NCBI GenBank assembly: GCA_903900975.1
Contig: CAIUPE010000054.1
Span: 1 to 64,000 of the forward strand
Direction: 5' to 3'
DNA: 64,000 nt
DNA from: an uncultured Hyphomicrobiales bacterium
Lineage (GTDB): Bacteria > Pseudomonadota > Alphaproteobacteria > Rhizobiales > Beijerinckiaceae
Part shown: piece after piece, positions 1 through 64,000 of the stretch
How positions within the stretch are numbered: the first letter of the stretch is position 1
Layout: every line of letters starts with the position of its first letter
Position numbers and translations under genes: made by a program
Notes under the pieces: model-generated
Database searches by the model: none
Seen by the model: only the letters and a program-made list of their open reading frames with translations
What the model was told of the DNA's origin: nothing

Positions 1-42
1 CGGGCGTCAGACCCTTCCTACCATTCAAGCGGTCGGGAAGCC

Positions 43-101
43 GGGTGGGGAACCGAGATGACGACGGTCGTACGAGACCTCATTGCGAACGGTCCCCACC
101 C
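43..101. repeat. Imperfect inverted repeat in left-edge non-coding DNA
   Basis: Arms at 43-55 (GGGTGGGGAACCG) and 90-101 (CGGTCCCCACCC) are complementary apart from one bulged base, with about 34 bases between them. No ORF with coding character covers the region. It could be a repeat-element end or a hairpin in a transcript from a gene outside the window; nothing decides between these. Confidence 0.35.
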
Positions 102-129
102 ACCTCCAAATTAACACACTTCAAACACA

Positions 130-262
130 CAATTGCGAGCGGTGAGCGAAGCAAACCAGCTGATGGTGAAGCGTAAAACTCAATCACGTCGTTCGGCTAT
201 GAAATGCAATTTTATCCTGAAATATCAGCTAGGTTGCTTCGCGTTCGCTCGCAATGACGATT
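130..262. repeat. REP-like inverted repeat pair (BIME-like)
   Basis: Bases 131-164 (beginning AATTGCGAGCGGTGAGCGAA) and the reverse complement of 224-261 (containing CATTGCGAGCGAACGCGAAG) are the same motif in opposite orientation, each followed by a sequence resembling GCAAACCAGCTGAT / GCAACCTAGCTGAT. This is the CATTGCGAGCG-type short palindromic repeat common between genes in alphaproteobacterial genomes. The pair sits just beyond the pnp terminator, a typical place for REP elements. Bases 1-300 otherwise hold no recognisable gene. Confidence 0.55.
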
Positions 263-301
263 GTGGGTGCGTAAGCGCCCTTGCCAACGTGTCAGAGCAA
301 T

Positions 302-329
302 AAAAAAGGCGGCCCAAAGGCCGCCTTTT
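302..329 (-). terminator. Rho-independent terminator of pnp
   Basis: The minus strand has a perfect GGCGGCC / GGCCGCC stem (308-314 with 319-325) with a four-base loop, extended by A-T pairs and followed by a run of six T (complement of 302-307). It lies about 30 bases beyond the pnp stop codon. Confidence 0.85.
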
Positions 330-355
330 CAATTCTTGCGATAAAACCTCAGCGA

Positions 356-2494
356 TTACTCGCCAGCGTCTTCTGCTACGCCCTTGGCTTCCAGATCTTC
401 TCCGGTGGTCTGGTCGACGGCCTTCATCGACAGGCGAACCTTGCCGCGATCATCGAAGCCCAACAGCTTGACCTTTACCTTGTCGCCTTCTTTGACCACA
501 TCGGTGACCTTGTTCACGCGCGCGGCTGCAAGCTGCGAGATGTGAACGAGGCCGTCTTTTGCGCCGAAGAAGTTGACGAAAGCGCCGAATTCGGCGGTTT
601 TCACCACGGTGCCGTCATAGATCATGCCGAGTTCCGGATCAGAAGCGATCGACTTGATCCAGTTGATGGCTGCCGTAATCGAAGCGCCATCGGACGAGGC
701 GATCTTCACGGTGCCGTCGTCTTCAATGTTGATCTTCGCGCCGGTCTTTTCCACGATTTCGCGGATAACCTTGCCGCCGGTGCCGATTACTTCACGGATC
801 TTGTCGGTCGGGATCTTCATCGTCTCAATGCGAGGGGCGTACTGACCCAGCTCAGCGCGTGCGCCGGCAAGGCCCTTGGCCATTTCGCCCAAGATGTGCA
901 AACGGCCGTCTTTAGCCTGATGCAGCGCGACCTTCATGATCTCCTCAGTAATACCGGCGATCTTGATGTCCATCTGCAGCGAGGTGACGCCATTCTCGGT
1001 TCCGGCCACCTTGAAATCCATATCGCCGAGGTGATCCTCGTCGCCAAGAATATCGGAGAGAACCGCATAGCGCTTGTCTTCGAGGATCAGACCCATTGCA
1101 ATACCGGCAACAGGGCTCTTCAACGGCACGCCGGCATCCATAAGCGCGAGCGAGGAACCGCAAACGGTTGCCATGGAGGACGAACCATTCGACTCGGTGA
1201 TCTCCGAGACCAGACGGATCGTGTAGGGAAACTCGTGATGGGCTGGAAGCATTGGGCGAATAGCGCGCCAAGCGAGCTTGCCATGGCCGATTTCGCGGCG
1301 ACCTGGGGAACCCATGCGACCTGTCTCGCCCACCGAGTAAGGAGGGAAGTTGTAATGAAGCAGGAAGGTTTCCTTATACGTCCCTTCGAGCGAATCGATG
1401 AATTGCTCGTCATCAGCCGTGCCGAGCGTTGCAACGACCATGGCCTGCGTTTCACCACGGGTAAACAAAGCCGAACCATGGGCGCGGGGCAGAATACTGG
1501 CTTCGGCAATGATCGGACGAACAGTGACCAGATCGCGGCCATCAATGCGCTTTTTGGTGTCCAGAATGTTCCAGCGAACGATTTTCGCTTCGACTTCTTT
1601 GAACACACCGCCAACCAGCGTTGGAGCCAATGGCTCGGCAACGCCTTCGCCACAGAACTCGGCCATAACTTTGGCTTTTGCCGCAGCAACCTTGTTCTGA
1701 CGGTCCTGCTTGGCAGGCGTCGTGAACGCGTCACGGAGTTCAGCTTCGACCAGCTTCAAGATCTTGGCTTCAAGCTCGGAGTGATCCGGCGTCGTGAAAT
1801 CGCGTGGTTCCTTGGCTGCCACTTCGGCGAGCTTGATGATCGCATCGATCACTGGCTGGAAGCCCGAGTGGCCATGCATGACAGCGCCGAGCATGATGTC
1901 TTCGGAAAGCTCTTTGGCTTCCGATTCAACCATGAGAACCGCATCATTGGTGCCTGCAACAACCAGATCAAGAACCGAATCGGCCATTTCAGCCAATGTT
2001 GGGTTCAATCGGAACTGACCATTGATATAGCCAACGCGTGCCGCACCAACCGGACCCATGAAAGGAACACCGGAAAGGGTGAGTGCTGCGGAAGCTGCAA
2101 CCATCGCCACAACATCCGGATCATTTTCAAGATCGTGGGCCAAAACGGTGACAACCACCTGCGTCTCGTTGCGATAGCCTTCAACGAAGAGCGGGCGGAT
2201 TGGACGGTCGATCAGGCGGGAAACCAGCGTTTCCTTTTCCGATGGGCGACCTTCGCGCTTGAAATAACCACCGGGAATACGGCCGGCGGCGAACGCCTTT
2301 TCCTGATAATTCACGGTGAGAGGGAAGAAATCGATGCCGGGCTTGGCATCTTTCGCCGAAACAACGGTGGCGAGAACGGTGGTTTCGCCATAAGTGGCGA
2401 GAACGGCAGCATCAGCCTGGCGCGCAATGCGACCAGTTTCCAGGGTCAGCTTGCGGCCAGCCCAGGTAAGTTCCACTTTCTGGATATCGAACAT
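356..2494 (-). CDS. pnp: Polyribonucleotide nucleotidyltransferase (PNPase)
   Basis: The phosphorolytic 3'-5' exoribonuclease of the RNA degradation machinery. The 712-residue product has two RNase PH-like domains (motifs [11 protein letters not shown] near residue 95 and RGETQAMV near 345), the second-core acidic signature [11 protein letters not shown] near 485, then a KH domain ([11 protein letters not shown], about 560) and a C-terminal S1 domain ([15 protein letters not shown], about 620). This is full family length. The ATG at 2494 (MFDIQKVEL) matches the usual alphaproteobacterial N-terminus. An in-frame TTG at 2515 with AAGAGG in front of it would add seven residues and cannot be excluded. 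It follows rpsO on the same strand with a 230-base leader that contains hairpins, reminiscent of the structured, autoregulated pnp leader of other proteobacteria. Confidence 0.97.
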
Positions 2495-2512
2495 GTGTGT
2501 CTTGTCACTTCT

Positions 2513-2555
2513 CAAAAAAGCCTCTTAGGAGACCACGAGCAAGACGACAAGAGGC
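2513..2555 (-). promoter_or_regulatory. Attenuator-like hairpin in the pnp leader
   Basis: On the minus strand GCCTCTT (complement of 2549-2555) pairs with AAGAGGC (complement of 2520-2526) across a 22-base loop and is followed directly by six T (complement of 2514-2519). It therefore looks like an intrinsic terminator about 20 bases ahead of the pnp ATG. It also hides the AAGAGG Shine-Dalgarno-like sequence of the alternative TTG start. Whether it terminates, or serves as an RNase or translational control hairpin, is not visible. Confidence 0.45.
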
Positions 2556-2627
2556 TGGCGGAGCGGGTTGGATCCAGCATCTGGCAATCCTGCCATGATC
2601 CTCGAAAGGAAGCAGGGTTTAGAATGA

Positions 2628-2672
2628 GAGGCGCCTCGCCCCCCATCCGGATATCGGAAGCATCACACTTCC
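2628..2672 (-). other. Structured rpsO-pnp spacer (two short hairpins)
   Basis: Two self-complementary stretches lie in the spacer: GGAAG/CTTCC at 2656-2660 and 2668-2672 with a seven-base loop, and the perfect palindrome GAGGCGCCTC at 2628-2637. In other proteobacteria the rpsO-pnp spacer folds into RNase III-cleaved hairpins that mediate PNPase autocontrol. The position suits that role but the function here is inferred only. Confidence 0.3.
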
Positions 2673-2676
2673 GGTA

Positions 2677-2706
2677 GAAAACGACCCCTCGGTGAGGAGG
2701 GGCCGT
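2677..2706 (-). terminator. Rho-independent terminator after rpsO
   Basis: A minus-strand stem ACGgCCCCTC / GAGGGGtCGT with a short loop is followed by TTTT (complement of 2678-2681), 18 bases after the rpsO stop. It is partial-strength by appearance, which would allow some read-through into pnp. Confidence 0.65.
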
Positions 2707-2723
2707 AAAGCTTGAACGCTGCC

Positions 2724-2993
2724 TTAGCGGCGGATGCCCAAACGCTCGATGATCGAACGATAACGGGCTTCGTCCTTGCTCTTGACGTAGTCGAGCAGCG
2801 AACGACGCTGCGAAACCATCTTCAAAAGGCCGCGACGGGAATGGTTATCCTTCGCATGCGTTCTAAAATGGCCGGTCAAATTGGTGATGCGCTCGGTGAG
2901 AATAGCCACCTGCACTTCTGGCGAACCGGTATCACCCGGCGTGGTAGCAAATTGCGCAACGAGCTCGTTCTTGCGTTCTGGCGTAATCGACAT
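2724..2993 (-). CDS. rpsO: 30S ribosomal protein S15
   Basis: The primary 16S rRNA-binding protein of the small-subunit platform. The 89-residue product has exactly the family length and hallmark residues: [11 protein letters not shown] near 20-30, [18 protein letters not shown] near 39-57, and [11 protein letters not shown] near 60-70. The ATG at 2993 is preceded by AAGGAAC on the minus strand. It lies between truB and pnp as in most proteobacteria, but here separated from truB by a toxin-antitoxin pair, so it probably has its own promoter in the 188-base spacer 2994-3181, in which no gene is seen. Confidence 0.97.
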
Positions 2994-3181
2994 CGGATGA
3001 GTTCCTTATGGGTAAAATATTAACGGCGATGAGGCCGCCTCACTCCGCCTGCGGGCCGGGCCGGGATGTCGTCCAGCACGGTCCAAACAAACGGAAACGG
3101 CCGGGCGAAACCCCGGCGCGATGCGCGGATGTATACATGATTTTGGGCGGAATGCGAGCGGAAAAGAGGAGGGCGAAGCGA

Positions 3182-3586
3182 CTAAAGCCAATCCTCGATC
3201 TTAAGTCCCGGCACACGCGAAAATTCACGCGTGTTATTTGTCACAAGCGTCAGATCACGTTCTAACGCTTGTGCCGCTATTAATACGTCGAATGGGCCGA
3301 TGGTTAGGCCACGCCGTGCAAGATCGGCCCGAATAATGCCCGTTCGCTCCGCATCATCCTCCGTGAAAGGCAAAATCTCGAAGGGTGCTATTAGAAAATT
3401 CTCAAGTGTCGCTCTTGCGCGGATCGGATTTCGCGCCCGCGCAACCCCATATTGCAATTCCATCACAACGATCACAGGAATTGCAATCGTCTTATATTGC
3501 TCAAATGCACGGAAAAGTCGTTCACTGAGTTCAGGTCGATGGCCGCGCATGGATGCGATGATGATGTTTGAATCGAGGCAAAGCAT
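3182..3586 (-). CDS. vapC: VapC-type PIN-domain ribonuclease toxin
   Basis: The 134-residue product is a PIN-domain protein of the VapC/FitB type. The metal-binding acidic residues are in the expected places: D5 in LCLDSN, E43 in VMELQYG, D100 in GPFDVLIAAQA, and the C-terminal VTNNTREF segment near 116-122. Known family members cleave tRNA or other RNA; the substrate here is unknown. The ATG at 3586 overlaps the antitoxin stop (TGATG), so translation is probably coupled; an in-frame TTG three bases upstream is an alternative. The module interrupts the truB-rpsO gap. The toxin appears intact, with no frameshift. Confidence 0.88.
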   Translation of the reverse strand: MLCLDSNIIIASMRGHRPELSERLFRAFEQYKTIAIPVIVVMELQYGVARARNPIRARATLENFLIAPFEILPFTEDDAERTGIIRADLARRGLTIGPFDVLIAAQALERDLTLVTNNTREFSRVPGLKIEDWL

Positions 3587-3837
3587 CAATCGAACGGGCT
3601 CGGCTCGTCGGCAGGCAGCGGCGGCTGATCACGCCCCTCGATCATAAAGTCGGGATCAGCAAGCGCATCCAAACGCTTGAACCAAGCCTCGAAATCGAAC
3701 TCTTCCGGCTCAATTAAAACGCCTCGGCCAACCTTCGTCAGCTTGACCCGATCGCCTTCGAATCGGAATGCTTTCGGTAACCGCACAGCCTGACTGCCGC
3801 CGTGTTTGAACAATTTCGCCAATGCCTGATCGGTCAT
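3586..3837 (-). CDS. vapB: VapB-type antitoxin with AbrB/MazE-like DNA-binding domain
   Basis: The 83-residue product has an N-terminal swapped-hairpin AbrB/MazE-like domain (KLFKHGGSQAVRLPKAFRF, residues 8-26, then GVLIEPEE) and an acidic, proline-containing tail (EEFDFEAWF onwards) of the kind that occupies the toxin active site. The start ATG at 3837 has a strong AGGAGG eight bases upstream and a near-perfect palindrome in front of it, so autorepression by the VapBC complex is likely. Its stop codon overlaps the toxin start. Confidence 0.87.
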   Translation of the reverse strand: MTDQALAKLFKHGGSQAVRLPKAFRFEGDRVKLTKVGRGVLIEPEEFDFEAWFKRLDALADPDFMIEGRDQPPLPADEPSPFD

Positions 3838-3847
3838 GGGGACCTCC

Positions 3848-3870
3848 TGTAGATATGTAGCATATATACA
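3848..3870 (-). promoter_or_regulatory. Palindromic operator of vapBC
   Basis: A 23-base near-perfect dyad, TGTAgATATG then a TAG centre then CATATaTACA, lies 11 bases ahead of the vapB start and just upstream of its AGGAGG. All arm bases pair except a single G/A position. Its position and TGTA/TACA ends are those of VapBC-type autoregulatory sites. Confidence 0.7.
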
Positions 3871-3920
3871 GAATTAGCACCGGCCATTCAAGGCTTCCAC
3901 GGACATGGAATTGCCCGCGT

Positions 3921-4823
3921 TTACAAATTAAACACCCGGTTCGGCACCAGCGAGCCGTGCTCGATCATGCCGATGGCGACCACTACGCCATTAAGCGTCG
4001 CATAGGCGACCTCGCCCTCTTCGGGTGCATCTGCGCCGCGCACGATCACCGATTGGCCACGATGCAGGCGAAGCGCACCGTCTGATGTTACCCTCACGCA
4101 GGGCAGTTCCAAAAGGCCGGTATCGACACTGCGCAAGGCTTGGAAGACGGCTTGCGGATCGGCATCCAGCGTTACCATGGTAACAGAATCGGCCTCGCTA
4201 AAGGGGCCAACGCGGGTGCGGCGGAGGGCCGAGACATAGCCGTAGCAGCCGAGCAACCGGCCCAGATCGCGCGCAATTGCGCGTACATAGGTGCCTTTGC
4301 CGCATTCGGCCTCTAACACTGCGGCTTGCCCGTCATAGGAAACGAGCCGAAGTGCGTGGATCTCGACCGTACGAGGCTGCAATTCAACCGTCTCGCCGCC
4401 GCGCGCCAGATCATAAGCGCGCTCGCCATCGACCTTGATCGCGGAATATTGCGGCGGCACTTGCGTGACGGCGCCGATAAAATTCGGCAGCGCATTGAGA
4501 ATATCAGCTTCCGTCGGGCGCTGATCGCTGGTTGAAACCACGCGGCCCTCGGCGTCATCCGTATCGGTCTCGATGCCGAAGGTGACGGTGAAGGCATAGG
4601 CTTTTTCGCCATCTACGACATAAGGCACCGTTTTGGTGGCCTCGCCAAAAGCCAAGGGCAACAGCCCTGTTGCCAAAGGATCGAGCGTTCCGGCGTGGCC
4701 TGTCTTTTTGGCGTTGAGCATCCGGCGGACAATGGCGACGGCTTGCGTCGACGTCATGCCCAATGGCTTGTCGAGCACGATCCAGCCATGCACGTCATTG
4801 CGGTGTTTCTTCGGAGCATTCAC
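3921..4823 (-). CDS. truB: tRNA pseudouridine(55) synthase
   Basis: Makes pseudouridine 55 in the T-loop of tRNAs. The catalytic Asp is D48 in GHAGTLDPLATGLL, and KVDGERAYDLAR and CGKGTYVRAIARDLG follow in the proper order, then a PUA-like C-terminus. The start is a GTG at 4823 (M/VNAPKKHRND), four bases after the rbfA stop, with GAGG upstream inside the rbfA end. Upstream in-frame codons would run into rbfA and lack homology. The 300-residue length is normal. It is the last gene of the nusA-infB-rbfA run before the vapBC insertion. Confidence 0.95.
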   Translation of the reverse strand: MNAPKKHRNDVHGWIVLDKPLGMTSTQAVAIVRRMLNAKKTGHAGTLDPLATGLLPLAFGEATKTVPYVVDGEKAYAFTVTFGIETDTDDAEGRVVSTSDQRPTEADILNALPNFIGAVTQVPPQYSAIKVDGERAYDLARGGETVELQPRTVEIHALRLVSYDGQAAVLEAECGKGTYVRAIARDLGRLLGCYGYVSALRRTRVGPFSEADSVTMVTLDADPQAVFQALRSVDTGLLELPCVRVTSDGALRLHRGQSVIVRGADAPEEGEVAYATLNGVVVAIGMIEHGSLVPNRVFNL

Positions 4824-4827
4824 GGGA

Positions 4828-5241
4828 TTAGTCCTCGTCGGCCTCGTCGAGCCCACCCAAATCGCGCTGCACTTCGGGGCGGCGCAGCAAGGCGTCGATC
4901 TTGGCGGCGACTTCGAGCGTTTCATCGGGCCGGAAACGCACTTGCGGGGCGGATTTCAAATTCACCTTGCGCGCAATATCCATGCGAAACAGGCCGCTGA
5001 ATTTATCTAAAGCCTTCAGCACGGCCTTTTCCTGGCTCTCATCATGCAACGACACGTAAGCCGTTGCGAGCTTCAGATCGGGCGACATGCGCACTTCGGG
5101 AATGGTGATAATCGCCGCCTCGATCACGGGATCAATGATTTCGCCGCGGCGCAAAAGATCAGCAATTGCGTGGCGCACGAGTTCGCCAACGCGCAATTGG
5201 CGTTGGGAGGGGCCGGAACGGTTTTCTTGCTTATGTTTCAT
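4828..5241 (-). CDS. rbfA: 30S ribosome-binding factor A
   Basis: Late maturation factor of the 30S subunit, acting on the 5' domain of 16S rRNA. The product starts MKHKQENRSG and has the KH-like fold signatures RVGELVRHAIADLL (about 18-31), ITIPEVRMSPDLKLATAYVS (about 45-64) and FRMDIARKVNLKSAPQVRF (about 85-103). The 137-residue length suits the family. The ATG at 5241 has only a weak ribosome-binding site. An in-frame upstream start at 5274 would add eleven residues without homology. It lies between infB and truB as usual. Confidence 0.94.
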   Translation of the reverse strand: MKHKQENRSGPSQRQLRVGELVRHAIADLLRRGEIIDPVIEAAIITIPEVRMSPDLKLATAYVSLHDESQEKAVLKALDKFSGLFRMDIARKVNLKSAPQVRFRPDETLEVAAKIDALLRRPEVQRDLGGLDEADED

Positions 5242-5343
5242 CACGCACCGCCATTCCGGGCTGGGACCGGACAAAGGGGTTGAAAGGGAAGAGAGGTAGG
5301 CCCGAACACTGCCGGGCCCGCCAAATACTTAGAGCGCAAATTT

Positions 5344-7977
5344 TTACAGCGAACGACGGATCTCTTCGACGCGGTAGCACTCGATGATGTCGCCTTCGCG
5401 CATATCCTGATAGCTCTCGAACGCCATACCGCATTCCTGACCCGAGCCAACATCCTTGACCTCGTCCTTGAAGCGCTTGAGCGTCGACAGCTTGCCTTCG
5501 TGGATAACCACGTTGTCGCGGATAAGGCGAACATTGGCACCACGCTCGACGCGGCCATCCTGCACCAAGCAACCCGCGACCTTGCCGACCTTCGATACCG
5601 CGAAGACCTGAAGGATGCGCGCCTCGCCAAGCCGTTCCTCGCGGAGCGTCGGGGCAAGCAGGCCAGACATGGCCTGTTTGATGTCGTCTACGAGATCATA
5701 GATGATGTTGTAATAGCGGATTTCAGTGCCGGAACGCTCGGCCGCATCGCGCGCTTCTTTATTCGCACGCACGTTGAAGCCGATGATCGCTGCGCCCGAG
5801 GCTTCTGCCAAAGTGACGTCGCTCTCATTGATGCCGCCAACACCCGAATGGATGATACGCGCGCCCACTTCGTCCGTGCCGAGTTTTTCAAGCGAATTGA
5901 TAATCGCTTCGACCGAGCCCTGCACGTCGCCCTTGATGAGCAGCACGAATTCCTTGCGGCCCGAGCTTTTCAGCTGGCTCATCATATCGGTGAGCGAGCC
6001 ACGCGCTGCACCTGCACGCACCGCCGTGCGCTCGCGCTTCTGGCGCTGACGGTATTCGGTGATTTCACGGGCACGCGCTTCCGATTCAACAACCGCCAAA
6101 CGGTCACCCGCCTCCGGCGCGCCGTTGAACCCGAGCACTTCGACGGGAACCGATGGACCGGCTTCCTTCACTGGAGCGCCGAGATCGGAGAGCAATGCAC
6201 GGACGCGGCCATATTCGGAACCGGCAACCACAATGTCGCCCGCATGCAAGGTGCCGCGCTGAACCAGCACGGTTGCCACAGGGCCACGGCCACGATCAAG
6301 CTTGGCCTCGATGACAGTGCCTTCGGCTTCCCGCTCAGGATTGGCCTTAAGATCAAGCACTTCGGACTGCAGCGCAATCGCTTCAAGCAATTTATCGAGA
6401 TTAATCTGCTTGGTAGCCGAAACTTCGACTTCCAGGGTCTCGCCGCCCATCGATTCAACCTGAACCGAATATTGAAGCAATTCGGTACGCACGCGGTCTG
6501 GCTTAGAGTCAGGCTTGTCGATCTTGTTGATCGCAACAATCATCGGCACCTTGGCGGCCTTGGCGTGATTGATCGCTTCAATCGTCTGCGGCATCACGCC
6601 GTCATCGGCTGCAACCACCAACACGACGATATCAGTAACCTTCGCACCACGGGCACGCATCTGCGTAAAGGCGGCGTGGCCCGGGGTATCGATGAAGGTG
6701 ATCTTCGCGCCATTTGGAGCAACCACCTGATAGGCGCCGATATGCTGGGTAATGCCGCCGGCTTCGCCGCCTGCAACATTGGCCTTGCGGATCGCGTCGA
6801 GCAATGAGGTTTTGCCGTGATCGACATGGCCCATAATGGTAACGACCGGTGGACGCGAAACGAGATGCTCGCCCGTGTCCGGTGTATCGAACAGACCTTC
6901 TTCAACATCAGACTCAGCGACGCGCTTGACGGTATGGCCGAATTCTTCAGCGACGAGCTGGGCGGTGTCGGCGTCGATCACATCGGTGATCTTGACCATT
7001 TGGCCCTGCTTCATCAAGAAGCGGATAACGTCAACGGCACGCTCGGCCATACGGTTGGCGAGTTCTTGAATGGCAATTGCTTCAGGAACAACGACTTCGC
7101 GTGAAATCTTTTCCTTGGCTTCGACCTGCTGATGGCCTTTGAGCCGCTGCACGCGGCGTTTGAAGGCTGCGAGCGAGCGGACGCGCTCTTCGTCCTCACC
7201 CGTTGCACTCGTTACCGTCAGACGGCCACGGCGCTTGTCATCAACCCGGGGTGCTGGCTTGGCTGGAACCGGCACGCGAACCGGCGTACCACCACCTGTG
7301 CGACGGATCGTCGTCTTGCGCTCTTCTTCGTCGGCTTCGAGCATTGCAGCGCCCGTACGGCGCGGCGGAATTACAACGCGGTCTTGCGATGGTGGCGGCA
7401 ATTTCTCGCCTTCACCATCTCCGGAGCGGCGGCGCGCTTCGCTTTCGGATTTCTTTTTGACTTCATCGTCGAACCGACGACGATCATCTTCTTCGGCCTT
7501 ACGGGCTGCTGCCGCTTCGCGCTCGATCTTTTCGGCGGCTTCACGCTCGCTGCGTGCCTTTGCCTCAACTTCAGCCTGCTGGCGCTCGATTTCTTCACGC
7601 TTGCGTGCTTCAACAAGCGCCATCGAACGGGCATCACGCTCGTCTTCGGTGAGGGTCCGCAACACAACACCCGACGGGCGGGTGGATTGTGACGGTGCAC
7701 TCGGACGTGGCGGAGGCGGCGGAGCGGCAACCGGTGCCACTACAGGCACAGCGGGTTGCACAACTGGCTTGGCGACAACCGGCGTAGCCTCGCTCACCGA
7801 AGGCGTTTCGCCCGGGCCAACCAGACGACGCTTTACCTTCTCAACAACGACTGCCTTCGTGCGGCCGTGCGAAAAACTTTGACGCACCACGCCCTGCTCG
7901 ACCGGACGCTTAAGGCTAAGCGTCTTGGTTTGAGACATATGCAACGTCTTGTCGCCCGATGAGTTTTTGTCGTTCAT
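5344..7977 (-). CDS. infB: Translation initiation factor IF-2
   Basis: GTPase that brings fMet-tRNA to the 30S initiation complex. The 877-residue product has an IF2-associated N-terminus (residues 20-60), a long charged Pro/Ala and Glu/Arg/Lys linker (about 60-290), an IF2_N domain (about 298-350) and the G domain: GHVDHGKT at 383-390, then DTPGHAAF and NKID. Domains II-IV follow, ending with [12 protein letters not shown]. The ATG at 7977 has CAGGA upstream. Linker length and composition are typical for Hyphomicrobiales. It sits between ylxR and rbfA. Confidence 0.97.
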
Positions 7978-8005
7978 TCAGTCCATATCCTGCGGCTAAG
8001 CCGCT

Positions 8006-8677
8006 TCAAGCCGGTTGATTAACCTGTGTATCGAAGCCTTGAACGACGTCATCCGCCGCCCGGTAGACCCCGAGAAATTCCATTCGAGCAAGACACGCCA
8101 GCGCAGCGGATCCACTCAGAAGCGCTGCATGTATCACATGTGACCGCCCTAATGCCAAACCCAAATCATCGGAAGGCAAAGAAGTGATGATTTTTATTTG
8201 ACCCGCACCCGCCTCGACCGCACGGCGGACGAGTTGGCCGACCTTTCTTACGCCGTCATCGGCGGCATCAGACGCATGAAGCACAGCCAATACCTGGCCG
8301 CGACCCAATGCTTCTTCAACCTTACCAAAGCCCGCGACCACCTGCCCCGCTTTATTAGCGAGACTGAAGGATTCGCGCGCTGAGCGCTCCAAAAGCCGAT
8401 CGACATCCTCGGCAAGCGTCGGCGGAGTTTTAGTTTCCGCCTTAAATGCCCTTGCAAAGGCCTTTTTCTTAACTGCCGTTTCCAGTACCACTCGGCTTGG
8501 CGTGAGCCAAACCCCCCGGCCGGGCAGCTTCCGCTTTAGGTCCGGCACAACCAAACCGTCCGGCGACCGCACAAAGCGCAGCATGGTATCCGGCGATGCC
8601 CGGTTGCGCGTGACAATACAGGTTCGCTCGGAACCCGTATCCTCGTCATCGCTCGCGGTGGGCATCGCTTCAATCAC
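8006..8677 (-). CDS. YlxR-family RNA-binding protein (DUF448) with L7Ae-like C-terminus
   Basis: The N-terminal part carries the YlxR signature ERTCIVTRNR ... MLRFVRSPDG ... DLKRKLPGRGVWL. The C-terminal half (KAGQVVAGFGKVEEAL ... VLHASDAADDG) resembles an L7Ae/L30e-like RNA-binding fold. This fusion is usual in alphaproteobacteria. YlxR proteins have been linked to RNase P binding and nucleoid-associated regulation in other bacteria; the role here is not proven. The start is uncertain: GTG at 8677 has AAGG upstream and leaves ten bases after nusA; ATG at 8665 is the alternative. A TTG at 8716 would overlap nusA. Confidence 0.88.
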   Translation of the reverse strand: MIEAMPTASDDEDTGSERTCIVTRNRASPDTMLRFVRSPDGLVVPDLKRKLPGRGVWLTPSRVVLETAVKKKAFARAFKAETKTPPTLAEDVDRLLERSARESFSLANKAGQVVAGFGKVEEALGRGQVLAVLHASDAADDGVRKVGQLVRRAVEAGAGQIKIITSLPSDDLGLALGRSHVIHAALLSGSAALACLARMEFLGVYRAADDVVQGFDTQVNQPA

Positions 8678-8687
8678 GTCGATAGCC

Positions 8688-10265
8688 TTAGGCCTCCGCC
8701 GTCTCTTCGGCAGCAACAGGCGCCTCGATCCAACCCGCTTTCACGCGTGCATCCATAATCATGGCTCCGGCGTCATCGCGCGTCAGTTCAAAACCATCAA
8801 GATAACCCGCATTGCGGATGGTCTCGGTGCCTTTGCGCTCGGTCCAGCCCAGTAAATCATCGGTGGCGCAACCGGCGAGATCCTCAACCGTCTTAACGTC
8901 GTTTTCGCCAAGCTTGACCAACATAGCGAGCGTGACGCCGGCGACCGTCTTCAATTCATCCGATACGCCAAGCGCCAAGCGGGCATTATCGAGTTCGGTT
9001 TCTTTGGCGGCCAGGAAATTGGCTGCACGGCTCTGAATTTCAGCCGCCGTCTCGTCATCGAAGCCCTCAATTGACGCCAATTCGGACACATCCACATAAG
9101 TCAGCTCTTCCACGGAGCGGAAGCCTTCGGAGGCGAGCAACTGGCCAACCACCTCGTCGACATCCAACGCTTCCATGAAGATGGCGGTGCGCTCGACAAA
9201 TTCCTTCTGGCGACGCTCAGATTCTTCGGCTTCCGTCAGAATATCAATATCCCAACCGGTGAGCTGCGACGCCAAACGCACGTTCTGGCCGCGACGGCCA
9301 ATGGCGAGCGAGAGCTGATCATCCGGAACCACCACTTCGATGCGCTCAGATTCTTCATCCAGAACGACCTTGGCTACTTCGGCAGGCTGAAGGGCGTTGA
9401 CGATGAAGGTAGCCACATCGGGCGACCACGGAATGATATCGATCTTTTCGCCCTGCAATTCGCCGACAACGGCCTGAACGCGCGAACCGCGCATACCGAC
9501 GCAGGCGCCGACCGGATCAATCGAACTATCGCGCGAAATAACCGCGATTTTGGCGCGTGAACCCGGATCGCGGGCAACGGCCTTCACCGTGATGATGCCA
9601 TCGTAAATTTCCGGCACTTCTTGCGCAAACAGCTTGGCCATAAATTGCGGATGGGTACGCGACAAGAAAATCTGCGGACCGCGTGGCTCGCGGCGAACGT
9701 CGAATACGTAGGCGCGGACGCGATCGCCGGGGCGGAAGGTTTCGCGCGGAATCAACTCGTCGCGGCGGATAATGCCTTCGCTGCGACCCAGATCGACGAT
9801 CACATTGCCATATTCGGCGCGCTTGACGAGGCCGTTAATAATCTCGCCAATGCGGTCTTTATATTCATCGAACTGACGATCCCGCTCGGCATCGCGCACT
9901 TTTTGCACGATGACCTGCTTGGCCGACTGGGCCGCAATGCGACCAAGATCGAAAGGGGGCAGCTTATCAGCGATCACGTCGCCGATTTGAGCGGCTGGAT
10001 TGGAGCGCTTGGCGTCTTCCAATGAAATCTCGGTGGCCGAATTGTCAACAAGTTCGACAACTTGCAAATGCCGCCAAAGGCGCAATTCGCCGGTCTTCGG
10101 ATCAATCTCGGCTTTAACATTGGTTTCAATGCCGTAGCGCGAGCGGGCCGCTTTCGCATAAGCTTCTTCCATCGAGGCCAGAACAATCTGGCGGTCGATC
10201 AGCTTTTCGCGGGCGACGGCATCGGCAATCTGAAGCAGCTCTAAACGGTTTGCGCTGATGGCCAT
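8688..10265 (-). CDS. nusA: Transcription termination/antitermination factor NusA
   Basis: Binds RNA polymerase and nascent RNA, modulating pausing, intrinsic and Rho termination and rRNA antitermination. The 525-residue protein shows the N-terminal RNAP-binding domain (residues 1-125), S1 (about 135-200, IINGLVKRAEYGNVIVDLG), KH1 and KH2 (GACVGMRGSRVQAVVGEL and LSLAIGRRGQNVRLAS), then helix-hairpin-helix-like C-terminal repeats (about 350-500). The end is acidic. The rimP-nusA-ylxR-infB order is the conserved one. NusA could influence the terminator-like hairpin ahead of rimP, giving autogenous control (inference). Confidence 0.97.
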   Translation of the reverse strand: MAISANRLELLQIADAVAREKLIDRQIVLASMEEAYAKAARSRYGIETNVKAEIDPKTGELRLWRHLQVVELVDNSATEISLEDAKRSNPAAQIGDVIADKLPPFDLGRIAAQSAKQVIVQKVRDAERDRQFDEYKDRIGEIINGLVKRAEYGNVIVDLGRSEGIIRRDELIPRETFRPGDRVRAYVFDVRREPRGPQIFLSRTHPQFMAKLFAQEVPEIYDGIITVKAVARDPGSRAKIAVISRDSSIDPVGACVGMRGSRVQAVVGELQGEKIDIIPWSPDVATFIVNALQPAEVAKVVLDEESERIEVVVPDDQLSLAIGRRGQNVRLASQLTGWDIDILTEAEESERRQKEFVERTAIFMEALDVDEVVGQLLASEGFRSVEELTYVDVSELASIEGFDDETAAEIQSRAANFLAAKETELDNARLALGVSDELKTVAGVTLAMLVKLGENDVKTVEDLAGCATDDLLGWTERKGTETIRNAGYLDGFELTRDDAGAMIMDARVKAGWIEAPVAAEETAEA

Positions 10266-10306
10266 AACGGATGACTCCTTCGATTAAAATTCAAGACACG
10301 ACACGC

Positions 10307-10951
10307 TCAAGGCTTTGCCTTGCGGTTCTTGCCGGGTGGTTTGGGGTTTTCAACCTCGGCCGTAGTGGCCTCAGCTTCTTCATTCTCTGTGGCTTCTTCG
10401 GTATCCTGCTTCAGCAATGCCTTGCCGCGCCGAAGTGATTCGCGGATCAAATCGTCGGTGAGAACCAGCCTTGCATCGCTCACATCAACCAGCGGCAACA
10501 ACACCTGCGCCTCTTCATCAGGACGCGCATCCAGCCGCTCAATCACTGCCGCATTGCCTTCGACACCACGAAGCATGCCGCGAAAGCGCTTGCGGCCTTC
10601 GGTGACAATTTTCATGTCAACTTTGGCCTCATAGCCCGCCCAACGCTCGAAATCGCCTCTACGAACCAAAGGGCGGTCGATGCCAGGCGAGGAAATTTCA
10701 AGATAATAAGCCTTGCCGACCGGATCATCGAGATCGAGCGCGGGCGAAATGCCTCGGCTCACAACTTCACAATCATCAACGCTCATGGAGCCATCTGGCT
10801 TTTCAGCCATGATCTGAACGGTGCATCCGTTTACGGCAGAGACCTTCACCCGAACAAGCCTATAACCAAGATCGACCAGCACGGGCTCGACAATGCGCGC
10901 CACGCCAGCGGCGATGCCGTGTTCTTCGATCAGTCTGGGCTCTTCTGCCAT
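10307..10951 (-). CDS. rimP: Ribosome maturation factor RimP
   Basis: Needed for 30S subunit maturation. The 214-residue product has the two RimP domains: [10 protein letters not shown] ... [29 protein letters not shown] (residues 28-75), then [30 protein letters not shown] (about 83-112) and an Sm-like C-terminal part. A low-complexity Glu/Ala tail and a basic end ([10 protein letters not shown]) extend it, as often in Hyphomicrobiales. The ATG at 10951 follows a GTG directly; either could be used. It is the first gene of the minus-strand operon running to truB. Confidence 0.93.
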
Positions 10952-10975
10952 CACGTTGCAAAAATTCCATTAGGC

Positions 10976-11009
10976 AATAAAAAAGAGCGGGTCCGGACGG
11001 GCCCACTCT
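10976..11009 (-). terminator. Terminator-like attenuator in the rimP leader
   Basis: On the minus strand AGAGTGGG pairs with CCCGCTCT (one G-T wobble) around a ten-base loop and is followed by six T and ATTG, 25 bases before the rimP start. A smaller hairpin, CGGTT/AACCG at 11018-11033, lies directly upstream. Position between promoter and first gene argues for attenuation rather than operon-end termination. A rimP-leader family with a 3' terminator has been reported bioinformatically in proteobacteria; membership here is not established. Confidence 0.65.
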
Positions 11010-11059
11010 CAAACTATCGGTTCAACCAAACCGCTATGAGATGTCTTAACGACGCCTCA

Positions 11060-11087
11060 TCTATACAGGACCGGAGAAAATTTTCAA
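11060..11087 (-). promoter_or_regulatory. Predicted housekeeping promoter of the rimP-nusA-infB operon
   Basis: On the minus strand a TTGAAA box (complement of 11082-11087) is followed after 16 bases by TATAGA (complement of 11060-11065). This gives a transcript starting near 11053 and a leader of about 100 bases containing the attenuator-like hairpin. The spacing is one short of the optimum. Confidence 0.5.
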
Positions 11088-11166
11088 GTCGAAAACAATT
11101 GGATCGGTTTTTATACGATTTAGTCATTCCTCGCGGCGTATGAACGCTCCGCTGCGGAGTATGTGA

Positions 11167-12288
11167 ATGAATTCTATCTCGTCCCTTGTTGCCGATATCG
11201 AGAACGCCCTAGGCGACGCCTCAGGTGAGCGGCGGCATGTTTTGCTTCATCGGGTAACAGGGCTGTTTATCGATCAGGCGCCTGATCTCAACGATGATCA
11301 CATTTCCGTCTTCGACGAAGTCATCTTGTGTTTAGCGCTTGAAATTGAATTTGCAGCGCGGATCGAATTATCCGAACGGCTTGCTGCGTTAACGCGCGGG
11401 CCACGTAAGACCATCCAAAATCTGGCCTATGATCCCGAGATTGCCGTTGCGCGTCCCGTCCTTGAACGCAGCCCCTGCCTTGATGAAGCAGATTTGGCGC
11501 AGATTGCTCAAAAACGGCCCCATGAATTTCTCGAAGCCCTCTCCAAACGGAAAAACCTGACCTCGACCGTCACGGATATTCTGCTGGAACGAGGGGATAG
11601 CGAAATCGTTCAGCGGATTGCCGAAAATAATCGGCAGGCATTATCCGATTTCGGACTGCGGCTTTTGGCCGAACGGGCCACAGGCGATACGCGCTTATAT
11701 CGAATTTTACGGGGCAGACCGGATCTTGCCTTACGCCATATCGGCGCAATTTTAGAAGCGGCTAAGCAAAGGGCCCGCACCGAAATGCGGGACTTGACCG
11801 ACGAACCGGCTATTCTCGAACATGCGCTGGATGTTGGCGCTGCAGCTGTTTTCTTTAATTCCGGCGTTTTTGAGCTTGGTGAGCTATCCCAACGGAGCGC
11901 TGGTTCAACGGTTCTTTGGCCTGCTTGGCCAACCGATCAAAAGCGGATTGCCGGACAAATCGAACGCGGCGAAATCATGGAAGCTCTGGCAGGCATCGCG
12001 TATCTCGCAGAAGTCCCCCGGGAAACGATCGAGCAAGCCTTTGCCTCGCCCCACTCCGATTCCCTTTTGTTCATCGCGCGCGCAGCGTCCCTCGAATGGA
12101 GTGTTTTTTTAGCCCTGTTAACAGCCAAAGAGGGCGGACCTCTAACGCGCAGCCAGCATGACCAAAACCTGACGAGCTTTCATGCTTTGTCAAAAGCGAC
12201 CGCGAAGAAAGTCATGCACTTCGTGACCAGCCGCGCAAATGCCCTCGCCGCCTCAGGCGCTTCTCAAAGCCGTTCAAAGGTTAGATAG
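11167..12288 (+). CDS. DUF2336 domain protein
   Basis: The 373-residue protein matches the DUF2336 pattern of alphaproteobacteria: an alpha-helical, repeat-like N-terminal half with ISVFDEVILCLALEIEFAARIELSERLAAL (about 45-75), PVLERSPCLDEADLAQIAQ (about 97-115) and TDILLERGDSEIVQRIAENN (about 135-155). No signal peptide or membrane segment is seen. The molecular function of the family is not established. It stands alone on the plus strand between the divergent rimP promoter and trmB, whose 3' end it overlaps by 25 bases tail to tail. The upstream 11088-11166 spacer is shared with the rimP leader region. Confidence 0.85.
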   Translation: MNSISSLVADIENALGDASGERRHVLLHRVTGLFIDQAPDLNDDHISVFDEVILCLALEIEFAARIELSERLAALTRGPRKTIQNLAYDPEIAVARPVLERSPCLDEADLAQIAQKRPHEFLEALSKRKNLTSTVTDILLERGDSEIVQRIAENNRQALSDFGLRLLAERATGDTRLYRILRGRPDLALRHIGAILEAAKQRARTEMRDLTDEPAILEHALDVGAAAVFFNSGVFELGELSQRSAGSTVLWPAWPTDQKRIAGQIERGEIMEALAGIAYLAEVPRETIEQAFASPHSDSLLFIARAASLEWSVFLALLTAKEGGPLTRSQHDQNLTSFHALSKATAKKVMHFVTSRANALAASGASQSRSKVR

Positions 12289-12950
12289 GCTGACTTGCGG
12301 CCTTCGCGTTGCGCTTTAAGTTCATACCGCGTCGATTGCCAGCCAACCCACGGCAGACGCCAGTCGTCCGGTCGCTCGGCTATCCACCGGAAGTTCGGCG
12401 AGCGGGTCGCCCGCTCCAGTGTCCAGCCTACATAATGATCAATGTCGCTAGCAAAGCGGAACTCGCCGCCGGGCTTCAAAACACGCGCAATTAAGGCCAG
12501 AGTTTTATTGGAAACAAACCGCCGCTTGTTTTGTCGACGTTTAGGCCAAGGGTCAGGATACAGCAAATAAACCCGACCAAGCGAAGCGTCTGGCAAGGAG
12601 CGAAGCATGTCCAACGCATCCGAATCATACAGCCGAATATTGTCGAAGCTCTCCCGATCAATGGCAGCCAACATTTTAGCCATGCCATTGACGAAAGGCT
12701 CGCACCCGATAAAGCCGACAGAAGGATTTTCTGCGGCTCGTTGCAACAGATGTTCTCCACCGCCAAACCCGATTTCGAGCCAAAGCTCCTCAACCGGCTT
12801 CTTGAACAGCGTGGACGGGGAAAGATCACCGGCCAGATCAATTCTCAACTGCGGCAATAGGGTTTCAAACAGATAGGCCTGTCCAAGACGCAACTTCTTA
12901 CCCTTGCGGCGGCCAAAAAAGGCTCCACCGCGCTCGTCAATCTCATCCAT
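12264..12950 (-). CDS. trmB: tRNA (guanine(46)-N7)-methyltransferase
   Basis: SAM-dependent methylation of G46 in the tRNA variable loop. The SAM-binding motif LEIGFGGGEHLLQ is near residue 60, followed by GCEPFVNGMAKML and the diagnostic LYPDPWPKRRQNKRRFVS near 130-147. It ends with ELKAQREGRKSAYLTFERL. ATG at 12950 gives 228 residues. An in-frame TTG at 12968, overlapping the metK stop, is an alternative; neither has a convincing Shine-Dalgarno sequence. It follows metK on the minus strand, as in many Hyphomicrobiales, and overlaps the DUF2336 gene tail to tail. Confidence 0.94.
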   Translation of the reverse strand: MDEIDERGGAFFGRRKGKKLRLGQAYLFETLLPQLRIDLAGDLSPSTLFKKPVEELWLEIGFGGGEHLLQRAAENPSVGFIGCEPFVNGMAKMLAAIDRESFDNIRLYDSDALDMLRSLPDASLGRVYLLYPDPWPKRRQNKRRFVSNKTLALIARVLKPGGEFRFASDIDHYVGWTLERATRSPNFRWIAERPDDWRLPWVGWQSTRYELKAQREGRKSAYLTFERL

Positions 12951-12964
12951 TGGCGCGGAGGCGA

Positions 12965-14167
12965 TCAAAGGCCGGCTTTAATCTTGTCGGCCAGATCCGT
13001 CTTTTCCCAGGAAAAGCCACCATCCGAATCGGGCGACCGGCCAAAATGACCATAGGCCGAGGTACGGGCATAAATCGGCTTATTCAGATCAAGATGGCGA
13101 CGAATGCCGCGCGGCGTCAAATCCATCAGGTTGCCCTGTGCCAGCAATCGCTCGACAGCAGCTTCATCCACCTGACCGGTACCATGGAAATCGGCATAAA
13201 TGGACAGCGGCCGGGCGACGCCGATGGCGTAAGACAGCTGGATCGTGCAACGGTCAGCAACGCCCGAAGCCACCACATTCTTGGCCAGATAGCGCGCTGC
13301 ATAGGCTGCCGAACGGTCAACCTTGGTCGGATCTTTACCCGAGAAGGCGCCGCCGCCATGGGGTGCTGCTCCACCATAGGTATCAACAATGATTTTACGA
13401 CCCGTCAAACCTGAATCCCCGTCGGGGCCGCCAATATAAAACTTACCCGTCGGATTAATGTGCCAGACCGTATCTTTCGAAATCCAGCCATCGGGCAACG
13501 CACGCCGAACATAGGGCTCTACCAATTCGCGCACTTGATGCGACGTCATGTCCTCGATCAAATGCTGATGCGAGACAACAATTTGCGTCACGCCGACGGG
13601 CTTGCCATTGGCGTAGCGGACCGTAACCTGGCTCTTCGAATCGGGACCAAGAATTTTTTCGGCATCCGAATGGCGCGCTTCAGAAATCAGCCGAAGAATC
13701 TTATGGGCATAGTAAATCGGCGCGGGCATCAATTCATCGGTTTCGCGGCATGCGTAGCCGAACATGATGCCCTGATCGCCAGCGCCTTCTTCTTGATTGG
13801 TCGGCTGGCGGGCATCGACGCCCTGCGCGATATCGGCCGATTGCGGATGTAAGAGTACATCGATCTCGGCCGTATCCCAGTGGAAGCCATCCTGCTCGTA
13901 GCCAATGTCGCGGATTGCCATACGCGCGGTATGGGCGATGAGGTCTTTGGTGACCGTCGATGGCCCGCGCGTTTCACCCGCGATGACCACTTTATTGGTT
14001 GTCGCCAAGGTTTCGCAAGCAGCGCGAATGTCCCAAGGATCAATGCCCGCTTTCGGGCCTTCACGGAAAAACAAATCGACAATTTCATCCGAAATCCGGT
14101 CGCAAACCTTATCGGGATGCCCTTCAGATACGGATTCACTGGTAAATAAAAAATCAGAACGTGCCAC
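12965..14167 (-). CDS. metK: S-adenosylmethionine synthetase
   Basis: Makes S-adenosylmethionine from methionine and ATP. Motifs run in order: [20 protein letters not shown] (5-24), [10 protein letters not shown]-like [35 protein letters not shown] and the P-loop-like [19 protein letters not shown]. The start is GTG at 14167 ([12 protein letters not shown]), eight bases after GGAG; the reading frame upstream lacks homology. The product has 400 residues, normal for the group. No SAM-type riboswitch was recognised in 14168-14320. It sits between a PraR-like regulator and trmB, supplying the cofactor used by trmB, miaB and rsmG in this window. Confidence 0.97.
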
Positions 14168-14320
14168 GGTCGATCTCCGGCGTGATGAATTTACCCATTG
14201 CAACGCAGCGATGGCGTGTGTGGACCATCGATAATTTGCGTTTCCGTGACAGGGTAAAAGAGACAAGTCAAGCTGAAAGAAAGAACATGTTTGATTTATA
14301 GTACGATATCGTTCTTTAAA

Positions 14321-14758
14321 TCAGTTTGGAATATCATCTCCAGCAATTGCCGTAACCAGTTCAACCACACGCCGCCGCAACTTTGGATCACTGATCCGTA
14401 CGAACGCTTTGTTAAGCTGAATACCTTCATTCGTGGCGAGGAAGTCTGCAACATAGGCCGTTGAGCCATTATCTTCAAAGCCGGATAACGCCATCCGCTC
14501 AATGGTCTGCGGCGCCCCTTCAAAAAAATATTCGACCGGAACGCCAAGGATTCGGGACATTTGCTGCAAACGACTGGCACCAATCCGATTAGTGCCCTTT
14601 TCATATTTTTGGACTTGTTGAAATGTAACGCCCAACGCCTCGCCGAGCTTTTCTTGGCTTAAGCCAACCAAAACGCGGCGCATTCGCACCCGACTGCCAA
14701 CATGGCGATCAACCGGATTAGGCGCTTTTCTAATAATCAATTTTTCGGGAACAGTCAT
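14321..14758 (-). CDS. XRE-family regulator, PraR-like
   Basis: The 145-residue product has a helix-turn-helix of the Cro/C1/XRE type: HVGSRVRMRRVLVGLSQEKLGEALGVTFQQVQKYEKGTNRIGASRLQQMSRILGVPVEYFFE in pieces from about residue 18 to 80. This is very close to PraR of rhizobia, which is encoded next to metK and controls its own gene and quorum-sensing genes there. The ATG at 14758 is chosen because GGTGG lies just upstream and longer starts have no homology. Only lnt and metK lie beside it. A short dyad 25 bases ahead may be its operator. The target genes in this organism are unknown. Confidence 0.85.
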   Translation of the reverse strand: MTVPEKLIIRKAPNPVDRHVGSRVRMRRVLVGLSQEKLGEALGVTFQQVQKYEKGTNRIGASRLQQMSRILGVPVEYFFEGAPQTIERMALSGFEDNGSTAYVADFLATNEGIQLNKAFVRISDPKLRRRVVELVTAIAGDDIPN

Positions 14759-14782
14759 TGATCCACCCATTTTAAAATAAAT

Positions 14783-14795
14783 AGAATAACATTCT
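14783..14795. promoter_or_regulatory. Short dyad upstream of the PraR-like gene
   Basis: AGAAT-AAC-ATTCT forms a five-base inverted repeat in an AT-rich leader about 25 bases ahead of the regulator start. It is a plausible autoregulatory site, but a dyad this short occurs by chance fairly often. Confidence 0.3.
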
Positions 14796-14923
14796 TGAAA
14801 TCGAACAACGATTAAGCCGTCGTACCGATCATCGCATCGCCTCAATACATTGAATAATGATATTGATAGGAAAGTTTACATAATCACTACAAGTTAACTT
14901 TTTAAAATTTTACATCTCGCCTA

Positions 14924-16549
14924 TCAATTGGCGGTTGTATAAATACGTGACTCGCTTGTAAGTGTCAATTGACGTTTCGTCATGTAAAACATGCTTATCA
15001 AAAGGGCATAGAAAAAGCCGGAGATGGGGATTGTCGGCAAACCCGCATAAAATGTCGGCGAAAGCGCTTGCGGTAAAACGCCATCGATAACCCCTGTCGC
15101 GCCTAACGGCAAAAGGGCAATTTGGCGCCCATAGCCATCTAAAATTGCCGAAATGCCATTATTGGCTGCACGAACAAGCGGTAATCCATGCTCGATGGCC
15201 CGAAGTCTGGCCTGAGCAAAGTGTTGTGAGGGACCAGGCGAAATTCCGAACCAGGCGTCGTTGGTCACGTTCAAAAGAAACCCTGGACGTTCGGCACCAT
15301 CGGGAAGAAGTTCGGAAGGAAAGATTGCTTCGTAGCATATTAAGGGAACGGCGGCGGGAAGCCCCGGTATATGCATCAGCTGGCGCCTGCTGGCAGGCGT
15401 GAAACCGCCCGGTGCATGAACAAATTGACGCAAGCCAAGAGCTGACAATAAGCCGCTAAACGGCAAATATTCTCCAAAAGGCACTAAATGCGCTTTGTCA
15501 GCGGTTTCTAGTATTTGTCCATCGGCGTTCATCGTCTGAATGGCATTATAATAAAGCCTGTTATCCTCGTCCGGCGGATCTTCTGCCCGCACGGCGCCGG
15601 CAATCAGCAAACTTCCCGTGCTCAGAATATGCGCTATTTCAGATCTAGCCCGCGGTTCCGCATCCAACAAAAACGGAAAAGACGTCTCGGGCCAAACCAG
15701 ATGGGTGACACCCTCCATCCCCGATAGCGAGGGATAGCTGCCCTGCGTGCTCAATTCAAAATAGTGGTGCAAGATATCGCCAGCATGGGAACGGCTGAAT
15801 CGATCATCGAGCGGCATATCCGGTTGCATCAGACGAAGCTTGACCCCCGCGACAGTAGGTGAGTCAGGCATGTGCACCCGCCATGAACCATAACCATAAA
15901 GGGAAGCCAACACGCCGATATAGACGACCGGCACGCCAAACCGGCGAATGGACCCCGCGCCGTCAAACACCAAAGCAGGCATCGCGAACAACGCTATGGC
16001 CAGAAAGGTAAGACCATTCATCCCAATAAAGGCGGCCGTTTGAGCCAAAACAAGCGTATTACCCAACGCCATGCCAAGGCTGTTCCATGGAAAGCCGGTT
16101 AAAACCGTGCCCCGCAACCACTCGGCAACCCCCAGCGCACCCGCTAAAATCAAGATTCGAACGAAGCCGGGACGCCACAAAGAGAAAGCAACCCAGAATC
16201 CCGCGGCAAAAAACCCAGCAAGCAAAGCGGGTAATCCAAAAATGCCGAAAGGTGCGGCCCAGATGAAGTCAGGCTCAACAAAGAAAGCCATTCCCAGCCA
16301 CCACAGCCCAGCGACGAAATATCCAAAGCCAAGCCACCATCCCGACCATGCCGCATTTTTAGCTGACGGTGCCGAATCAAGCAGCAAGACCGCCATGGCC
16401 ATAGGCACCGTCATGGCGATAAACAGATTGATGGGAGCCATGGCGAGCGCACCGAAAGCGCCCGAAAAGCAGGCAAGTGCGTATCTTGGAATGGCCGAGG
16501 CGGGCAGGATTTCGCCTTCCGATATCCTCATGCGAGCCGACACATTCAC
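14924..16549 (-). CDS. lnt: Apolipoprotein N-acyltransferase
   Basis: Inner-membrane enzyme that adds the third acyl chain to lipoproteins. The N-terminal third has about six hydrophobic segments (residues 22-235). The nitrilase-like periplasmic domain follows with the catalytic triad Glu in VWPETSFPF, Lys in DKAHLVPFGEYLPF and Cys in PLICYEAIFP, and the supporting NVTNDAWFG. A last hydrophobic segment is near 515-530. The 541-residue length is normal. The start is a GTG at 16549 sharing GTGA with the corC stop. Its product would mature LptE encoded at 49416-49949. Confidence 0.96.
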   Translation of the reverse strand: MNVSARMRISEGEILPASAIPRYALACFSGAFGALAMAPINLFIAMTVPMAMAVLLLDSAPSAKNAAWSGWWLGFGYFVAGLWWLGMAFFVEPDFIWAAPFGIFGLPALLAGFFAAGFWVAFSLWRPGFVRILILAGALGVAEWLRGTVLTGFPWNSLGMALGNTLVLAQTAAFIGMNGLTFLAIALFAMPALVFDGAGSIRRFGVPVVYIGVLASLYGYGSWRVHMPDSPTVAGVKLRLMQPDMPLDDRFSRSHAGDILHHYFELSTQGSYPSLSGMEGVTHLVWPETSFPFLLDAEPRARSEIAHILSTGSLLIAGAVRAEDPPDEDNRLYYNAIQTMNADGQILETADKAHLVPFGEYLPFSGLLSALGLRQFVHAPGGFTPASRRQLMHIPGLPAAVPLICYEAIFPSELLPDGAERPGFLLNVTNDAWFGISPGPSQHFAQARLRAIEHGLPLVRAANNGISAILDGYGRQIALLPLGATGVIDGVLPQALSPTFYAGLPTIPISGFFYALLISMFYMTKRQLTLTSESRIYTTAN

Positions 16550-17589
16550 GCTTTGTCGGCTTCCGGCGGCGCTTCGGTTGCTGCCTCGGCATTTTGAACT
16601 TTTCGCCGGCTTTTAGATGCCGGACGCTCTTTATTGCCTCCGGCCCGCTGCTGAATGCGGATGCGTTTGACGCGGCGCGGATCAGCGTCCAGGACTTCAA
16701 ACTCCAATGTCCCAGGCCCGGGAATGATTTGCCCGCGCACGGGAACCCGCCCAGCCAACATACCAATGAGGCCGCCGATCGTATCAATTTCTTCGGCGTC
16801 TTCGCCGTGCGAAAGATCATGACCGATCGCCATACCGACATCGTTCAGATCCGCACGGGCATCCACAACATGGGTACCATCGCCGGATGATACGATCATC
16901 GGCGTTTCTTCGAGATCATGTTCATCTTCAATTTCGCCAACCACAATCTCGACAAGATCTTCGATGGAAATTAGCCCATCAGTGCCACCATACTCATCAA
17001 TCACCAGCGCCATATGGGTGCGCGTCGTCTGCATCTTCACCAAGAGATCAAGCGCCAACATTGATGGGGGTACAAAAAGCACCGGGCGGAGGATTTTAGC
17101 CTGCGACAGTGTCACCGCCAAATCAAGCGCTCCAAGATCGGGCGTATCGGTTTCCGCCTTCCGGCGACGGGTCCCCAGCTTACGCTCGGCCCGCTCGGAA
17201 ATATAGGCGACAAAATCACGGATATGGATCATGCCTCGCGGATCATCGAGGGTTTCATTATAAACTGGCAACCGTGAATGGCCGGCCGTGCGAAAAAGAC
17301 GCAATAATTCGCCCAAGGACGTATCGGCGGGCACAGCCACAATGTCCGCCCTGGGTACCATAACATCTTGTACGCGATTGGCCCGCAAACCCAATACGTT
17401 TTTGAGCATGTCGCGTTCGCGTTGCGAAAACTCGGCCCCGATATCGGCTTCAGCCAACGCGTCTTCAATATCCTCGCGGATCGATGGTGCGTGTTTCAAG
17501 CCAACGAGCGTCATCAATCGATCAATCAAGCCGGTTGATGCGGCTTCGGCCGGTTTTAAAGTAACCGGATGAGAAGAATCGTCGGTCAT
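16546..17589 (-). CDS. CBS-domain CorC/HlyC-type protein
   Basis: A cytosolic CBS-pair protein of the CorC/TlyC family. An N-terminal helix region (residues 20-70) leads into two CBS domains (VMVPRADIVAVPADTSLGELL near 76-96, then LFVPPSMLALDLLVKMQTTRTHMALVIDEYGGTDGLIS near 170-208). A C-terminal CorC_HlyC transporter-associated domain follows (IDTIGGLIGMLAGRVPVRG near 270) with a basic Ala/Glu tail. Family members are tied to divalent-cation handling or hemolysin annotation; the exact role is not shown. The ybeY-corC-lnt order is conserved; 20 bases separate it from ybeY. Confidence 0.88.
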   Translation of the reverse strand: MTDDSSHPVTLKPAEAASTGLIDRLMTLVGLKHAPSIREDIEDALAEADIGAEFSQRERDMLKNVLGLRANRVQDVMVPRADIVAVPADTSLGELLRLFRTAGHSRLPVYNETLDDPRGMIHIRDFVAYISERAERKLGTRRRKAETDTPDLGALDLAVTLSQAKILRPVLFVPPSMLALDLLVKMQTTRTHMALVIDEYGGTDGLISIEDLVEIVVGEIEDEHDLEETPMIVSSGDGTHVVDARADLNDVGMAIGHDLSHGEDAEEIDTIGGLIGMLAGRVPVRGQIIPGPGTLEFEVLDADPRRVKRIRIQQRAGGNKERPASKSRRKVQNAEAATEAPPEADKA

Positions 17590-17609
17590 AGGGTCCTGTT
17601 CAGTCCTGC

Positions 17610-18107
17610 TCAGCCCAGTGCAGACTCGGGGCGATCAGCATAGGGGTCGGGAATATCAAGGCTTGCCAAAATGGCAATTTCTAGCGCTTCCATCCGATCG
17701 GCATCCGCTTCTTCGATATGGTCAAACCCTAGAAGATGCAAAAAACCATGGACGACGAGATGGGCGTAATGGTCGGCAAACGCTTTACCCTCGGCTTTGG
17801 CTTCGCGCTCCACCGTCTCATAGGCGATGATGATATCGCCCAAAAACGGCGCACGAGCGAGCTTTGGCGGCTCAACGGCTGGGAACGACAACACATTGGT
17901 CGGCTTGTCGATCCCGCGCCATTCCTGATTAACGCTTTTGACGTGCTCATCATCCGACAGCAAAATACCAAGCTCGGCACCATCCAGAAGGTTAACGCCC
18001 GCCATCTCGACAGCCGCCTCAAGCGCGCGCTCGGCAATCGCCTCAGCATCGATGAGCTGCTCCCAGAGCGCGCTGTCTTGTTCGATGTCGGGATAAATCG
18101 TGGTCAT
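17610..18107 (-). CDS. ybeY: Endoribonuclease YbeY (16S rRNA maturation)
   Basis: Zinc-dependent single-strand RNase needed for 16S rRNA 3'-end maturation and ribosome quality control. The metal-binding motif HLVVHGFLHLLGFDH (residues about 120-134) is intact, and NVLSFPAVEP and LGDIIIAYETVEREA precede it. The 165-residue length is normal. The start codon shares ATGA with the phoH stop, so the two are translationally coupled. The phoH-ybeY-corC-lnt arrangement is conserved across proteobacteria. Confidence 0.95.
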   Translation of the reverse strand: MTTIYPDIEQDSALWEQLIDAEAIAERALEAAVEMAGVNLLDGAELGILLSDDEHVKSVNQEWRGIDKPTNVLSFPAVEPPKLARAPFLGDIIIAYETVEREAKAEGKAFADHYAHLVVHGFLHLLGFDHIEEADADRMEALEIAILASLDIPDPYADRPESALG

Positions 18108-19156
18108 GGTTGAACGTTACCCAATCGTGTGCGGTCGTCTTTATCATAGGCCGAAACGATCCGGCGAACGAGATCGTGGCGCACCACATCGCCTTCGGCA
18201 AAGCGCACGCGCGTAATCCCCTCGACGCCTTCCAGAATACGGGCAGATTCAACCAGTCCGGATTTCTGCCCGGGCGGCAAATCAATCTGTGTTGGATCGC
18301 CGGTCACAATCATGCGCGAGCCTTCGCCCAAGCGGGTAAGCACCATTTTCATCTGCATGGATGTGGTGTTCTGCGCCTCATCCAGCAGAACCACGGCATT
18401 GGTGAGCGTACGACCACGCATAAAGGCCAATGGTGCAATTTCAATCATGCCGGTTTGCAGGCCACGCTCGACATGGCGCGCTTCCATGAAATCATACAGA
18501 GCGTCATAGATCGGGCGGAGATAGGGATCGACTTTCTCGCGCATATCGCCCGGCAAAAAGCCAAGCCGCTCGCCCGCTTCCACTGCGGGACGCGACAAAA
18601 TAAGCCGCTCGACCACGCCCTGCTCGATCAATTGCACGGCATGACCGACCGCAAGCCAGGTTTTACCCGTTCCCGCCGGACCCTCGGCAAAAACCAGCTC
18701 CTGCTCTTTGAGCGCTTTTAAATAGACATGCTGCGCGGCATTACGCGCTTTGATGCGCTTTTTGCGCGTGATGATCTCGTCAAAGGCCAGCCTGTCCGAT
18801 ACGCCCGTCGCAATAGCCGGAAACAGCGAACCCTGCATGGCCGCTTCTTCGATCGCGCCGTCAATGTCACCCTTGGCGATGATGAGCCCTTCAAGCACCC
18901 GCTCGTTTAACCGTTCAAGCACAAAGCGACCTTGTTCGGTCTGCTCGGGGCTACCCTTCAGGATCACCTGATTGCCATTGGCCACCGCCTGAATACCGAG
19001 GCGCCGCTCAATATGGGCGAGGTTTTGGTCAAAATGGCCAAAAATCTGGCCCGCCACGCGGTTATCGGCGAAAGATAATCGAAGATCAGCCGATTCAACC
19101 ATTCCCTGTTTACGGGGCGAATTCGGAAAACGGGTCGCACCATCGGTGGCTCTCAA
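18104..19156 (-). CDS. PhoH-like ATPase
   Basis: The 350-residue product has an N-terminal KH-like segment (about 20-110, RLGIQAVANGNQVILKG) and a PhoH P-loop ATPase domain: Walker A AEGPAGTGKTWLA near 155-167, RPAVEAGERLGFLPGDM, and Walker B VVLLDEAQNTTS. The family acts with YbeY in RNA metabolism; its precise activity is unsettled. The TTG at 19156 is chosen as start because CAGGAG lies six bases upstream and it begins 13 bases after miaB. An earlier TTG at 19207 would overlap miaB; ATG at 19102 is a shorter option. Confidence 0.92.
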   Translation of the reverse strand: MRATDGATRFPNSPRKQGMVESADLRLSFADNRVAGQIFGHFDQNLAHIERRLGIQAVANGNQVILKGSPEQTEQGRFVLERLNERVLEGLIIAKGDIDGAIEEAAMQGSLFPAIATGVSDRLAFDEIITRKKRIKARNAAQHVYLKALKEQELVFAEGPAGTGKTWLAVGHAVQLIEQGVVERLILSRPAVEAGERLGFLPGDMREKVDPYLRPIYDALYDFMEARHVERGLQTGMIEIAPLAFMRGRTLTNAVVLLDEAQNTTSMQMKMVLTRLGEGSRMIVTGDPTQIDLPPGQKSGLVESARILEGVEGITRVRFAEGDVVRHDLVRRIVSAYDKDDRTRLGNVQP

Positions 19157-19169
19157 GCGCTTCTCCTGT

Positions 19170-20540
19170 TCAAGCGACCGCGCGAGGGCGGTCGGACAAT
19201 TGTCCAATCAGACTGTTCGTTACGCTCTCAACAATATCAACCTGCACAATATGCCCGATTGAATCGGCACTTCCCTCAAAGGCTACCGCCAGAAGATGCG
19301 GCGATTTACCCGCAACCTGCCCCGGTTTGCGTCCAATCCGCTCGACCAGAACATCCAGCGTCTTTCCAACCATGGATTCTTGGAACGCGCGTTGCTGCTT
19401 GGTGACCAGAGCCTGTATCGCCTGAAGGCGCGAATCTTTCACCGATTCTGGCACCTGATCGGCCATATCGGCCGCTGGTGTGCCGGGGCGGGGGCTATAT
19501 TTGAACGTGTAGGCGCTCGAAAAGCCGATTTCTTCGACAAGCCGCATCGTGCCTGCAAAATCCTCATCCGTTTCACCGGGGAAGCCGATGATGAAGTCGG
19601 AGGAAAACGCCGTATCGGGCCGATACTGCTTCACTAGCGCTACAGCCGCTCTGAAATCCGTGACCGTATGGCGACGGTTCATTGCTTCTAAGATTTGGTC
19701 GGAACCCGATTGCACCGGCAGATGCAGATAGGGCATCAAAGCGGGATTATCCCGATGGGCCAGCGATAGAGTCTCATCCATATCGAGCGGATGGCTTGTC
19801 GTATACCGCAGCCGGGCAATGCCGGGCACTTTGGAAACGCGGTTAAGCAATTCCGAGAGGCTGACCGGCTCGCCCGCCTCATCGAGACCGTGAAACGCGT
19901 TCACATTTTGACCCAGAAGTGTCACTTCCCGCACGCCAGATAATGCCAAACGTTCAACTTCGGTAATGATTTCAGCAACCGAGCGGGAAAACTCCGCGCC
20001 GCGCGTGTAGGGAACGACGCAGAAGGTGCAAAATTTATCGCACCCCTCCTGCACCGTCACAAAGGCCGAAACACCGCGCGAACGGATGGTTTTAGGCGTT
20101 GGCGCTGGCAAAGAGACAAATTTATCTTCTGCCGGGAACTCGGTTTCAACCACGGGCTTTTTCAACGCCTGTCGGAGAAGCGATGGCAAATTCTGATAAT
20201 TTTGCGGACCAACCACCAGATCAACCGCCGGAGCGCGGCGCAAAATCTCCGCGCCCTCCGCTTGCGCCACACAGCCCGCGACCACAACGCGCGTCTCAAG
20301 ACCGCGTCCCGTGCGATCCTGCTTCATCTCGCGGATGCGGCCGAGCTCGGAATACACCTTCTCGGCGGCTTTTTCGCGGATATGGCAGGTGTTGAGTACG
20401 ACGAGATCGGCGTCTTCGATCACGTCCGTTGCGGCATAGCCTTCGCCTTCCAAAATGTCTGCCATGCGCTCGGCATCATAGACATTCATCTGGCAACCAT
20501 AGGATTTTACGAAAACACGTTTTGCCGCAATGATGGTCAT
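19170..20540 (-). CDS. miaB: tRNA-2-methylthio-N6-dimethylallyladenosine synthase
   Basis: Radical-SAM methylthiotransferase acting on i6A37 of tRNAs. The 456-residue protein has the N-terminal UPF0004 domain with three cysteines ([21 protein letters not shown]), the radical SAM CxxxCxxC ([16 protein letters not shown], about 160-175), LGQNVNAF, and a C-terminal TRAM domain ([20 protein letters not shown] onward). It runs in series with plsC upstream and phoH downstream on the minus strand. Confidence 0.96.
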
Positions 20541-20658
20541 TCGTCTCGCCAGAGGTCGGGCGTTAAAACCAAAGAATCAGGCCGACCGTTCAATTTAGGC
20601 GTAGTATAAGCGGTTAAAGCGTCATAAGAGAACAAAAATTCGTGGGTAAGCCACATAT

Positions 20659-21459
20659 TCATGCAGAAACCCGCCCGCGCATGACATAGGCCGCCCGCAA
20701 CCTGATCGCCTGCTCGGCAGCGCGCGTGGCTGATTTGCGATCACGCGCGACCTCGCCCGTCAGCGGATCGCAGAAGGAAATGGTAACTTCAATGGGGCCT
20801 CCAAGCAGAATGCCCTTAAAATGCGGCACCAATTCCATATCGCCATACCAGGCGATGCAAGGCCGCTCGGAGCGATGAATTGGTAGGCCCGTGCGGCGGG
20901 TATAGGTGATCGCCACCGGCTGAATGCGTGATTGCGCGCCACCCAGCAAATCGCCTGCTGCACCCACAAGCGAGGAGCGGAAGGACAAAACACGATGGCC
21001 GTCGCTGGTGGTGCCTTCGGCAAACAGCACCATCGCGTCGCCATCCTTCAACCGCTTGGAAACGGCATGATGCGCATCACGCGTCGCCATGCGGCGCGAG
21101 CGGTCCACAAACACCGAGCGCTGCAACCGTGCAAAAAGACCAAAAATCGGCCAGGTCCCGACTTCGGATTTGGCAATAAACGAAACCGGCATCACGCTAC
21201 TAAGCGCCACGATGTCAAGCCAAGAGGAATGATTGGATAAAAGCAGCAAGGGACGGCCCAAAGCCGGATCACCCTTCACCGTGACCTTGAGGCGCAAAAG
21301 CGCACACACCACGCGGTGGTAGAAAACGGGCAAATATCGGGCAAATCGCAGATCGGCTTTAATCGCCAGCCATTGCACCGGAATCAGCACAAGCGTGAAG
21401 GGCGTCACAAGGCCCAAAAATATGGTAATTCGGAAGCGCGCCAGCATGTTCAGGCCCAT
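20659..21459 (-). CDS. plsC: 1-acyl-sn-glycerol-3-phosphate acyltransferase
   Basis: Converts lysophosphatidate to phosphatidate at the inner membrane. The catalytic HX4D motif is NHSSWLD (about residues 76-82), followed by FVDRSRR and FAEGTTSDGHRVLSFRSSL. One or two hydrophobic segments lie at residues 8-28. The ATG at 21459 has AAGGG upstream; an internal ATG four codons later is the alternative. The 266-residue length suits the alphaproteobacterial PlsC group. From memory, rhizobial relatives have a fur/mur gene between rimI and plsC; here only about 70 non-coding bases are present. Confidence 0.92.
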   Translation of the reverse strand: MGLNMLARFRITIFLGLVTPFTLVLIPVQWLAIKADLRFARYLPVFYHRVVCALLRLKVTVKGDPALGRPLLLLSNHSSWLDIVALSSVMPVSFIAKSEVGTWPIFGLFARLQRSVFVDRSRRMATRDAHHAVSKRLKDGDAMVLFAEGTTSDGHRVLSFRSSLVGAAGDLLGGAQSRIQPVAITYTRRTGLPIHRSERPCIAWYGDMELVPHFKGILLGGPIEVTISFCDPLTGEVARDRKSATRAAEQAIRLRAAYVMRGRVSA

Positions 21460-21529
21460 TTTCCCTTGATCACGAAGGCTGAACTTTTCCTGATCTCTAT
21501 GACAAAGCGACGACAGTTTAGGGAGCCGG

Positions 21530-22024
21530 TCACAGGTTTTCGAGCCCGAGCTTCATAATAAGCGCGTTGGCAACGCCGCCATCGGGCTTGCGATAATAGC
21601 CCTTGCGCAGGCCAGCCGTTATAAAGCCCGTCTTTTCATAAAGTTTCAACGCCGCGTGATTGTCCTCTTCCACCTCAAGATAAAGCGTTTTGACGCCAGA
21701 AGCAGCCAACCGCGCGATATGCGCGTCCATTAAACGCTGCCCGATACGGTTACCTCGGTTTTTCCGGCGAACGGCGATGGTTAGGATTTCCGCCTCATCC
21801 GCGGCCATCCGGCTCATCACAAAACCGAACAACACATCCGTTTTGCGGCTATCGCTGGCGATGTCGGTGATGACCGCGCGGTCCGCCAACAGGCTCTCAA
21901 ATTCGCTTTGGCTCCATGAGCCTGCAAAACCGCCTTCTGCATGAATCTCGGCAAGTGCGGAGGCATTCGTTGTTCGCGCGGGCCTGAGCACTGCTTTTGG
22001 CTTTGAGAAAAACGGCAGTCGCAT
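21530..22024 (-). CDS. rimI: Ribosomal-protein-alanine N-acetyltransferase RimI-like (GNAT)
   Basis: A GNAT acetyltransferase of the RimI type. The 164-residue product contains the acetyl-CoA loop RKNRGNRIGQRLM (about 95-107) and the LYLEVEEDNHAALKLYEKTGF segment (about 122-142), followed by KGYYRKPDGG. RimI acetylates the N-terminus of S18 in enterobacteria; the substrate here is not demonstrated. The ATG at 22024 is ten bases after the tsaB stop with AGGAT upstream; longer frames overlap tsaB. The tsaB-rimI pairing is widespread. Confidence 0.9.
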   Translation of the reverse strand: MRLPFFSKPKAVLRPARTTNASALAEIHAEGGFAGSWSQSEFESLLADRAVITDIASDSRKTDVLFGFVMSRMAADEAEILTIAVRRKNRGNRIGQRLMDAHIARLAASGVKTLYLEVEEDNHAALKLYEKTGFITAGLRKGYYRKPDGGVANALIMKLGLENL

Positions 22025-22034
22025 CGAACCCATC

Positions 22035-22718
22035 CTAAGCCAGCGCGATACGGCCATTGGTTTGCGGGGTTGCATCCGGCGGACGAAGATAGAGCGGCGA
22101 GGGCGGCGCTTGTTCCGGCGTTGCAATCAAGCCCAACCGGGCGATCCAGGCGATATCAGGACCTGCTAGATCCGGTTCCACATCCGGATGGTGCCCTTGT
22201 TCGCGCATCGCCGCGACAAGCAAGGACGCGGCAGAACCGACAATGCGCACCTTTGCCGAGCCAATGGCAGCGACAACATCCACAATCGGCGTGATTTGTG
22301 GCGGCAGCACAAGTTTGCCGTCGTTCCGGATCATCTGCATATAGACATGCTCATGCCGCGCATCGATGACGCTGGCGATGTGATCGACACTCTCAATGCC
22401 CAAATAAGGTGCGGCAAAGGCTGAAAGTGTATTGACGCCGATCACGGGGATTTCCGTCGCAAGCCCAATCGCTCGACCCGCAGCAAGCGCCACGCGTAAA
22501 CCCGTAAAACTGCCCGGCCCCACCGAGACGGCGACGCGATCGAGCGTATCAAATCCACCCTCAACCTGGTTGATCACACGCTCGATTAGCGGCATCAGCG
22601 CTTCGGCATGGCCACGCACCATCTCGATGCTCTCGAGCGCAATCGCCGTATCCGTATCGCTGTCAAAAACGCATGCCGAACAAAGGCCTAACGCCGTATC
22701 GATCGCCAAAATTCGCAC
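22035..22718 (-). CDS. tsaB: tRNA threonylcarbamoyladenosine biosynthesis protein TsaB
   Basis: Non-catalytic partner of TsaD in t6A37 formation on tRNAs reading ANN codons. The actin-like N-terminal lobe is clear: MRILAIDTALGLCSACVF, then GHAEALMPLI, VAVSVGPGSFTGLRVALAAGRA and VIGVNTLSAFA. The C-terminal half is variable, as usual. The product has 227 residues with an ATG at 22718. It precedes rimI and follows nfu on the minus strand. Confidence 0.94.
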   Translation of the reverse strand: MRILAIDTALGLCSACVFDSDTDTAIALESIEMVRGHAEALMPLIERVINQVEGGFDTLDRVAVSVGPGSFTGLRVALAAGRAIGLATEIPVIGVNTLSAFAAPYLGIESVDHIASVIDARHEHVYMQMIRNDGKLVLPPQITPIVDVVAAIGSAKVRIVGSAASLLVAAMREQGHHPDVEPDLAGPDIAWIARLGLIATPEQAPPSPLYLRPPDATPQTNGRIALA

Positions 22719-22750
22719 GGTGCCGCTACCCCTTCGCCGATCAGTGTCGA

Positions 22751-23317
22751 TTAAATTGCTTGCACTTCCCGCACATCCGGCAAGAAGTGACGCAACAAAT
22801 TCTGCACGCCGTTTTTAAGCGTTGCGGTGGAAGACGGGCAACCCGAGCAAGAGCCCTTCATCGCTAGATAGACAATACCGTCTTTAAAACCACGAAACAC
22901 GATATCGCCCCCATCGCCCGCCACCGCCGGACGAATGCGGGTTTCAAGCAATTCCTTGATGGTTTCAACCGTTGGCGCGTCTGATGGTTCAAAAAACTCA
23001 TCTTCCCGCTGATCGGCATGTTGTTCGGGCGTCTGATCGAGCAAGAGCGGATCACCGCTCAAAAAATGCTCCATGATCGCGCCCAAAAGAGCAGGCTTTA
23101 AATGTTGCCATTCACCTTCGGATTTTGTGACGGACACAAAATCCTGACCATAGAAAACACCGGTAACACCCGGCACGGCAAACAAGCGTTTGGCGAGCGG
23201 CGAGCGCTCGGCGGTGTGGGCATCGCGAATTTCAAGCGTGCCGCTGTTCATCAGCTCCCGGCCGGGGAGAAACTTCAGCGTAGCAGGATTAGGCGTTGTT
23301 TCAGTCTGGATAAACAT
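22751..23317 (-). CDS. NifU/Nfu-type iron-sulfur cluster scaffold or carrier
   Basis: The 188-residue protein has an N-terminal Nfu domain (MFIQTETTPNPATLKFLPG, ending near residue 90) and a C-terminal NifU-like thioredoxin-fold domain with the cluster-ligating CxxC in MKGSCSGCPSSTATLKNGV (about 150-168). A short acidic linker joins them. Such two-domain Nfu proteins deliver Fe-S clusters to target enzymes; MiaB in this window is an Fe-S enzyme. It follows trpS with a 106-base gap that contains a small GC-rich hairpin but no gene. Confidence 0.93.
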   Translation of the reverse strand: MFIQTETTPNPATLKFLPGRELMNSGTLEIRDAHTAERSPLAKRLFAVPGVTGVFYGQDFVSVTKSEGEWQHLKPALLGAIMEHFLSGDPLLLDQTPEQHADQREDEFFEPSDAPTVETIKELLETRIRPAVAGDGGDIVFRGFKDGIVYLAMKGSCSGCPSSTATLKNGVQNLLRHFLPDVREVQAI

Positions 23318-23423
23318 GTTGCCCTCGCAGCCGGTTCAAGGCCGGCGGATGGTTTCGGATCATGTATATATAACACCGCGCCGCTCGTTCTGCCACCAGC
23401 GGTGCATGGTTCTTCGTTAAAGC

Positions 23424-24461
23424 CTAGCGCCGGATAAAGCCTAAAACATCCTTCACCGAATTCATCGTCCGGCGGGCCAAAACGCTGGCGCGTTCCGAGC
23501 CGTCCGCCAGAACGCTATCAATATAGGAATGATCCGCCACCAGCCGTTTCATCTCGCCGCCAATCGGGCCGAGTTTGGCAACTGAGAGATCGACCAAAGC
23601 CGATTTGAAGGTCGAGAATTGCGCGCTGCCAAATTCCGCCAACACCGCAGCTTTGGTCGTCTCGGACAATGCGGCATAAATGCCCACGAGATTATCGGCC
23701 TCTGGACGGGTCTCAAGGCCCTTTTCCTCGGATGGCAATGGTTCCGGATCGGTCTTCGCCTTGCGGACTTTGGTCGCAATCGCATCAGCATCATCGGTAA
23801 GGTTGATGCGCGAATAATCGGACGGGTCGGATTTCGACATTTTCTTGTTGCCGTCGCGCAGGCTCATCACGCGGGTGGCGGGGCCTTGGATCAACGGTTC
23901 TGGCGAGGGGAAAAATTCTTCGCCAAAGCCATGCGAGGCAATGGAATCGGCAAAATCATTGTTGAATTTCTGCGCAATGTCGCGCGCCAGCTCCAGATGC
24001 TGCTTCTGGTCTTCGCCGACGGGGACATGGGTTGCGCGGTAAACGAGAATGTCAGCCGCCATCAAGGTTGGATAGGCATAAAGCCCGACCGACACGTTTT
24101 CGCGGTCTTTACCGGCCTTTTCCTTGAACTGCGTCATGCGGTTCAACCACCCAAGCCGCGCCGTGCAGTTGAGCACCCAAGCCAATTCGGCATGCTCTGG
24201 CACTTGGCTCTGGTTGAAAATAATATGCTTTTTCGGGTCAATGCCGCTGGCGATAAACGCCGCCGTCACTTCGCGGATATTGTTGGTGAGCGTTAAAGGC
24301 TCTTGCGGCACCGTGATGGCGTGCAAATCGACCACGCAATAGATACAATCATGGCTCTCCTGCAGCGTCACAAATTTTGTGATCGCGCCGAGATAATTGC
24401 CCAGATGCAGATTACCCGTTGGCTGAACGCCCGAAAACACCAATTCCTTGAAAGCAGCCAT
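23424..24461 (-). CDS. trpS: Tryptophanyl-tRNA synthetase
   Basis: Class I aminoacyl-tRNA synthetase charging tRNA-Trp. The HIGH-type motif is [12 protein letters not shown] near residues 15-26, and the KMSKS loop is [16 protein letters not shown] near 205-220. [19 protein letters not shown] and [17 protein letters not shown] lie between. The 345-residue length is typical. The ATG at 24461 follows a 77-base spacer after hslU. Confidence 0.96.
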
Positions 24462-24538
24462 CGTCTTAAAGCCCCGTTTCCGTTGCGCGGCTTATGACAA
24501 CCTGCAGGGACAAGCGCAAGAGGCCGCTTATCCCGCTG

Positions 24539-25846
24539 TCAGAGAATAAAGCGGCCAAGGTCCGCATTTTTGGCCAAATCGCCGACGGCTTTCTCCACGT
24601 AAGTCCCATCAATCGTCACCGTTTCGCCAGAACGATCCGAGGCCGTAAAGGAGATTTCGTCCAAAATCCGCTCGATTACTGTTTGCAAACGCCTCGCGCC
24701 GATGTTTTCGACATTGGAATTTACCTGAACTGCAATCTTGGCAATCGCGTCGATGGAATCGGGCGTGAAGACGAGATCAACGCCCTCAGTTGCCATCAAA
24801 GCGATGGATTGCTTGACGAGGCTGGCCTCGGTTTCGGTAAGGATGCGCCGGAAATCATCCTCTTTCAGCGATAACAGCTCGACGCGGATTGGTAGTCTGC
24901 CCTGCAATTCAGGTAATAGATCCGAGGGTTTCGATACGTGAAACGCGCCTGAGGCGATAAACAGAATATGATCGGTCTTGACCGAGCCGTGTTTGGTTGA
25001 AACGGTCGTGCCTTCAATCAAAGGTAGCAAATCGCGCTGCACGCCTTCCCGCGAAACATCCGCACCACCGCGGCTTTCTCGCGCGCAGATTTTGTCGATT
25101 TCGTCCAAAAACACGATGCCATTGTTTTCGACCTCGTGGATGGCTTCCGCAATGATCTGCTCTTGATCAAACAGCTTGTCGCTTTCCTCGGCCACCAGCG
25201 GGGTATGGGCTTCTTCCACCGTCACACGACGCGCTTTGGTCTGGCGACCCAATTTGCCGAAAATATCGTTCAGCGATACCGCGCCCATCTGCGTGCCCGG
25301 CATGCCAGGAATATCGAACATCGGTAGACCACCGCCTGAAGAGGTCGAGATTTCAATCTCGATTTCTTTTTTGGCGAGTTCGCCCGCCCGCAGCCGTTTG
25401 CGGAAACTTTCCCGCGTAGCGGGGCTGGCGGTCTGGCCAACCAAAGCATCGAGCACGCGCTCTTCCGCCGCCAGTTCAGCCCGCGCCTGCACGCTTTTGC
25501 GCTTAGCGTCCTTGACCAGAGAAATGCCGATTTCGAGCAAATCTCGGATGATTTGTTCCACATCGCGGCCAACATAGCCAACTTCGGTAAATTTTGTGGC
25601 TTCGATTTTGAGGAAGGGAGCACCGGCGAGTTTTGCGAGCCGACGGGCGATTTCGGTTTTGCCGCAACCGGTTGGCCCGATCATCAGGATGTTTTTCGGC
25701 AACACTTCTTCGCGCATCGCGCCTTCAAGCTTCAGCCTGCGCCAACGGTTGCGCAGCGCAATGGCTACCGCCCGTTTGGCGTCTTTCTGGCCGACAATGA
25801 AACGATCCAGTTCGGAAACAATTTCGCGGGGCGAAAAATTGGTCAT
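24539..25846 (-). CDS. hslU: ATP-dependent protease ATPase subunit HslU
   Basis: AAA+ unfoldase ring that feeds substrates to HslV. The Walker A motif is [17 protein letters not shown] (about 52-68), Walker B is [12 protein letters not shown], with the I domain between (about 110-240) and the sensor region [13 protein letters not shown]. The C-terminus DLGRFIL is the conserved tail that docks on HslV. The ATG at 25846 gives the usual 435 residues; a TTG at 25855 overlapping the hslV stop is less likely. hslV and hslU are adjacent and probably co-transcribed. Confidence 0.96.
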
Positions 25847-25851
25847 GGGGC

Positions 25852-26409
25852 TCAACCTGCAATCTCTAGCGATTCAATGGTCAGCGAATGATTGGTGTAA
25901 ACGCAAATATCAGCGGCAATGCCAAGGCTTTTGCGCACAATGGCTTCAGCATCAAGATCGCTGTCTTCCAAGGCACGGGCGGCGGCGAGCGCGTAATTGC
26001 CGCCCGAACCAATACCCATAATACCGCTTTCGGGCTCCAGCACATCGCCGGTGCCGGACAAGATTAAGCCGACATTTTTATCCGCCACCAGCATCATGGC
26101 TTCTAACCGGCGCAAATAGCGGTCGGTGCGCCAGTCTTTAGCGAGCTCAACGCAAGCGCGCATTAATTGGCCGGGATATTGTTCGAGTTTCGACTCGAGC
26201 CGCTCAAACAACGTAAACGCATCGGCAGTCGCACCCGCAAAGCCAGAAATAACCTCGCCTTTGCCTAAACGGCGCACTTTGCGCGCATTGCCCTTCATCA
26301 CGGTTGGCCCGAGGCTCACCTGCCCATCACCGCCAATGACGACGCGATCGCCTTTGCGAACCATCAAAATCGTCGTGGCCCGCCACTTTTTATCGCCCTC
26401 TTCCATCAT
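25852..26409 (-). CDS. hslV: ATP-dependent protease proteolytic subunit HslV
   Basis: Threonine protease of the HslUV complex. The N-terminal propeptide [11 protein letters not shown] ends at the nucleophile in [23 protein letters not shown], and [28 protein letters not shown]-like [19 protein letters not shown] and [14 protein letters not shown] follow. ATG at 26409 or the next codon gives 184-185 residues, matching the family; the longer GTG start at 26436 has a badly spaced ribosome-binding site. It is divergent from hisB; the 26410-26583 spacer must hold promoters for both, but none is convincing by eye. Confidence 0.95.
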
Positions 26410-26583
26410 CACCCAACGCTCCCGTTCCAATCCCACCCTCGCATCTAGCTTAAACCTTGCCTAACGGCAAAGCCTGTTCGCTGAAATGCGATCCTCCTAT
26501 TCGTAGAACACAGGTGGCGTCCGCGCGTTCAAATTGCTAGAGACACGGGGAATGGTTCCAACCCAGTGGTGGAGTGACGAAAA

Positions 26584-27171
26584 ATGAGGTCTGCGGCAAT
26601 CCAGCGGAAGACGGGCGAAACCGATATCGCCGTCAGCATCGCGCTTGATGGAACAGGTGTTGCAAAAGTTGCAAGCGGCGTTGGTTTCTTGGACCATATG
26701 CTGACGCTTTTGGCCCGGCACGCTTTGTTTGACATCACAGTTGCCTGCACCGGCGATCTTTATGTCGATCAACACCACTCGGTGGAAGATATCGGCATCG
26801 CACTTGGCCAGGCCTTCAAACAAGCGCTCGGCGATAAAAAGGGCATTACGCGCTATGCCCATTCCTATCTGCCAATGGATGAAACGCTGAGCCGCGTTGC
26901 CGTTGACGTTTCGGGGCGGCCGTTTTTGATCTTCAAAACCGACTTACCGCGCGAAAAAATCGGTGAATTCGATACCGAATTGGTGCGCGAATGGTTTCAA
27001 GCCTTTGCGATCAATGCGGGCATCACGCTGCATGTCGAAACGCTGTATGGCGAGAATGCCCATCACATCGCCGAAAGCTGCTATAAGGGCTTAGCCCGCG
27101 CGCTCAGAGCTGCGGTTTCGATCGATCCACGGGAAGAAGGCCGCGTACCTTCCACCAAGGGTACTCTGTAA
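26584..27171 (+). CDS. hisB: Imidazoleglycerol-phosphate dehydratase
   Basis: Step seven of histidine synthesis, forming imidazole-acetol phosphate. Metal-binding signatures are present: [19 protein letters not shown] (about 35-53), [16 protein letters not shown] (about 60-75) and [19 protein letters not shown] (about 160-178). The ending VPSTKGTL is the conserved C-terminus. The 195-residue enzyme is monofunctional, without the phosphatase domain of enterobacterial HisB. GGAG lies ten bases before the ATG. It leads the hisB-DUF2628-hisH-hisA-hisF-hisE-coaA operon. Confidence 0.96.
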
Positions 27172-27193
27172 GCGTTAGAATCAGGACGCGATA

Positions 27194-27670
27194 ATGGCGC
27201 TCTTTTCTGTCTATCTCCCCCATGCACAAACCGGCGCTCGGCCTGATCGGCTCGAACGCGCCCGTTTTGTGCGTGACGGGTTTTCATGGCCCGCGTTTTT
27301 TGTGCCCGTGATCTGGCTTCTGGTGCATCGGGTCTGGCGCTGGCTGTTGGTGATCCTCGCCTTTGATGTCGCGTTGATGGTTCTGGGTAGCCGTCTTGGA
27401 TTGCCGCCCGCAACACTGACGCTGGCTGGTCTGCTCGAAATGGTATTTGTCGGCCTTGAAGCACGCCATTGGTACGGCTTAGCGCTGGAGCGTCGCGGCT
27501 TTGAGCTCGCCGATGTCGTGCAAGCCGACACGCTCGAGGATGCCGAATACCGGTTTTTTGACCGCTTCACTGCAGAGCAGCCTGCACCAACCCCTACCGT
27601 GATGTCGCGGCCCACTTCGCGCAGCTATGGCGTGATCGGGCTGTTTCCCGAACAAGGCGCCCGGTTATGA
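27194..27670 (+). CDS. DUF2628 family membrane protein
   Basis: The 158-residue protein has a short cytosolic start ([14 protein letters not shown]), then [24 protein letters not shown], typical of DUF2628, and three hydrophobic segments (about 32-45, 48-65, 72-90). The soluble tail contains [25 protein letters not shown]. The family has no established biochemical function. Its place between hisB and hisH is conserved in Hyphomicrobiales, so it is co-transcribed with histidine genes without necessarily being part of the pathway. Its stop overlaps the hisH start (ATGA). Confidence 0.85.
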
Positions 27671-28317
27671 AGGTAGCCATTATCGATTATGGTTCGGGCA
27701 ATCTGCACTCGGCCCACAAAGCGTTTGAGCGCGCCGCATCGGAATCTGGCCTCGGCGGCGAGATTGTTGTCACCTCCGACCCTGATTTCGTCCGCACTGC
27801 CGACCGCATCGTGCTACCGGGCGTTGGTGCGTTTGCCGATTGCCGTCGCGGGCTTAATGCTGTGCCCGGCATGGTAACGGCGATGACCGAAGCGGTGCAG
27901 GACAAAGGGCGGCCCTTTCTAGGCATTTGCGTCGGCATGCAATTGCTCGCCGATCGCGGGCTTGAGCACGAAACCACCGCAGGGCTCGGCTGGATCGGCG
28001 GCGATGTTGTCGAAATCAAGCCTAAGGATGCATCGCTCAAAATTCCGCATATGGGCTGGAACACGCTGGCTCAGAAGCGCGAGCATCCGCTCTTGGCGAA
28101 TATTCAAACGGGGCCTGATGGGCTGCATGCCTATTTCGTCCATTCGTTTCACGTGAATCCATCCGACCCCAAAGATGTGGTCGCCACGACCTCCTATGGC
28201 GGCGCGATTACCGCGCTGGTTGCCAAGGGCACGGTGGCGGGCACGCAGTTTCATCCCGAGAAGAGCCAAAAACTCGGCCTTGCTTTGATTGCCAATTTTC
28301 TGAGGTGGCGTCCGTGA
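27667..28317 (+). CDS. hisH: Imidazole glycerol phosphate synthase, glutaminase subunit
   Basis: Class I glutamine amidotransferase that supplies ammonia to HisF. The nucleophile is C88 in [11 protein letters not shown], and the His/Glu pair lies in [11 protein letters not shown] near the C-terminus. The N-terminal [21 protein letters not shown] is diagnostic. The product has 216 residues. Its start overlaps the DUF2628 stop by four bases and its stop overlaps the hisA start (GTGA). A parS-like sequence with one mismatch (28146-28159) lies within the codons for SFHVNP. Confidence 0.96.
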
Positions 28318-29060
28318 TTTTGTTTCCTGCCATCGACCTGAAGGAAGGTCACTGCGTTCGCCTGATCCAAGGGGATATGGCGCAAGCCACCGTGTTCAGC
28401 GATTCACCTGCCGATCAAGCCGCGAGCTTTGAGACGCAGGGCTTTGAATGGCTCCATATTGTCGATCTCGACGGTGCTTTCGCCGGTAAACCCGTCAATG
28501 CCGAGGCGGTGCGTGCTATCGTCAAGCGGATTTCACTGCCCATTCAATTGGGCGGCGGCATTCGGGACATGCGCACGGTAGAAGGCTGGCTTGAAGCTGG
28601 TATTCGCCGCGTCATTATCGGCACGGCGGCTGTTAAAGACCCATCCTTTGTGCGCGAAGCCGCGCGGCGTTTTCCCGGTCGCGTAGCGGTTGGCATTGAT
28701 GCACGCGATGGCCGGGTTGCGGTGGATGGCTGGGCAAAGCTCTCGGAAATGTCGGCGGAAGAATTGGGCCTGCGCTTTCAAGATGCGGGTGTTGCCGCCA
28801 TTATTTATACAGATATTGCCCGCGATGGTCTGCTTAAGGGCTTGAACATCGACTCAACACTGGCGCTTGCCAACGCACTCACCATTCCAGTGATTGCGTC
28901 GGGCGGTTTGGCCTCGATCGAAGACATTGCCCGCCTGACGCAACCCGATTGTGCCGTCCTCGAAGGGGCGATTACCGGTCGCGCGCTTTATGATGGAAGG
29001 CTTGATCCTACCGAGGCTTTGGCGCTGATCCGTTCGCGGAAAGATGCAGCCCATGCTTAA
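28314..29060 (+). CDS. hisA: ProFAR isomerase (phosphoribosylformimino-AICAR-P isomerase)
   Basis: TIM-barrel isomerase, step four of histidine synthesis. [21 protein letters not shown] carries the first catalytic Asp, [17 protein letters not shown] and [14 protein letters not shown] (second catalytic Asp) follow, with the phosphate loop [13 protein letters not shown] at the end. The GTG at 28314 shares GTGA with the hisH stop and has GAGGTGG upstream, giving 248 residues; a GTG three codons earlier is possible. It overlaps hisF by eight bases. Confidence 0.96.
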
Positions 29061-29826
29061 GGTCCGCGTCATCCCATGCCTTGATGTGAAAGATGGTCGC
29101 GTCGTCAAAGGCGTGCAGTTTCTCGATCTGCGCGATGCGGGCGATCCGGTTGAATCCGCGATGGCTTATGATGCCGCAGGGGCCGATGAGCTCTGCTTTC
29201 TCGATATCACCGCCAGCCATGAAAACCGTGGCACCTTGATGGATGTGGTCAGCCGCACGGCGGAAGCTTGTTTTATGCCGCTGACCGTTGGCGGTGGCGT
29301 TCGCACCGTTGACGATATTCGCAATCTCTTGCTGGCGGGTGCCGATAAGGTCTCGATTATGACGGCTGCCGTGCATGACCGCGATTTCGTGCGGCGTGCG
29401 GCGGAAAAATTTGGCACGCAATGCATTGTCGTGGCGGTTGACGCTAAAAAAGTCTCGGGCGAGGGCGAACCGCTGCGCTGGGAAATCTTCACCCATGGCG
29501 GGCGTAAACCCACCGGCCTTGATGCGGTGGCTTACGCGCAAGAGGTTGCAGCCTTAGGCGCGGGTGAAATTCTGCTCACCTCGATGGATCGAGACGGCAC
29601 CAAAATCGGCTATGATATCCCGCTTACCCGCGCGATTGCCGATGCGGTATCGATCCCCGTGATCGCTTCAGGCGGCGTTGGTACGCTTGATCATATGGTC
29701 GAGGGTATTCGCGATGGCCATGCCAGCGCGGTTCTCGCCGCTTCCATTTTCCATTTCGGCGAGCACACGATCCGCGAGGCCAAAGAAAAGCTCCGCGCGA
29801 ATGGTTTGCCCGTGAGGATCGATTAA
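29053..29826 (+). CDS. hisF: Imidazole glycerol phosphate synthase, cyclase subunit
   Basis: TIM-barrel partner of HisH that makes imidazole glycerol phosphate and AICAR. Catalytic residues are in [18 protein letters not shown] (first Asp) and [15 protein letters not shown] (second Asp). [17 protein letters not shown] and [13 protein letters not shown] are phosphate-binding loops. ATG at 29053 ([12 protein letters not shown]) gives the usual 257 residues; an ATG three codons upstream is also possible. hisE begins directly after its stop. Confidence 0.96.
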
Positions 29827-30150
29827 ATGTCAGGTTTTTCGCTTACCGATCTTGAACGTATTGTGGCGGAGCGGGCCAAAGCCTCGCCGGATGAATCCTA
29901 TACCGCCAAGCTCATCGCACGCGGCATGCCGGTTGCGGCCAAAAAGCTCGGCGAAGAAGCGGTGGAAGCCGTGATCGCCGCCGTAACCAATGATCGCGAG
30001 CATCTCGTGGCGGAAAGTGCCGATGTGATTTATCATCTGCTTGTTGTCCTCAAAGCGGCCAATATTCCGCTCGATGAGGTGATGGCTGAACTGAACCGGC
30101 GTACCGCGCAATCGGGACTGGCTGAAAAAGCCGCCCGGTCAATTGTCTAA
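29827..30150 (+). CDS. hisE: Phosphoribosyl-ATP pyrophosphatase
   Basis: MazG-like enzyme catalysing the second step of histidine synthesis. The helical bundle signatures are present in the 107-residue product: [29 protein letters not shown] (about 23-50) with the metal-binding EEAVE, then [18 protein letters not shown] (about 62-80). It is a stand-alone HisE; hisI is not in this window. The ATG lies at the hisF stop without a gap. Confidence 0.95.
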
Positions 30151-30167
30151 CCTTGGACATTTAAAGC

Positions 30168-31157
30168 ATGAGCGGCATTCCCAGTTTTCTGTTCGAAGGC
30201 ACTGAAGCCGATGCTTTAGCCGAGGCACTCTCGCCCTATCGCGTGTTTACCCGTCAGGAATGGGCAGCGTTGCGCGCCGATACGCCGATGACGCTGACGG
30301 CGGATGATCTGCAGCGTCTGCAATCGCTCAGCGATCCGATTTCGCTCGATGAAGTCGTCGCCATCTATCTGCCGCTCTCGCGTTTGCTGTCGCTTTATGT
30401 GGCGGCGACCCAAGGCCTGTTCAAAGCAACCCAGCGCTTCCTGATGGCGGAAGATGGCAAGGTTCCCTATGTCATCGGGCTCGCAGGCTCGGTGAGTGCG
30501 GGCAAATCCACCACCGCACGTGTGTTGAAAGCGCTGTTATCGCGCTGGCCGAACACGCCAAAGGTGGAGCTTGTGACCACCGATGGTTTCCTGCTTCCGA
30601 ATGCGGAGCTGGAAGCGCTTGGCCTGATGGAACGTAAAGGCTTTCCGGAAAGCTATGATGGCACGGCCCTGATCCGGTTTTTATCCGACATCAAAGCCGG
30701 CAAGCACCATGTCGAAGCGCCGGTCTATTCCCACCTTGTCTATGATGTCGTCAAAGGCGAGAAAATCACCGTCGACCGCCCCGATATTCTGATTGTCGAG
30801 GGGTTGAACGTGTTGTTGCCTAATCGAATACCGAAAAGCAGCAAGCCGATCCCGTTCGTCTCGGATTTTTTCGACTTCTCGATCTATCTCGATGCGCCGG
30901 AAGCCGATCTCGAGCGTTGGTATGTCAATCGCTTCATGCGGTTGCGCGATACGGCCTTTCGCGATCCGCGCAGCTTTTTCCGCAAATATGCCGAATTAAG
31001 CGACGAGGCGGCCGAAGAGATGGCACGCTCCATCTGGCATCGGATCAATCTGCAAAATCTGCGCGAGAACATCGAGCCGACCCGGCCACGCGCCGATCTT
31101 GTGCTGACCAAAGGCGGCCAGCACAGCATCACGGAAGTAGCGCTCAGGAAATTGTAA
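30168..31157 (+). CDS. coaA: Pantothenate kinase (type I)
   Basis: First committed step of coenzyme A synthesis. The P-loop is [17 protein letters not shown] (about 102-118), then [30 protein letters not shown], and YSHLVYDVV and IVEGLNVL in order. The ending [19 protein letters not shown] is the conserved C-terminus. The 329-residue length is normal. It follows hisE by 17 bases, a conserved Hyphomicrobiales link, and overlaps the adenosine-kinase-like gene by 14 bases tail to tail. Confidence 0.96.
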
Positions 31158-32148
31158 GCCCGCTCTCGGCGGCCAGATCCTTCAGGCTCGTTTGCGGCCG
31201 CGCACCCAGATGCTGAATGACTTCGGAGGCGGCCAAAGCCCCCATGCGGGCGCAATTCTCGTGATCGATGCCGCGCGCCAGCCCTAATAGAAAGCCAGCT
31301 GCGAACATATCGCCCGCGCCTGTTGTATCCACCAGCGTCTCAATCGGATGCGCGGCAACCGCTTTGGTGCCCTCATGCGACACAAGGAGCGAGCCGTGCT
31401 CGGAGCGGGTAACCACCCCCAACGTACCTTCTTGGCGAAGGGCAGCCAGCGCCGTGTCAAAATCCGCCGTGGCATAGAGGCTTTTCAGCTCATGCTCATT
31501 GGCGAATAGAATATCGATGGTTTTATCGCGCAGTAATTCGCGGAATTCGTCGCGATAACGATCAACGCAAAAACTGTCCGATAGCGTAATCGACACCTTA
31601 CGACCCGCGCGATGGGCGATGCCCGCCGCCTTGCGGAACGCTTCTTTTGCATCGGGTGGATCCCAGAGATAGCCTTCGAGATAGGTGATCGCTGAGGCCT
31701 CAACCGTTGCCTCGTCAATATCCGCGGGCGATAGCAGCTGGCAGGCGCCAAGATAGGTGTTCATCGTCCGCTCGCCATCGGGCGTCACGAGAATGAAGCT
31801 GCGGGCAGTGGCGGGTCCATCCACCGAGCGGAGCGTTTCGAAATGCACGCCGATGGCGCGGATGTCATGGGTGAACACATCCCCCACCGCGTCTTGCCGG
31901 ACTTTGCCGATAAAGGCGGCTTTTCCGCCCAAAGAAGCGATACCCACCGTGGTATTGGCCGCCGAGCCGCCAGAAATGATCGTTGCCGGACCCATCGCGC
32001 TATAAAGCCGCTCGGCCTCCGTCTCGTCGATCAGGCGCATGGAGCCTTTGGAGAGATGGTTAGCGAGGAGAAAATCATCCTCCGTGTAGGCCAAAACATC
32101 AACAATCGCATTGCCGATGCCTAAGACGTCATGGGATTGCAGGGCCAT
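31144..32148 (-). CDS. PfkB-family kinase, adenosine-kinase-like
   Basis: A ribokinase-fold sugar/nucleoside kinase of 334 residues. [25 protein letters not shown] (about 62-86) and the catalytic-Asp and anion-hole motif [21 protein letters not shown] (about 275-295) are intact. The whole-protein pattern, including [19 protein letters not shown] and [13 protein letters not shown], matches the group commonly annotated as adenosine kinase in alphaproteobacteria; substrate is not proven by sequence. ATG at 32148 is preferred because GGAAAG lies eight bases upstream; ATG at 32163 is the alternative. Confidence 0.88.
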
Positions 32149-32208
32149 CGAAAGACTTTCCATTTGAAGGGGTGGCGGTCGCCCGTTTGACAGTGCGATC
32201 CGCTGCCG

Positions 32209-32580
32209 TCAAGTACGGTTGCGTTTGCGCGCTAGGTCAAGAAGCGTAAGATGGGCGTCGAGCTCGGCTTCGGAGAGGTTGCCAATATCGCGCGCCAGAC
32301 GATTGGCCAATTCCGTTGCTTTGGTTGGCAATCCGGCCGTTTCGATCGTTATTTTAGGGTCCGATAGATCGGCCAGCCGCTGCAATTCGTCCGCCTCGTC
32401 CCAGATAATGTTAAAATAATGGATGACGCGCTGAACAAAGCTCCAATTGGGTTTTGACCGACGGCCATGCTCCAATGCCGAGAGATAGGTCGGAGTGACA
32501 CCGAGTTCTTCGGCCATGTCTTTCAAAAGTAGCCCGCGCGATTCCCGCAGATGCCGCAAGCGTTCGCCAAAAGGTGTCAT
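32209..32580 (-). CDS. XRE-family helix-turn-helix protein
   Basis: The 123-residue protein begins with an HTH of the Cro/C1 type (FGERLRHLRESRGLLLKDMAEELGVTPTYLSALEHGRR, residues 4-40), then a helical C-terminal region (YFNIIWDEADELQRLADLS, KATELANRLARDIGNLSEAELDAHL). No ligand or protease domain is seen, and the regulon is unknown. Its start ATG overlaps the smr stop by four bases, so it is co-expressed with smr and mltA. Similar small regulators sit beside smr in related genomes. Confidence 0.85.
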   Translation of the reverse strand: MTPFGERLRHLRESRGLLLKDMAEELGVTPTYLSALEHGRRSKPNWSFVQRVIHYFNIIWDEADELQRLADLSDPKITIETAGLPTKATELANRLARDIGNLSEAELDAHLTLLDLARKRNRT

Positions 32581-33188
32581 TCCGCACCCATGCCCCGTTT
32601 GCGACGAATTCGGACATAGAGAGCGCCAGATCCGCCGTGATGGGCCGCCGCCGGCTCAAAGCCAATCACAAAGGGCCGCATATCAGGCATTTTCAACCAA
32701 TGGGGAACGATACGCCGCAAAACACCGCGTTCTTCAAAAATCCCATGATCGTTGGTACCGGATGTGCCTTTACCGGTGACGACCAGAATGACCGAATAGC
32801 CCATCTGATGCGCGCCAACGACAAACCGGCGCAGCGCTTCATGCGCCTCATCCTGACGCTTACCATGGAGATCGATCACAGAATCAATCGTTTGCGCGCC
32901 ACGCGACAAGCGCTGACGCAAGCGTCGTTCGAGCGGTGCCAACGGCGGCAAAGCAACTTTTGCCTGCTTTACTGCCGGAGTAACCACAACGGGTTCAACC
33001 TTGGGAACCTTTATCCGTTTGGCTGGAGGGGGTGGAGGCGGTTTGCTGTCGACAACCAGGTCAAAGATTGCCTCCTCATCGAGGGGCTTGGAAAGTGCTC
33101 GATGAATAGGGGCAACATGTTTTGTTACATGTGTCCACAACGACACTTCATCGGGTGTCAATATCCGTTTTCGTCGCCCGCCCGCCAT
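32577..33188 (-). CDS. Smr-domain protein
   Basis: The product starts MAGGRRKRILTPDEVSLW. A proline-rich, charged linker with a run of prolines (about 50-75) leads to a C-terminal Smr domain (IDLHGKRQDEAHEALRRFV, VILVVTGKG, MRPFVIGFEPAAAHHGGSGALYVRIRRKRG). Smr domains are nucleases or nucleic-acid-binding modules; this stand-alone form has unknown targets. ATG at 33188, six bases after the mltA stop, is preferred, giving 203 residues; the upstream in-frame extension lies inside mltA and has no homology. Confidence 0.9.
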   Translation of the reverse strand: MAGGRRKRILTPDEVSLWTHVTKHVAPIHRALSKPLDEEAIFDLVVDSKPPPPPPAKRIKVPKVEPVVVTPAVKQAKVALPPLAPLERRLRQRLSRGAQTIDSVIDLHGKRQDEAHEALRRFVVGAHQMGYSVILVVTGKGTSGTNDHGIFEERGVLRRIVPHWLKMPDMRPFVIGFEPAAAHHGGSGALYVRIRRKRGMGAE

Positions 33189-33193
33189 GCCAC

Positions 33194-34279
33194 CTATCCC
33201 CTTGGCAAGAGAACGATGAATTCTCCCGGATGCCTGATCGCCCCCGCATGTCGACCAGCTTGGGCGCCCGAACCAATAAAGAGATCCGCGCGCGCTGCGC
33301 CCAGAATCGCCGACCCCGTATCTTGCGCCACCATCAAACGCGAAAAATGCCCGATTTGTCCATGCCCATCCGGCACATCGGCCGAAATGAAAAACGGCAA
33401 GCCATAACTCCATTGCCGACGATCAACCGCGATTGACCGGCCCGCATCCAGTGTCGTCGAAGCAGCCCCGATTGGACCCTCATGCGGTTCAAGCTGTTGG
33501 CTGAGTGCAAAGAAAATATACGACCGATTCAAGCGCATCAGCCGCATCGCCTGCTCCGGATTGGCCCGGAGCCACTCTTTCAAACGTTCTAACGTGATAT
33601 CGGCCAAAGCCATAAGGCCTTCGGCGACCATGACTTTGGCAATCGTCGTATAAGCATGTCCATTACGGCCGGCATAAGTGAGCCGGCATAGAGTTCCATC
33701 CGGCAGGCGTATACGGGCGGAGCCTTGAATTTGGGCGAAAAACAACTCCACTTGATCAGGCAAATAGACCAGTTCGAGATTTTTACCTGCCAAGGCGCCA
33801 TCCTCAATGGCCGCACGATCAAAATAAGGCTCAAAGCCACTCGCGTTGCGGCGTCCGGCGGATAATCCTTCGAGCGGTGAAGGCTCGTCCTGCGCAAAAG
33901 TAACCAAATCATCGGGTCGCGCCAATACAGGGACGGAAAACACCTTCGTCTTTTCCATAGACCCCAGAATTTCTGGCTCGTAATAGCCAGTCAGAAATCC
34001 TCGGCCCTGATCGGGCTTTACGATAAAGGGCCTAAAATGCGTTTCGAAAAAAGCCTGTGCGCTGCGTCCATCGGCGTTTTCTAAAAGGGCCGCGCGATAG
34101 ATTGACAGCAAGCCCGGATGCCTAAAACAAGCAGGGCGAAGATGCACGGTATCGGCTAAGTCGGTTTTTGCCGATTTTAAGAAGGTTTGAAAAGCAGCCG
34201 AATGGTCATCCTCTTGCCAGCCAACGATTGACGAGAATTCGACCAATTGTAGGCTGGCATCGAGCAAAGGAGGCAGCAT
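33194..34279 (-). CDS. mltA: MltA-type membrane-bound lytic transglycosylase
   Basis: Cleaves glycan strands of peptidoglycan to anhydromuropeptides. The MltA domain (GFLTGYYEPEILGS near 92-105, VYLPDQVELFFAQIQGSARIRLPDG near 170-195) is followed by the 3D domain whose catalytic Asp is in MVAQDTGSAILGAARADLFIGSGAQAG near the C-terminus. The 361-residue product lacks a clear signal peptide or lipobox; MLPPLLDASLQLVEF is only weakly hydrophobic. Either export uses an uncalled upstream start or the true start differs. It is ten bases downstream of the Tim44-like gene. Confidence 0.92.
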   Translation of the reverse strand: MLPPLLDASLQLVEFSSIVGWQEDDHSAAFQTFLKSAKTDLADTVHLRPACFRHPGLLSIYRAALLENADGRSAQAFFETHFRPFIVKPDQGRGFLTGYYEPEILGSMEKTKVFSVPVLARPDDLVTFAQDEPSPLEGLSAGRRNASGFEPYFDRAAIEDGALAGKNLELVYLPDQVELFFAQIQGSARIRLPDGTLCRLTYAGRNGHAYTTIAKVMVAEGLMALADITLERLKEWLRANPEQAMRLMRLNRSYIFFALSQQLEPHEGPIGAASTTLDAGRSIAVDRRQWSYGLPFFISADVPDGHGQIGHFSRLMVAQDTGSAILGAARADLFIGSGAQAGRHAGAIRHPGEFIVLLPRG

Positions 34280-34288
34280 GGAATTGGC

Positions 34289-34969
34289 TTAATGTCCCGC
34301 CTCGGTGGCAATCAATTTCCAGACTGGATCACGGCTTCCAATGTCACGGGCAAAGGTCCAGACATCGGTGACGTCGACCACTTTGTCGACAGTTCCATCC
34401 GTCACAATACCTGCGGCATCGCGTGTCGCGGTGATTAATTTCGACAAAAACTGAACGGTAATCTGGGCGGTCTGATCGCGAAGAAGCACGAATTTGATCT
34501 CGGCCTTCTCAATACCAACAAAGGTCGTTTCGACCGTTTCGCCCCGTTTCTCGCGATCAGCAATCGCCGCAACGAAGCTTTCGAACACATCCCGCGACAG
34601 CAGATCCCGCAAGGTTGTTCGGTCGCCCGCCGCAAAAGCAACGACGATGGCTTCATAAGCGGCACGGGCACCAGAAATGAAATGACGTCCATCAAACGAA
34701 GGATCACGCAACACTAGCCCGTCAAGCGCTTCAAATAACGGCGTACCAGCTTCAGCCACGCCTTTCCAGCGCGCGGGATCGCGTTCTTCCGTAATCTCAT
34801 CGGTAGGCTGGGGGGCCGGTTGAACAAGCGTCAAAGGAGGCCGAGGCCGTACACGCTGAGAGCGGGTATCCCTATCGGTTCGGGTTCCCAAGACGCTATA
34901 TAATCGCCATCCGACAAAAATGGCGAGGGCGAGAAAAACAACGATCGACAAATCAAAACCATCCTGCAT
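34289..34969 (-). CDS. Tim44-like domain protein
   Basis: The product starts MQDGFDLSIVVFLALAIFVGWRLYSVLG, a single N-terminal membrane anchor (about 6-24). A charged Pro-rich linker leads into a Tim44-like domain (SFDGRHFISGARAAYEAIVVAFAAGDRTTLRDLLSRDVFESF near 95-135, ending with DIGSRDPVWKLIATEAG). The alphaproteobacterial TimA group is related to mitochondrial Tim44; its bacterial role is not settled. ATG at 34969 is chosen from the family N-terminus. It is divergent from secB, whose product handles pre-proteins. Confidence 0.86.
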   Translation of the reverse strand: MQDGFDLSIVVFLALAIFVGWRLYSVLGTRTDRDTRSQRVRPRPPLTLVQPAPQPTDEITEERDPARWKGVAEAGTPLFEALDGLVLRDPSFDGRHFISGARAAYEAIVVAFAAGDRTTLRDLLSRDVFESFVAAIADREKRGETVETTFVGIEKAEIKFVLLRDQTAQITVQFLSKLITATRDAAGIVTDGTVDKVVDVTDVWTFARDIGSRDPVWKLIATEAGH

Positions 34970-35140
34970 GAGAAACCAATTATTGCCGTTTAAGGACTGA
35001 CGATGCTGCCATCCCATTCATATAGGGGATTTTGATACAAAAATCCAAATCAGCGCGGCTTGACCCTATCGCAAAAATCACGTTCTGGTCTTTTTCAATA
35101 TACCAAGTACGGACCAAACTGTTTTTCACGGAGAGTTTTT

Positions 35141-35602
35141 ATGACTGACGCTACCAATCCAACGATACCGAGCCTTTCTTCGCTCGGCCAATACATCAAG
35201 GATCTCTCCTTCGAAAATCCAAATGCGCCGCAATCGCTTGCACCAAGAGAAAACGGGCCGAACATTTCAATCGCGGTCAATGTCAACGCCAAGCAATTGG
35301 CCGAGTTCGACTTTGAAATCGAGTTGACGCTGGAAGGAAAAGCCGAAGAAGCCGACGGACTGATGTTCCAGTTTGAATTGCTATATGCGGGAATATTCCG
35401 GATTCAGAACATTCCAGCCGAAAATCTTCAACCCGTTGTGATGATTGAATGTCCGCGACTGTTGTTCCCCTTCGCGCGGCAAATTGTGGCTGATTGCGTT
35501 CGTAACGGTGGCTTCCCGCCGCTTTACATTGATCCGATCGATTTTGCAGGATTGTATCAGCAGAAAATGGCCCAATTGGCCCCTTCTGCCGGCAATGCCT
35601 AA
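35141..35602 (+). CDS. secB: Protein-export chaperone SecB
   Basis: Tetrameric chaperone keeping pre-proteins unfolded for SecA. The 153-residue product has [20 protein letters not shown] (about 12-31), [19 protein letters not shown] and the highly conserved [34 protein letters not shown] (about 105-138). ATG at 35141 has GGAGAG upstream; the longer frame from 35060 has no homology. It is the only plus-strand gene in the left origin-proximal block and ends 12 bases from the dnaQ 3' end. Confidence 0.96.
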
Positions 35603-35614
35603 AAAGGTTAAAAC

Positions 35615-36334
35615 TCAGGCGTCATCTGTCTCGCGAATATAGTCATTCCAGATCAGATCGCCGCCAAGTGTCGCGACAAATTGGCGGTGGGCAGCCAGTT
35701 CGGCTGCCTGCAACCGCTCCGGCAAGACGTGCGGTCTTTTAAGCATAGGACGCGCGTGCGAAAGGTTAGCTGACAATCGTTCGACGGCGGCAGTTTCCAC
35801 CGTTGCCAAACCGAGATCAGCCTGGCGACCGCCGGTCAGTTCAATATAAACTTCAGCTAATATTTCAGAGTCGAGCAAAGCGCCATGTTTGGTGCGCCTT
35901 GAATTATCGATATTGTAACGCTGGCAAAGGGCGTCGAGGCTATTTGGGCCAAATGGGTGCTTTCGACGCGCGATTTGAAGCGTATCGACAACCCTTTCCG
36001 GGGCGATGCCCGACATTTTTACCCGCACAAGTTCAGCATTGATAAAGCCCATATCGAAGGATGCATTATGGGCAACCAGCGCAGCATCACCAATAAAATC
36101 AATAAAATCCTGCGCGATATCAGCAAATAACGGCTTGTCGGCCAGAAATTCGGAGGATAGGCCATGCACGCGAAAGGCTCCGTCCGGCATATCCCGTTCG
36201 GGATTGAGATAGACGTGGAACGTTTGACCCGTCGGCAGGCGATTGATCATTTCGACGCAGCCGATTTCAACAATCCGGTCACCGCCCAACGGATTGAGGC
36301 CGGTTGTTTCCGTGTCAAAAACAATCTCACGCAT
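35615..36334 (-). CDS. dnaQ: DNA polymerase III epsilon subunit (3'-5' proofreading exonuclease)
   Basis: DEDDh proofreading exonuclease of the replicative polymerase. Exo I is EIVFDTETTGLNPLGGDRIVEIG (about 3-25), Exo II is ALVAHNASFDMGFINAEL (about 95-112) and Exo III is RTKHGALLDSEILAEVYIEL (about 155-174). The ATG at 36334 overlaps the coaE stop by eight bases. The longer upstream frame lies inside coaE. The C-terminal tail contains the polymerase-binding region. The aroE-coaE-dnaQ order is conserved near alphaproteobacterial origins. Confidence 0.96.
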   Translation of the reverse strand: MREIVFDTETTGLNPLGGDRIVEIGCVEMINRLPTGQTFHVYLNPERDMPDGAFRVHGLSSEFLADKPLFADIAQDFIDFIGDAALVAHNASFDMGFINAELVRVKMSGIAPERVVDTLQIARRKHPFGPNSLDALCQRYNIDNSRRTKHGALLDSEILAEVYIELTGGRQADLGLATVETAAVERLSANLSHARPMLKRPHVLPERLQAAELAAHRQFVATLGGDLIWNDYIRETDDA

Positions 36335-36962
36335 CGTATTGGCTCTTTCCTGCCGCTGATTGTGCCGCTCGACCGGTGCGACCGATAAAGGCGCGGATCG
36401 CTGCATCGACCTGCGCGCCAGCATGGGCCAGCCCATGGCTGGTATCAATCACAAGATGTGCGCGCTGCCGCTTTTGTTGATCCGGCACTTGCCGCGCCAG
36501 AATCTGGCTAAAGCGCTCGTCCGTCATTCCCGGTCGAGCCAAGACGCGAGCTTTCTGGGTTTCAACATCGGTTGACACGACAAGAATGGCATCACAGCGG
36601 CGCTCGCCCATGGTCTCAAAAAGCAAGGGAATATCGAGCACCACGAGCGGCGTCGCGGATTGAACGGCCCGATCCAAAAATACCCGTTCGGCTTCGCGAA
36701 CCAGCGGATGAATAATCTGTTCCAAGCGCTTCATCGCGGCGGGATTGCCCAATACATAAGGTGAAAGGCGCGTTCGATCGACTACCCCGTCCACCACCGT
36801 GCCCGGAAACGCTTCTTCAATCAAAAGAGCAGCTTTTCCGTGATATAGCGCATGGACGGTCGCATCAGCGTCATGCACGGGGACGCCACGCTCGCGAAAC
36901 AGCTGCGCGGTCGCCGATTTTCCCATCCCGATTGATCCGGTCAGACCTAAAACAAAGGTCAC
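36327..36962 (-). CDS. coaE: Dephospho-CoA kinase
   Basis: Last step of coenzyme A synthesis. The P-loop is GLTGSIGMGKSATAQLF (about 6-22), followed by PVHDADATVHALYHG, DIPLLFETMGERRCDAILVV and RQVPDQQKRQRAHLVIDTSHG (lid and base-binding region). The product has 211 residues with an ATG at 36962 that shares ATGA with the aroE stop. A Gln/Ala/Lys-rich tail follows the domain. Confidence 0.95.
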   Translation of the reverse strand: MTFVLGLTGSIGMGKSATAQLFRERGVPVHDADATVHALYHGKAALLIEEAFPGTVVDGVVDRTRLSPYVLGNPAAMKRLEQIIHPLVREAERVFLDRAVQSATPLVVLDIPLLFETMGERRCDAILVVSTDVETQKARVLARPGMTDERFSQILARQVPDQQKRQRAHLVIDTSHGLAHAGAQVDAAIRAFIGRTGRAAQSAAGKSQYDA

Positions 36963-37807
36963 GAACGAACACCCGTTAGATCAGCCTCGATCAAAGCACG
37001 TAGCGCTGCAGTAACGGTAGGTCGCTGCCCAAACCAATGTTCAAATCCCGGAACGGCTTGGTGCAGCAACATTCCCAATCCGTCAGCCACCGGGTTTCCG
37101 CGTTCCCGCGCCTGCCGCAAAAGACCGGTTTCTAGCGGCACATAAACAATATCGGTGACCAAGGCGGTGGGCGGCAGCTTTTCCAGATCAATATCCAAAG
37201 CGGGCTGACCCTTCATGCCTAACGAGGTTGTATTAACCACAATGGAGCAACGATCGAGTGCATCGGACGCGCCGGACCAATCCATCGGCTTAATCGTCGG
37301 TCCAAAGCGCTTTGCCATGATCTCGGCGCGCTCGAGCGTGCGGTTGATCAAAACAATCTCACGGGCCCCGCGCTCTTTTAATCCAGCAATGATACTGGCC
37401 GCAGCACCACCCGCACCTAAAACCACGGCTTTGTCGAGGGAATGGCTCCACTGCGGCGCCTGGTCATCGAGATTGGATAAAAACCCTTCGATATCGGTAT
37501 TGTCGCCACACAATGTATCGCCTTCAAACCAGAGTGTATTGACCACCTGCAATTGCTTGGCACGCTCGGTGGCGCGTTCCACAAGTCTGAAAGCGGCTTC
37601 TTTGTGGGGAAGGGTTACATTACAGCCGACATATCCCTTTTCCCGAAGCGAGCCAATAAAAGCTGAAAAATCGACGGGGGCTACATCCTCGCGGCCATAC
37701 TGACCGCTAAGTCCAAGCTCTTTCAACCAGTACCCATGGATCATGGGCGATCGCGAGTGAGCAATCGGGTGGCCGATAACACAGGCGCGCGGTTCGGTTA
37801 TTGTCAT
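36959..37807 (-). CDS. aroE: Shikimate dehydrogenase
   Basis: NADP-dependent reduction of 3-dehydroshikimate. Substrate-binding residues lie in IGHPIAHSRSPMIHGYWL (about 12-29) and GCNVTLPHKEAAF (catalytic Lys, about 62-74). The Rossmann loop is VLGAGGAAASIIAGL (about 127-141). NTTSLGMKGQP and DIVYVPLETGLL are conserved. The ATG at 37807 shares ATGA with the maf stop, giving 282 residues; an upstream start at 37819 adds only four residues. Confidence 0.95.
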   Translation of the reverse strand: MTITEPRACVIGHPIAHSRSPMIHGYWLKELGLSGQYGREDVAPVDFSAFIGSLREKGYVGCNVTLPHKEAAFRLVERATERAKQLQVVNTLWFEGDTLCGDNTDIEGFLSNLDDQAPQWSHSLDKAVVLGAGGAAASIIAGLKERGAREIVLINRTLERAEIMAKRFGPTIKPMDWSGASDALDRCSIVVNTTSLGMKGQPALDIDLEKLPPTALVTDIVYVPLETGLLRQARERGNPVADGLGMLLHQAVPGFEHWFGQRPTVTAALRALIEADLTGVRS

Positions 37808-38430
37808 AAAATGAGGCATCCTTCGTCGCGAAAAAATCCGATGAGCGGTTGCAACGGCAGACCGAGGACGGTGAAAAATTCACCCTCAACACGGTCGAAC
37901 AAATGCACGCCCAGACCTTCCAACTCGTAACATCCCACGCTTAGAAGCACGCGATCACCCACAAGTGAACAATAATGATCAATTTGCGCCGGGCTTAAAG
38001 TGCGCATTGTCATATCCGCCGAATCAGCATGCGAAAACAATATTTGACCATCGCGAACGACTGAAACAGCACTGATCAAGCGATGCGTCTTGCCACTTAA
38101 AAACGCCAATTGCTGCTTGGCTTCGATCAGATGTTCCGGCTTATGCAAGGCGATGGCGTCAGCCACCAACATTTGATCAGCACCGATCACGTAGCGTGTG
38201 GGGTTGGCTAGGCTAACCAGCCTGGCTTTTTCATTGGCTAGCGCCTGGGCACGGTCCGATAGAGCCAACCCTTCGCGTTGCAACGTGGCTTCAAACGCTC
38301 TTTCATCAAATTCAGGAATGATAATTACGGGCGACAGACCGGCGCGTTCCAGCATGTCCCGCCGGGCACGGCTTTTAGACGCCAATATAACGGGAACTTG
38401 GGGAGCCCAGACCGAACTAATCACACTCAT
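37804..38430 (-). CDS. Maf-like nucleotide pyrophosphatase
   Basis: House-cleaning nucleoside triphosphate pyrophosphatase of the Maf family. [18 protein letters not shown] (about 15-32) and the catalytic-Asp region [11 protein letters not shown] (about 81-91) are present, then [14 protein letters not shown] and [31 protein letters not shown]. This is the subgroup linked to the origin in alphaproteobacteria; substrate preference cannot be read from sequence. The ATG at 38430 shares ATGA with the PPSR stop. Confidence 0.92.
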
Positions 38431-39293
38431 GATAGATCACGTTGACGGGTATGTTCCCGGTGAAGATCAATCACGGCGGCGGCGGTTTCTTCAATCGAGC
38501 GGCGTGTCACATCGATCATCGGCCAATTATGACGACCGCAGAGCCGGCGGGAATAAGCAATCTCCTCAGTAACCGTAGATTTATCGATATAGGGAGAATT
38601 TTCAGGAGCATTTAACGTCAGCAGCCGGTTTTGTCGGATTTGAACGATGCGCTCCGGACTGGCAACCAATCCAACAATAAGTGGCTTTTTAATTGTTTCA
38701 AGTGTTTCCGGAGGCGCTATACCTAAGACAAGCGGAACATTGGCTGTTTTATAGCCGCGATTGGCAAGATAAATGCTCGTTGGTGTCTTCGAGGTTCGGC
38801 TGATTCCTACCAAAATAATATCTGCGGCGTGTAGATCCTGACCCTGCTGCCCGTCATCATGCATCATGGTATAATTTAACGCATCGATCCGTTTGAAATA
38901 ATCGGAGTTCAAAACATGCTGCGCGCCGGGCCGGTGGGTATAGCTTAGCCCAAGATAGGCTTGAAAAATTGTTAATACGGGATCAAGGACCGACAAACAG
39001 GGACAACCGAAATCGGCGCATGCTGTCTCAAGACGTTTCGCAAAAACCTTGTCAACCAAGGTATATAAAACAATGCCGGGCGCTTTTTCGAGTGCCGTTA
39101 GAATTCGATCGAGTTGTGCTTCGTTTCGGACAAGCGGATAAACATGCTCGATTGCCGACACACTCTCATATTGGGCCGCCGCAGCGCGGCTAACCGCTAT
39201 CAGCGTCTCGCCCGTTGAATCAGACACGAGGTGAAGATGAAAATAATTGCGCTGCAACCGGTCAAGCTCCGTCTCAAAGGGTTGTGGATGCAT
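38427..39293 (-). CDS. PEP synthase/PPDK regulatory protein (DUF299)
   Basis: Bifunctional kinase/pyrophosphorylase that switches pyruvate,phosphate dikinase or PEP synthase. [16 protein letters not shown] starts the domain (about 16-31), and the P-loop-like site is [21 protein letters not shown] (about 160-180), with [17 protein letters not shown] later. The 288-residue length is full. This is the gene first numbered RP001 in Rickettsia, on one side of the origin there and in Caulobacter relatives. The ATG at 39293 lacks a clear Shine-Dalgarno sequence. Confidence 0.9.
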
Positions 39294-39648
39294 CAGGGGT
39301 TAATGGGGATAACCTGTCTGCTTAATCCTTGCCTTGAAAAACCTATCCCCTATTGCCATCAGATGATCAACAGGGCGCTCCAGCGGGATAAAAATCGGTT
39401 CGGCTGGGCTTTGAAGTGGGGATTACAATTTGAAGCCCTAAGGGATGATCCGTGTTTCTACAGCTTAAGCTTTTGATCTTACGCTTTAAATCAGTTCTTT
39501 CGGAAGACCTTCTCTGATGACCTAAATTCATTTCGCGTTAATTGACAAGACTCGTTAAAACCGTGGACATTCTGTGGATGAAATCGAATGTGCTCTGATC
39601 ACGGGCTAACAGAAACAACAAATTAAGAATCACTTAAGGAATCTTTTA
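39294..39648. other. Candidate chromosomal replication origin (oriC)
   Basis: This 355-base gap lies between the PPSR gene and hemE, the position of the chromosomal origin in Caulobacter and Rickettsia. DnaA-type boxes (consensus TGTGGATAA on this strand) occur with one mismatch at 39304-39312 (TGGGGATAA) and 39573-39581 (TGTGGATGA), and with two at 39283-39291 and 39417-39425. The hexamer TGGGGA (reverse complement TCCCCA, recalled as the Caulobacter W-box) occurs at 39304 and 39417. The right half is AT-rich and ends with a perfect CtrA box. Genes point mostly away from it on both sides: minus on the left, plus on the right. Confidence 0.7.
39623..39637. promoter_or_regulatory. Perfect CtrA box at the oriC/hemE border
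   Basis: TTAA-GAATCAC-TTAA matches the CtrA consensus TTAA-N7-TTAA exactly. The seven-base spacer includes GAATC, a GANTC site for the CcrM methyltransferase. The box lies 12 bases before the hemE start codon and its right half overlaps the likely Shine-Dalgarno AAGGA, as expected for an origin-linked site repressing replication or hemE-proximal transcription. Confidence 0.65.
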
Positions 39649-40701
39649 TTGGTTAATTCATTGAATCCGGCAAAGCCTGTCGAAAAGCCCCTCCTAGCAA
39701 CCATTGACGGTAAACAACAAAAACGTCCTCCGATTTGGATCATGCGCCAAGCTGGCCGTTATCTTCCGGAATATAAGCAAGTGCGGGCAAAATCGAAGAA
39801 CTTTATCGATTTCTGCTATTCACCAGACCTAGCAACGGAAGCCACATTGCAACCGATCAGACGATTTGGTTTTGACGCTGCAATTCTATTTTCGGATATT
39901 TTGGTCGTTCCCGATGCTTTGGGACAATCCGTATCATTCGTTGAAAACGAGGGACCGCGGCTTCCGCCTTTGCTGATCGAAAATAATCTATCGGAGCTTA
40001 GGGGGACCATCGATCTTGATCGACTTTCACCGGTATTCGAAACGATAGCTCGGGTTAAAGAAGCCTTGCCGGTAGAAACAACCTTTTTAGGCTTTTGCGG
40101 AGCACCTTGGACGGTAGCCAGTTATATGATCGCTGGAAAAGGCACGCCAGAACAAGCTCCGATACGGTTAGTAGCCTACCGGCATCCGGAATTTCTGGAG
40201 CGACTCATTCAGCGTTTAGTCGAATCCTCGATCACCTATTTGTGTCAGCAAATTTCAGCGGGTGTCGACGCGGTGCAAATTTTCGAAAGTTTTGCCGGAG
40301 CATTAACGGCTGACGGTATCGAACAGTGGTCGATTAAACCGATACGGGAGATCATCGATGGGGTCCGTAAAATGTATCCTCAAGCAAAATTTATTGTTTT
40401 CGGGCGAGGTTCTGGCGCTAATCATATAAAATATGCACGGGACACGGGCGCGAATGTGGTCGCTATCGATTGGTCGGTTGACCCAACATGGGCAGCCCAG
40501 ACCCTGCAGCCGTTAAAGCCTGTCCAGGGCAATCTTGACCCCTTGGCAGTGGTCGCAGGTGGTGATCAGCTTGACCGGCGGGTAGACGGTATTCTGGAAG
40601 CATTTTCGAAGGGGCCACATATCTTTAATCTCGGTCACGGCATTGTGCCCGAAACACCATTGGATCACGTTGAACGGCTCGTGAAGCGGGTACGAGGTTG
40701 A
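39649..40701 (+). CDS. hemE: Uroporphyrinogen decarboxylase
   Basis: Converts uroporphyrinogen III to coproporphyrinogen III. PPIWIMRQAGRYLPEYKQVR (about 27-46, substrate-binding Arg residues) and FSDILVVPDALGQSVSF (catalytic Asp, about 84-100) are diagnostic; GFCGAPWTVASYMIAGKG and NLGHGIVPETP follow. The start is a TTG at 39649 with AAGGA seven bases upstream; no ATG gives the full N-terminus. The 350-residue length is normal. It borders the candidate origin and is followed by hemJ, another heme gene, one base after its stop. Confidence 0.95.
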   Translation: MVNSLNPAKPVEKPLLATIDGKQQKRPPIWIMRQAGRYLPEYKQVRAKSKNFIDFCYSPDLATEATLQPIRRFGFDAAILFSDILVVPDALGQSVSFVENEGPRLPPLLIENNLSELRGTIDLDRLSPVFETIARVKEALPVETTFLGFCGAPWTVASYMIAGKGTPEQAPIRLVAYRHPEFLERLIQRLVESSITYLCQQISAGVDAVQIFESFAGALTADGIEQWSIKPIREIIDGVRKMYPQAKFIVFGRGSGANHIKYARDTGANVVAIDWSVDPTWAAQTLQPLKPVQGNLDPLAVVAGGDQLDRRVDGILEAFSKGPHIFNLGHGIVPETPLDHVERLVKRVRG

Positions 40702-40702
40702 A

Positions 40703-41128
40703 ATGATCGATTTATGGATTAAAGTCGTTCATATTCTAGCCGTGATCTCATGGATGGCTGGTTTGCTCTACTTGCCGCGGCTTTTTGTATACCATGCGGC
40801 GGTAGCAGCGGGGTCGGAGGCTTCCGAGACCTTTAAAATTATGGAACGTCGTCTTTTAAAAGCGATTATGACCCCGGCGATGATCGTGGCATGGATAGCG
40901 GGTTTAACGCTTGCCTTTCGGACGGCTGCTTTCGGTGAGGGTTGGTTTCACGCTAAATTTTTAGCGGTTGTCTTGTTGAGCGGTAGTCATGGCCTCATGG
41001 CCCGACATGTCCGGCAGTTCGCCGCCGATCAAAATCCTAAAACATCGACATATTTCAGGATTTTGAACGAGGTTCCCACGCTCTTGATGATTGCAGCGGT
41101 TATTTTGGTTGTCGTGAAGCCGTTCTGA
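40703..41128 (+). CDS. hemJ: Protoporphyrinogen IX oxidase HemJ
   Basis: The 141-residue integral membrane protein has four hydrophobic segments (about 3-25, 52-72, 82-100, 122-140). The family's invariant His is H10 in KVVHILAVISWMAGLLYLPRLFVYH, and an invariant Lys lies in GWFHAKFLAVVLLSG. It oxidises protoporphyrinogen IX to protoporphyrin IX in bacteria lacking HemG/HemY. It overlaps almost directly with hemE and is probably co-transcribed. The 205-base spacer before rho holds a hairpin but no gene. Confidence 0.93.
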   Translation: MIDLWIKVVHILAVISWMAGLLYLPRLFVYHAAVAAGSEASETFKIMERRLLKAIMTPAMIVAWIAGLTLAFRTAAFGEGWFHAKFLAVVLLSGSHGLMARHVRQFAADQNPKTSTYFRILNEVPTLLMIAAVILVVVKPF

Positions 41129-41241
41129 TTAATGTATCTGAAGGCGTGCCTTGCCCTTTCAAATAAAAAGGTCTATCGAGACGTCGTTCGGTTTAAGAAC
41201 CTCTGGTCTTGACGAAGGGCGTCCTGCTTCTTCCGTCGGCC

Positions 41242-41261
41242 ACCCGGCTTCCCTGCCGGGT
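41242..41261 (+). other. Stem-loop in the rho leader
   Basis: ACCCGGC and GCCGGGT (41242-41248 and 41255-41261) form a perfect seven-base stem with a six-base loop. A GTTTTT run follows only 14 bases later, so it does not look like a canonical terminator. rho genes are commonly autoregulated by premature termination in their leaders; this structure is a candidate element. Confidence 0.35.
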
Positions 41262-41333
41262 CTCTGTCTGGTCCCGTTTTTCCTATTTTCCCGAGTAATA
41301 CTGCCAAGTGTTACATGACCATTGAGTCGATCT

Positions 41334-42599
41334 ATGCGCGAGATGAAACTTAAAGATCTGAAAAAGAAGTCTCCAACTGAACTTCTGGCGTTTGCGGATG
41401 AGTTAACGGTTGAAAATGCCGGTACCATGCGCAAACAGGAGCTCATGTTCGCGATCCTCAAGCAACTTGCCGCCAATGAAACAGAGATTATTGGTGAAGG
41501 GGTCGTCGAGGTTTTGCCGGATGGGTTCGGCTTTTTGCGTTCGCCTGATTCGAATTATCTGGCCGGGCCGGATGACATTTATGTTTCGCCCGCGCAGATA
41601 AGGCGGTTTGGCTTACGCACTGGCGATACCGCGGAGGGACCGATTCGTGGTCCCAAAGACGGTGAGCGCTATTTTGCACTGGTTAAAGTCAATACGATTA
41701 ATTTTGAAGATCCTGAAAAGTCCCGCCACAAGGTGAACTTTGACAATCTGACGCCGCTTTATCCGAATGAGCGGTTAAAGCTGGAAATTGAAGATCCGAC
41801 CCGCAAGGACTTTTCGGCTCGTGTCATCGATATCGTTTCTCCGATCGGTAAGGGCCAGCGTGGGCTGATTGTTGCGCCTCCGCGCACCGGTAAAACGGTT
41901 TTGCTGCAAAATATTGCTCAATCGATTACGACCAATCACCCCGAATGTTATTTGATTGTGCTTTTGATCGATGAACGGCCAGAAGAAGTCACCGACATGC
42001 AGCGGTCGGTAAACGGTGAAGTGGTATCGTCCACTTTCGATGAGCCAGCGTCCCGCCACGTTCAGGTTGCCGAGATGGTCATCGAAAAGGCAAAGCGCCT
42101 CGTGGAGCATGGCCGTGATGTGGTGATTTTGCTCGATTCGATTACCCGTCTGGGTCGGGCTTACAATACGGTCGTACCGTCATCGGGCAAGGTTCTGACG
42201 GGCGGTGTCGACGCTAACGCCCTGCAGCGCCCTAAGCGCTTTTTTGGAGCGGCGCGTAACATTGAAGAGGGTGGCTCGCTGACAATTATCGCCACCGCCT
42301 TGATCGATACCGGTAGCCGGATGGATGAAGTGATCTTTGAAGAATTCAAGGGCACCGGCAACTCCGAAATTATTCTTGATCGTAAGGTCTCAGATAAGCG
42401 GGTCTTCCCGGCTCTTGATATTACGCGCTCGGGAACGCGTAAGGAAGAATTGCTGGTTCCGCCGGATGTTTTGAAAAAGATGTATGTCTTGCGCCGTATT
42501 CTTAATCCGATGGGAACCGTCGACGCCATTGAATTCTTGGCCGACAAACTTCGGCAAACCAAGACGAATGCAGACTTCTTTGAATCCATGAACACCTGA
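41334..42599 (+). CDS. rho: Transcription termination factor Rho
   Basis: Hexameric RNA-dependent ATPase/helicase. The N-terminal Rho_N domain ([24 protein letters not shown]) and the RNA-binding cold-shock-like domain ([35 protein letters not shown], about 70-104) precede the ATPase domain with Walker [18 protein letters not shown] (about 174-190), Walker [21 protein letters not shown] and the Q-loop [22 protein letters not shown] at 41334 follows the family N-terminus; in-frame TTG (41322) and ATG (41343) are alternatives. Its long leader suggests autoregulation. Confidence 0.97.
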
Positions 42600-42639
42600 T
42601 CTCTCTCTTAACTTAGTGGGACCAGATAAGGATTGATTC

Positions 42640-43959
42640 GTGACCGATACGATCTTTGCGGTTGCTACGGGGCGCGGGCAGGCAGGTGTCGCAATCATTC
42701 GCGTGAGTGGGCCGGCGTCCGGACTGGTCTTCGAGAGACTTGCCGGTCCGCTGCCACGCCCGCGTCATGCTGTGCTTCGGAAGCTACGAACGGAGCAGGA
42801 CCTCCTTATCGATGAAACCCTTTGTTTGTGGTTTGCAGGTCCGACCAGCTTTACCGGTGAGGATTGTGTAGAATTTCATTGTCACGGTTCGATAAGCGTC
42901 ATCGCTTTAATGTTGGAGACGATCGGACGTATGCCGGATTGCCGGCTGGCAGAACCTGGAGAATTTTCTCGTCGTGCGTTCCAAAATGGCAGGATGGATC
43001 TATCAGCCATTGAGGGCTTAGCCGATTTGATTGATTCGGAAACGGAACAACAACGCCAGCAGGCCATTCGCCAGATGATGGGGGGAATCAGCCGCGAAAC
43101 GGATGGCTGGCGGGACCAATTGATTGGTATCTTAGCTCTTTTTGAAGCGGATTTGGATTTTTCAGATGAAAAGGATGTCGACAGCGCGGTGTTGGACCGG
43201 GCTCAAACCCAGTTAGGCGACCTGTCGCGAGCGATGATGCAGGTTTTGGCCCACGCGGATCGGGGCGAGCGGATACGCGAGGGATTAACGGTAATGCTGG
43301 CAGGGCCACCCAATTCAGGCAAATCAACGCTTCTTAATGCCTTGGCTCGTCGCGATGTAGCGATTGTTTCGCCTATTGCGGGAACAACGCGTGATATTGT
43401 CGAGGCCCGATTGGATCTGGGTGGATTTGCTGTCACCGTGCTGGATACGGCGGGGATGCGCGCTACTGATGATCCGATTGAGCGGGAGGGTGTTCGCCGG
43501 ATGCTTGCGCGTTCAGAAGCAGCCGATCTTGTGCTTTGGCTTACGTCCTCGGTAGGAACCCAAGAGCCGGCACCGCTCGAACTTCAATCCTTGGGAGATC
43601 GATTCATTCCCGTTACGACACAGATCGACCGTGGTAAAACGAAAGCGCTTGATTTGGGCGTGTCGGCCGTAACGGGTGTCGGGATGGATCGTTTGATCCG
43701 GCGCCTGACGGACATTGCGTCCAAGGATGCCGCGTCAAGTAGCGAAAGTGTGATATTGACGCGGGCGCGTCATCGTGAGGCTGTGATCGAGGCGAAGGCG
43801 GCCGTGGATCGGGCATTAGCCGGACTCCAACGGGTCGGCACTGAACTCGTGGCCGAGGATATCCGATTGGCAGTTCGAGCGATCGGTCGGATTACGGGCC
43901 ATGTTGGGGTTGAAGCTATTCTGGATCATGTTTTTTCGCAGTTTTGTATCGGAAAATAG
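42640..43959 (+). CDS. mnmE: tRNA modification GTPase MnmE
   Basis: With MnmG installs the 5-carboxymethylaminomethyl group on wobble U34. The N-terminal folate-binding domain (DTIFAVATGRGQAGVAIIRVSGP), the helical domain and the inserted G domain (G1 AGPPNSGKSTLLN near 223-235, GTTRDIVEA, DTAGMR) are in order, ending with the catalytic C-terminal FCIGK. The G4 position reads TQID where NKxD or TKxD is expected. GTG at 42640 has AAGGA eight bases upstream. A parS site lies in the gap to mnmG. Confidence 0.95.
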   Translation: MTDTIFAVATGRGQAGVAIIRVSGPASGLVFERLAGPLPRPRHAVLRKLRTEQDLLIDETLCLWFAGPTSFTGEDCVEFHCHGSISVIALMLETIGRMPDCRLAEPGEFSRRAFQNGRMDLSAIEGLADLIDSETEQQRQQAIRQMMGGISRETDGWRDQLIGILALFEADLDFSDEKDVDSAVLDRAQTQLGDLSRAMMQVLAHADRGERIREGLTVMLAGPPNSGKSTLLNALARRDVAIVSPIAGTTRDIVEARLDLGGFAVTVLDTAGMRATDDPIEREGVRRMLARSEAADLVLWLTSSVGTQEPAPLELQSLGDRFIPVTTQIDRGKTKALDLGVSAVTGVGMDRLIRRLTDIASKDAASSSESVILTRARHREAVIEAKAAVDRALAGLQRVGTELVAEDIRLAVRAIGRITGHVGVEAILDHVFSQFCIGK

Positions 43960-43964
43960 GCGTC

Positions 43965-43980
43965 GGTTTCACGTGAAACA
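43965..43980. promoter_or_regulatory. parS centromere site
   Basis: GTTTCACGTGAAAC at 43966-43979 is the perfect 14-base core of the ParB-binding parS sequence, flanked by G and A. It lies between mnmE and mnmG, 4.3 kb to the right of the candidate origin and 2.6 kb to the left of parA. Location near parAB and the origin supports function. Confidence 0.9.
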
Positions 43981-44003
43981 GAGTGTGATAGGACAGGGTG
44001 CCA

Positions 44004-45890
44004 ATGCATAGTCATTATGATGTTATTGTCGTTGGCGGCGGCCATGCGGGCACAGAGGCAGCTGCAGCGGCAGCACGGGCCGGCGCATCGACCGTCCTCG
44101 TAACAACGTCATTGGATGCTATCGGTGTGATGTCCTGCAATCCCGCGATTGGCGGATTGGGTAAAGGACATTTGGTCCGTGAAATCGATGCGCTGGACGG
44201 TATCATGGCGAAGGCGGCCGATCGGGGTGGTATCCAGTTCAGGGTACTCAATAGAAGCAAAGGACCAGCCGTTCGAGGTCCTCGAGCGCAAGCTGATCGG
44301 AAGCTCTATCGGTTAGCCGTTCAATCCCTTCTACGGGCGACCGACGGGCTCACCTTTATCGAAGGGATGGTTGAAGACCTTGTGCTCGATGAAGCGGGCC
44401 AAACAATCACAGGTGTTCTGCTCAAGGACGGCCGAACGCTTCATGCTGCCGCTGTGGTTCTGACGACCGGCACTTTTCTTAATGGGTTGGTTCATATCGG
44501 GCCTGTTCAGTTTTCAGCTGGGCGAATCGGTGAGCCGCCGGCGCGTCTGCTTTCAAGCGCTTTAGCGAAAGCAGGTTTTGCGCTTGGGAGGCTAAAAACG
44601 GGAACGCCGCCTCGCTTGGATGGTCGTACCATTGCCTGGGACCGGCTCGAGATGCAATTTGGTGACGATCCGATTGAACCTTTCTCGTCGCTTACGACGG
44701 ATATTCGACAAGCGCAGATTGGTTGCGGGGTGACGGCTACGACTTCTGAAGGGCATGAGGTCATTCGGCGTAGCATTGGCAGCGCACCAATTTATACAGG
44801 GCAAATAGCGGGACGTGGTCCTCGATATTGTCCTTCCATTGAAGATAAAGTCATTCGATTCGGAGACAGAACGAGTCATCAAATCTTTTTGGAGCCGGAA
44901 GGACTTGATGATCCGACCGTTTATCCAAATGGCATTTCAAGCTCGATGCCGGAAGAGGTCCAGCGCGCCTTTGTTGCGACCATTCCGGGTTTGGAGAACG
45001 CCCGCATCATTCGTCCGGGTTATGCCATTGAATATGATTTTATTGACCCGAGATCCCTCTATCCGAGCCTAGAAACCAAGCGAATAAGCGGATTATTCTG
45101 TGCTGGTCAGATTAACGGAACGACGGGTTACGAGGAAGCGGCGGCACAAGGGCTTATGGCCGGGCTCAATGCGGCCCGCCGAGCGGCTGGCTTGGAGACG
45201 GTTACGGTCGATCGGACGCAAGCCTATATCGGTGTCTTGATCGATGATCTCGTGACTCAAGGGGTAACAGAGCCCTATCGGATGTTTACCTCGCGATCAG
45301 AATACCGTCTTTCGCTGCGGTCGGACAATGCTGATGAGCGACTGACGCCGATTGGCTTGGCTTGGGGATTAATTGGCGTCGAGCGGCGGGATCATTTCCG
45401 GAAAAGCAATGACGCATTGGTTGAGGCAAGGGCGCTGCTCAAGTCATTAACGGTGACGCCGACGGAAGCCGCTGGCAAAGGGTTGAAGCTGAACCAGGAC
45501 GGCGTCAGGCGTTCAGCGTTTGATATTCTCTCTTATCCCGGACAATCGATGGCCGAGCTCGCACGTCTTTGGCCCGATTTTAATCGATTCGGACCCAAAA
45601 TGGTCGATCGGCTGGAAAACGATGCGCGGTATGCGGTTTATCTGGACCGACAGGCGCGGGATATCGACGCATTTCGACGTGATGAGGAATTGCTGATTCC
45701 GACGACTCTCGATTATTCGACGGTGTCAGGCCTATCAATGGAACTTCGTCTCAAGTTGGCAGCCGTACAGCCTCAAACCTTGGGGCAGGCGGGTCGCATT
45801 GAGGGAATGACGCCGGCCGCGCTGACGTTGTTGGCTTCGCGGGCGCGGCGTAAGTCTGGCTCGACCACTGCGGCTGGGAGGGCTCTTTGA
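44004..45890 (+). CDS. mnmG: tRNA uridine-5-carboxymethylaminomethyl modification enzyme MnmG
   Basis: FAD-dependent partner of MnmE. The dinucleotide-binding motif [21 protein letters not shown] is at about 6-26, followed by [43 protein letters not shown] (about 85-104) and [25 protein letters not shown] (about 366-390). The C-terminal helical domain holds [12 protein letters not shown]. The product has 628 residues from ATG 44004; a GTG at 43998 is the alternative. Its stop overlaps the rsmG start (TGATG). Confidence 0.97.
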
Positions 45891-46573
45891 TGGCTCGTTT
45901 GGGACCCGGAACGCCGGACGCGTTGGCCCATGATCGGGCGAAGGCTCTCTCGATGGTACCGGTTTCACATGAAACATCAGCTCAACTCGACGTTTATGTC
46001 GAACGGCTGATCCGTTGGCAAAGCATTAAAAATCTGGTTGGGCCAGCAACTATACCAGTGATCTGGACCCGCCATATCGCCGATTCTGCTCAATTGGCGG
46101 GCTTTCAGCCAGAGGCGACGATCTGGGCGGATATCGGATCAGGGGCGGGGTTTCCGGGGTTGGTTTTGGCGATTCTACTTGCGGGCCGGCCAGGGTTTCA
46201 TATTCACCTTGTCGAAAGCAATGGCCGTAAAGTCGCTTTTTTGCGGGATGTTGTGCGGAATCTTGGACTACCGGCAACCATCCACGACTGTCGGATTGAA
46301 GATGCTTATCGGCAGTTGCCCGAAAAAATTGATTGCTTAACCGCCCGCGCCCTTGCCCCTTTGCGCGAATTGTTGCGTTTGCAGACGTTTATAACACAAA
46401 ATCCGTGTATAGGCTTGTTTCCAAAGGGACAAGATGTTGATGTTGAATTGACCGAAGCCGCTAAATATTGGAATATTCAAGCCGACATACACCCAAGTCT
46501 TACCGATCCGACCGCACGGATTGTCGAGGTGATAAACTTCTCGCCTCGGGCTTCTAACGGAGCTTCCGCCTGA
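45890..46573 (+). CDS. rsmG: 16S rRNA (guanine(527)-N7)-methyltransferase
   Basis: SAM-dependent methylation of G527 of 16S rRNA. The SAM site is WADIGSGAGFPGLVLAILL (about 83-101) after RHIADSAQLAGF; ESNGRKVAFLRDVVRNLGL and CLTARALAPLRELLRL are diagnostic. The ATG overlaps the mnmG stop by one base. The 227-residue length is normal. A one-mismatch parS copy lies within its codons for VSHET at 45962-45975. It is followed by parA, the classic gidA-gidB-parA-parB order. Confidence 0.95.
   Translation: MARLGPGTPDALAHDRAKALSMVPVSHETSAQLDVYVERLIRWQSIKNLVGPATIPVIWTRHIADSAQLAGFQPEATIWADIGSGAGFPGLVLAILLAGRPGFHIHLVESNGRKVAFLRDVVRNLGLPATIHDCRIEDAYRQLPEKIDCLTARALAPLRELLRLQTFITQNPCIGLFPKGQDVDVELTEAAKYWNIQADIHPSLTDPTARIVEVINFSPRASNGASA
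45962..45975. promoter_or_regulatory. parS-like site inside rsmG
   Basis: GTTTCACATGAAAC differs from the perfect parS core at 43966-43979 by one central base (G to A). It lies 2 kb from the perfect copy and 0.6 kb before parA. It could be a secondary ParB nucleation site. Confidence 0.5.
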
Positions 46574-46602
46574 CGCAGGGTTTTGTGAAAAGGTTTTTAG
46601 AG

Positions 46603-47457
46603 ATGGACACCACAGAGAACACTTCCATCCGCTTGTCACGCTCGGGTCAAAAGCCGCGCGTCTTGGCGTTGGCCAACCAGAAGGGTGGCGTTGGCAAGAC
46701 GACGACGGCGATTAACCTTGGTACGGCATTGGCTGCTATTGGCGAGCGCGTGCTGATTGTCGATCTCGATCCGCAAGGCAATGCGTCTACGGGCTTTGGT
46801 ATCGATCAAAAAAGCCGGACGGTATCGACCTATGATGTAATGACGGGCACCGCCAAGCTGGCCGATGCAATCCACGCTACAGCGGTGCCAAGATTGTTTG
46901 TCTCACCATCAACGCTTGATCTCTTGGGTTTAGAGTTAGAGATCGCAAACGATCGTGATCGCGCTCAAAAATTAAAAAAAGCTATCGCCAGCCTGCATGT
47001 CACCAAGATGTTGGCGGGTGAGGAGGGCTTTACCTATGTGCTGGTTGATTGCCCCCCTTCGTTGAATTTGCTGACCATTAATGCCATGGCCGCTGCGGAT
47101 GCCGTTGTCGTGCCTCTGCAGTGCGAGTTTTTCGCGCTGGAAGGGTTGAGCCAATTGCTTAAAACGGTCGATCAGGTACGAGAATCGCTTAATCCGCATT
47201 TGTCGATTCACGGAATCGTGCTGACGATGTTTGACGCGCGCAACAATCTTTGTTCGCAGGTCGTTGAAGACGTTCGCGCCTTTATGGGAACCAAGGTCTA
47301 CGATACGGTCATTCCTCGCAATGTCCGCGTTTCCGAGGCCCCGTCGCATGGTAAGCCCGTTTTGCTCTACGATTTGAAATCGTCCGGTGCGCAGGCCTAT
47401 TTAAGGCTAGCCTCGGAAGTCATCCAGCGCGAGCGGGCGTTACAGACCGCGGCTTGA
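46603..47457 (+). CDS. parA: Chromosome partitioning ATPase ParA
   Basis: Deviant-Walker ATPase that drives ParB-parS segregation. Walker A is NQKGGVGKTTTAINLG (signature Lys K27, K32), then VLIVDLDPQGNASTGFG, the Walker B VLVDCPPSLNLLTINAMAAADAVVVPLQCEFFALEGLSQLL in segments, and IVLTMFDARNNL. ATG at 46603 gives 284 residues; a GTG at 46585 would add six. It is chromosomal-type, without an N-terminal HTH, and lies 42 bases before parB. Confidence 0.96.
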   Translation: MDTTENTSIRLSRSGQKPRVLALANQKGGVGKTTTAINLGTALAAIGERVLIVDLDPQGNASTGFGIDQKSRTVSTYDVMTGTAKLADAIHATAVPRLFVSPSTLDLLGLELEIANDRDRAQKLKKAIASLHVTKMLAGEEGFTYVLVDCPPSLNLLTINAMAAADAVVVPLQCEFFALEGLSQLLKTVDQVRESLNPHLSIHGIVLTMFDARNNLCSQVVEDVRAFMGTKVYDTVIPRNVRVSEAPSHGKPVLLYDLKSSGAQAYLRLASEVIQRERALQTAA

Positions 47458-47499
47458 TCGGCAAGTCGCCCATTCATAGTTTGACCAAGGGGAATGATC

Positions 47500-48372
47500 A
47501 TGGCTGAGGAGCCCACCCGCTCACGTTTGGGCCGCGGACTTGCGGCATTGATTGGCGAAGTTGGGGAGGCCTCGCCTCCGGCCGAACGCGCAAAGGGTCA
47601 GCGTCGGGTCCCGACTGAATTTCTGCGCCCCAATCCCCGCAATCCGCGCCGCAGCTTTAACGAGGCCGAATTAGAAGATTTGGCAAATTCCGTTCGCGAA
47701 AAGGGAATTATTCAGCCTATCTTGGTCCGAAGCCTACCGGGCATGGATGATGTCTTCGAAATTATCGCAGGTGAACGGCGTTGGCGGGCGGCCCAGCGTG
47801 CTTCCCTGCATGACGTGCCGGTTATCGTTGTTGAGGCGGGGGATAAAGAAGCCCTTGAGATTGCGATTATCGAAAATGTGCAGCGCGCTGATCTCAACGC
47901 CCTAGAAGAAGCCGTTGGCTATGAGCAATTAATCGCCGATTACGGCTATTCGCAAAATGATCTATCGCGCATCATCGGTAAAAGTCGTAGCCACATCGCC
48001 AATACGATGCGGCTCACGCGACTGCCTGAGGGTGTCAAAACGATGTTGTCGAGCGGTGAATTGTCGGCAGGACACGCCCGCGCTTTGCTATCGGTTAAAG
48101 ATCCTGATGCCATTGCGCGTCGCATTGTCGAACGCGGTATGACGGTGCGCGATGTCGAACGTATTGCCCAAGAAGATGACAAAACCGAGAAATCGTCCGA
48201 AACGCCCCGGAAACGTGAAAAAGATCCTGATACACGGGCGCTCGAAAAGGCGATAGAAGATGTTTTGGGCTTATCGGTGTCGATATCGCACGGTGCCCGC
48301 GGCGGTGAATTAAGGATCAAATACCGGACCTTAGAACAACTCGACGCTGTTTGCCGCCGTTTGCGAGATTAA
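47500..48372 (+). CDS. parB: Chromosome partitioning protein ParB
   Basis: CTP-dependent clamp that loads at parS and spreads. The N-terminal ParA-interaction peptide (TRSRLGRGLAALIGE), the ParB/Srx domain with the CTP-binding motif GERRWRA (91-97) and ENVQRADLNALEEA, the HTH (NDLSRIIGKSRSHIANTMRL) and a C-terminal dimerisation domain are all present. ATG at 47500 is preferred because AAGGGG lies eight bases upstream; ATG at 47494 is too close to it. The gene overlaps holA by four bases tail to tail. Confidence 0.96.
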   Translation: MAEEPTRSRLGRGLAALIGEVGEASPPAERAKGQRRVPTEFLRPNPRNPRRSFNEAELEDLANSVREKGIIQPILVRSLPGMDDVFEIIAGERRWRAAQRASLHDVPVIVVEAGDKEALEIAIIENVQRADLNALEEAVGYEQLIADYGYSQNDLSRIIGKSRSHIANTMRLTRLPEGVKTMLSSGELSAGHARALLSVKDPDAIARRIVERGMTVRDVERIAQEDDKTEKSSETPRKREKDPDTRALEKAIEDVLGLSVSISHGARGGELRIKYRTLEQLDAVCRRLRD

Positions 48373-49400
48373 GCTCGGTTTGCCTGTGAGCGCCGTGCCG
48401 CTATCGCCAAAGTTAAACAGGCGCGTGAGGCAAGGCTCTCCCCTAAAGCGGCATTTTTGCGACAGGCGGCCTGAGCCTCGCCCAACGTGGTGATTGCACT
48501 TTCTAAACCTGGCATCGTCCATAACGAGAGATGGCGTTGAAACGCTGGGCTTCGTTTAAAGAAAATGCGCGCATTGCGCTCAACATCCGTCATGGATTGA
48601 CCCTTGTCGAGTGCAAGTCGTGACTTGGCGAGCAAGAGGGCGTGCCGCAATAGAGCGCCAATGATAACTCCGGAATCCTGTCCCTCTCTCAAGGACCGGC
48701 TGAGGGCTGAATCCGCTCCCGTGGAATCACCGGCAAAGACCGCATCGGTTAGCATATCGGTGGCGAGCGCAGACGCGTCGGCCATTATGGCCTCGATATC
48801 ACTCGCCTCCACCGTTCCTTTTCCATGACAATATAGTGCCAATTTCTCGATTTCACTGCGTGATAGAAGCCGATCGGCTCCTAACAGCGCAATCATCAAC
48901 CCTTTGGCTTCTTGAGACGCGCGAAGATGATGCTGGGAAAGAATTTCATCTATTAATCGGGGAAGATCGCGCCCTTCATCGGCATAACAAGGCACTGCTA
49001 CGGCATGTGCAGCCTTTTCAACACCAACGCGAAGCGGGTGTTTGGCCGCAAGATCGCCCGCCTCGAGAATTACCGGATTTTCGGGCCTTACCTTCAGAAG
49101 AGGCTCTAGCGATGAATTAATCTGTTTAGACCCGAGGCGAACCCATACCGCGCGGGACCCACCAAATAGTCCAAGCGTATTGGCCTCATCGACGATGCGG
49201 CTGGTGTCACTGCCGATATCGTCACCGTCCATCCGTATCAATTGAAACGCATCTTCAGGATTATCGACGAAGCTGCGTGCGATAAACCGGCTACGCTCGT
49301 GAACCAAACCGGAATCGGGTCCATAGATCAAAATCACGGAGAATTTACGATCCGGTTGTTTAACGAAGCGCTCAATATCTCCGCCTTTAAGCGCTACCAT
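48369..49400 (-). CDS. holA: DNA polymerase III delta subunit
   Basis: Clamp-loader subunit that opens the beta clamp. The 343-residue product has the HolA pattern: FSVILIYGPDSGLVHERSRFIARSF (about 20-44), NTLGLFGGSRAVWVRL, VILEAGDLAAKHPLR, and the C-terminal helical collar with LLRHALLLAKSRLAL. The P-loop is degenerate, as is normal for delta. It is the last gene of leuS-lptE-holA on the minus strand, 15 bases after lptE, an arrangement shared with many proteobacteria. Confidence 0.93.
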   Translation of the reverse strand: MVALKGGDIERFVKQPDRKFSVILIYGPDSGLVHERSRFIARSFVDNPEDAFQLIRMDGDDIGSDTSRIVDEANTLGLFGGSRAVWVRLGSKQINSSLEPLLKVRPENPVILEAGDLAAKHPLRVGVEKAAHAVAVPCYADEGRDLPRLIDEILSQHHLRASQEAKGLMIALLGADRLLSRSEIEKLALYCHGKGTVEASDIEAIMADASALATDMLTDAVFAGDSTGADSALSRSLREGQDSGVIIGALLRHALLLAKSRLALDKGQSMTDVERNARIFFKRSPAFQRHLSLWTMPGLESAITTLGEAQAACRKNAALGESLASRACLTLAIAARRSQANRA

Positions 49401-49415
49401 GGCGGATCCTCGCCG

Positions 49416-49949
49416 TTAGGAGCGGCTCGAAAACCAGGCGGCTAGCCGGGTTTCGATCTGCTCGGCCAAAACCTTAGCAACATTGATCTGGGCGCTCTGG
49501 TTGGCTCTGACCTCCGCAAAGCGCTGCGATAGCCGATCGATGGATGCGGTGGCTACCGAAGTGCCGTCGGTCAAGACATGGCCCTTAAGGTCGGTCAGCG
49601 TATATTTAGCCGATACTTGCAACGCTGCCGCATCCGATCGGCCGGTTGTTGTGTCAACCGTCGCCGAAATCAGATGATTGGATAGAACAATATCCAATTT
49701 ATATTTCGGCTCTGTTAGATTAGCCGACCCGCCGTTCAAGTTAAAAAGTAGTTCTTCCTTTAAGTAATGACCCGCTATATCGGGAATAGGATTGATCGTT
49801 ATTGCCGATAATTCTTGCCGTGTTGAATTGCCTGCCGCTGAATTGCCATAAAGCGGCCTAACACATCCCGCGATAATCAAAACGGCAAGAAAAACGCCGC
49901 TTAAATTTAGCCAATACAGTGCGCGCTTCTTCAAGTCATACGACGACAT
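49416..49949 (-). CDS. lptE: LPS-assembly lipoprotein LptE
   Basis: Outer-membrane lipoprotein plugging the LptD barrel. The 177-residue product has a lipoprotein signal peptide: basic KKR at 7-9, a hydrophobic stretch and lipobox IIAGC with Cys29, followed by VRPLYG, the usual LptE sequence after the lipidated cysteine. ATG at 49949 overlaps the leuS end by 14 bases and has AGGA eight bases upstream. The mature part is poorly conserved, as in the family. Maturation would need lnt, also in this window. Confidence 0.9.
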
Positions 49950-52563
49950 TGACGATCCTTTGGGGCACGACAACCACTTTTTTCACCGGCTTTCCTTCCA
50001 GCGCGGCTTGCACGGATTCCAACGCCAAGACCCCGGCTTCAACCGCTTTGGCGTCGGCTTCGCGGCTGATCGTGATTTCCGCACGCTTTTTGCCATTCAC
50101 CTGAACAGGGATCGTGATGTCGTTTTCAACAATCAACGTATGATCCGCCTTCGGCCACGCCGTTTCCGCAACCATGGAAGCAAACCCAAGCTCTGACCAG
50201 CATTCCTCGGCTAAATGTGGCATCATCGGTGCAATGATTTGAACAAGGAAAGCTGCTGCCTCCCGCATCGCAGCAACCCATTCTGGGCTCACAGGTTTAC
50301 CCTTCTTCACCGCCAGTTCGGCTTGAAGGGAGTTGGCCAATTCATAAGCATGGGCAACACAACGGTTGAATCTTAACCGCTCGACATCGTCTTCCACGCG
50401 AATAACCGCGCGATGGGCTGCTTTACGGATGGTGATAACGGCATCTTCCGCTGCCGCATCATGCGCATTGGGCACACCGTCAAGGTCGGCCACTTCGCCA
50501 ATGAGCCTCCATAACCGCTGGACAAAACGGGCTGCCCCTTGGACACCCTCCTCCGTCCAGATAACGTCTCGTTCGGGCGGGGAGTCGGATAGCATGAACC
50601 AGCGCGCCGTATCCGCCCCGAAAGTACCGATAATGTCATCCGGATCAATCGTATTGCGCTTCGACTTCGACATTTTTTCGATCGAGCCGATTTCTACTGG
50701 CGCACCGGTTGCTAGAAGTTTGGCCGACCGATCAGCCCCGTCTGAAACAATCTCGATTTCAGCAGGCGAGACCCATTGTCCGCTGGCGTCTCGATAGGTC
50801 TCGTGCACCACCATCCCTTGAGTGAACAAGCCATCGAAGGGCTCGCTTACGCCGGCATGGCCAGTCTTTTTCATCGCACGGGTAAAAAAGCGGGAGTAGA
50901 GGAGATGCAAAATCGCATGCTCGATACCACCAATATATTGGTTAACGGGCAGCCAACTATCGACCGCCGGGCGGTCCGTTGGCTGATCGTCCATCCATGG
51001 ATTGGTAAACCGCGCGAAGTACCATGATGAATCGACGAACGTATCCATCGTATCCGTTTCGCGCCGCGCTGGCTTGCCGCATTGCGGACATCCGACATGT
51101 TTCCACGTCGGATGACGATCCAACGGATTGCCCGGCACGTCGAAGGTTACGTCTTCCGGCAGTTTAACTGGTAAATCCTTGATCGGAACCGGAACCGTAC
51201 CACACACCTCGCAATGGATAATCGGAATCGGGCAACCCCAATAACGTTGGCGTGAAATACCCCAATCGCGCAGGCGGAAATTAACTTTACGCTTACCAAT
51301 CGGAGCAGAACCCAGGGTTACGGCTTCAAGACGCTTGGCGACTTCCTCTTTGGCGGCTGCAATGGTAAAGCCGTCTAAAAAAGCCGAATTGCAGATCAAT
51401 CCTTCGCCATCATAGGGCGTGTCACCCACCTGATAGGTTTTGGGATTCTGATCCGCCGGACATACAACGGTTTTGATTGGCAAATGATAGGCCGTCGCAA
51501 AATCAAAATCGCGCTGGTCATGGGCTGGACAACCGAAAATGGCACCGGTGCCATAATCCATCAGGATGAAATTGGCGACATAAACCGGAATCATCCAAGT
51601 GGGATCAAACGGATGGGCAACACGAATACCCGTATCGAAGCCTTTTTTCTCTGCCTTATCAATCGCTTCTTGAGCGGTACCCATGCGACGACATTCGTCG
51701 ATAAAGGCGGCCAGCCCTGTATTATCGGTGGCAACTTTCTTGGCCAAGGGATGTTCGGGGGCTAGGGCTACGAAGCTGGCGCCAAACAAGGTATCGGGTC
51801 GGGTCGTGTAGATTTCAATGTCACTTTCGCCCTTTGGCGCGGTAGCCGTGTCGAGCGCGAACCGAACCGAGAGACCTTCGGAGCGGCCAATCCAGTTCTT
51901 TTGCATCAGGCGGACCTTTTCTGGCCACCTTTCCAATCCATCGAGCGCGTCGTTTAGCTCTTGCGCATAATCGGAAATTTTAAAGAACCATTGGGTAAGT
52001 TCGCGCTGTTCGACGAACGCGCCCGAACGCCAGCCGCGACCGTCGATCACTTGCTCATTGGCGAGTACCGTCTGATCTTCCGGATCCCAGTTGACCTTAG
52101 CGGTCTTGCGATCGATCAGCCCGTTGTTCAAGAAATCGATGAACATCCGCTGTTGGTGCTTGTAATAGGAAGGATCGCAGGTTGCGATTTCTCGGTGCCA
52201 GTCGAGCGATAGACCCATGCTTTTGAGCTGCGTCCGCATCGAGGCAATATTGGCATAAGTCCATGTCGCCGGATGGGTTTTATTGGCCATCGCTGCGTTT
52301 TCCGCAGGCATGCCGAAAGCATCCCAGCCCATCGGATGCAAGACATTGAACCCGCGTGCCCGCTTATAGCGGGCAACAACGTCGCCCATCGCATAATTAC
52401 GCACATGGCCCATATGGATGCGACCCGATGGATAGGGGAACATCTCCAGCACATAATATTTTGGCCGCGGATCATCATTTTTCGTGCGAAAAAGTTCGCG
52501 GGAATCCCAGGTCTGCTGCCATTTCCGCTCGGCTTCGCGGGCGTTGTAACGCTCGGTTCTCAT
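49936..52563 (-). CDS. leuS: Leucyl-tRNA synthetase
   Basis: Class I synthetase charging tRNA-Leu. HIGH motif: [15 protein letters not shown] (about 44-58). The editing domain (CP1) contains [22 protein letters not shown], and the KMSKS loop is [16 protein letters not shown] near residue 625. It also has AWRD-like [18 protein letters not shown] and a zinc-type CxxC near [10 protein letters not shown] at 52563 ([10 protein letters not shown]) gives 875 residues; the upstream extension has no homology. The stop overlaps lptE. Confidence 0.97.
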
Positions 52564-52690
52564 GTCAATTCCGACTAATTGTACTGTGCAATAAAATACC
52601 TTCGCGCAAACGCTTGCGCCGCGCGGCTCAACCAGACTAGGACACGATTTAGGCCTTGGGGTCAATCTTTCCAAAACGGGAGCACAAGTA

Positions 52691-53371
52691 ATGTCGGCGG
52701 ATTTGGATCAGGATGTGGTAACACGGCTTCGTCAGGTGCGATCTGAGATTGATCGGGCGGCACGGGATGCGGGCCGAAAGCCTTCCGCCGTTACACTGGT
52801 TGCGGTTTCCAAAACTTATTTTGCCGATGCGATCGAGCCCGTTCTCGAAGATGGCCAACGTATTTTTGGCGAAAATCGCGTGCAAGAATCACAAGCCAAA
52901 TGGCCGGATTTGAAGGCTCGCTTTCCGGACGTAGAGCTGCATCTGATTGGTCCTTTGCAAAGCAACAAGGCGAAAGAAGCGGTCGCGCTCTTTGACGTCA
53001 TCGAAACCGTTGATCGGCCGTCGATTGCGGAAGCGCTTGCGAAAGAATTTTCTAAAACCGACCGTCGACCCAAACTTTATGTTCAGGTCAATACGGGCGA
53101 AGAAGCGCAAAAGGCGGGGATTGCTCCGCAAGAGGCGGATGCGTTTTTAAGGCGCTGTCGCGACGAATGGCATTTGCCGATCGAGGGCTTGATGTGCATC
53201 CCGCCGGTCGATGAACCGCCTTCGGCTCATTTCGGGCTATTGGCAAAAATTGCGGCACGAAACGGCCTCAAAACTCTATCGATGGGGATGAGTGCCGATT
53301 TTGAGGCCGCTATCCAGATGGGCGCTACCCATGTTCGGGTCGGGAGCGCCATTTTCGGTCACCGTGCCTAA
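52691..53371 (+). CDS. YggS-family pyridoxal phosphate homeostasis protein
   Basis: Small PLP-binding protein of the YggS/PROSC family that affects PLP and amino-acid homeostasis without known catalysis. The PLP lysine lies in [19 protein letters not shown] (about 35-53), then [27 protein letters not shown], and [27 protein letters not shown] at the C-terminus. GGGAG precedes the ATG. The 226-residue length is normal. It is divergent from leuS and overlaps the HAD gene tail to tail by four bases. Confidence 0.94.
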
Positions 53372-54042
53372 CGTTTGCCGGTGCGATCCCGTAGATAGCG
53401 GCGCAGCTCGTCATCGCGGTAATCGGTTGCCGCAAGGGTTGCGCCTGTAGCGATCAGGGTAGGCCCATCAAGCGATGTCGTCATGCCGATAACACCGAGT
53501 TCGGCCGCTTTTGCCGAAGCCACGCCAGCTTTTGAATCCTCGAAGGCCACGCTACGCGCTGCATCACCATTGAGGCGGGCTAGTCCCGTGAGATACGGAA
53601 GCGGATGAGGCTTAGCGTGGGCAAGGTCATCGGCAAGAATGACCGCGGTGAATCGATCGGTAGCCTTAAGGCTTGAAAGCACCAAGGTCGCGTTTTCACG
53701 GGGGGCGTTGGTTACCGCCGCATACCGCAACCCCACCGAATCGGCCCAGTCCAAAATATCGATCAAACCTTCCAGCGGAACCATATCGGTTGCCAATTCA
53801 CGAAAACGGGCTTCCTTCCGATGGCCAATCGCTTCATGCTCGCTGACGGGCACATGGGGGAGTAGGTCGGCGAAGATGGCGCTGTTGATGCGACCCGACA
53901 CCTGCGTTTTATAGGTCTCCTCATCGACCTCCACCCCGTAAAGACGTGTGATGTCGTTGAAGGCGAGGATATGGATTCGGTCCGTGTCGACCAGCGTTCC
54001 ATCAATATCAAAGAGTAGACAGGCTTCGGTGCTTTGGGACAC
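53368..54042 (-). CDS. HAD-superfamily hydrolase (beta-phosphoglucomutase/phosphatase-like)
   Basis: The nucleophile motif is LLFDIDGTLVDTDRIH (about 9-24), motif II lies in AAVTNAPRENA (Thr/Asn, about 110-120), the Lys in DDLAHAKPHPLPYL and the metal-binding Asp in VAFEDSKAGVASAKAAEL. A helical cap domain at about 25-80 places it with subfamily IA phosphatases or sugar-phosphate mutases. The substrate cannot be read from sequence. GTG at 54042 is the start, and there are 12 bases to the L,D-transpeptidase stop upstream. Confidence 0.87.
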   Translation of the reverse strand: MSQSTEACLLFDIDGTLVDTDRIHILAFNDITRLYGVEVDEETYKTQVSGRINSAIFADLLPHVPVSEHEAIGHRKEARFRELATDMVPLEGLIDILDWADSVGLRYAAVTNAPRENATLVLSSLKATDRFTAVILADDLAHAKPHPLPYLTGLARLNGDAARSVAFEDSKAGVASAKAAELGVIGMTTSLDGPTLIATGATLAATDYRDDELRRYLRDRTGKR

Positions 54043-54054
54043 GATTGGGTACTT

Positions 54055-54579
54055 TCAATGAATGATCAGGCGCGCTTTAGCGTGGAGGCGAGGCAGCAGG
54101 AGCTCCATGCCTTTACGGTCCAAAGCGATACAGCCCTCTGTAGGCGTGAAGCCATCGCGTGCGAGATGAATGAAAATGGCACTGCCGCGCCCGCGGGTGG
54201 CAGGTCGACGGTTCCAATCCGTTTCAATCACAATGTCATAGAGACGATCTTGTCGCCAGAGCGTCTCATGCGAAAAGCGGCTTGGTCGGCGGATCAACCG
54301 GTTATACCGATGGGATAAGGCATCATCGCACCAGCCATCGTTCGGCGTAATGGATTTGGCTGGTAGGGCAAAGGATCGCGTGCGCCACTGGTCGCTGCGA
54401 AAATACACCGCGACAGGGCGCAGAACGGCGCGAGGCGTTCCGCCATCGCCTTCGCGCTTCCGGGTTACACTTCCGGCGCGGCCAAGCGCACAAGGAAGCG
54501 TTATTGGCCCAAGCCGCAAAATGCCGCGTTGGTGATCGGTCGGATGATGATAGAGATGAACCGTGGTCTGATGTACCAT
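54055..54579 (-). CDS. L,D-transpeptidase (YkuD-fold) family protein
   Basis: The 174-residue product matches the small YkuD-fold group (COG3786-like). The catalytic Cys is in TPTEGCIALDRKGMELLL (about 145-162) with the His in AIFIHLARDGF about 15 residues earlier. LGRAGSVTRKREGDGGTPRAV near 33-53 is characteristic. No clear signal peptide is seen, so localisation is uncertain; some relatives are annotated as exported. L,D-transpeptidases form 3-3 cross-links or anchor lipoproteins; the activity here is inferred from the fold only. Confidence 0.84.
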   Translation of the reverse strand: MVHQTTVHLYHHPTDHQRGILRLGPITLPCALGRAGSVTRKREGDGGTPRAVLRPVAVYFRSDQWRTRSFALPAKSITPNDGWCDDALSHRYNRLIRRPSRFSHETLWRQDRLYDIVIETDWNRRPATRGRGSAIFIHLARDGFTPTEGCIALDRKGMELLLPRLHAKARLIIH

Positions 54580-54679
54580 GAACGGATCCGAAAGGTGTCA
54601 AGCCTTGTAAAAGGGACTGATGCTGGTCTACCCACGCAACCATCTTGGGGCAAGTCCGTGAACAAGGTTTGGGGAGCAG

Positions 54680-55357
54680 ATGGCTGAAGGACTTTCGATT
54701 CTGCTGATGGCGCCGGATCTGGATCAGGCAGCCGCTATAACCGAACAATTGGTGCTGGACCCGGGCCTATCGGTTTCAACGCTCAGAAACCCACCCTATT
54801 TTTCCGGTCCTCTTGAGGCCGAACGATATGATCTGGCCCTTGGACTTGGCGCGTCCATCAAGTCTGTCGATGACTTGCGTATCGCAGGTTACCGGGGACC
54901 GGTTCTGGTGCTTGCTCGCGAAGCAATTGTTGTCGACGGGGTTGATTATCTCCCGTTGCCAACCCGGGTATCGATTCTTTTGGCCCGCATCCGCAGTGTG
55001 ATCCGTTCATTTGAAGCGCGCGAAGACCCTTGGCTTACCATTGGCGCGTTCCGCCTTATGCTCGGCTCGAAGACCCTAATTGGGCCAGACGGCCTCGTTC
55101 AAAAGCTGACCGATAAAGAAACTGACATTTTGCGTTTTATGCATCGCGCGGGCGGCGAGATTGTTACCCGGGAGGTCTTGTTGGCTGAAGTCTGGGGCTA
55201 TAATGCACGTGTCAGTACCCATACGCTTGAAACTCATATTTATAGGCTCCGCCAAAAAATCGAGTTGGATCCGGCCAATGCTGGTCTACTCGTAACCGAA
55301 GCGGGCGGTTACCGTCTCGTTGAGGGACAAGAAGGAAAACAATCGAATGGCGCTTGA
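54680..55357 (+). CDS. OmpR-type winged-helix regulator with degenerate receiver
   Basis: The C-terminal half (about 115-215) is a clear OmpR/PhoB winged helix: LTDKETDILRFMHRAGGEIVTREVLLAEVWGYNARVSTHTLETHIYRLRQKIE in segments, ending TEAGGYRL. The N-terminal half is receiver-like in pattern (SILLMAPDLDQAAAI ... RYDLALGLGAS ... GPVLVLAREA) but has Gly/Leu where the phospho-acceptor Asp is expected (about residues 55-56), and the usual switch Lys is not evident. It is probably a pseudo-receiver acting without phosphorylation. The downstream cyclic-nucleotide-binding gene starts inside its last codons. Confidence 0.83.
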   Translation: MAEGLSILLMAPDLDQAAAITEQLVLDPGLSVSTLRNPPYFSGPLEAERYDLALGLGASIKSVDDLRIAGYRGPVLVLAREAIVVDGVDYLPLPTRVSILLARIRSVIRSFEAREDPWLTIGAFRLMLGSKTLIGPDGLVQKLTDKETDILRFMHRAGGEIVTREVLLAEVWGYNARVSTHTLETHIYRLRQKIELDPANAGLLVTEAGGYRLVEGQEGKQSNGA

Positions 55358-55790
55358 TGACGAAATTGCTTTGTTGCGGCGCTTGGATTTTTTCGATGTT
55401 TTCGAGCAAGATCAGCTTCGATTGATGCTGTTTGCTGCGGATCGGCGCGTATTGAGGCCGCATGAGATACTTTTTATGCGGGGCGATGCGGCACAAGAAG
55501 GTTATCTGGTCCAATCCGGTCTCGTGGCCCTTCTTTCGGACGATAGCCAAGTGGTCGAACAAGTGCGGCCGGGAATGTTGATTGGTGAATACGCTTTGCT
55601 AACACCGGGCGAGCGTTTGACGACGGCGGTAGCGCGAGAGGCCACGAGCCTTATTGTCTTGCCACGTAAATTGATTGTGCGGCTGCTTACGGAATATCCC
55701 GATGTTGCCGCGGCCTTGCGACAAAAACTGGTGAGCCGGGCCGAATCCTTTAAAAACGCCATCGAAAAGATCGGCGAGCCACGCCTTTAA
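55347..55790 (+). CDS. Cyclic-nucleotide-binding (Crp-like sensor) domain protein
   Basis: The 147-residue protein is a stand-alone cNMP-binding beta-roll: LLRRLDFFDVFEQDQLRLML (about 8-27), EILFMRGDAAQEGYLVQSGLVALL (about 43-66), GMLIGEYALLTPGERLTTAVAREATSLIVLPRKLI. The phosphate-binding cassette reads GEYALLTPGERLTTAVA, missing the canonical Arg-Ser/Ala pattern in full, so the ligand is uncertain. There is no DNA-binding domain. ATG at 55347 has AAGGAA upstream and overlaps the regulator's stop, suggesting the two function together. Confidence 0.82.
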   Translation: MALDDEIALLRRLDFFDVFEQDQLRLMLFAADRRVLRPHEILFMRGDAAQEGYLVQSGLVALLSDDSQVVEQVRPGMLIGEYALLTPGERLTTAVAREATSLIVLPRKLIVRLLTEYPDVAAALRQKLVSRAESFKNAIEKIGEPRL

Positions 55791-55793
55791 GGT

Positions 55794-56606
55794 TTACTTG
55801 AACCGGACCGTTACCGGAACATGGTCGGATGGCCGCTCCCATCCGCGTGCCGCGCGATGGATATCGATAGCCGCGAGGCCCGGAGCCAATTCTCGTGAAA
55901 CCCAGACATGGTCCAACCGGCGTCCGCGGTTCGACGCTTCCCAATCCGCCGCCCGATAACTCCACCAAGTAAAAACCCGCTCAGGCTCGGGTTTCAACGT
56001 ACGGATGGCATCGACCCAATCGGCCGATTGGATAGCCGCCGCCAATTTTTCACATTCGATCGGCGTGTGGGAGACGACATCAAGCATTTGCTTGTGACTC
56101 CAGACGTCATTTTCAAGCGGCGCAACGTTCAGATCACCGACCAAAATGGCTTTGCCCGAGGCTGGCTGATCGGAGGCACCCCATGCCCGCATGTCGTCGA
56201 GAAACTGCAATTTGTGGGCAAATTTTTCATTTGCTTCTGGATCGGGTACATCGCCACCCGCCGGCACGTAGAAATTATGGACGGTGATGCCTTTAGCCGC
56301 GCGCGCCTCGGCTCCAAAGGTGACACTGATGTGCCGACAATCCGTTTTATCCGCAAACACGCGGATATCCTGCGAGATAAAGGGCAAACGTGAAAGAATG
56401 GCTACGCCGTGATAGCCTTTTTGACCGCTGACGGCGATGTGGCCATAACCGAGTTTCTTGAAATCGGTTGCCGGAAACTGGTCGTCCGGACATTTGGTTT
56501 CTTGCAAACACAGCACGTCGGGCCGTGTTTCTTCCAAAAAGCGTTGGACAAGGCCAGAGCGCAGCCGAACCGAATTAATGTTCCACGTGGCGACCGCGAG
56601 GCTCAT
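55794..56606 (-). CDS. xthA: Exodeoxyribonuclease III
   Basis: AP endonuclease and 3'-5' exonuclease in base-excision repair. Conserved sites: ATWNINSVRLR (about 6-16), LCLQETKCPDDQFP (metal-binding Glu), VGDLNVAPLENDVW (catalytic Asp and Asn), TWWSYRAADWEASNRGRRLDHVW and PSDHVPVTVRF (catalytic His). The 270-residue length is normal. It is convergent with the cNMP gene with three bases between stops. Confidence 0.94.
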   Translation of the reverse strand: MSLAVATWNINSVRLRSGLVQRFLEETRPDVLCLQETKCPDDQFPATDFKKLGYGHIAVSGQKGYHGVAILSRLPFISQDIRVFADKTDCRHISVTFGAEARAAKGITVHNFYVPAGGDVPDPEANEKFAHKLQFLDDMRAWGASDQPASGKAILVGDLNVAPLENDVWSHKQMLDVVSHTPIECEKLAAAIQSADWVDAIRTLKPEPERVFTWWSYRAADWEASNRGRRLDHVWVSRELAPGLAAIDIHRAARGWERPSDHVPVTVRFK

Positions 56607-56618
56607 GCTGGATCTTCC

Positions 56619-57392
56619 TTATTTCTTGGTATGGCTGTTGGTCTGAACCGGAATAACAAACAGCGCCGGATCAGGCTCATGCCGGATGTCGATATTGGTC
56701 AGGGTTACCCGAACCTCATAGCCTTGCGGGTCCGTTACCGTCCACCGTTTCAGCAGCAGCGTTTTGGCATCAAATCCCAAGGCAATGCGCGAGGTGCCGC
56801 CAAAGGTTGACGAGTCTTCACCGTAGACGGTTGTTTCATCGCCTTCCCGGCTCACATCAAGGATCTTGAAATCGCGCGCCAGATTGATGGTGCTGCCCAG
56901 CAGAAATTTGAGCGGTGTCAGGCCAATCGAATAGACGTCTTGGGTGCCCAGTCGGGAATCAATCACAGCTACTGAATTTCCGTCAGCAATAATGGTGATC
57001 GCGCTTGGCGGATTATAATCGAAACGAAGGCGACCCGGTCGATAAACAGTCAGCTTTCCAGTGCTTAACTGGCCATTGCCGCTGGTTTGGCTAAATTTGG
57101 CGCTAAATTGTGTAAGGGCCGTCAATTGGTCATTAATCGCCGTAAGCAATTCGTCCGCTGAAAGTTCGGACGGCGCGGGTGTCATGGGTGTAAGCGTGAC
57201 GGCCGCGGGCTTCACTGTTGGTTGGACGGTTACCGTTGCGGGCGGCGGCGTTGTAGCGGACGGACCAAGGGAAGCCGGACGCCGCGGCGGCAGCGGAATC
57301 AGCAGATTATCCGCCCTTCCCTCATCCGCGATTCCGATCAACAGTAAGACAACCATCAGTTTAATGAGGCGGCGCTGCAGACGCGTTAGCAT
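56619..57392 (-). CDS. lolA: LolA-like outer-membrane lipoprotein carrier protein
   Basis: Periplasmic carrier of lipoproteins or a close relative. The 257-residue product starts MLTRLQRRLIKLMVVLLLIGIADEGRAD, a typical signal peptide with cleavage near ADA-like GRAD (about 28). A Pro/Thr-rich linker (about 33-75) precedes the LolA domain (LTQFSAKFSQTSGNGQLSTGKLTVYRPGRLRFDY, about 95-130, then LKRWTVTDPQGYEVRVTLTNI near 215). ATG at 57392 is chosen for the signal peptide; the longer frame runs into ftsK. It follows ftsK as in related genomes. Confidence 0.88.
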   Translation of the reverse strand: MLTRLQRRLIKLMVVLLLIGIADEGRADNLLIPLPPRRPASLGPSATTPPPATVTVQPTVKPAAVTLTPMTPAPSELSADELLTAINDQLTALTQFSAKFSQTSGNGQLSTGKLTVYRPGRLRFDYNPPSAITIIADGNSVAVIDSRLGTQDVYSIGLTPLKFLLGSTINLARDFKILDVSREGDETTVYGEDSSTFGGTSRIALGFDAKTLLLKRWTVTDPQGYEVRVTLTNIDIRHEPDPALFVIPVQTNSHTKK

Positions 57393-57414
57393 TAGTTGGC
57401 CCGTCTGGTCGGCT

Positions 57415-59895
<2,481 letters not shown>

Positions 59896-59977
59896 TCAGG
59901 AACCGGGTTCTAACAAGGACAGATCGAGGCGCAAGAAAGCGCGACATTCGGGTATATCTCTGTTTATTCGGGCCGGG

Positions 59978-59992
59978 TTAATGCCTGATTAA
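59978..59992. promoter_or_regulatory. Perfect CtrA box upstream of ftsK
   Basis: TTAA-TGCCTGA-TTAA matches TTAA-N7-TTAA exactly, in the 112-base gap between the amtB terminator and the ftsK start. The only other perfect match noticed in a gene-flanking region is at the oriC/hemE border. CtrA drives division genes in Caulobacter and relatives, so control of ftsK is plausible. Confidence 0.6.
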
Positions 59993-60007
59993 CCTTGCGC
60001 GTAGAGC

Positions 60008-60037
60008 AAAAAAATGGCGGCCCGTTTCGGGGCCGCC
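60008..60037 (-). terminator. Rho-independent terminator after amtB
   Basis: Minus-strand GGCGGCCC (complement of 60030-60037) pairs perfectly with GGGCCGCC (complement of 60016-60023) around a short loop, followed by A and seven T (complement of 60008-60014). It ends the glnK-amtB transcript about 60 bases after the amtB stop. Confidence 0.88.
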
Positions 60038-60091
60038 AAGGTGCTTTTGGGAGGAAACGAACCGGGGAGGAAAACGTCCCCGGTGAAGGAT

Positions 60092-61561
60092 TCAGTTGTT
60101 GTATGCACGCTCGCCATGGCTTGCGATATCGAGACCTTCGCGCTCCTGTTCAACGGGAACCCGAAGACCGATCACAAGATCGACGATCTTGTAGAGAATT
60201 GCCGAGCCGAGGCCAGACCATACGAGGGTCAAACCAACCGCTTTGGCCTGAATGATGACCTGAGCCAGCATGTCGTAAGGTGCCTCCGCCGCGGTGCCTG
60301 GAACGAGGCTGTAATCGACGAGGCCTACGCCGCCCAGTCCCTTTGACACCAACACGCCGGTAGCAAGAGCACCGAGGATACCGCCGACGCAGTGGACGCC
60401 GAAGACGTCCAGCGAGTCGTCGTAGCCAAACGCATTCTTGACCGTCGAGCAGAAGAAGAAGCACACGCCGCCAGCCAAAAGGCCTAGAACGATCGAGCCC
60501 ATTGGACCGGCATAACCAGAGGCAGGCGTAATGGCGACAAGGCCTGCAACCGCACCCGACACCAGGCCGAGAAGCGAAGGCTTACCTTTGGCGATCCATT
60601 CAACGAACAACCACGAAAGTGCGGCGGCAGCGGTTGCAACGAAGGTATTGACGAAGGCCAGCGCCGTCGTGCCATTGGCTTCGAGGTTAGAACCTGCGTT
60701 AAAGCCGAACCAGCCAACCCACAGAAGCGAAGCGCCGATCATGGTCATGGTGAGCGAGTGAGGAGCCATCAGCTCTTTACCATAGCCCGTACGCTTGCCG
60801 ATGATGAGGGCGCCAACCATGCCAGCAATACCGGCATTGATGTGAACGACCGTGCCGCCGGCAAAGTCGAGTGCACGCCATTTGAACACCATGCCGGCAT
60901 CCGCATTGACGGCGTCCAAAGCAGCCTGAGCGGTTGCCTTCGTCGCGTCGTCAGTCGCTGCAGCCAAAGCCTTGGCAGCATCGCCGATGGCATCAGGGCC
61001 GCCCCAATACCAAACCATGTGGGCAATTGGGAAATAGATCAGCGTGACCCAAAGAACGATAAACACGATCAGAGCCGAGAAACGGACGCGTTCCACGATA
61101 GAACCGATGATCAGTGCCGGCGTGATGCAAGCAAAGGTCATCTGGAACGCCATATAGACGAGCTCAGGAATGTAAACGCCGTTCGAGAAGGTGGCCGCCG
61201 TTGCATCAGGCGTAACACCGATCAAAAACGCCTTCGAGAAGCCGCCGATATAGTCGTTGAGGCCGCCGCCATTTGTAAAGGCGAGCGAATAGCCATAGGC
61301 GACCCATAAAATGGCGACAATGGCGACGATGGCGAAAACTTGAGCCAGCACGGAGAGCATGTTCTTCGTACGGACAAGGCCGCCGTAAAACAATGCGAGA
61401 CCGGGAACCGACATCATGAGGACGAGCGCGGTCGAAATCAGCATCCACGCTGTATCACCCTTGTTGGGTACCGGCGCATCGGCGGCATAGGCCACCGTTC
61501 CGGCGAGTGCTGCGAGGGTCAAACCTCCAAGCACCGATTTAATGGATTTGGAAAATGTCAT
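60092..61561 (-). CDS. amtB: Ammonium transporter
   Basis: Inner-membrane ammonium channel of the Amt/Mep/Rh family. A signal-peptide-like start (LTLAALAGTVAYAADA, about 14-29) precedes about eleven membrane segments. The paired pore histidines are in AGGTVVHINAGIAG and DVFGVHCVGGILGALATG. The product has 489 residues; an Ala/Asp-rich loop (AAKALAAATDDATKATAQAALDA) in a periplasmic or cytosolic loop near 200-225 is longer than in E. coli AmtB. It follows glnK by 24 bases, giving the standard glnK-amtB operon. Confidence 0.96.
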   Translation of the reverse strand: MTFSKSIKSVLGGLTLAALAGTVAYAADAPVPNKGDTAWMLISTALVLMMSVPGLALFYGGLVRTKNMLSVLAQVFAIVAIVAILWVAYGYSLAFTNGGGLNDYIGGFSKAFLIGVTPDATAATFSNGVYIPELVYMAFQMTFACITPALIIGSIVERVRFSALIVFIVLWVTLIYFPIAHMVWYWGGPDAIGDAAKALAAATDDATKATAQAALDAVNADAGMVFKWRALDFAGGTVVHINAGIAGMVGALIIGKRTGYGKELMAPHSLTMTMIGASLLWVGWFGFNAGSNLEANGTTALAFVNTFVATAAAALSWLFVEWIAKGKPSLLGLVSGAVAGLVAITPASGYAGPMGSIVLGLLAGGVCFFFCSTVKNAFGYDDSLDVFGVHCVGGILGALATGVLVSKGLGGVGLVDYSLVPGTAAEAPYDMLAQVIIQAKAVGLTLVWSGLGSAILYKIVDLVIGLRVPVEQEREGLDIASHGERAYNN

Positions 61562-61585
61562 GAAACTATCTCCCTTATGACGGCC

Positions 61586-61969
<384 letters not shown>

Positions 61970-61981
61970 TCAGCTGGGTTT

Positions 61982-62015
61982 CCTAATTCAAGGGCCGTGC
62001 CAGCCTTGAATTAGG
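61982..62015 (-). promoter_or_regulatory. Sigma-54 promoter of glnK-amtB inside a 12-bp inverted repeat
   Basis: On the minus strand TGGCAC (complement of 61997-62002) is followed after five bases by TTGA (complement of 61988-61991), close to the sigma-54 consensus TGGCAC-N5-TTGC. Around it CCTAATTCAAGG (61982-61993) and CCTTGAATTAGG (62004-62015) form a perfect 12-base inverted repeat with a ten-base centre. The -24 element lies in the centre and the -12 element in one arm. A separate perfect palindrome AGGCATATGCCT is at 62067-62078. Confidence 0.75.
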
Positions 62016-62098
62016 GCGATTAGGCCCCTTTTTGCTGCGCAAGGCGTCTATCGTCGCTCACACAGGAGGCATATGCCTAATTTTTATGCAATTAGCGA

Positions 62099-62968
62099 TC
62101 AAGCTAAATCGGCCCGGTGACGGATGAGACCTTCTTGGGCAACGGACGCGACCAATTGACCTTCCCGGGTAAAAATAGATCCTCGCGCAAAGCCGCGCGC
62201 CCCGCCGGTAAAGGGGCTTTCTTGCGCATAAAGCAACCATTCGTCCGCTTTGAAGGGGCGATGGAACCAGAGGGCGTGGTCGAGGCTCGCTGCCTGAATT
62301 TCCCGCTCAAATACCGTTCGTCCATGGGCCACCAAGGTTGAATCAAGCAGTGTCATATCGGAGGCATAGGCAAGGACAGCCTGATGGATTGCGGGATCAT
62401 CTGGCAGAGGTCCCGTCGCTCTTATCCAGACATTGAAACGCGGTTCGAGGGGCTCGCGCGACATATAGCGTTTGAATTCTACAGGACGGAGCTCGATGGG
62501 TCGTTCACGTTCAAAATAGCTTCTGACCGGATCGGGCATAAGGGGCATAACACGGGCTCGAATGTCCTGTTCATTGGGCAAATCGTCCGGATCAGGCACG
62601 TTTGGCATTGTGATTTCATGGCTTAGTCCTGCTTCAGCCACCTGAAAGGAGGCCGAAAGTGTAAAAATGGGCTGGCCATGTTGGATGGCATTCACGCGCC
62701 TGGTGGTGAAGCTGCGGCCATCTCGAATCCGTTCAACGTCATAAATAATCGGTATCCTCGGATCTCCCGGCAACATGAAATAGCCGTGCAGCGAATGGGG
62801 CGCGCGTCCTTCCACCGTGCTGGTTGCCGCAACCAATGCCTGTCCGATCACTTGTCCGCCAAATACCCGTTGCCAACCTGAATCCGGGCTTTGCCCGCGA
62901 AAGAGGTTTTCCTCGAGCTTTTCGAGGTCGAGAATGGATAAAAGCGTCTGGACGGCGGAACTCATCAT
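62099..62968 (-). CDS. tesB: Acyl-CoA thioesterase II
   Basis: Double-hotdog thioesterase hydrolysing acyl-CoA. The first hotdog has RVFGGQVIGQALVAATSTV (about 34-52), HSLHGYFMLPGDPRIPIIYDVERIRDGRSFTTRRV in pieces, and the second has VLAYASDMTLLDSTLVAHG (catalytic Asp) and SLDHALWFHRPFKADEWLLY, then ARGSIFTREGQLVASVAQEGLIR with the catalytic Gln. The 289-residue length is normal. ATG at 62968; a following ATG is equally possible. It runs parallel to glnK with 174 bases between, where the glnK promoter lies. Confidence 0.94.
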   Translation of the reverse strand: MMSSAVQTLLSILDLEKLEENLFRGQSPDSGWQRVFGGQVIGQALVAATSTVEGRAPHSLHGYFMLPGDPRIPIIYDVERIRDGRSFTTRRVNAIQHGQPIFTLSASFQVAEAGLSHEITMPNVPDPDDLPNEQDIRARVMPLMPDPVRSYFERERPIELRPVEFKRYMSREPLEPRFNVWIRATGPLPDDPAIHQAVLAYASDMTLLDSTLVAHGRTVFEREIQAASLDHALWFHRPFKADEWLLYAQESPFTGGARGFARGSIFTREGQLVASVAQEGLIRHRADLA

Positions 62969-63259
62969 TATCTCCGAGACAAATTAAGCGATACAGACGG
63001 TTATGAACGCCATGTTCTAGCAAAACGTATAACAGCCGGTGAAGGACATATGCCGGCCATCAAAGGTTGTGGAAGGAATGAGCACCGGCGCTGAGCATTC
63101 TATGGGCATTATTCTTAGGACGACGGATCGGTAGGACTGGTCAAACGTTAAAAGATTTGAGGCCTCTTGTCATCGGCTGGTTCCACGTTGCGTTGCTCGA
63201 TATCTGCGCCTAGAAGGGGTCATGCTTGGCTAAAGGGCTAGGTTTGGAGACGGAGTGTC
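62969..63259. other. Divergent intergenic region tesB / ubiH-like gene
   Basis: This 291-base gap separates two divergent genes and should hold both promoters. No RNA gene, strong hairpin, REP element or clear operator was recognised by eye. Confidence 0.5.
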
Positions 63260-64000
63260 ATGCGTCGATATGATATCGTCATTGCCGGTGGCGGCATCGT
63301 CGGCTTGAGTCTCGCCCTTGCCTTAAAGCGCACCATGCAGGGTGCGTTGTCGGTATGTCTCATCGATTCGCCCAACCCTCGTGAGGACGATCGAGCCTTT
63401 GCTTTTTCGGCCGGCTCGGTCCGCATGTTCAAGGTCCTTGGCCTTTGGGAGGCTATCGAACCCGACGCTCAACCCATTCACGATATGGTGATCACAGATA
63501 GTCGGTTGGAGGACCCGGTTCGCCCCGTATTTCTGACGTTTGGCGGGGAAGCAACGCCTGGCGAGCCCTTTGCCCATATGATTCCGGAGCAAGCGGTGAT
63601 CGCGGCACTTGATGAGGCTGTCGCCGCTTCTGGTATCGAGCGGATCCCGGGTAGAATAGCTTCGGCGCGTCCGGAGGCGGGCTCGTCTTTGGTGACGCTG
63701 TCGGATGGTAGCCAATGTCGCGCTTTACTTGTTATTGCGAGCGATGGGGCCAAATCACGCCTCCGCGAGGATGCCGGTATTGGCTGGATAAATTGGTCTT
63801 ATGAGCAATCAGGCATTGTGGCCACGATCGGCCATGAACGCGAGCATAACGGACAGGCCGAAGAGCATTTCCTGCCTTCGGGACCGTTTGCCATGCTGCC
63901 TTTGACGGGCAATCGGTTTGCGATGGTATGGTCGGAGACCACCGACCTTGCCCGTTTGGTCTTGCAGCGTTCGGACGCGGATATCCTCGCCGAAATCGAA
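63260..64000 (+). CDS. UbiH/COQ6-type FAD monooxygenase (partial, runs off the right edge)
   Basis: An open frame of 247 codons from ATG 63260 continues past the window. GGAG lies eight bases before the ATG. The start MRRYDIVIAGGGIVGLSLALAL is the FAD-binding dinucleotide fold of ubiquinone-biosynthesis hydroxylases. DDRAFAFSAGSVRMFKVLGLW (about 43-63) corresponds to the family's RAxALS motif, HMIPEQAVIAALDEAV (about 106-121) matches, and VIASDGAKSRLREDAGI (about 158-174) is the second conserved DG motif. The family hydroxylates the ring at C5, C6 or C1; which position cannot be told from this part. The FAD/ribose GD motif lies outside the window. Confidence 0.88.
   Translation, partial: MRRYDIVIAGGGIVGLSLALALKRTMQGALSVCLIDSPNPREDDRAFAFSAGSVRMFKVLGLWEAIEPDAQPIHDMVITDSRLEDPVRPVFLTFGGEATPGEPFAHMIPEQAVIAALDEAVAASGIERIPGRIASARPEAGSSLVTLSDGSQCRALLVIASDGAKSRLREDAGIGWINWSYEQSGIVATIGHEREHNGQAEEHFLPSGPFAMLPLTGNRFAMVWSETTDLARLVLQRSDADILAEIE

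Follow-up and report, generated by a model that had tools for sequence, protein, structure and literature searches.

A putative Cori-type chromosomal origin between DUF299 and hemE in an uncultured Beijerinckiaceae-like alphaproteobacterium, and helical phasing of opposed boxes among its relatives

Origins flanked by hemE and the locus in the window

The chromosomal origin of Caulobacter crescentus (Cori) has been placed by independent methods between hemE and COG1806, the family also named DUF299, and the origin predicted for Rickettsia has the same flanks (PMC1914354). According to the same paper, some Rickettsiales origins lack CtrA boxes. Repression of Cori by CtrA and the presence of parS within 8 kb of it have been reviewed (PMC4468827), and several GANTC sites lie in the Caulobacter origin (PMC3973325). 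For Brucella, which belongs to the same order as the bacterium studied here, the available part of PMC2877005 states that binding of CtrA to its own origin was not found.

The DNA analysed, 64,000 nucleotides in length (the window), covers positions 1-64000 of the 111959-base contig C54. It comes from an uncultured Beijerinckiaceae-like alphaproteobacterium whose 2.9 Mb genome is in 153 contigs. In the window, a 355-bp gap (39294-39648) separates a DUF299/COG1806 gene from hemE, with secB, dnaQ, coaE, aroE, maf and DUF299 to its left and hemE, hemJ, rho, mnmE, mnmG, rsmG, a parA-like gene and parB to its right. Protein family matches back secB, DUF299 and every right-hand gene as far as parB, and the other four left-hand genes are presumably dnaQ, coaE, aroE and maf. 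A sequence-only reading had proposed a chromosomal origin in this gap. On the sequence comparisons reported here, we conclude that the gap is very probably the chromosomal origin of this bacterium, and that it is an ordinary further example of the known Cori-type origins. That reading had also described a flip in gene strand bias across the gap, which is true locally (30 minus and nine plus genes to the left; all eight genes from hemE to 48372 plus) and fails over the whole right side (11 plus, 10 minus), the counts coming from a hand-picked list of open reading frames of which a few overlap.

The gap resembles Cori in its hemE/COG1806 flanks, its size (404 bp in Cori), its DnaA-type boxes and CtrA box, an AT content above that of the genome (compared here with the window) and a parS-like site a few kb away. 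Unlike Cori, for which five CtrA boxes are reported (PMC1914354), it has one exact CtrA box, no match to the IHF consensus and no exact TGATCCACA box. With the predicted Rickettsia and Wolbachia origins it shares the hemE flank, DnaA and CtrA sites and raised AT, and most of the features used as in-silico criteria in PMC1914354 are found here, but its AT content is far lower and the flank in Wolbachia is hemE/COG1253. A pair of opposed boxes 60 bp apart, described below, is a feature of the window's gap. Escherichia coli oriC likewise has DnaA boxes and the word ATCAACA (there the IHF site), at a box-to-IHF spacing shorter than 60 bp; its flanking genes and regulators differ.

Nucleotide skew supports an origin near this gap. 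In our own contig (C54:1-104000, the one contig on which the skew of this genome rests), the cumulative GC-skew minimum was at 38428 and the keto-skew minimum at 39862. In G020, a single 4.24-Mb contig of the same family, sampled 20-kb stretches were negative in 7/7 cases within 1-700000, positive in 13/13 within 700001-2540000 and negative in 6/7 from 2730001 onward; hemE starts at 703815, and the skew minimum inside 640001-780000 was at 706594. In G004, of the same genus, the minimum was at 133674 of a 191-kb contig carrying hemE at 119492-120538, and in G041 (the genome of locus L077) the skew around hemE was near zero and mixed, so that this genome neither supports nor refutes an origin there. 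The minimum expected at the gap by the sequence-only reading thus lay 0.9 kb from it in the own contig, and in G020 the skew flipped at hemE; counted against an origin here are that 0.9-kb offset, the offset of about 13 kb in G004 and the absence of a clean change in G041. Origins linked to dnaA are frequent outside the alphaproteobacteria, but an origin beside dnaA, as in many bacteria, is extremely unlikely here, since dnaA lies on another contig (C81), where 15 kb of the locus contained one degenerate box, no CtrA box and no box cluster, and since the skew of G020 changes at hemE. DnaA and CtrA proteins are both encoded in the genome, each above its family cut-off. A partial DnaA-like match under the cut-off (G000:C141:69149-69505, 25.6 bits) was also seen, which we take to be possibly an Hda/HdaA homologue.

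Among 80 loci kept out of 555, the closest named HemE proteins belong to uncultured MAGs (Beijerinckiaceae, Hyphomicrobiales or Alphaproteobacteria; 69-84% identity, L002-L009), followed by Alsobacter soli (68%), more MAGs, Chelatococcus, Microvirga and others. The divergent DUF299-hemE pair was present in 70/80 of these named loci, in 67/80 order-level stretches and in 19/20 class-level stretches. The named loci without it were L006, L030, L035, L037, L039, L040, L058, L066, L067 and L069, some of them clipped by a contig end. Seven (L030, L035, L037, L039, L058, L066 and L067, from Methylocystis, Methylosinus, Methylocystaceae and one Hyphomicrobiales MAG) had no DUF299 match between maf and hemE with the remaining gene order intact, and DUF299 may have been lost from the origin flank in these.

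Conserved sites within the gap

The coordinates of the features are collected in Table 1.

Table 1. Features of the putative origin and its surroundings, in window coordinates
Feature	Position	Strand	Remarks
Putative chromosomal origin (whole gap)	39294..39648	.	hemE/COG1806 flanks, nearby skew minimum, conserved boxes
Left-flanking DUF299/COG1806 gene (PPDK/PEP synthase regulator family)	38427..39293	-	NF003742 341.7 bits, cut-off 225
DnaA-type box TTATCCCCA, left partner of phased module	39304..39312	-	8/9 columns invariant in six gaps; 60 bp from 39364
Element TGATCAACA, facing the box at 39304 as right-hand partner in the phased module; candidate weak DnaA box or IHF core	39364..39372	+	7/9 columns invariant in six gaps
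Weak DnaA-type box TAATCCCCA	39417..39425	-	6/9 columns invariant in six gaps
AT-rich 80-bp segment with the lowest stability in the gap; candidate unwinding element	39454..39533	.	0.27% of 80-bp windows in 104 kb equally or more unstable
Tandem DnaA-type boxes ATGTCCACG + TCATCCACA, 11 bp apart	39562..39581	-	18/21 columns of 39561-39581 invariant in six gaps
CtrA box TTAA-N7-TTAA with GANTC inside (39627), abutting the hemE ribosome-binding region	39623..39637	.	exact; 13/15 columns invariant
hemE, right flank, TTG start	39649..40701	+	TIGR01464 390.6 bits, cut-off 302.95
parS-like palindrome between mnmE and mnmG, 4.3 kb from gap	43965..43980	+	one mismatch to pattern used
parS-like palindrome inside rsmG, 6.3 kb from gap	45961-45976		two mismatches
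parA-like gene	46585-47457	+	ParA/MinD-type matches, all under their cut-offs
parB gene	47494-48372	+	TIGR00180 183.2 bits, cut-off 58.45

The several degenerate DnaA-type boxes and the lack of a perfect one, both stated by the sequence-only reading, were recovered: the gap holds no exact TTATCCACA box, two boxes at one mismatch from it (39304-39312 and 39573-39581) and two further boxes at two mismatches, together with the two TGGGGA hexamers that had been described (39304 and 39417). The two one-mismatch boxes are the sole such pair less than 300 bp apart in 104 kb of the own contig, which has 14 such boxes in total. Over the 64-kb window, one-mismatch boxes showed no excess (8 found vs 7.57 expected), and therefore only local clustering and conservation were used.

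An alignment of six gaps from the closest group (WIN, L002, L003, L085, L086 and L087; L084 and L088 were left out as near-identical to L002 and L003) had pairwise identities of 51-79% and 126/361 invariant columns. The columns of the one-mismatch DnaA boxes were invariant in 17/18 cases vs 109/337 elsewhere (Fisher 1.3e-7), and those of the CtrA box in 13/15 vs 113/340 elsewhere (4.7e-5), although the adjoining ribosome-binding region may account for part of the conservation of the right half of the latter. The longest invariant runs were CTTAAGGAATCT at 39633, AATTAAGAAT at 39621, CTGTGGATGA at 39572, CGTGGACA at 39562, ATTGACAA at 39541, GGGGATAA at 39305 and ATCAACA at 39366. The 11-bp spacing of the tandem boxes is the most frequent minus-minus box spacing among relatives (33/89 gaps), in a search for which the first tandem box at 39562 is itself too degenerate. 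A ladder of GGGAT motifs, also proposed earlier, holds up as a local concentration (GGGAT/ATCCC five times in 145 bp, the densest in the window) and is conserved only in part: at 39384 and 39440, 1/9 and 0/9 columns are invariant in relatives, so that part of the ladder is probably due to chance. Within the first DUF299 codons lies a degenerate DnaA-type word on the minus strand (GCATCCACA, 39283-39291) whose TGTG is invariant in seven aligned sequences, but this is coding sequence.

Site densities in 89 non-redundant gaps (of 96; seven were removed for shared 12-mers) were compared with those in 89 ORF-free stretches from elsewhere in these loci. DnaA-box, W-box, CtrA-box and GANTC words were all denser in the gaps, with TNNTCCACA at 1.74 vs 0.10 per kb, TCCCCA (the W-box core) at 1.89 vs 0.48, TTAAN7TTAA at 2.08 vs 0.05 and GANTC at 12.15 vs 3.01, counts that are not independent because the set is heavy in Microvirga. 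CtrA-type words with altered spacers served as controls (gaps vs other stretches, per kb: N6, 0.36 vs 0.00; N8, 0.03 vs 0.00). The 7-mers found de novo in the gaps of 77 relatives were headed by GTCCACA, GTGGATA, CGTTAAC and ATCCACA.

The gap is 57.7% AT vs 45.0% in the window, a value reached by 0.7% of 355-bp windows, and its right half, described earlier as AT-rich, has 63.5%, reached by 0.3% of 178-bp windows. The terminal CtrA box is likewise present, as the one exact copy in the gap and one of 2 in the window (shuffle mean 0.44; 7/100 shuffles reach 2). In the group closest to the window (L002, L003, L004), a CtrA box lies near the start of hemE. In Microvirga and other loci it stands about 140-200 bp before the point where the HemE alignment begins, often in two copies, and its position seems to have shifted within the family. 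GANTC (CcrM) sites occur at 39549, 39627, 39639 and 39663, four in about 120 bp, in a window depleted of this word (128 found vs 299 expected). The three within the gap are in the shuffle range (26/100 shuffles reach 3). Among relatives there are up to 13 per gap, with the highest numbers in Microvirga plus a few others, and 7.1 per kb in 57 order-level gaps vs 2.2 in the flanking DUF299 part. The window contains 3 parS-like matches at up to three mismatches vs 1.74 expected by chance. Counted against an origin, besides the skew offsets, are the single exact CtrA box, the absence of an IHF consensus match, the few and degenerate DnaA boxes, the GANTC number within the shuffle range and the Brucella result on CtrA.

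These sites could also be read as those of a mere divergent DUF299/hemE promoter region on which CtrA and DnaA act as transcription regulators, the origin lying elsewhere within tens of kilobases. The ATTGACAA word at 39541, a CTAACA block at 39606 and the CtrA/ribosome-binding block look promoter-like, DnaA regulates transcription in Caulobacter too (PMC3193534), and skew resolves an origin only to kilobases. We nevertheless consider this very unlikely, because the skew minima of the own contig and of G020 lie at or near the boundary between hemE and DUF299, because the flanks match those of the Caulobacter origin, and because opposed box pairs occur at 2.28 per kb in the gaps vs 0.011 in the remainder of the same loci, a difference of about 200-fold (the remainder yielded 10 pairs in 0.9 Mb, with an R of 0.44 on those 10 pairs only).

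Helically phased boxes among the Hyphomicrobiales

Such a pair consists of a DnaA-type box in minus orientation, which reads TG[TG]GGA on the plus strand, and, further along, the element [AG]TC[AC][AC]CA in plus orientation; in the window the two stand at 39304 and 39364, 60 bp apart. In 53 similarity clusters of the first set, the spacings included 60 (8 clusters), 61 (8), 69 (4), 70 (6), 71 (3), 80 (3) and 81 bp (2), and no cluster had a spacing of 62-68, 73-77 or 83-87 bp. Phase windows of 59-61, 69-72 and 79-82 within 55-95 bp were fixed before more genomes were fetched. For the order-level set, 80 genomes were hand-picked down the ranking from 126 with a hemE match, the other 46 being already used, fragmentary, of a genus already taken or lower-ranked; 79 belong to families other than that of the window's bacterium, the exception being G056 of the own family, and one stretch (L255) had just 100 bases. 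A divergent DUF299 gene was present in 67 of the 80, and 57 of these 67 counted as independent, both mutually and with respect to the first set. The phase windows held in this set, with 19/25 spacings in phase vs about 0.27 by chance (binomial 4e-7). Since dinucleotide shuffling destroys the boxes and is thus an unfair control, it was replaced by pairing boxes across gaps. On average this put 4.2 of 13.2 spacings in phase for the order-level set (the observed count was matched in 0/2000 rounds and the fraction in 2/2000) and 5.0 of 15.9 for the first (discovery) set, where 37/41 observed spacings were in phase (0/2000).

Over both sets the best period was 10.45 bp (88 spacings, R 0.67; 0/1000 jittered sets match). 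Some phasing, weaker than this, also appeared in the other pairings of the pooled sets: R was 0.49 for plus-to-minus (0/1000 pooled, but 64/1000 when the order set was taken by itself), 0.36 for minus-to-minus (12/1000) and, at the limit of the range, 0.42 for plus-to-plus (11/1000); because only the minus-to-plus pairing is strong in both sets, the phasing claim rests on it. The 60/70/80 ladder comes partly from tandem left boxes with a 10-bp pitch in the same gap, and a count of the nearest box per cluster was therefore made, which gave R at 10.5 bp of 0.77 (30/53 clusters) and 0.81 (22/57). In-phase pairs were found in 27/53 first-set representatives, 16/57 order-level gaps and 1/19 gaps from other orders, indicating that the module is common, far from universal and largely confined to the Hyphomicrobiales. 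When information content was profiled from the left box onward, no sharp peak appeared at +60, probably because spacings vary between lineages. The strict 60-bp form with ATCAACA occurred in 27/149 family genomes, with many matches in other, coding-looking sequence, and in the own genome it matched in the gap only.

These spacings suggest that the left box and the opposed element are held on one face of the DNA helix across relatives. On balance we favour the view that origins of Hyphomicrobiales often carry a helically phased module, in which at least one DnaA-type box, with a 10-bp pitch, stands against an opposed [AG]TC[AC][AC]CA at about 60 + n x 10.5 bp, giving a fixed-face bend or loop (DnaA-DnaA, or DnaA with IHF) that would assemble the initiation complex, and that this module is nearly absent from the 19 gaps of other alphaproteobacterial orders.

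What the opposed element is bears on how the phasing would arise. Of 89 gaps, 51 contained ATCAACA; it pointed towards hemE 48 times, and in 48/51 it fell between 18% and 47% of the way along the gap. Without preselection, 38 of 120 clusters contained ATCAACA and 27 ATCCACA, any other ATCAANN word occurred in at most 6, and no other ATCNACA word was found in the 120 clusters. In addition, 19 of 58 phased partners read TCC[AC]CA, a DnaA-type word, in a search whose expression admitted such words only. Together, the counts of ATCAACA and ATCCACA and the DnaA-type words standing in its place favour a weak DnaA box. The other candidate is an IHF core, the phasing then being that of an IHF bend and not of DnaA-DnaA contact, which is compatible with the gap as an origin. 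The IHF site of E. coli oriC, printed as GATCAACAACCTG (PMC4285127), is nearly the same as the ATCAACA element and makes an IHF core nearly as likely as a weak DnaA box, and IHF is reported to be active at the Caulobacter origin. Against an IHF core stand the word counts and DnaA-type partners above and the TTR end of the IHF site, which is not conserved; neither WATCAN5WTR nor WATCARN4TTR matches in the gap, although the ATCAACA word resembles the oriC site. We hold the IHF core to be a serious possibility that falls somewhat short of even chances. A fixed helical face could be required by a weak DnaA box or an IHF core alike.

For selected boxes of E. coli oriC, spacing changes of one helical turn are tolerated and those of part of a turn are not (Woelker and Messer 1993, via PMC4285127). 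By analogy, the phasing pattern is what selection for an E. coli-like spacing rule would leave, and, if the module is read as above, it would be the counterpart of the left-half geometry of oriC. The term helical phasing occurs in PMC5043065; no report of phased boxes in these origins was found in the literature searched (mostly titles and the starts of abstracts), and the available parts of PMC8725594 and PMC11514494 contain nothing on these boxes. The phased pair of opposed elements may be a new feature.

A model for initiation and its implications

Position, skew, conserved sites and phasing across relatives are established here, and from them we infer protein binding, unwinding and regulation at the gap. 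In the proposed model, DnaA would bind on the left at the 39304 and 39417 boxes and on the right at the tandem pair (39562-39581), then oligomerise, and the oligomer would open the AT-rich stretch at about 39454-39533, where the helicase would be loaded. The left box and the opposed ATCAACA 60 bp away would share a fixed helical face, so that a bend or loop of the DNA could join the bound proteins. Except in the replicating stage, CtrA bound to 39623-39637 would keep hemE from being transcribed and the origin from firing, and new origins would be segregated by ParB acting at the parS-like palindrome 4.3 kb away.

Under the model, separating the two elements by an extra half turn of the helix would harm the origin, and an extra full turn would not. 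The finding gives an uncultured genus a very probable origin, and box geometry can now be read by comparing about 150 origin sequences from a single order. The 10.45-bp phasing would be a sign, from sequence alone, of the three-dimensional assembly of an initiation complex outside E. coli.
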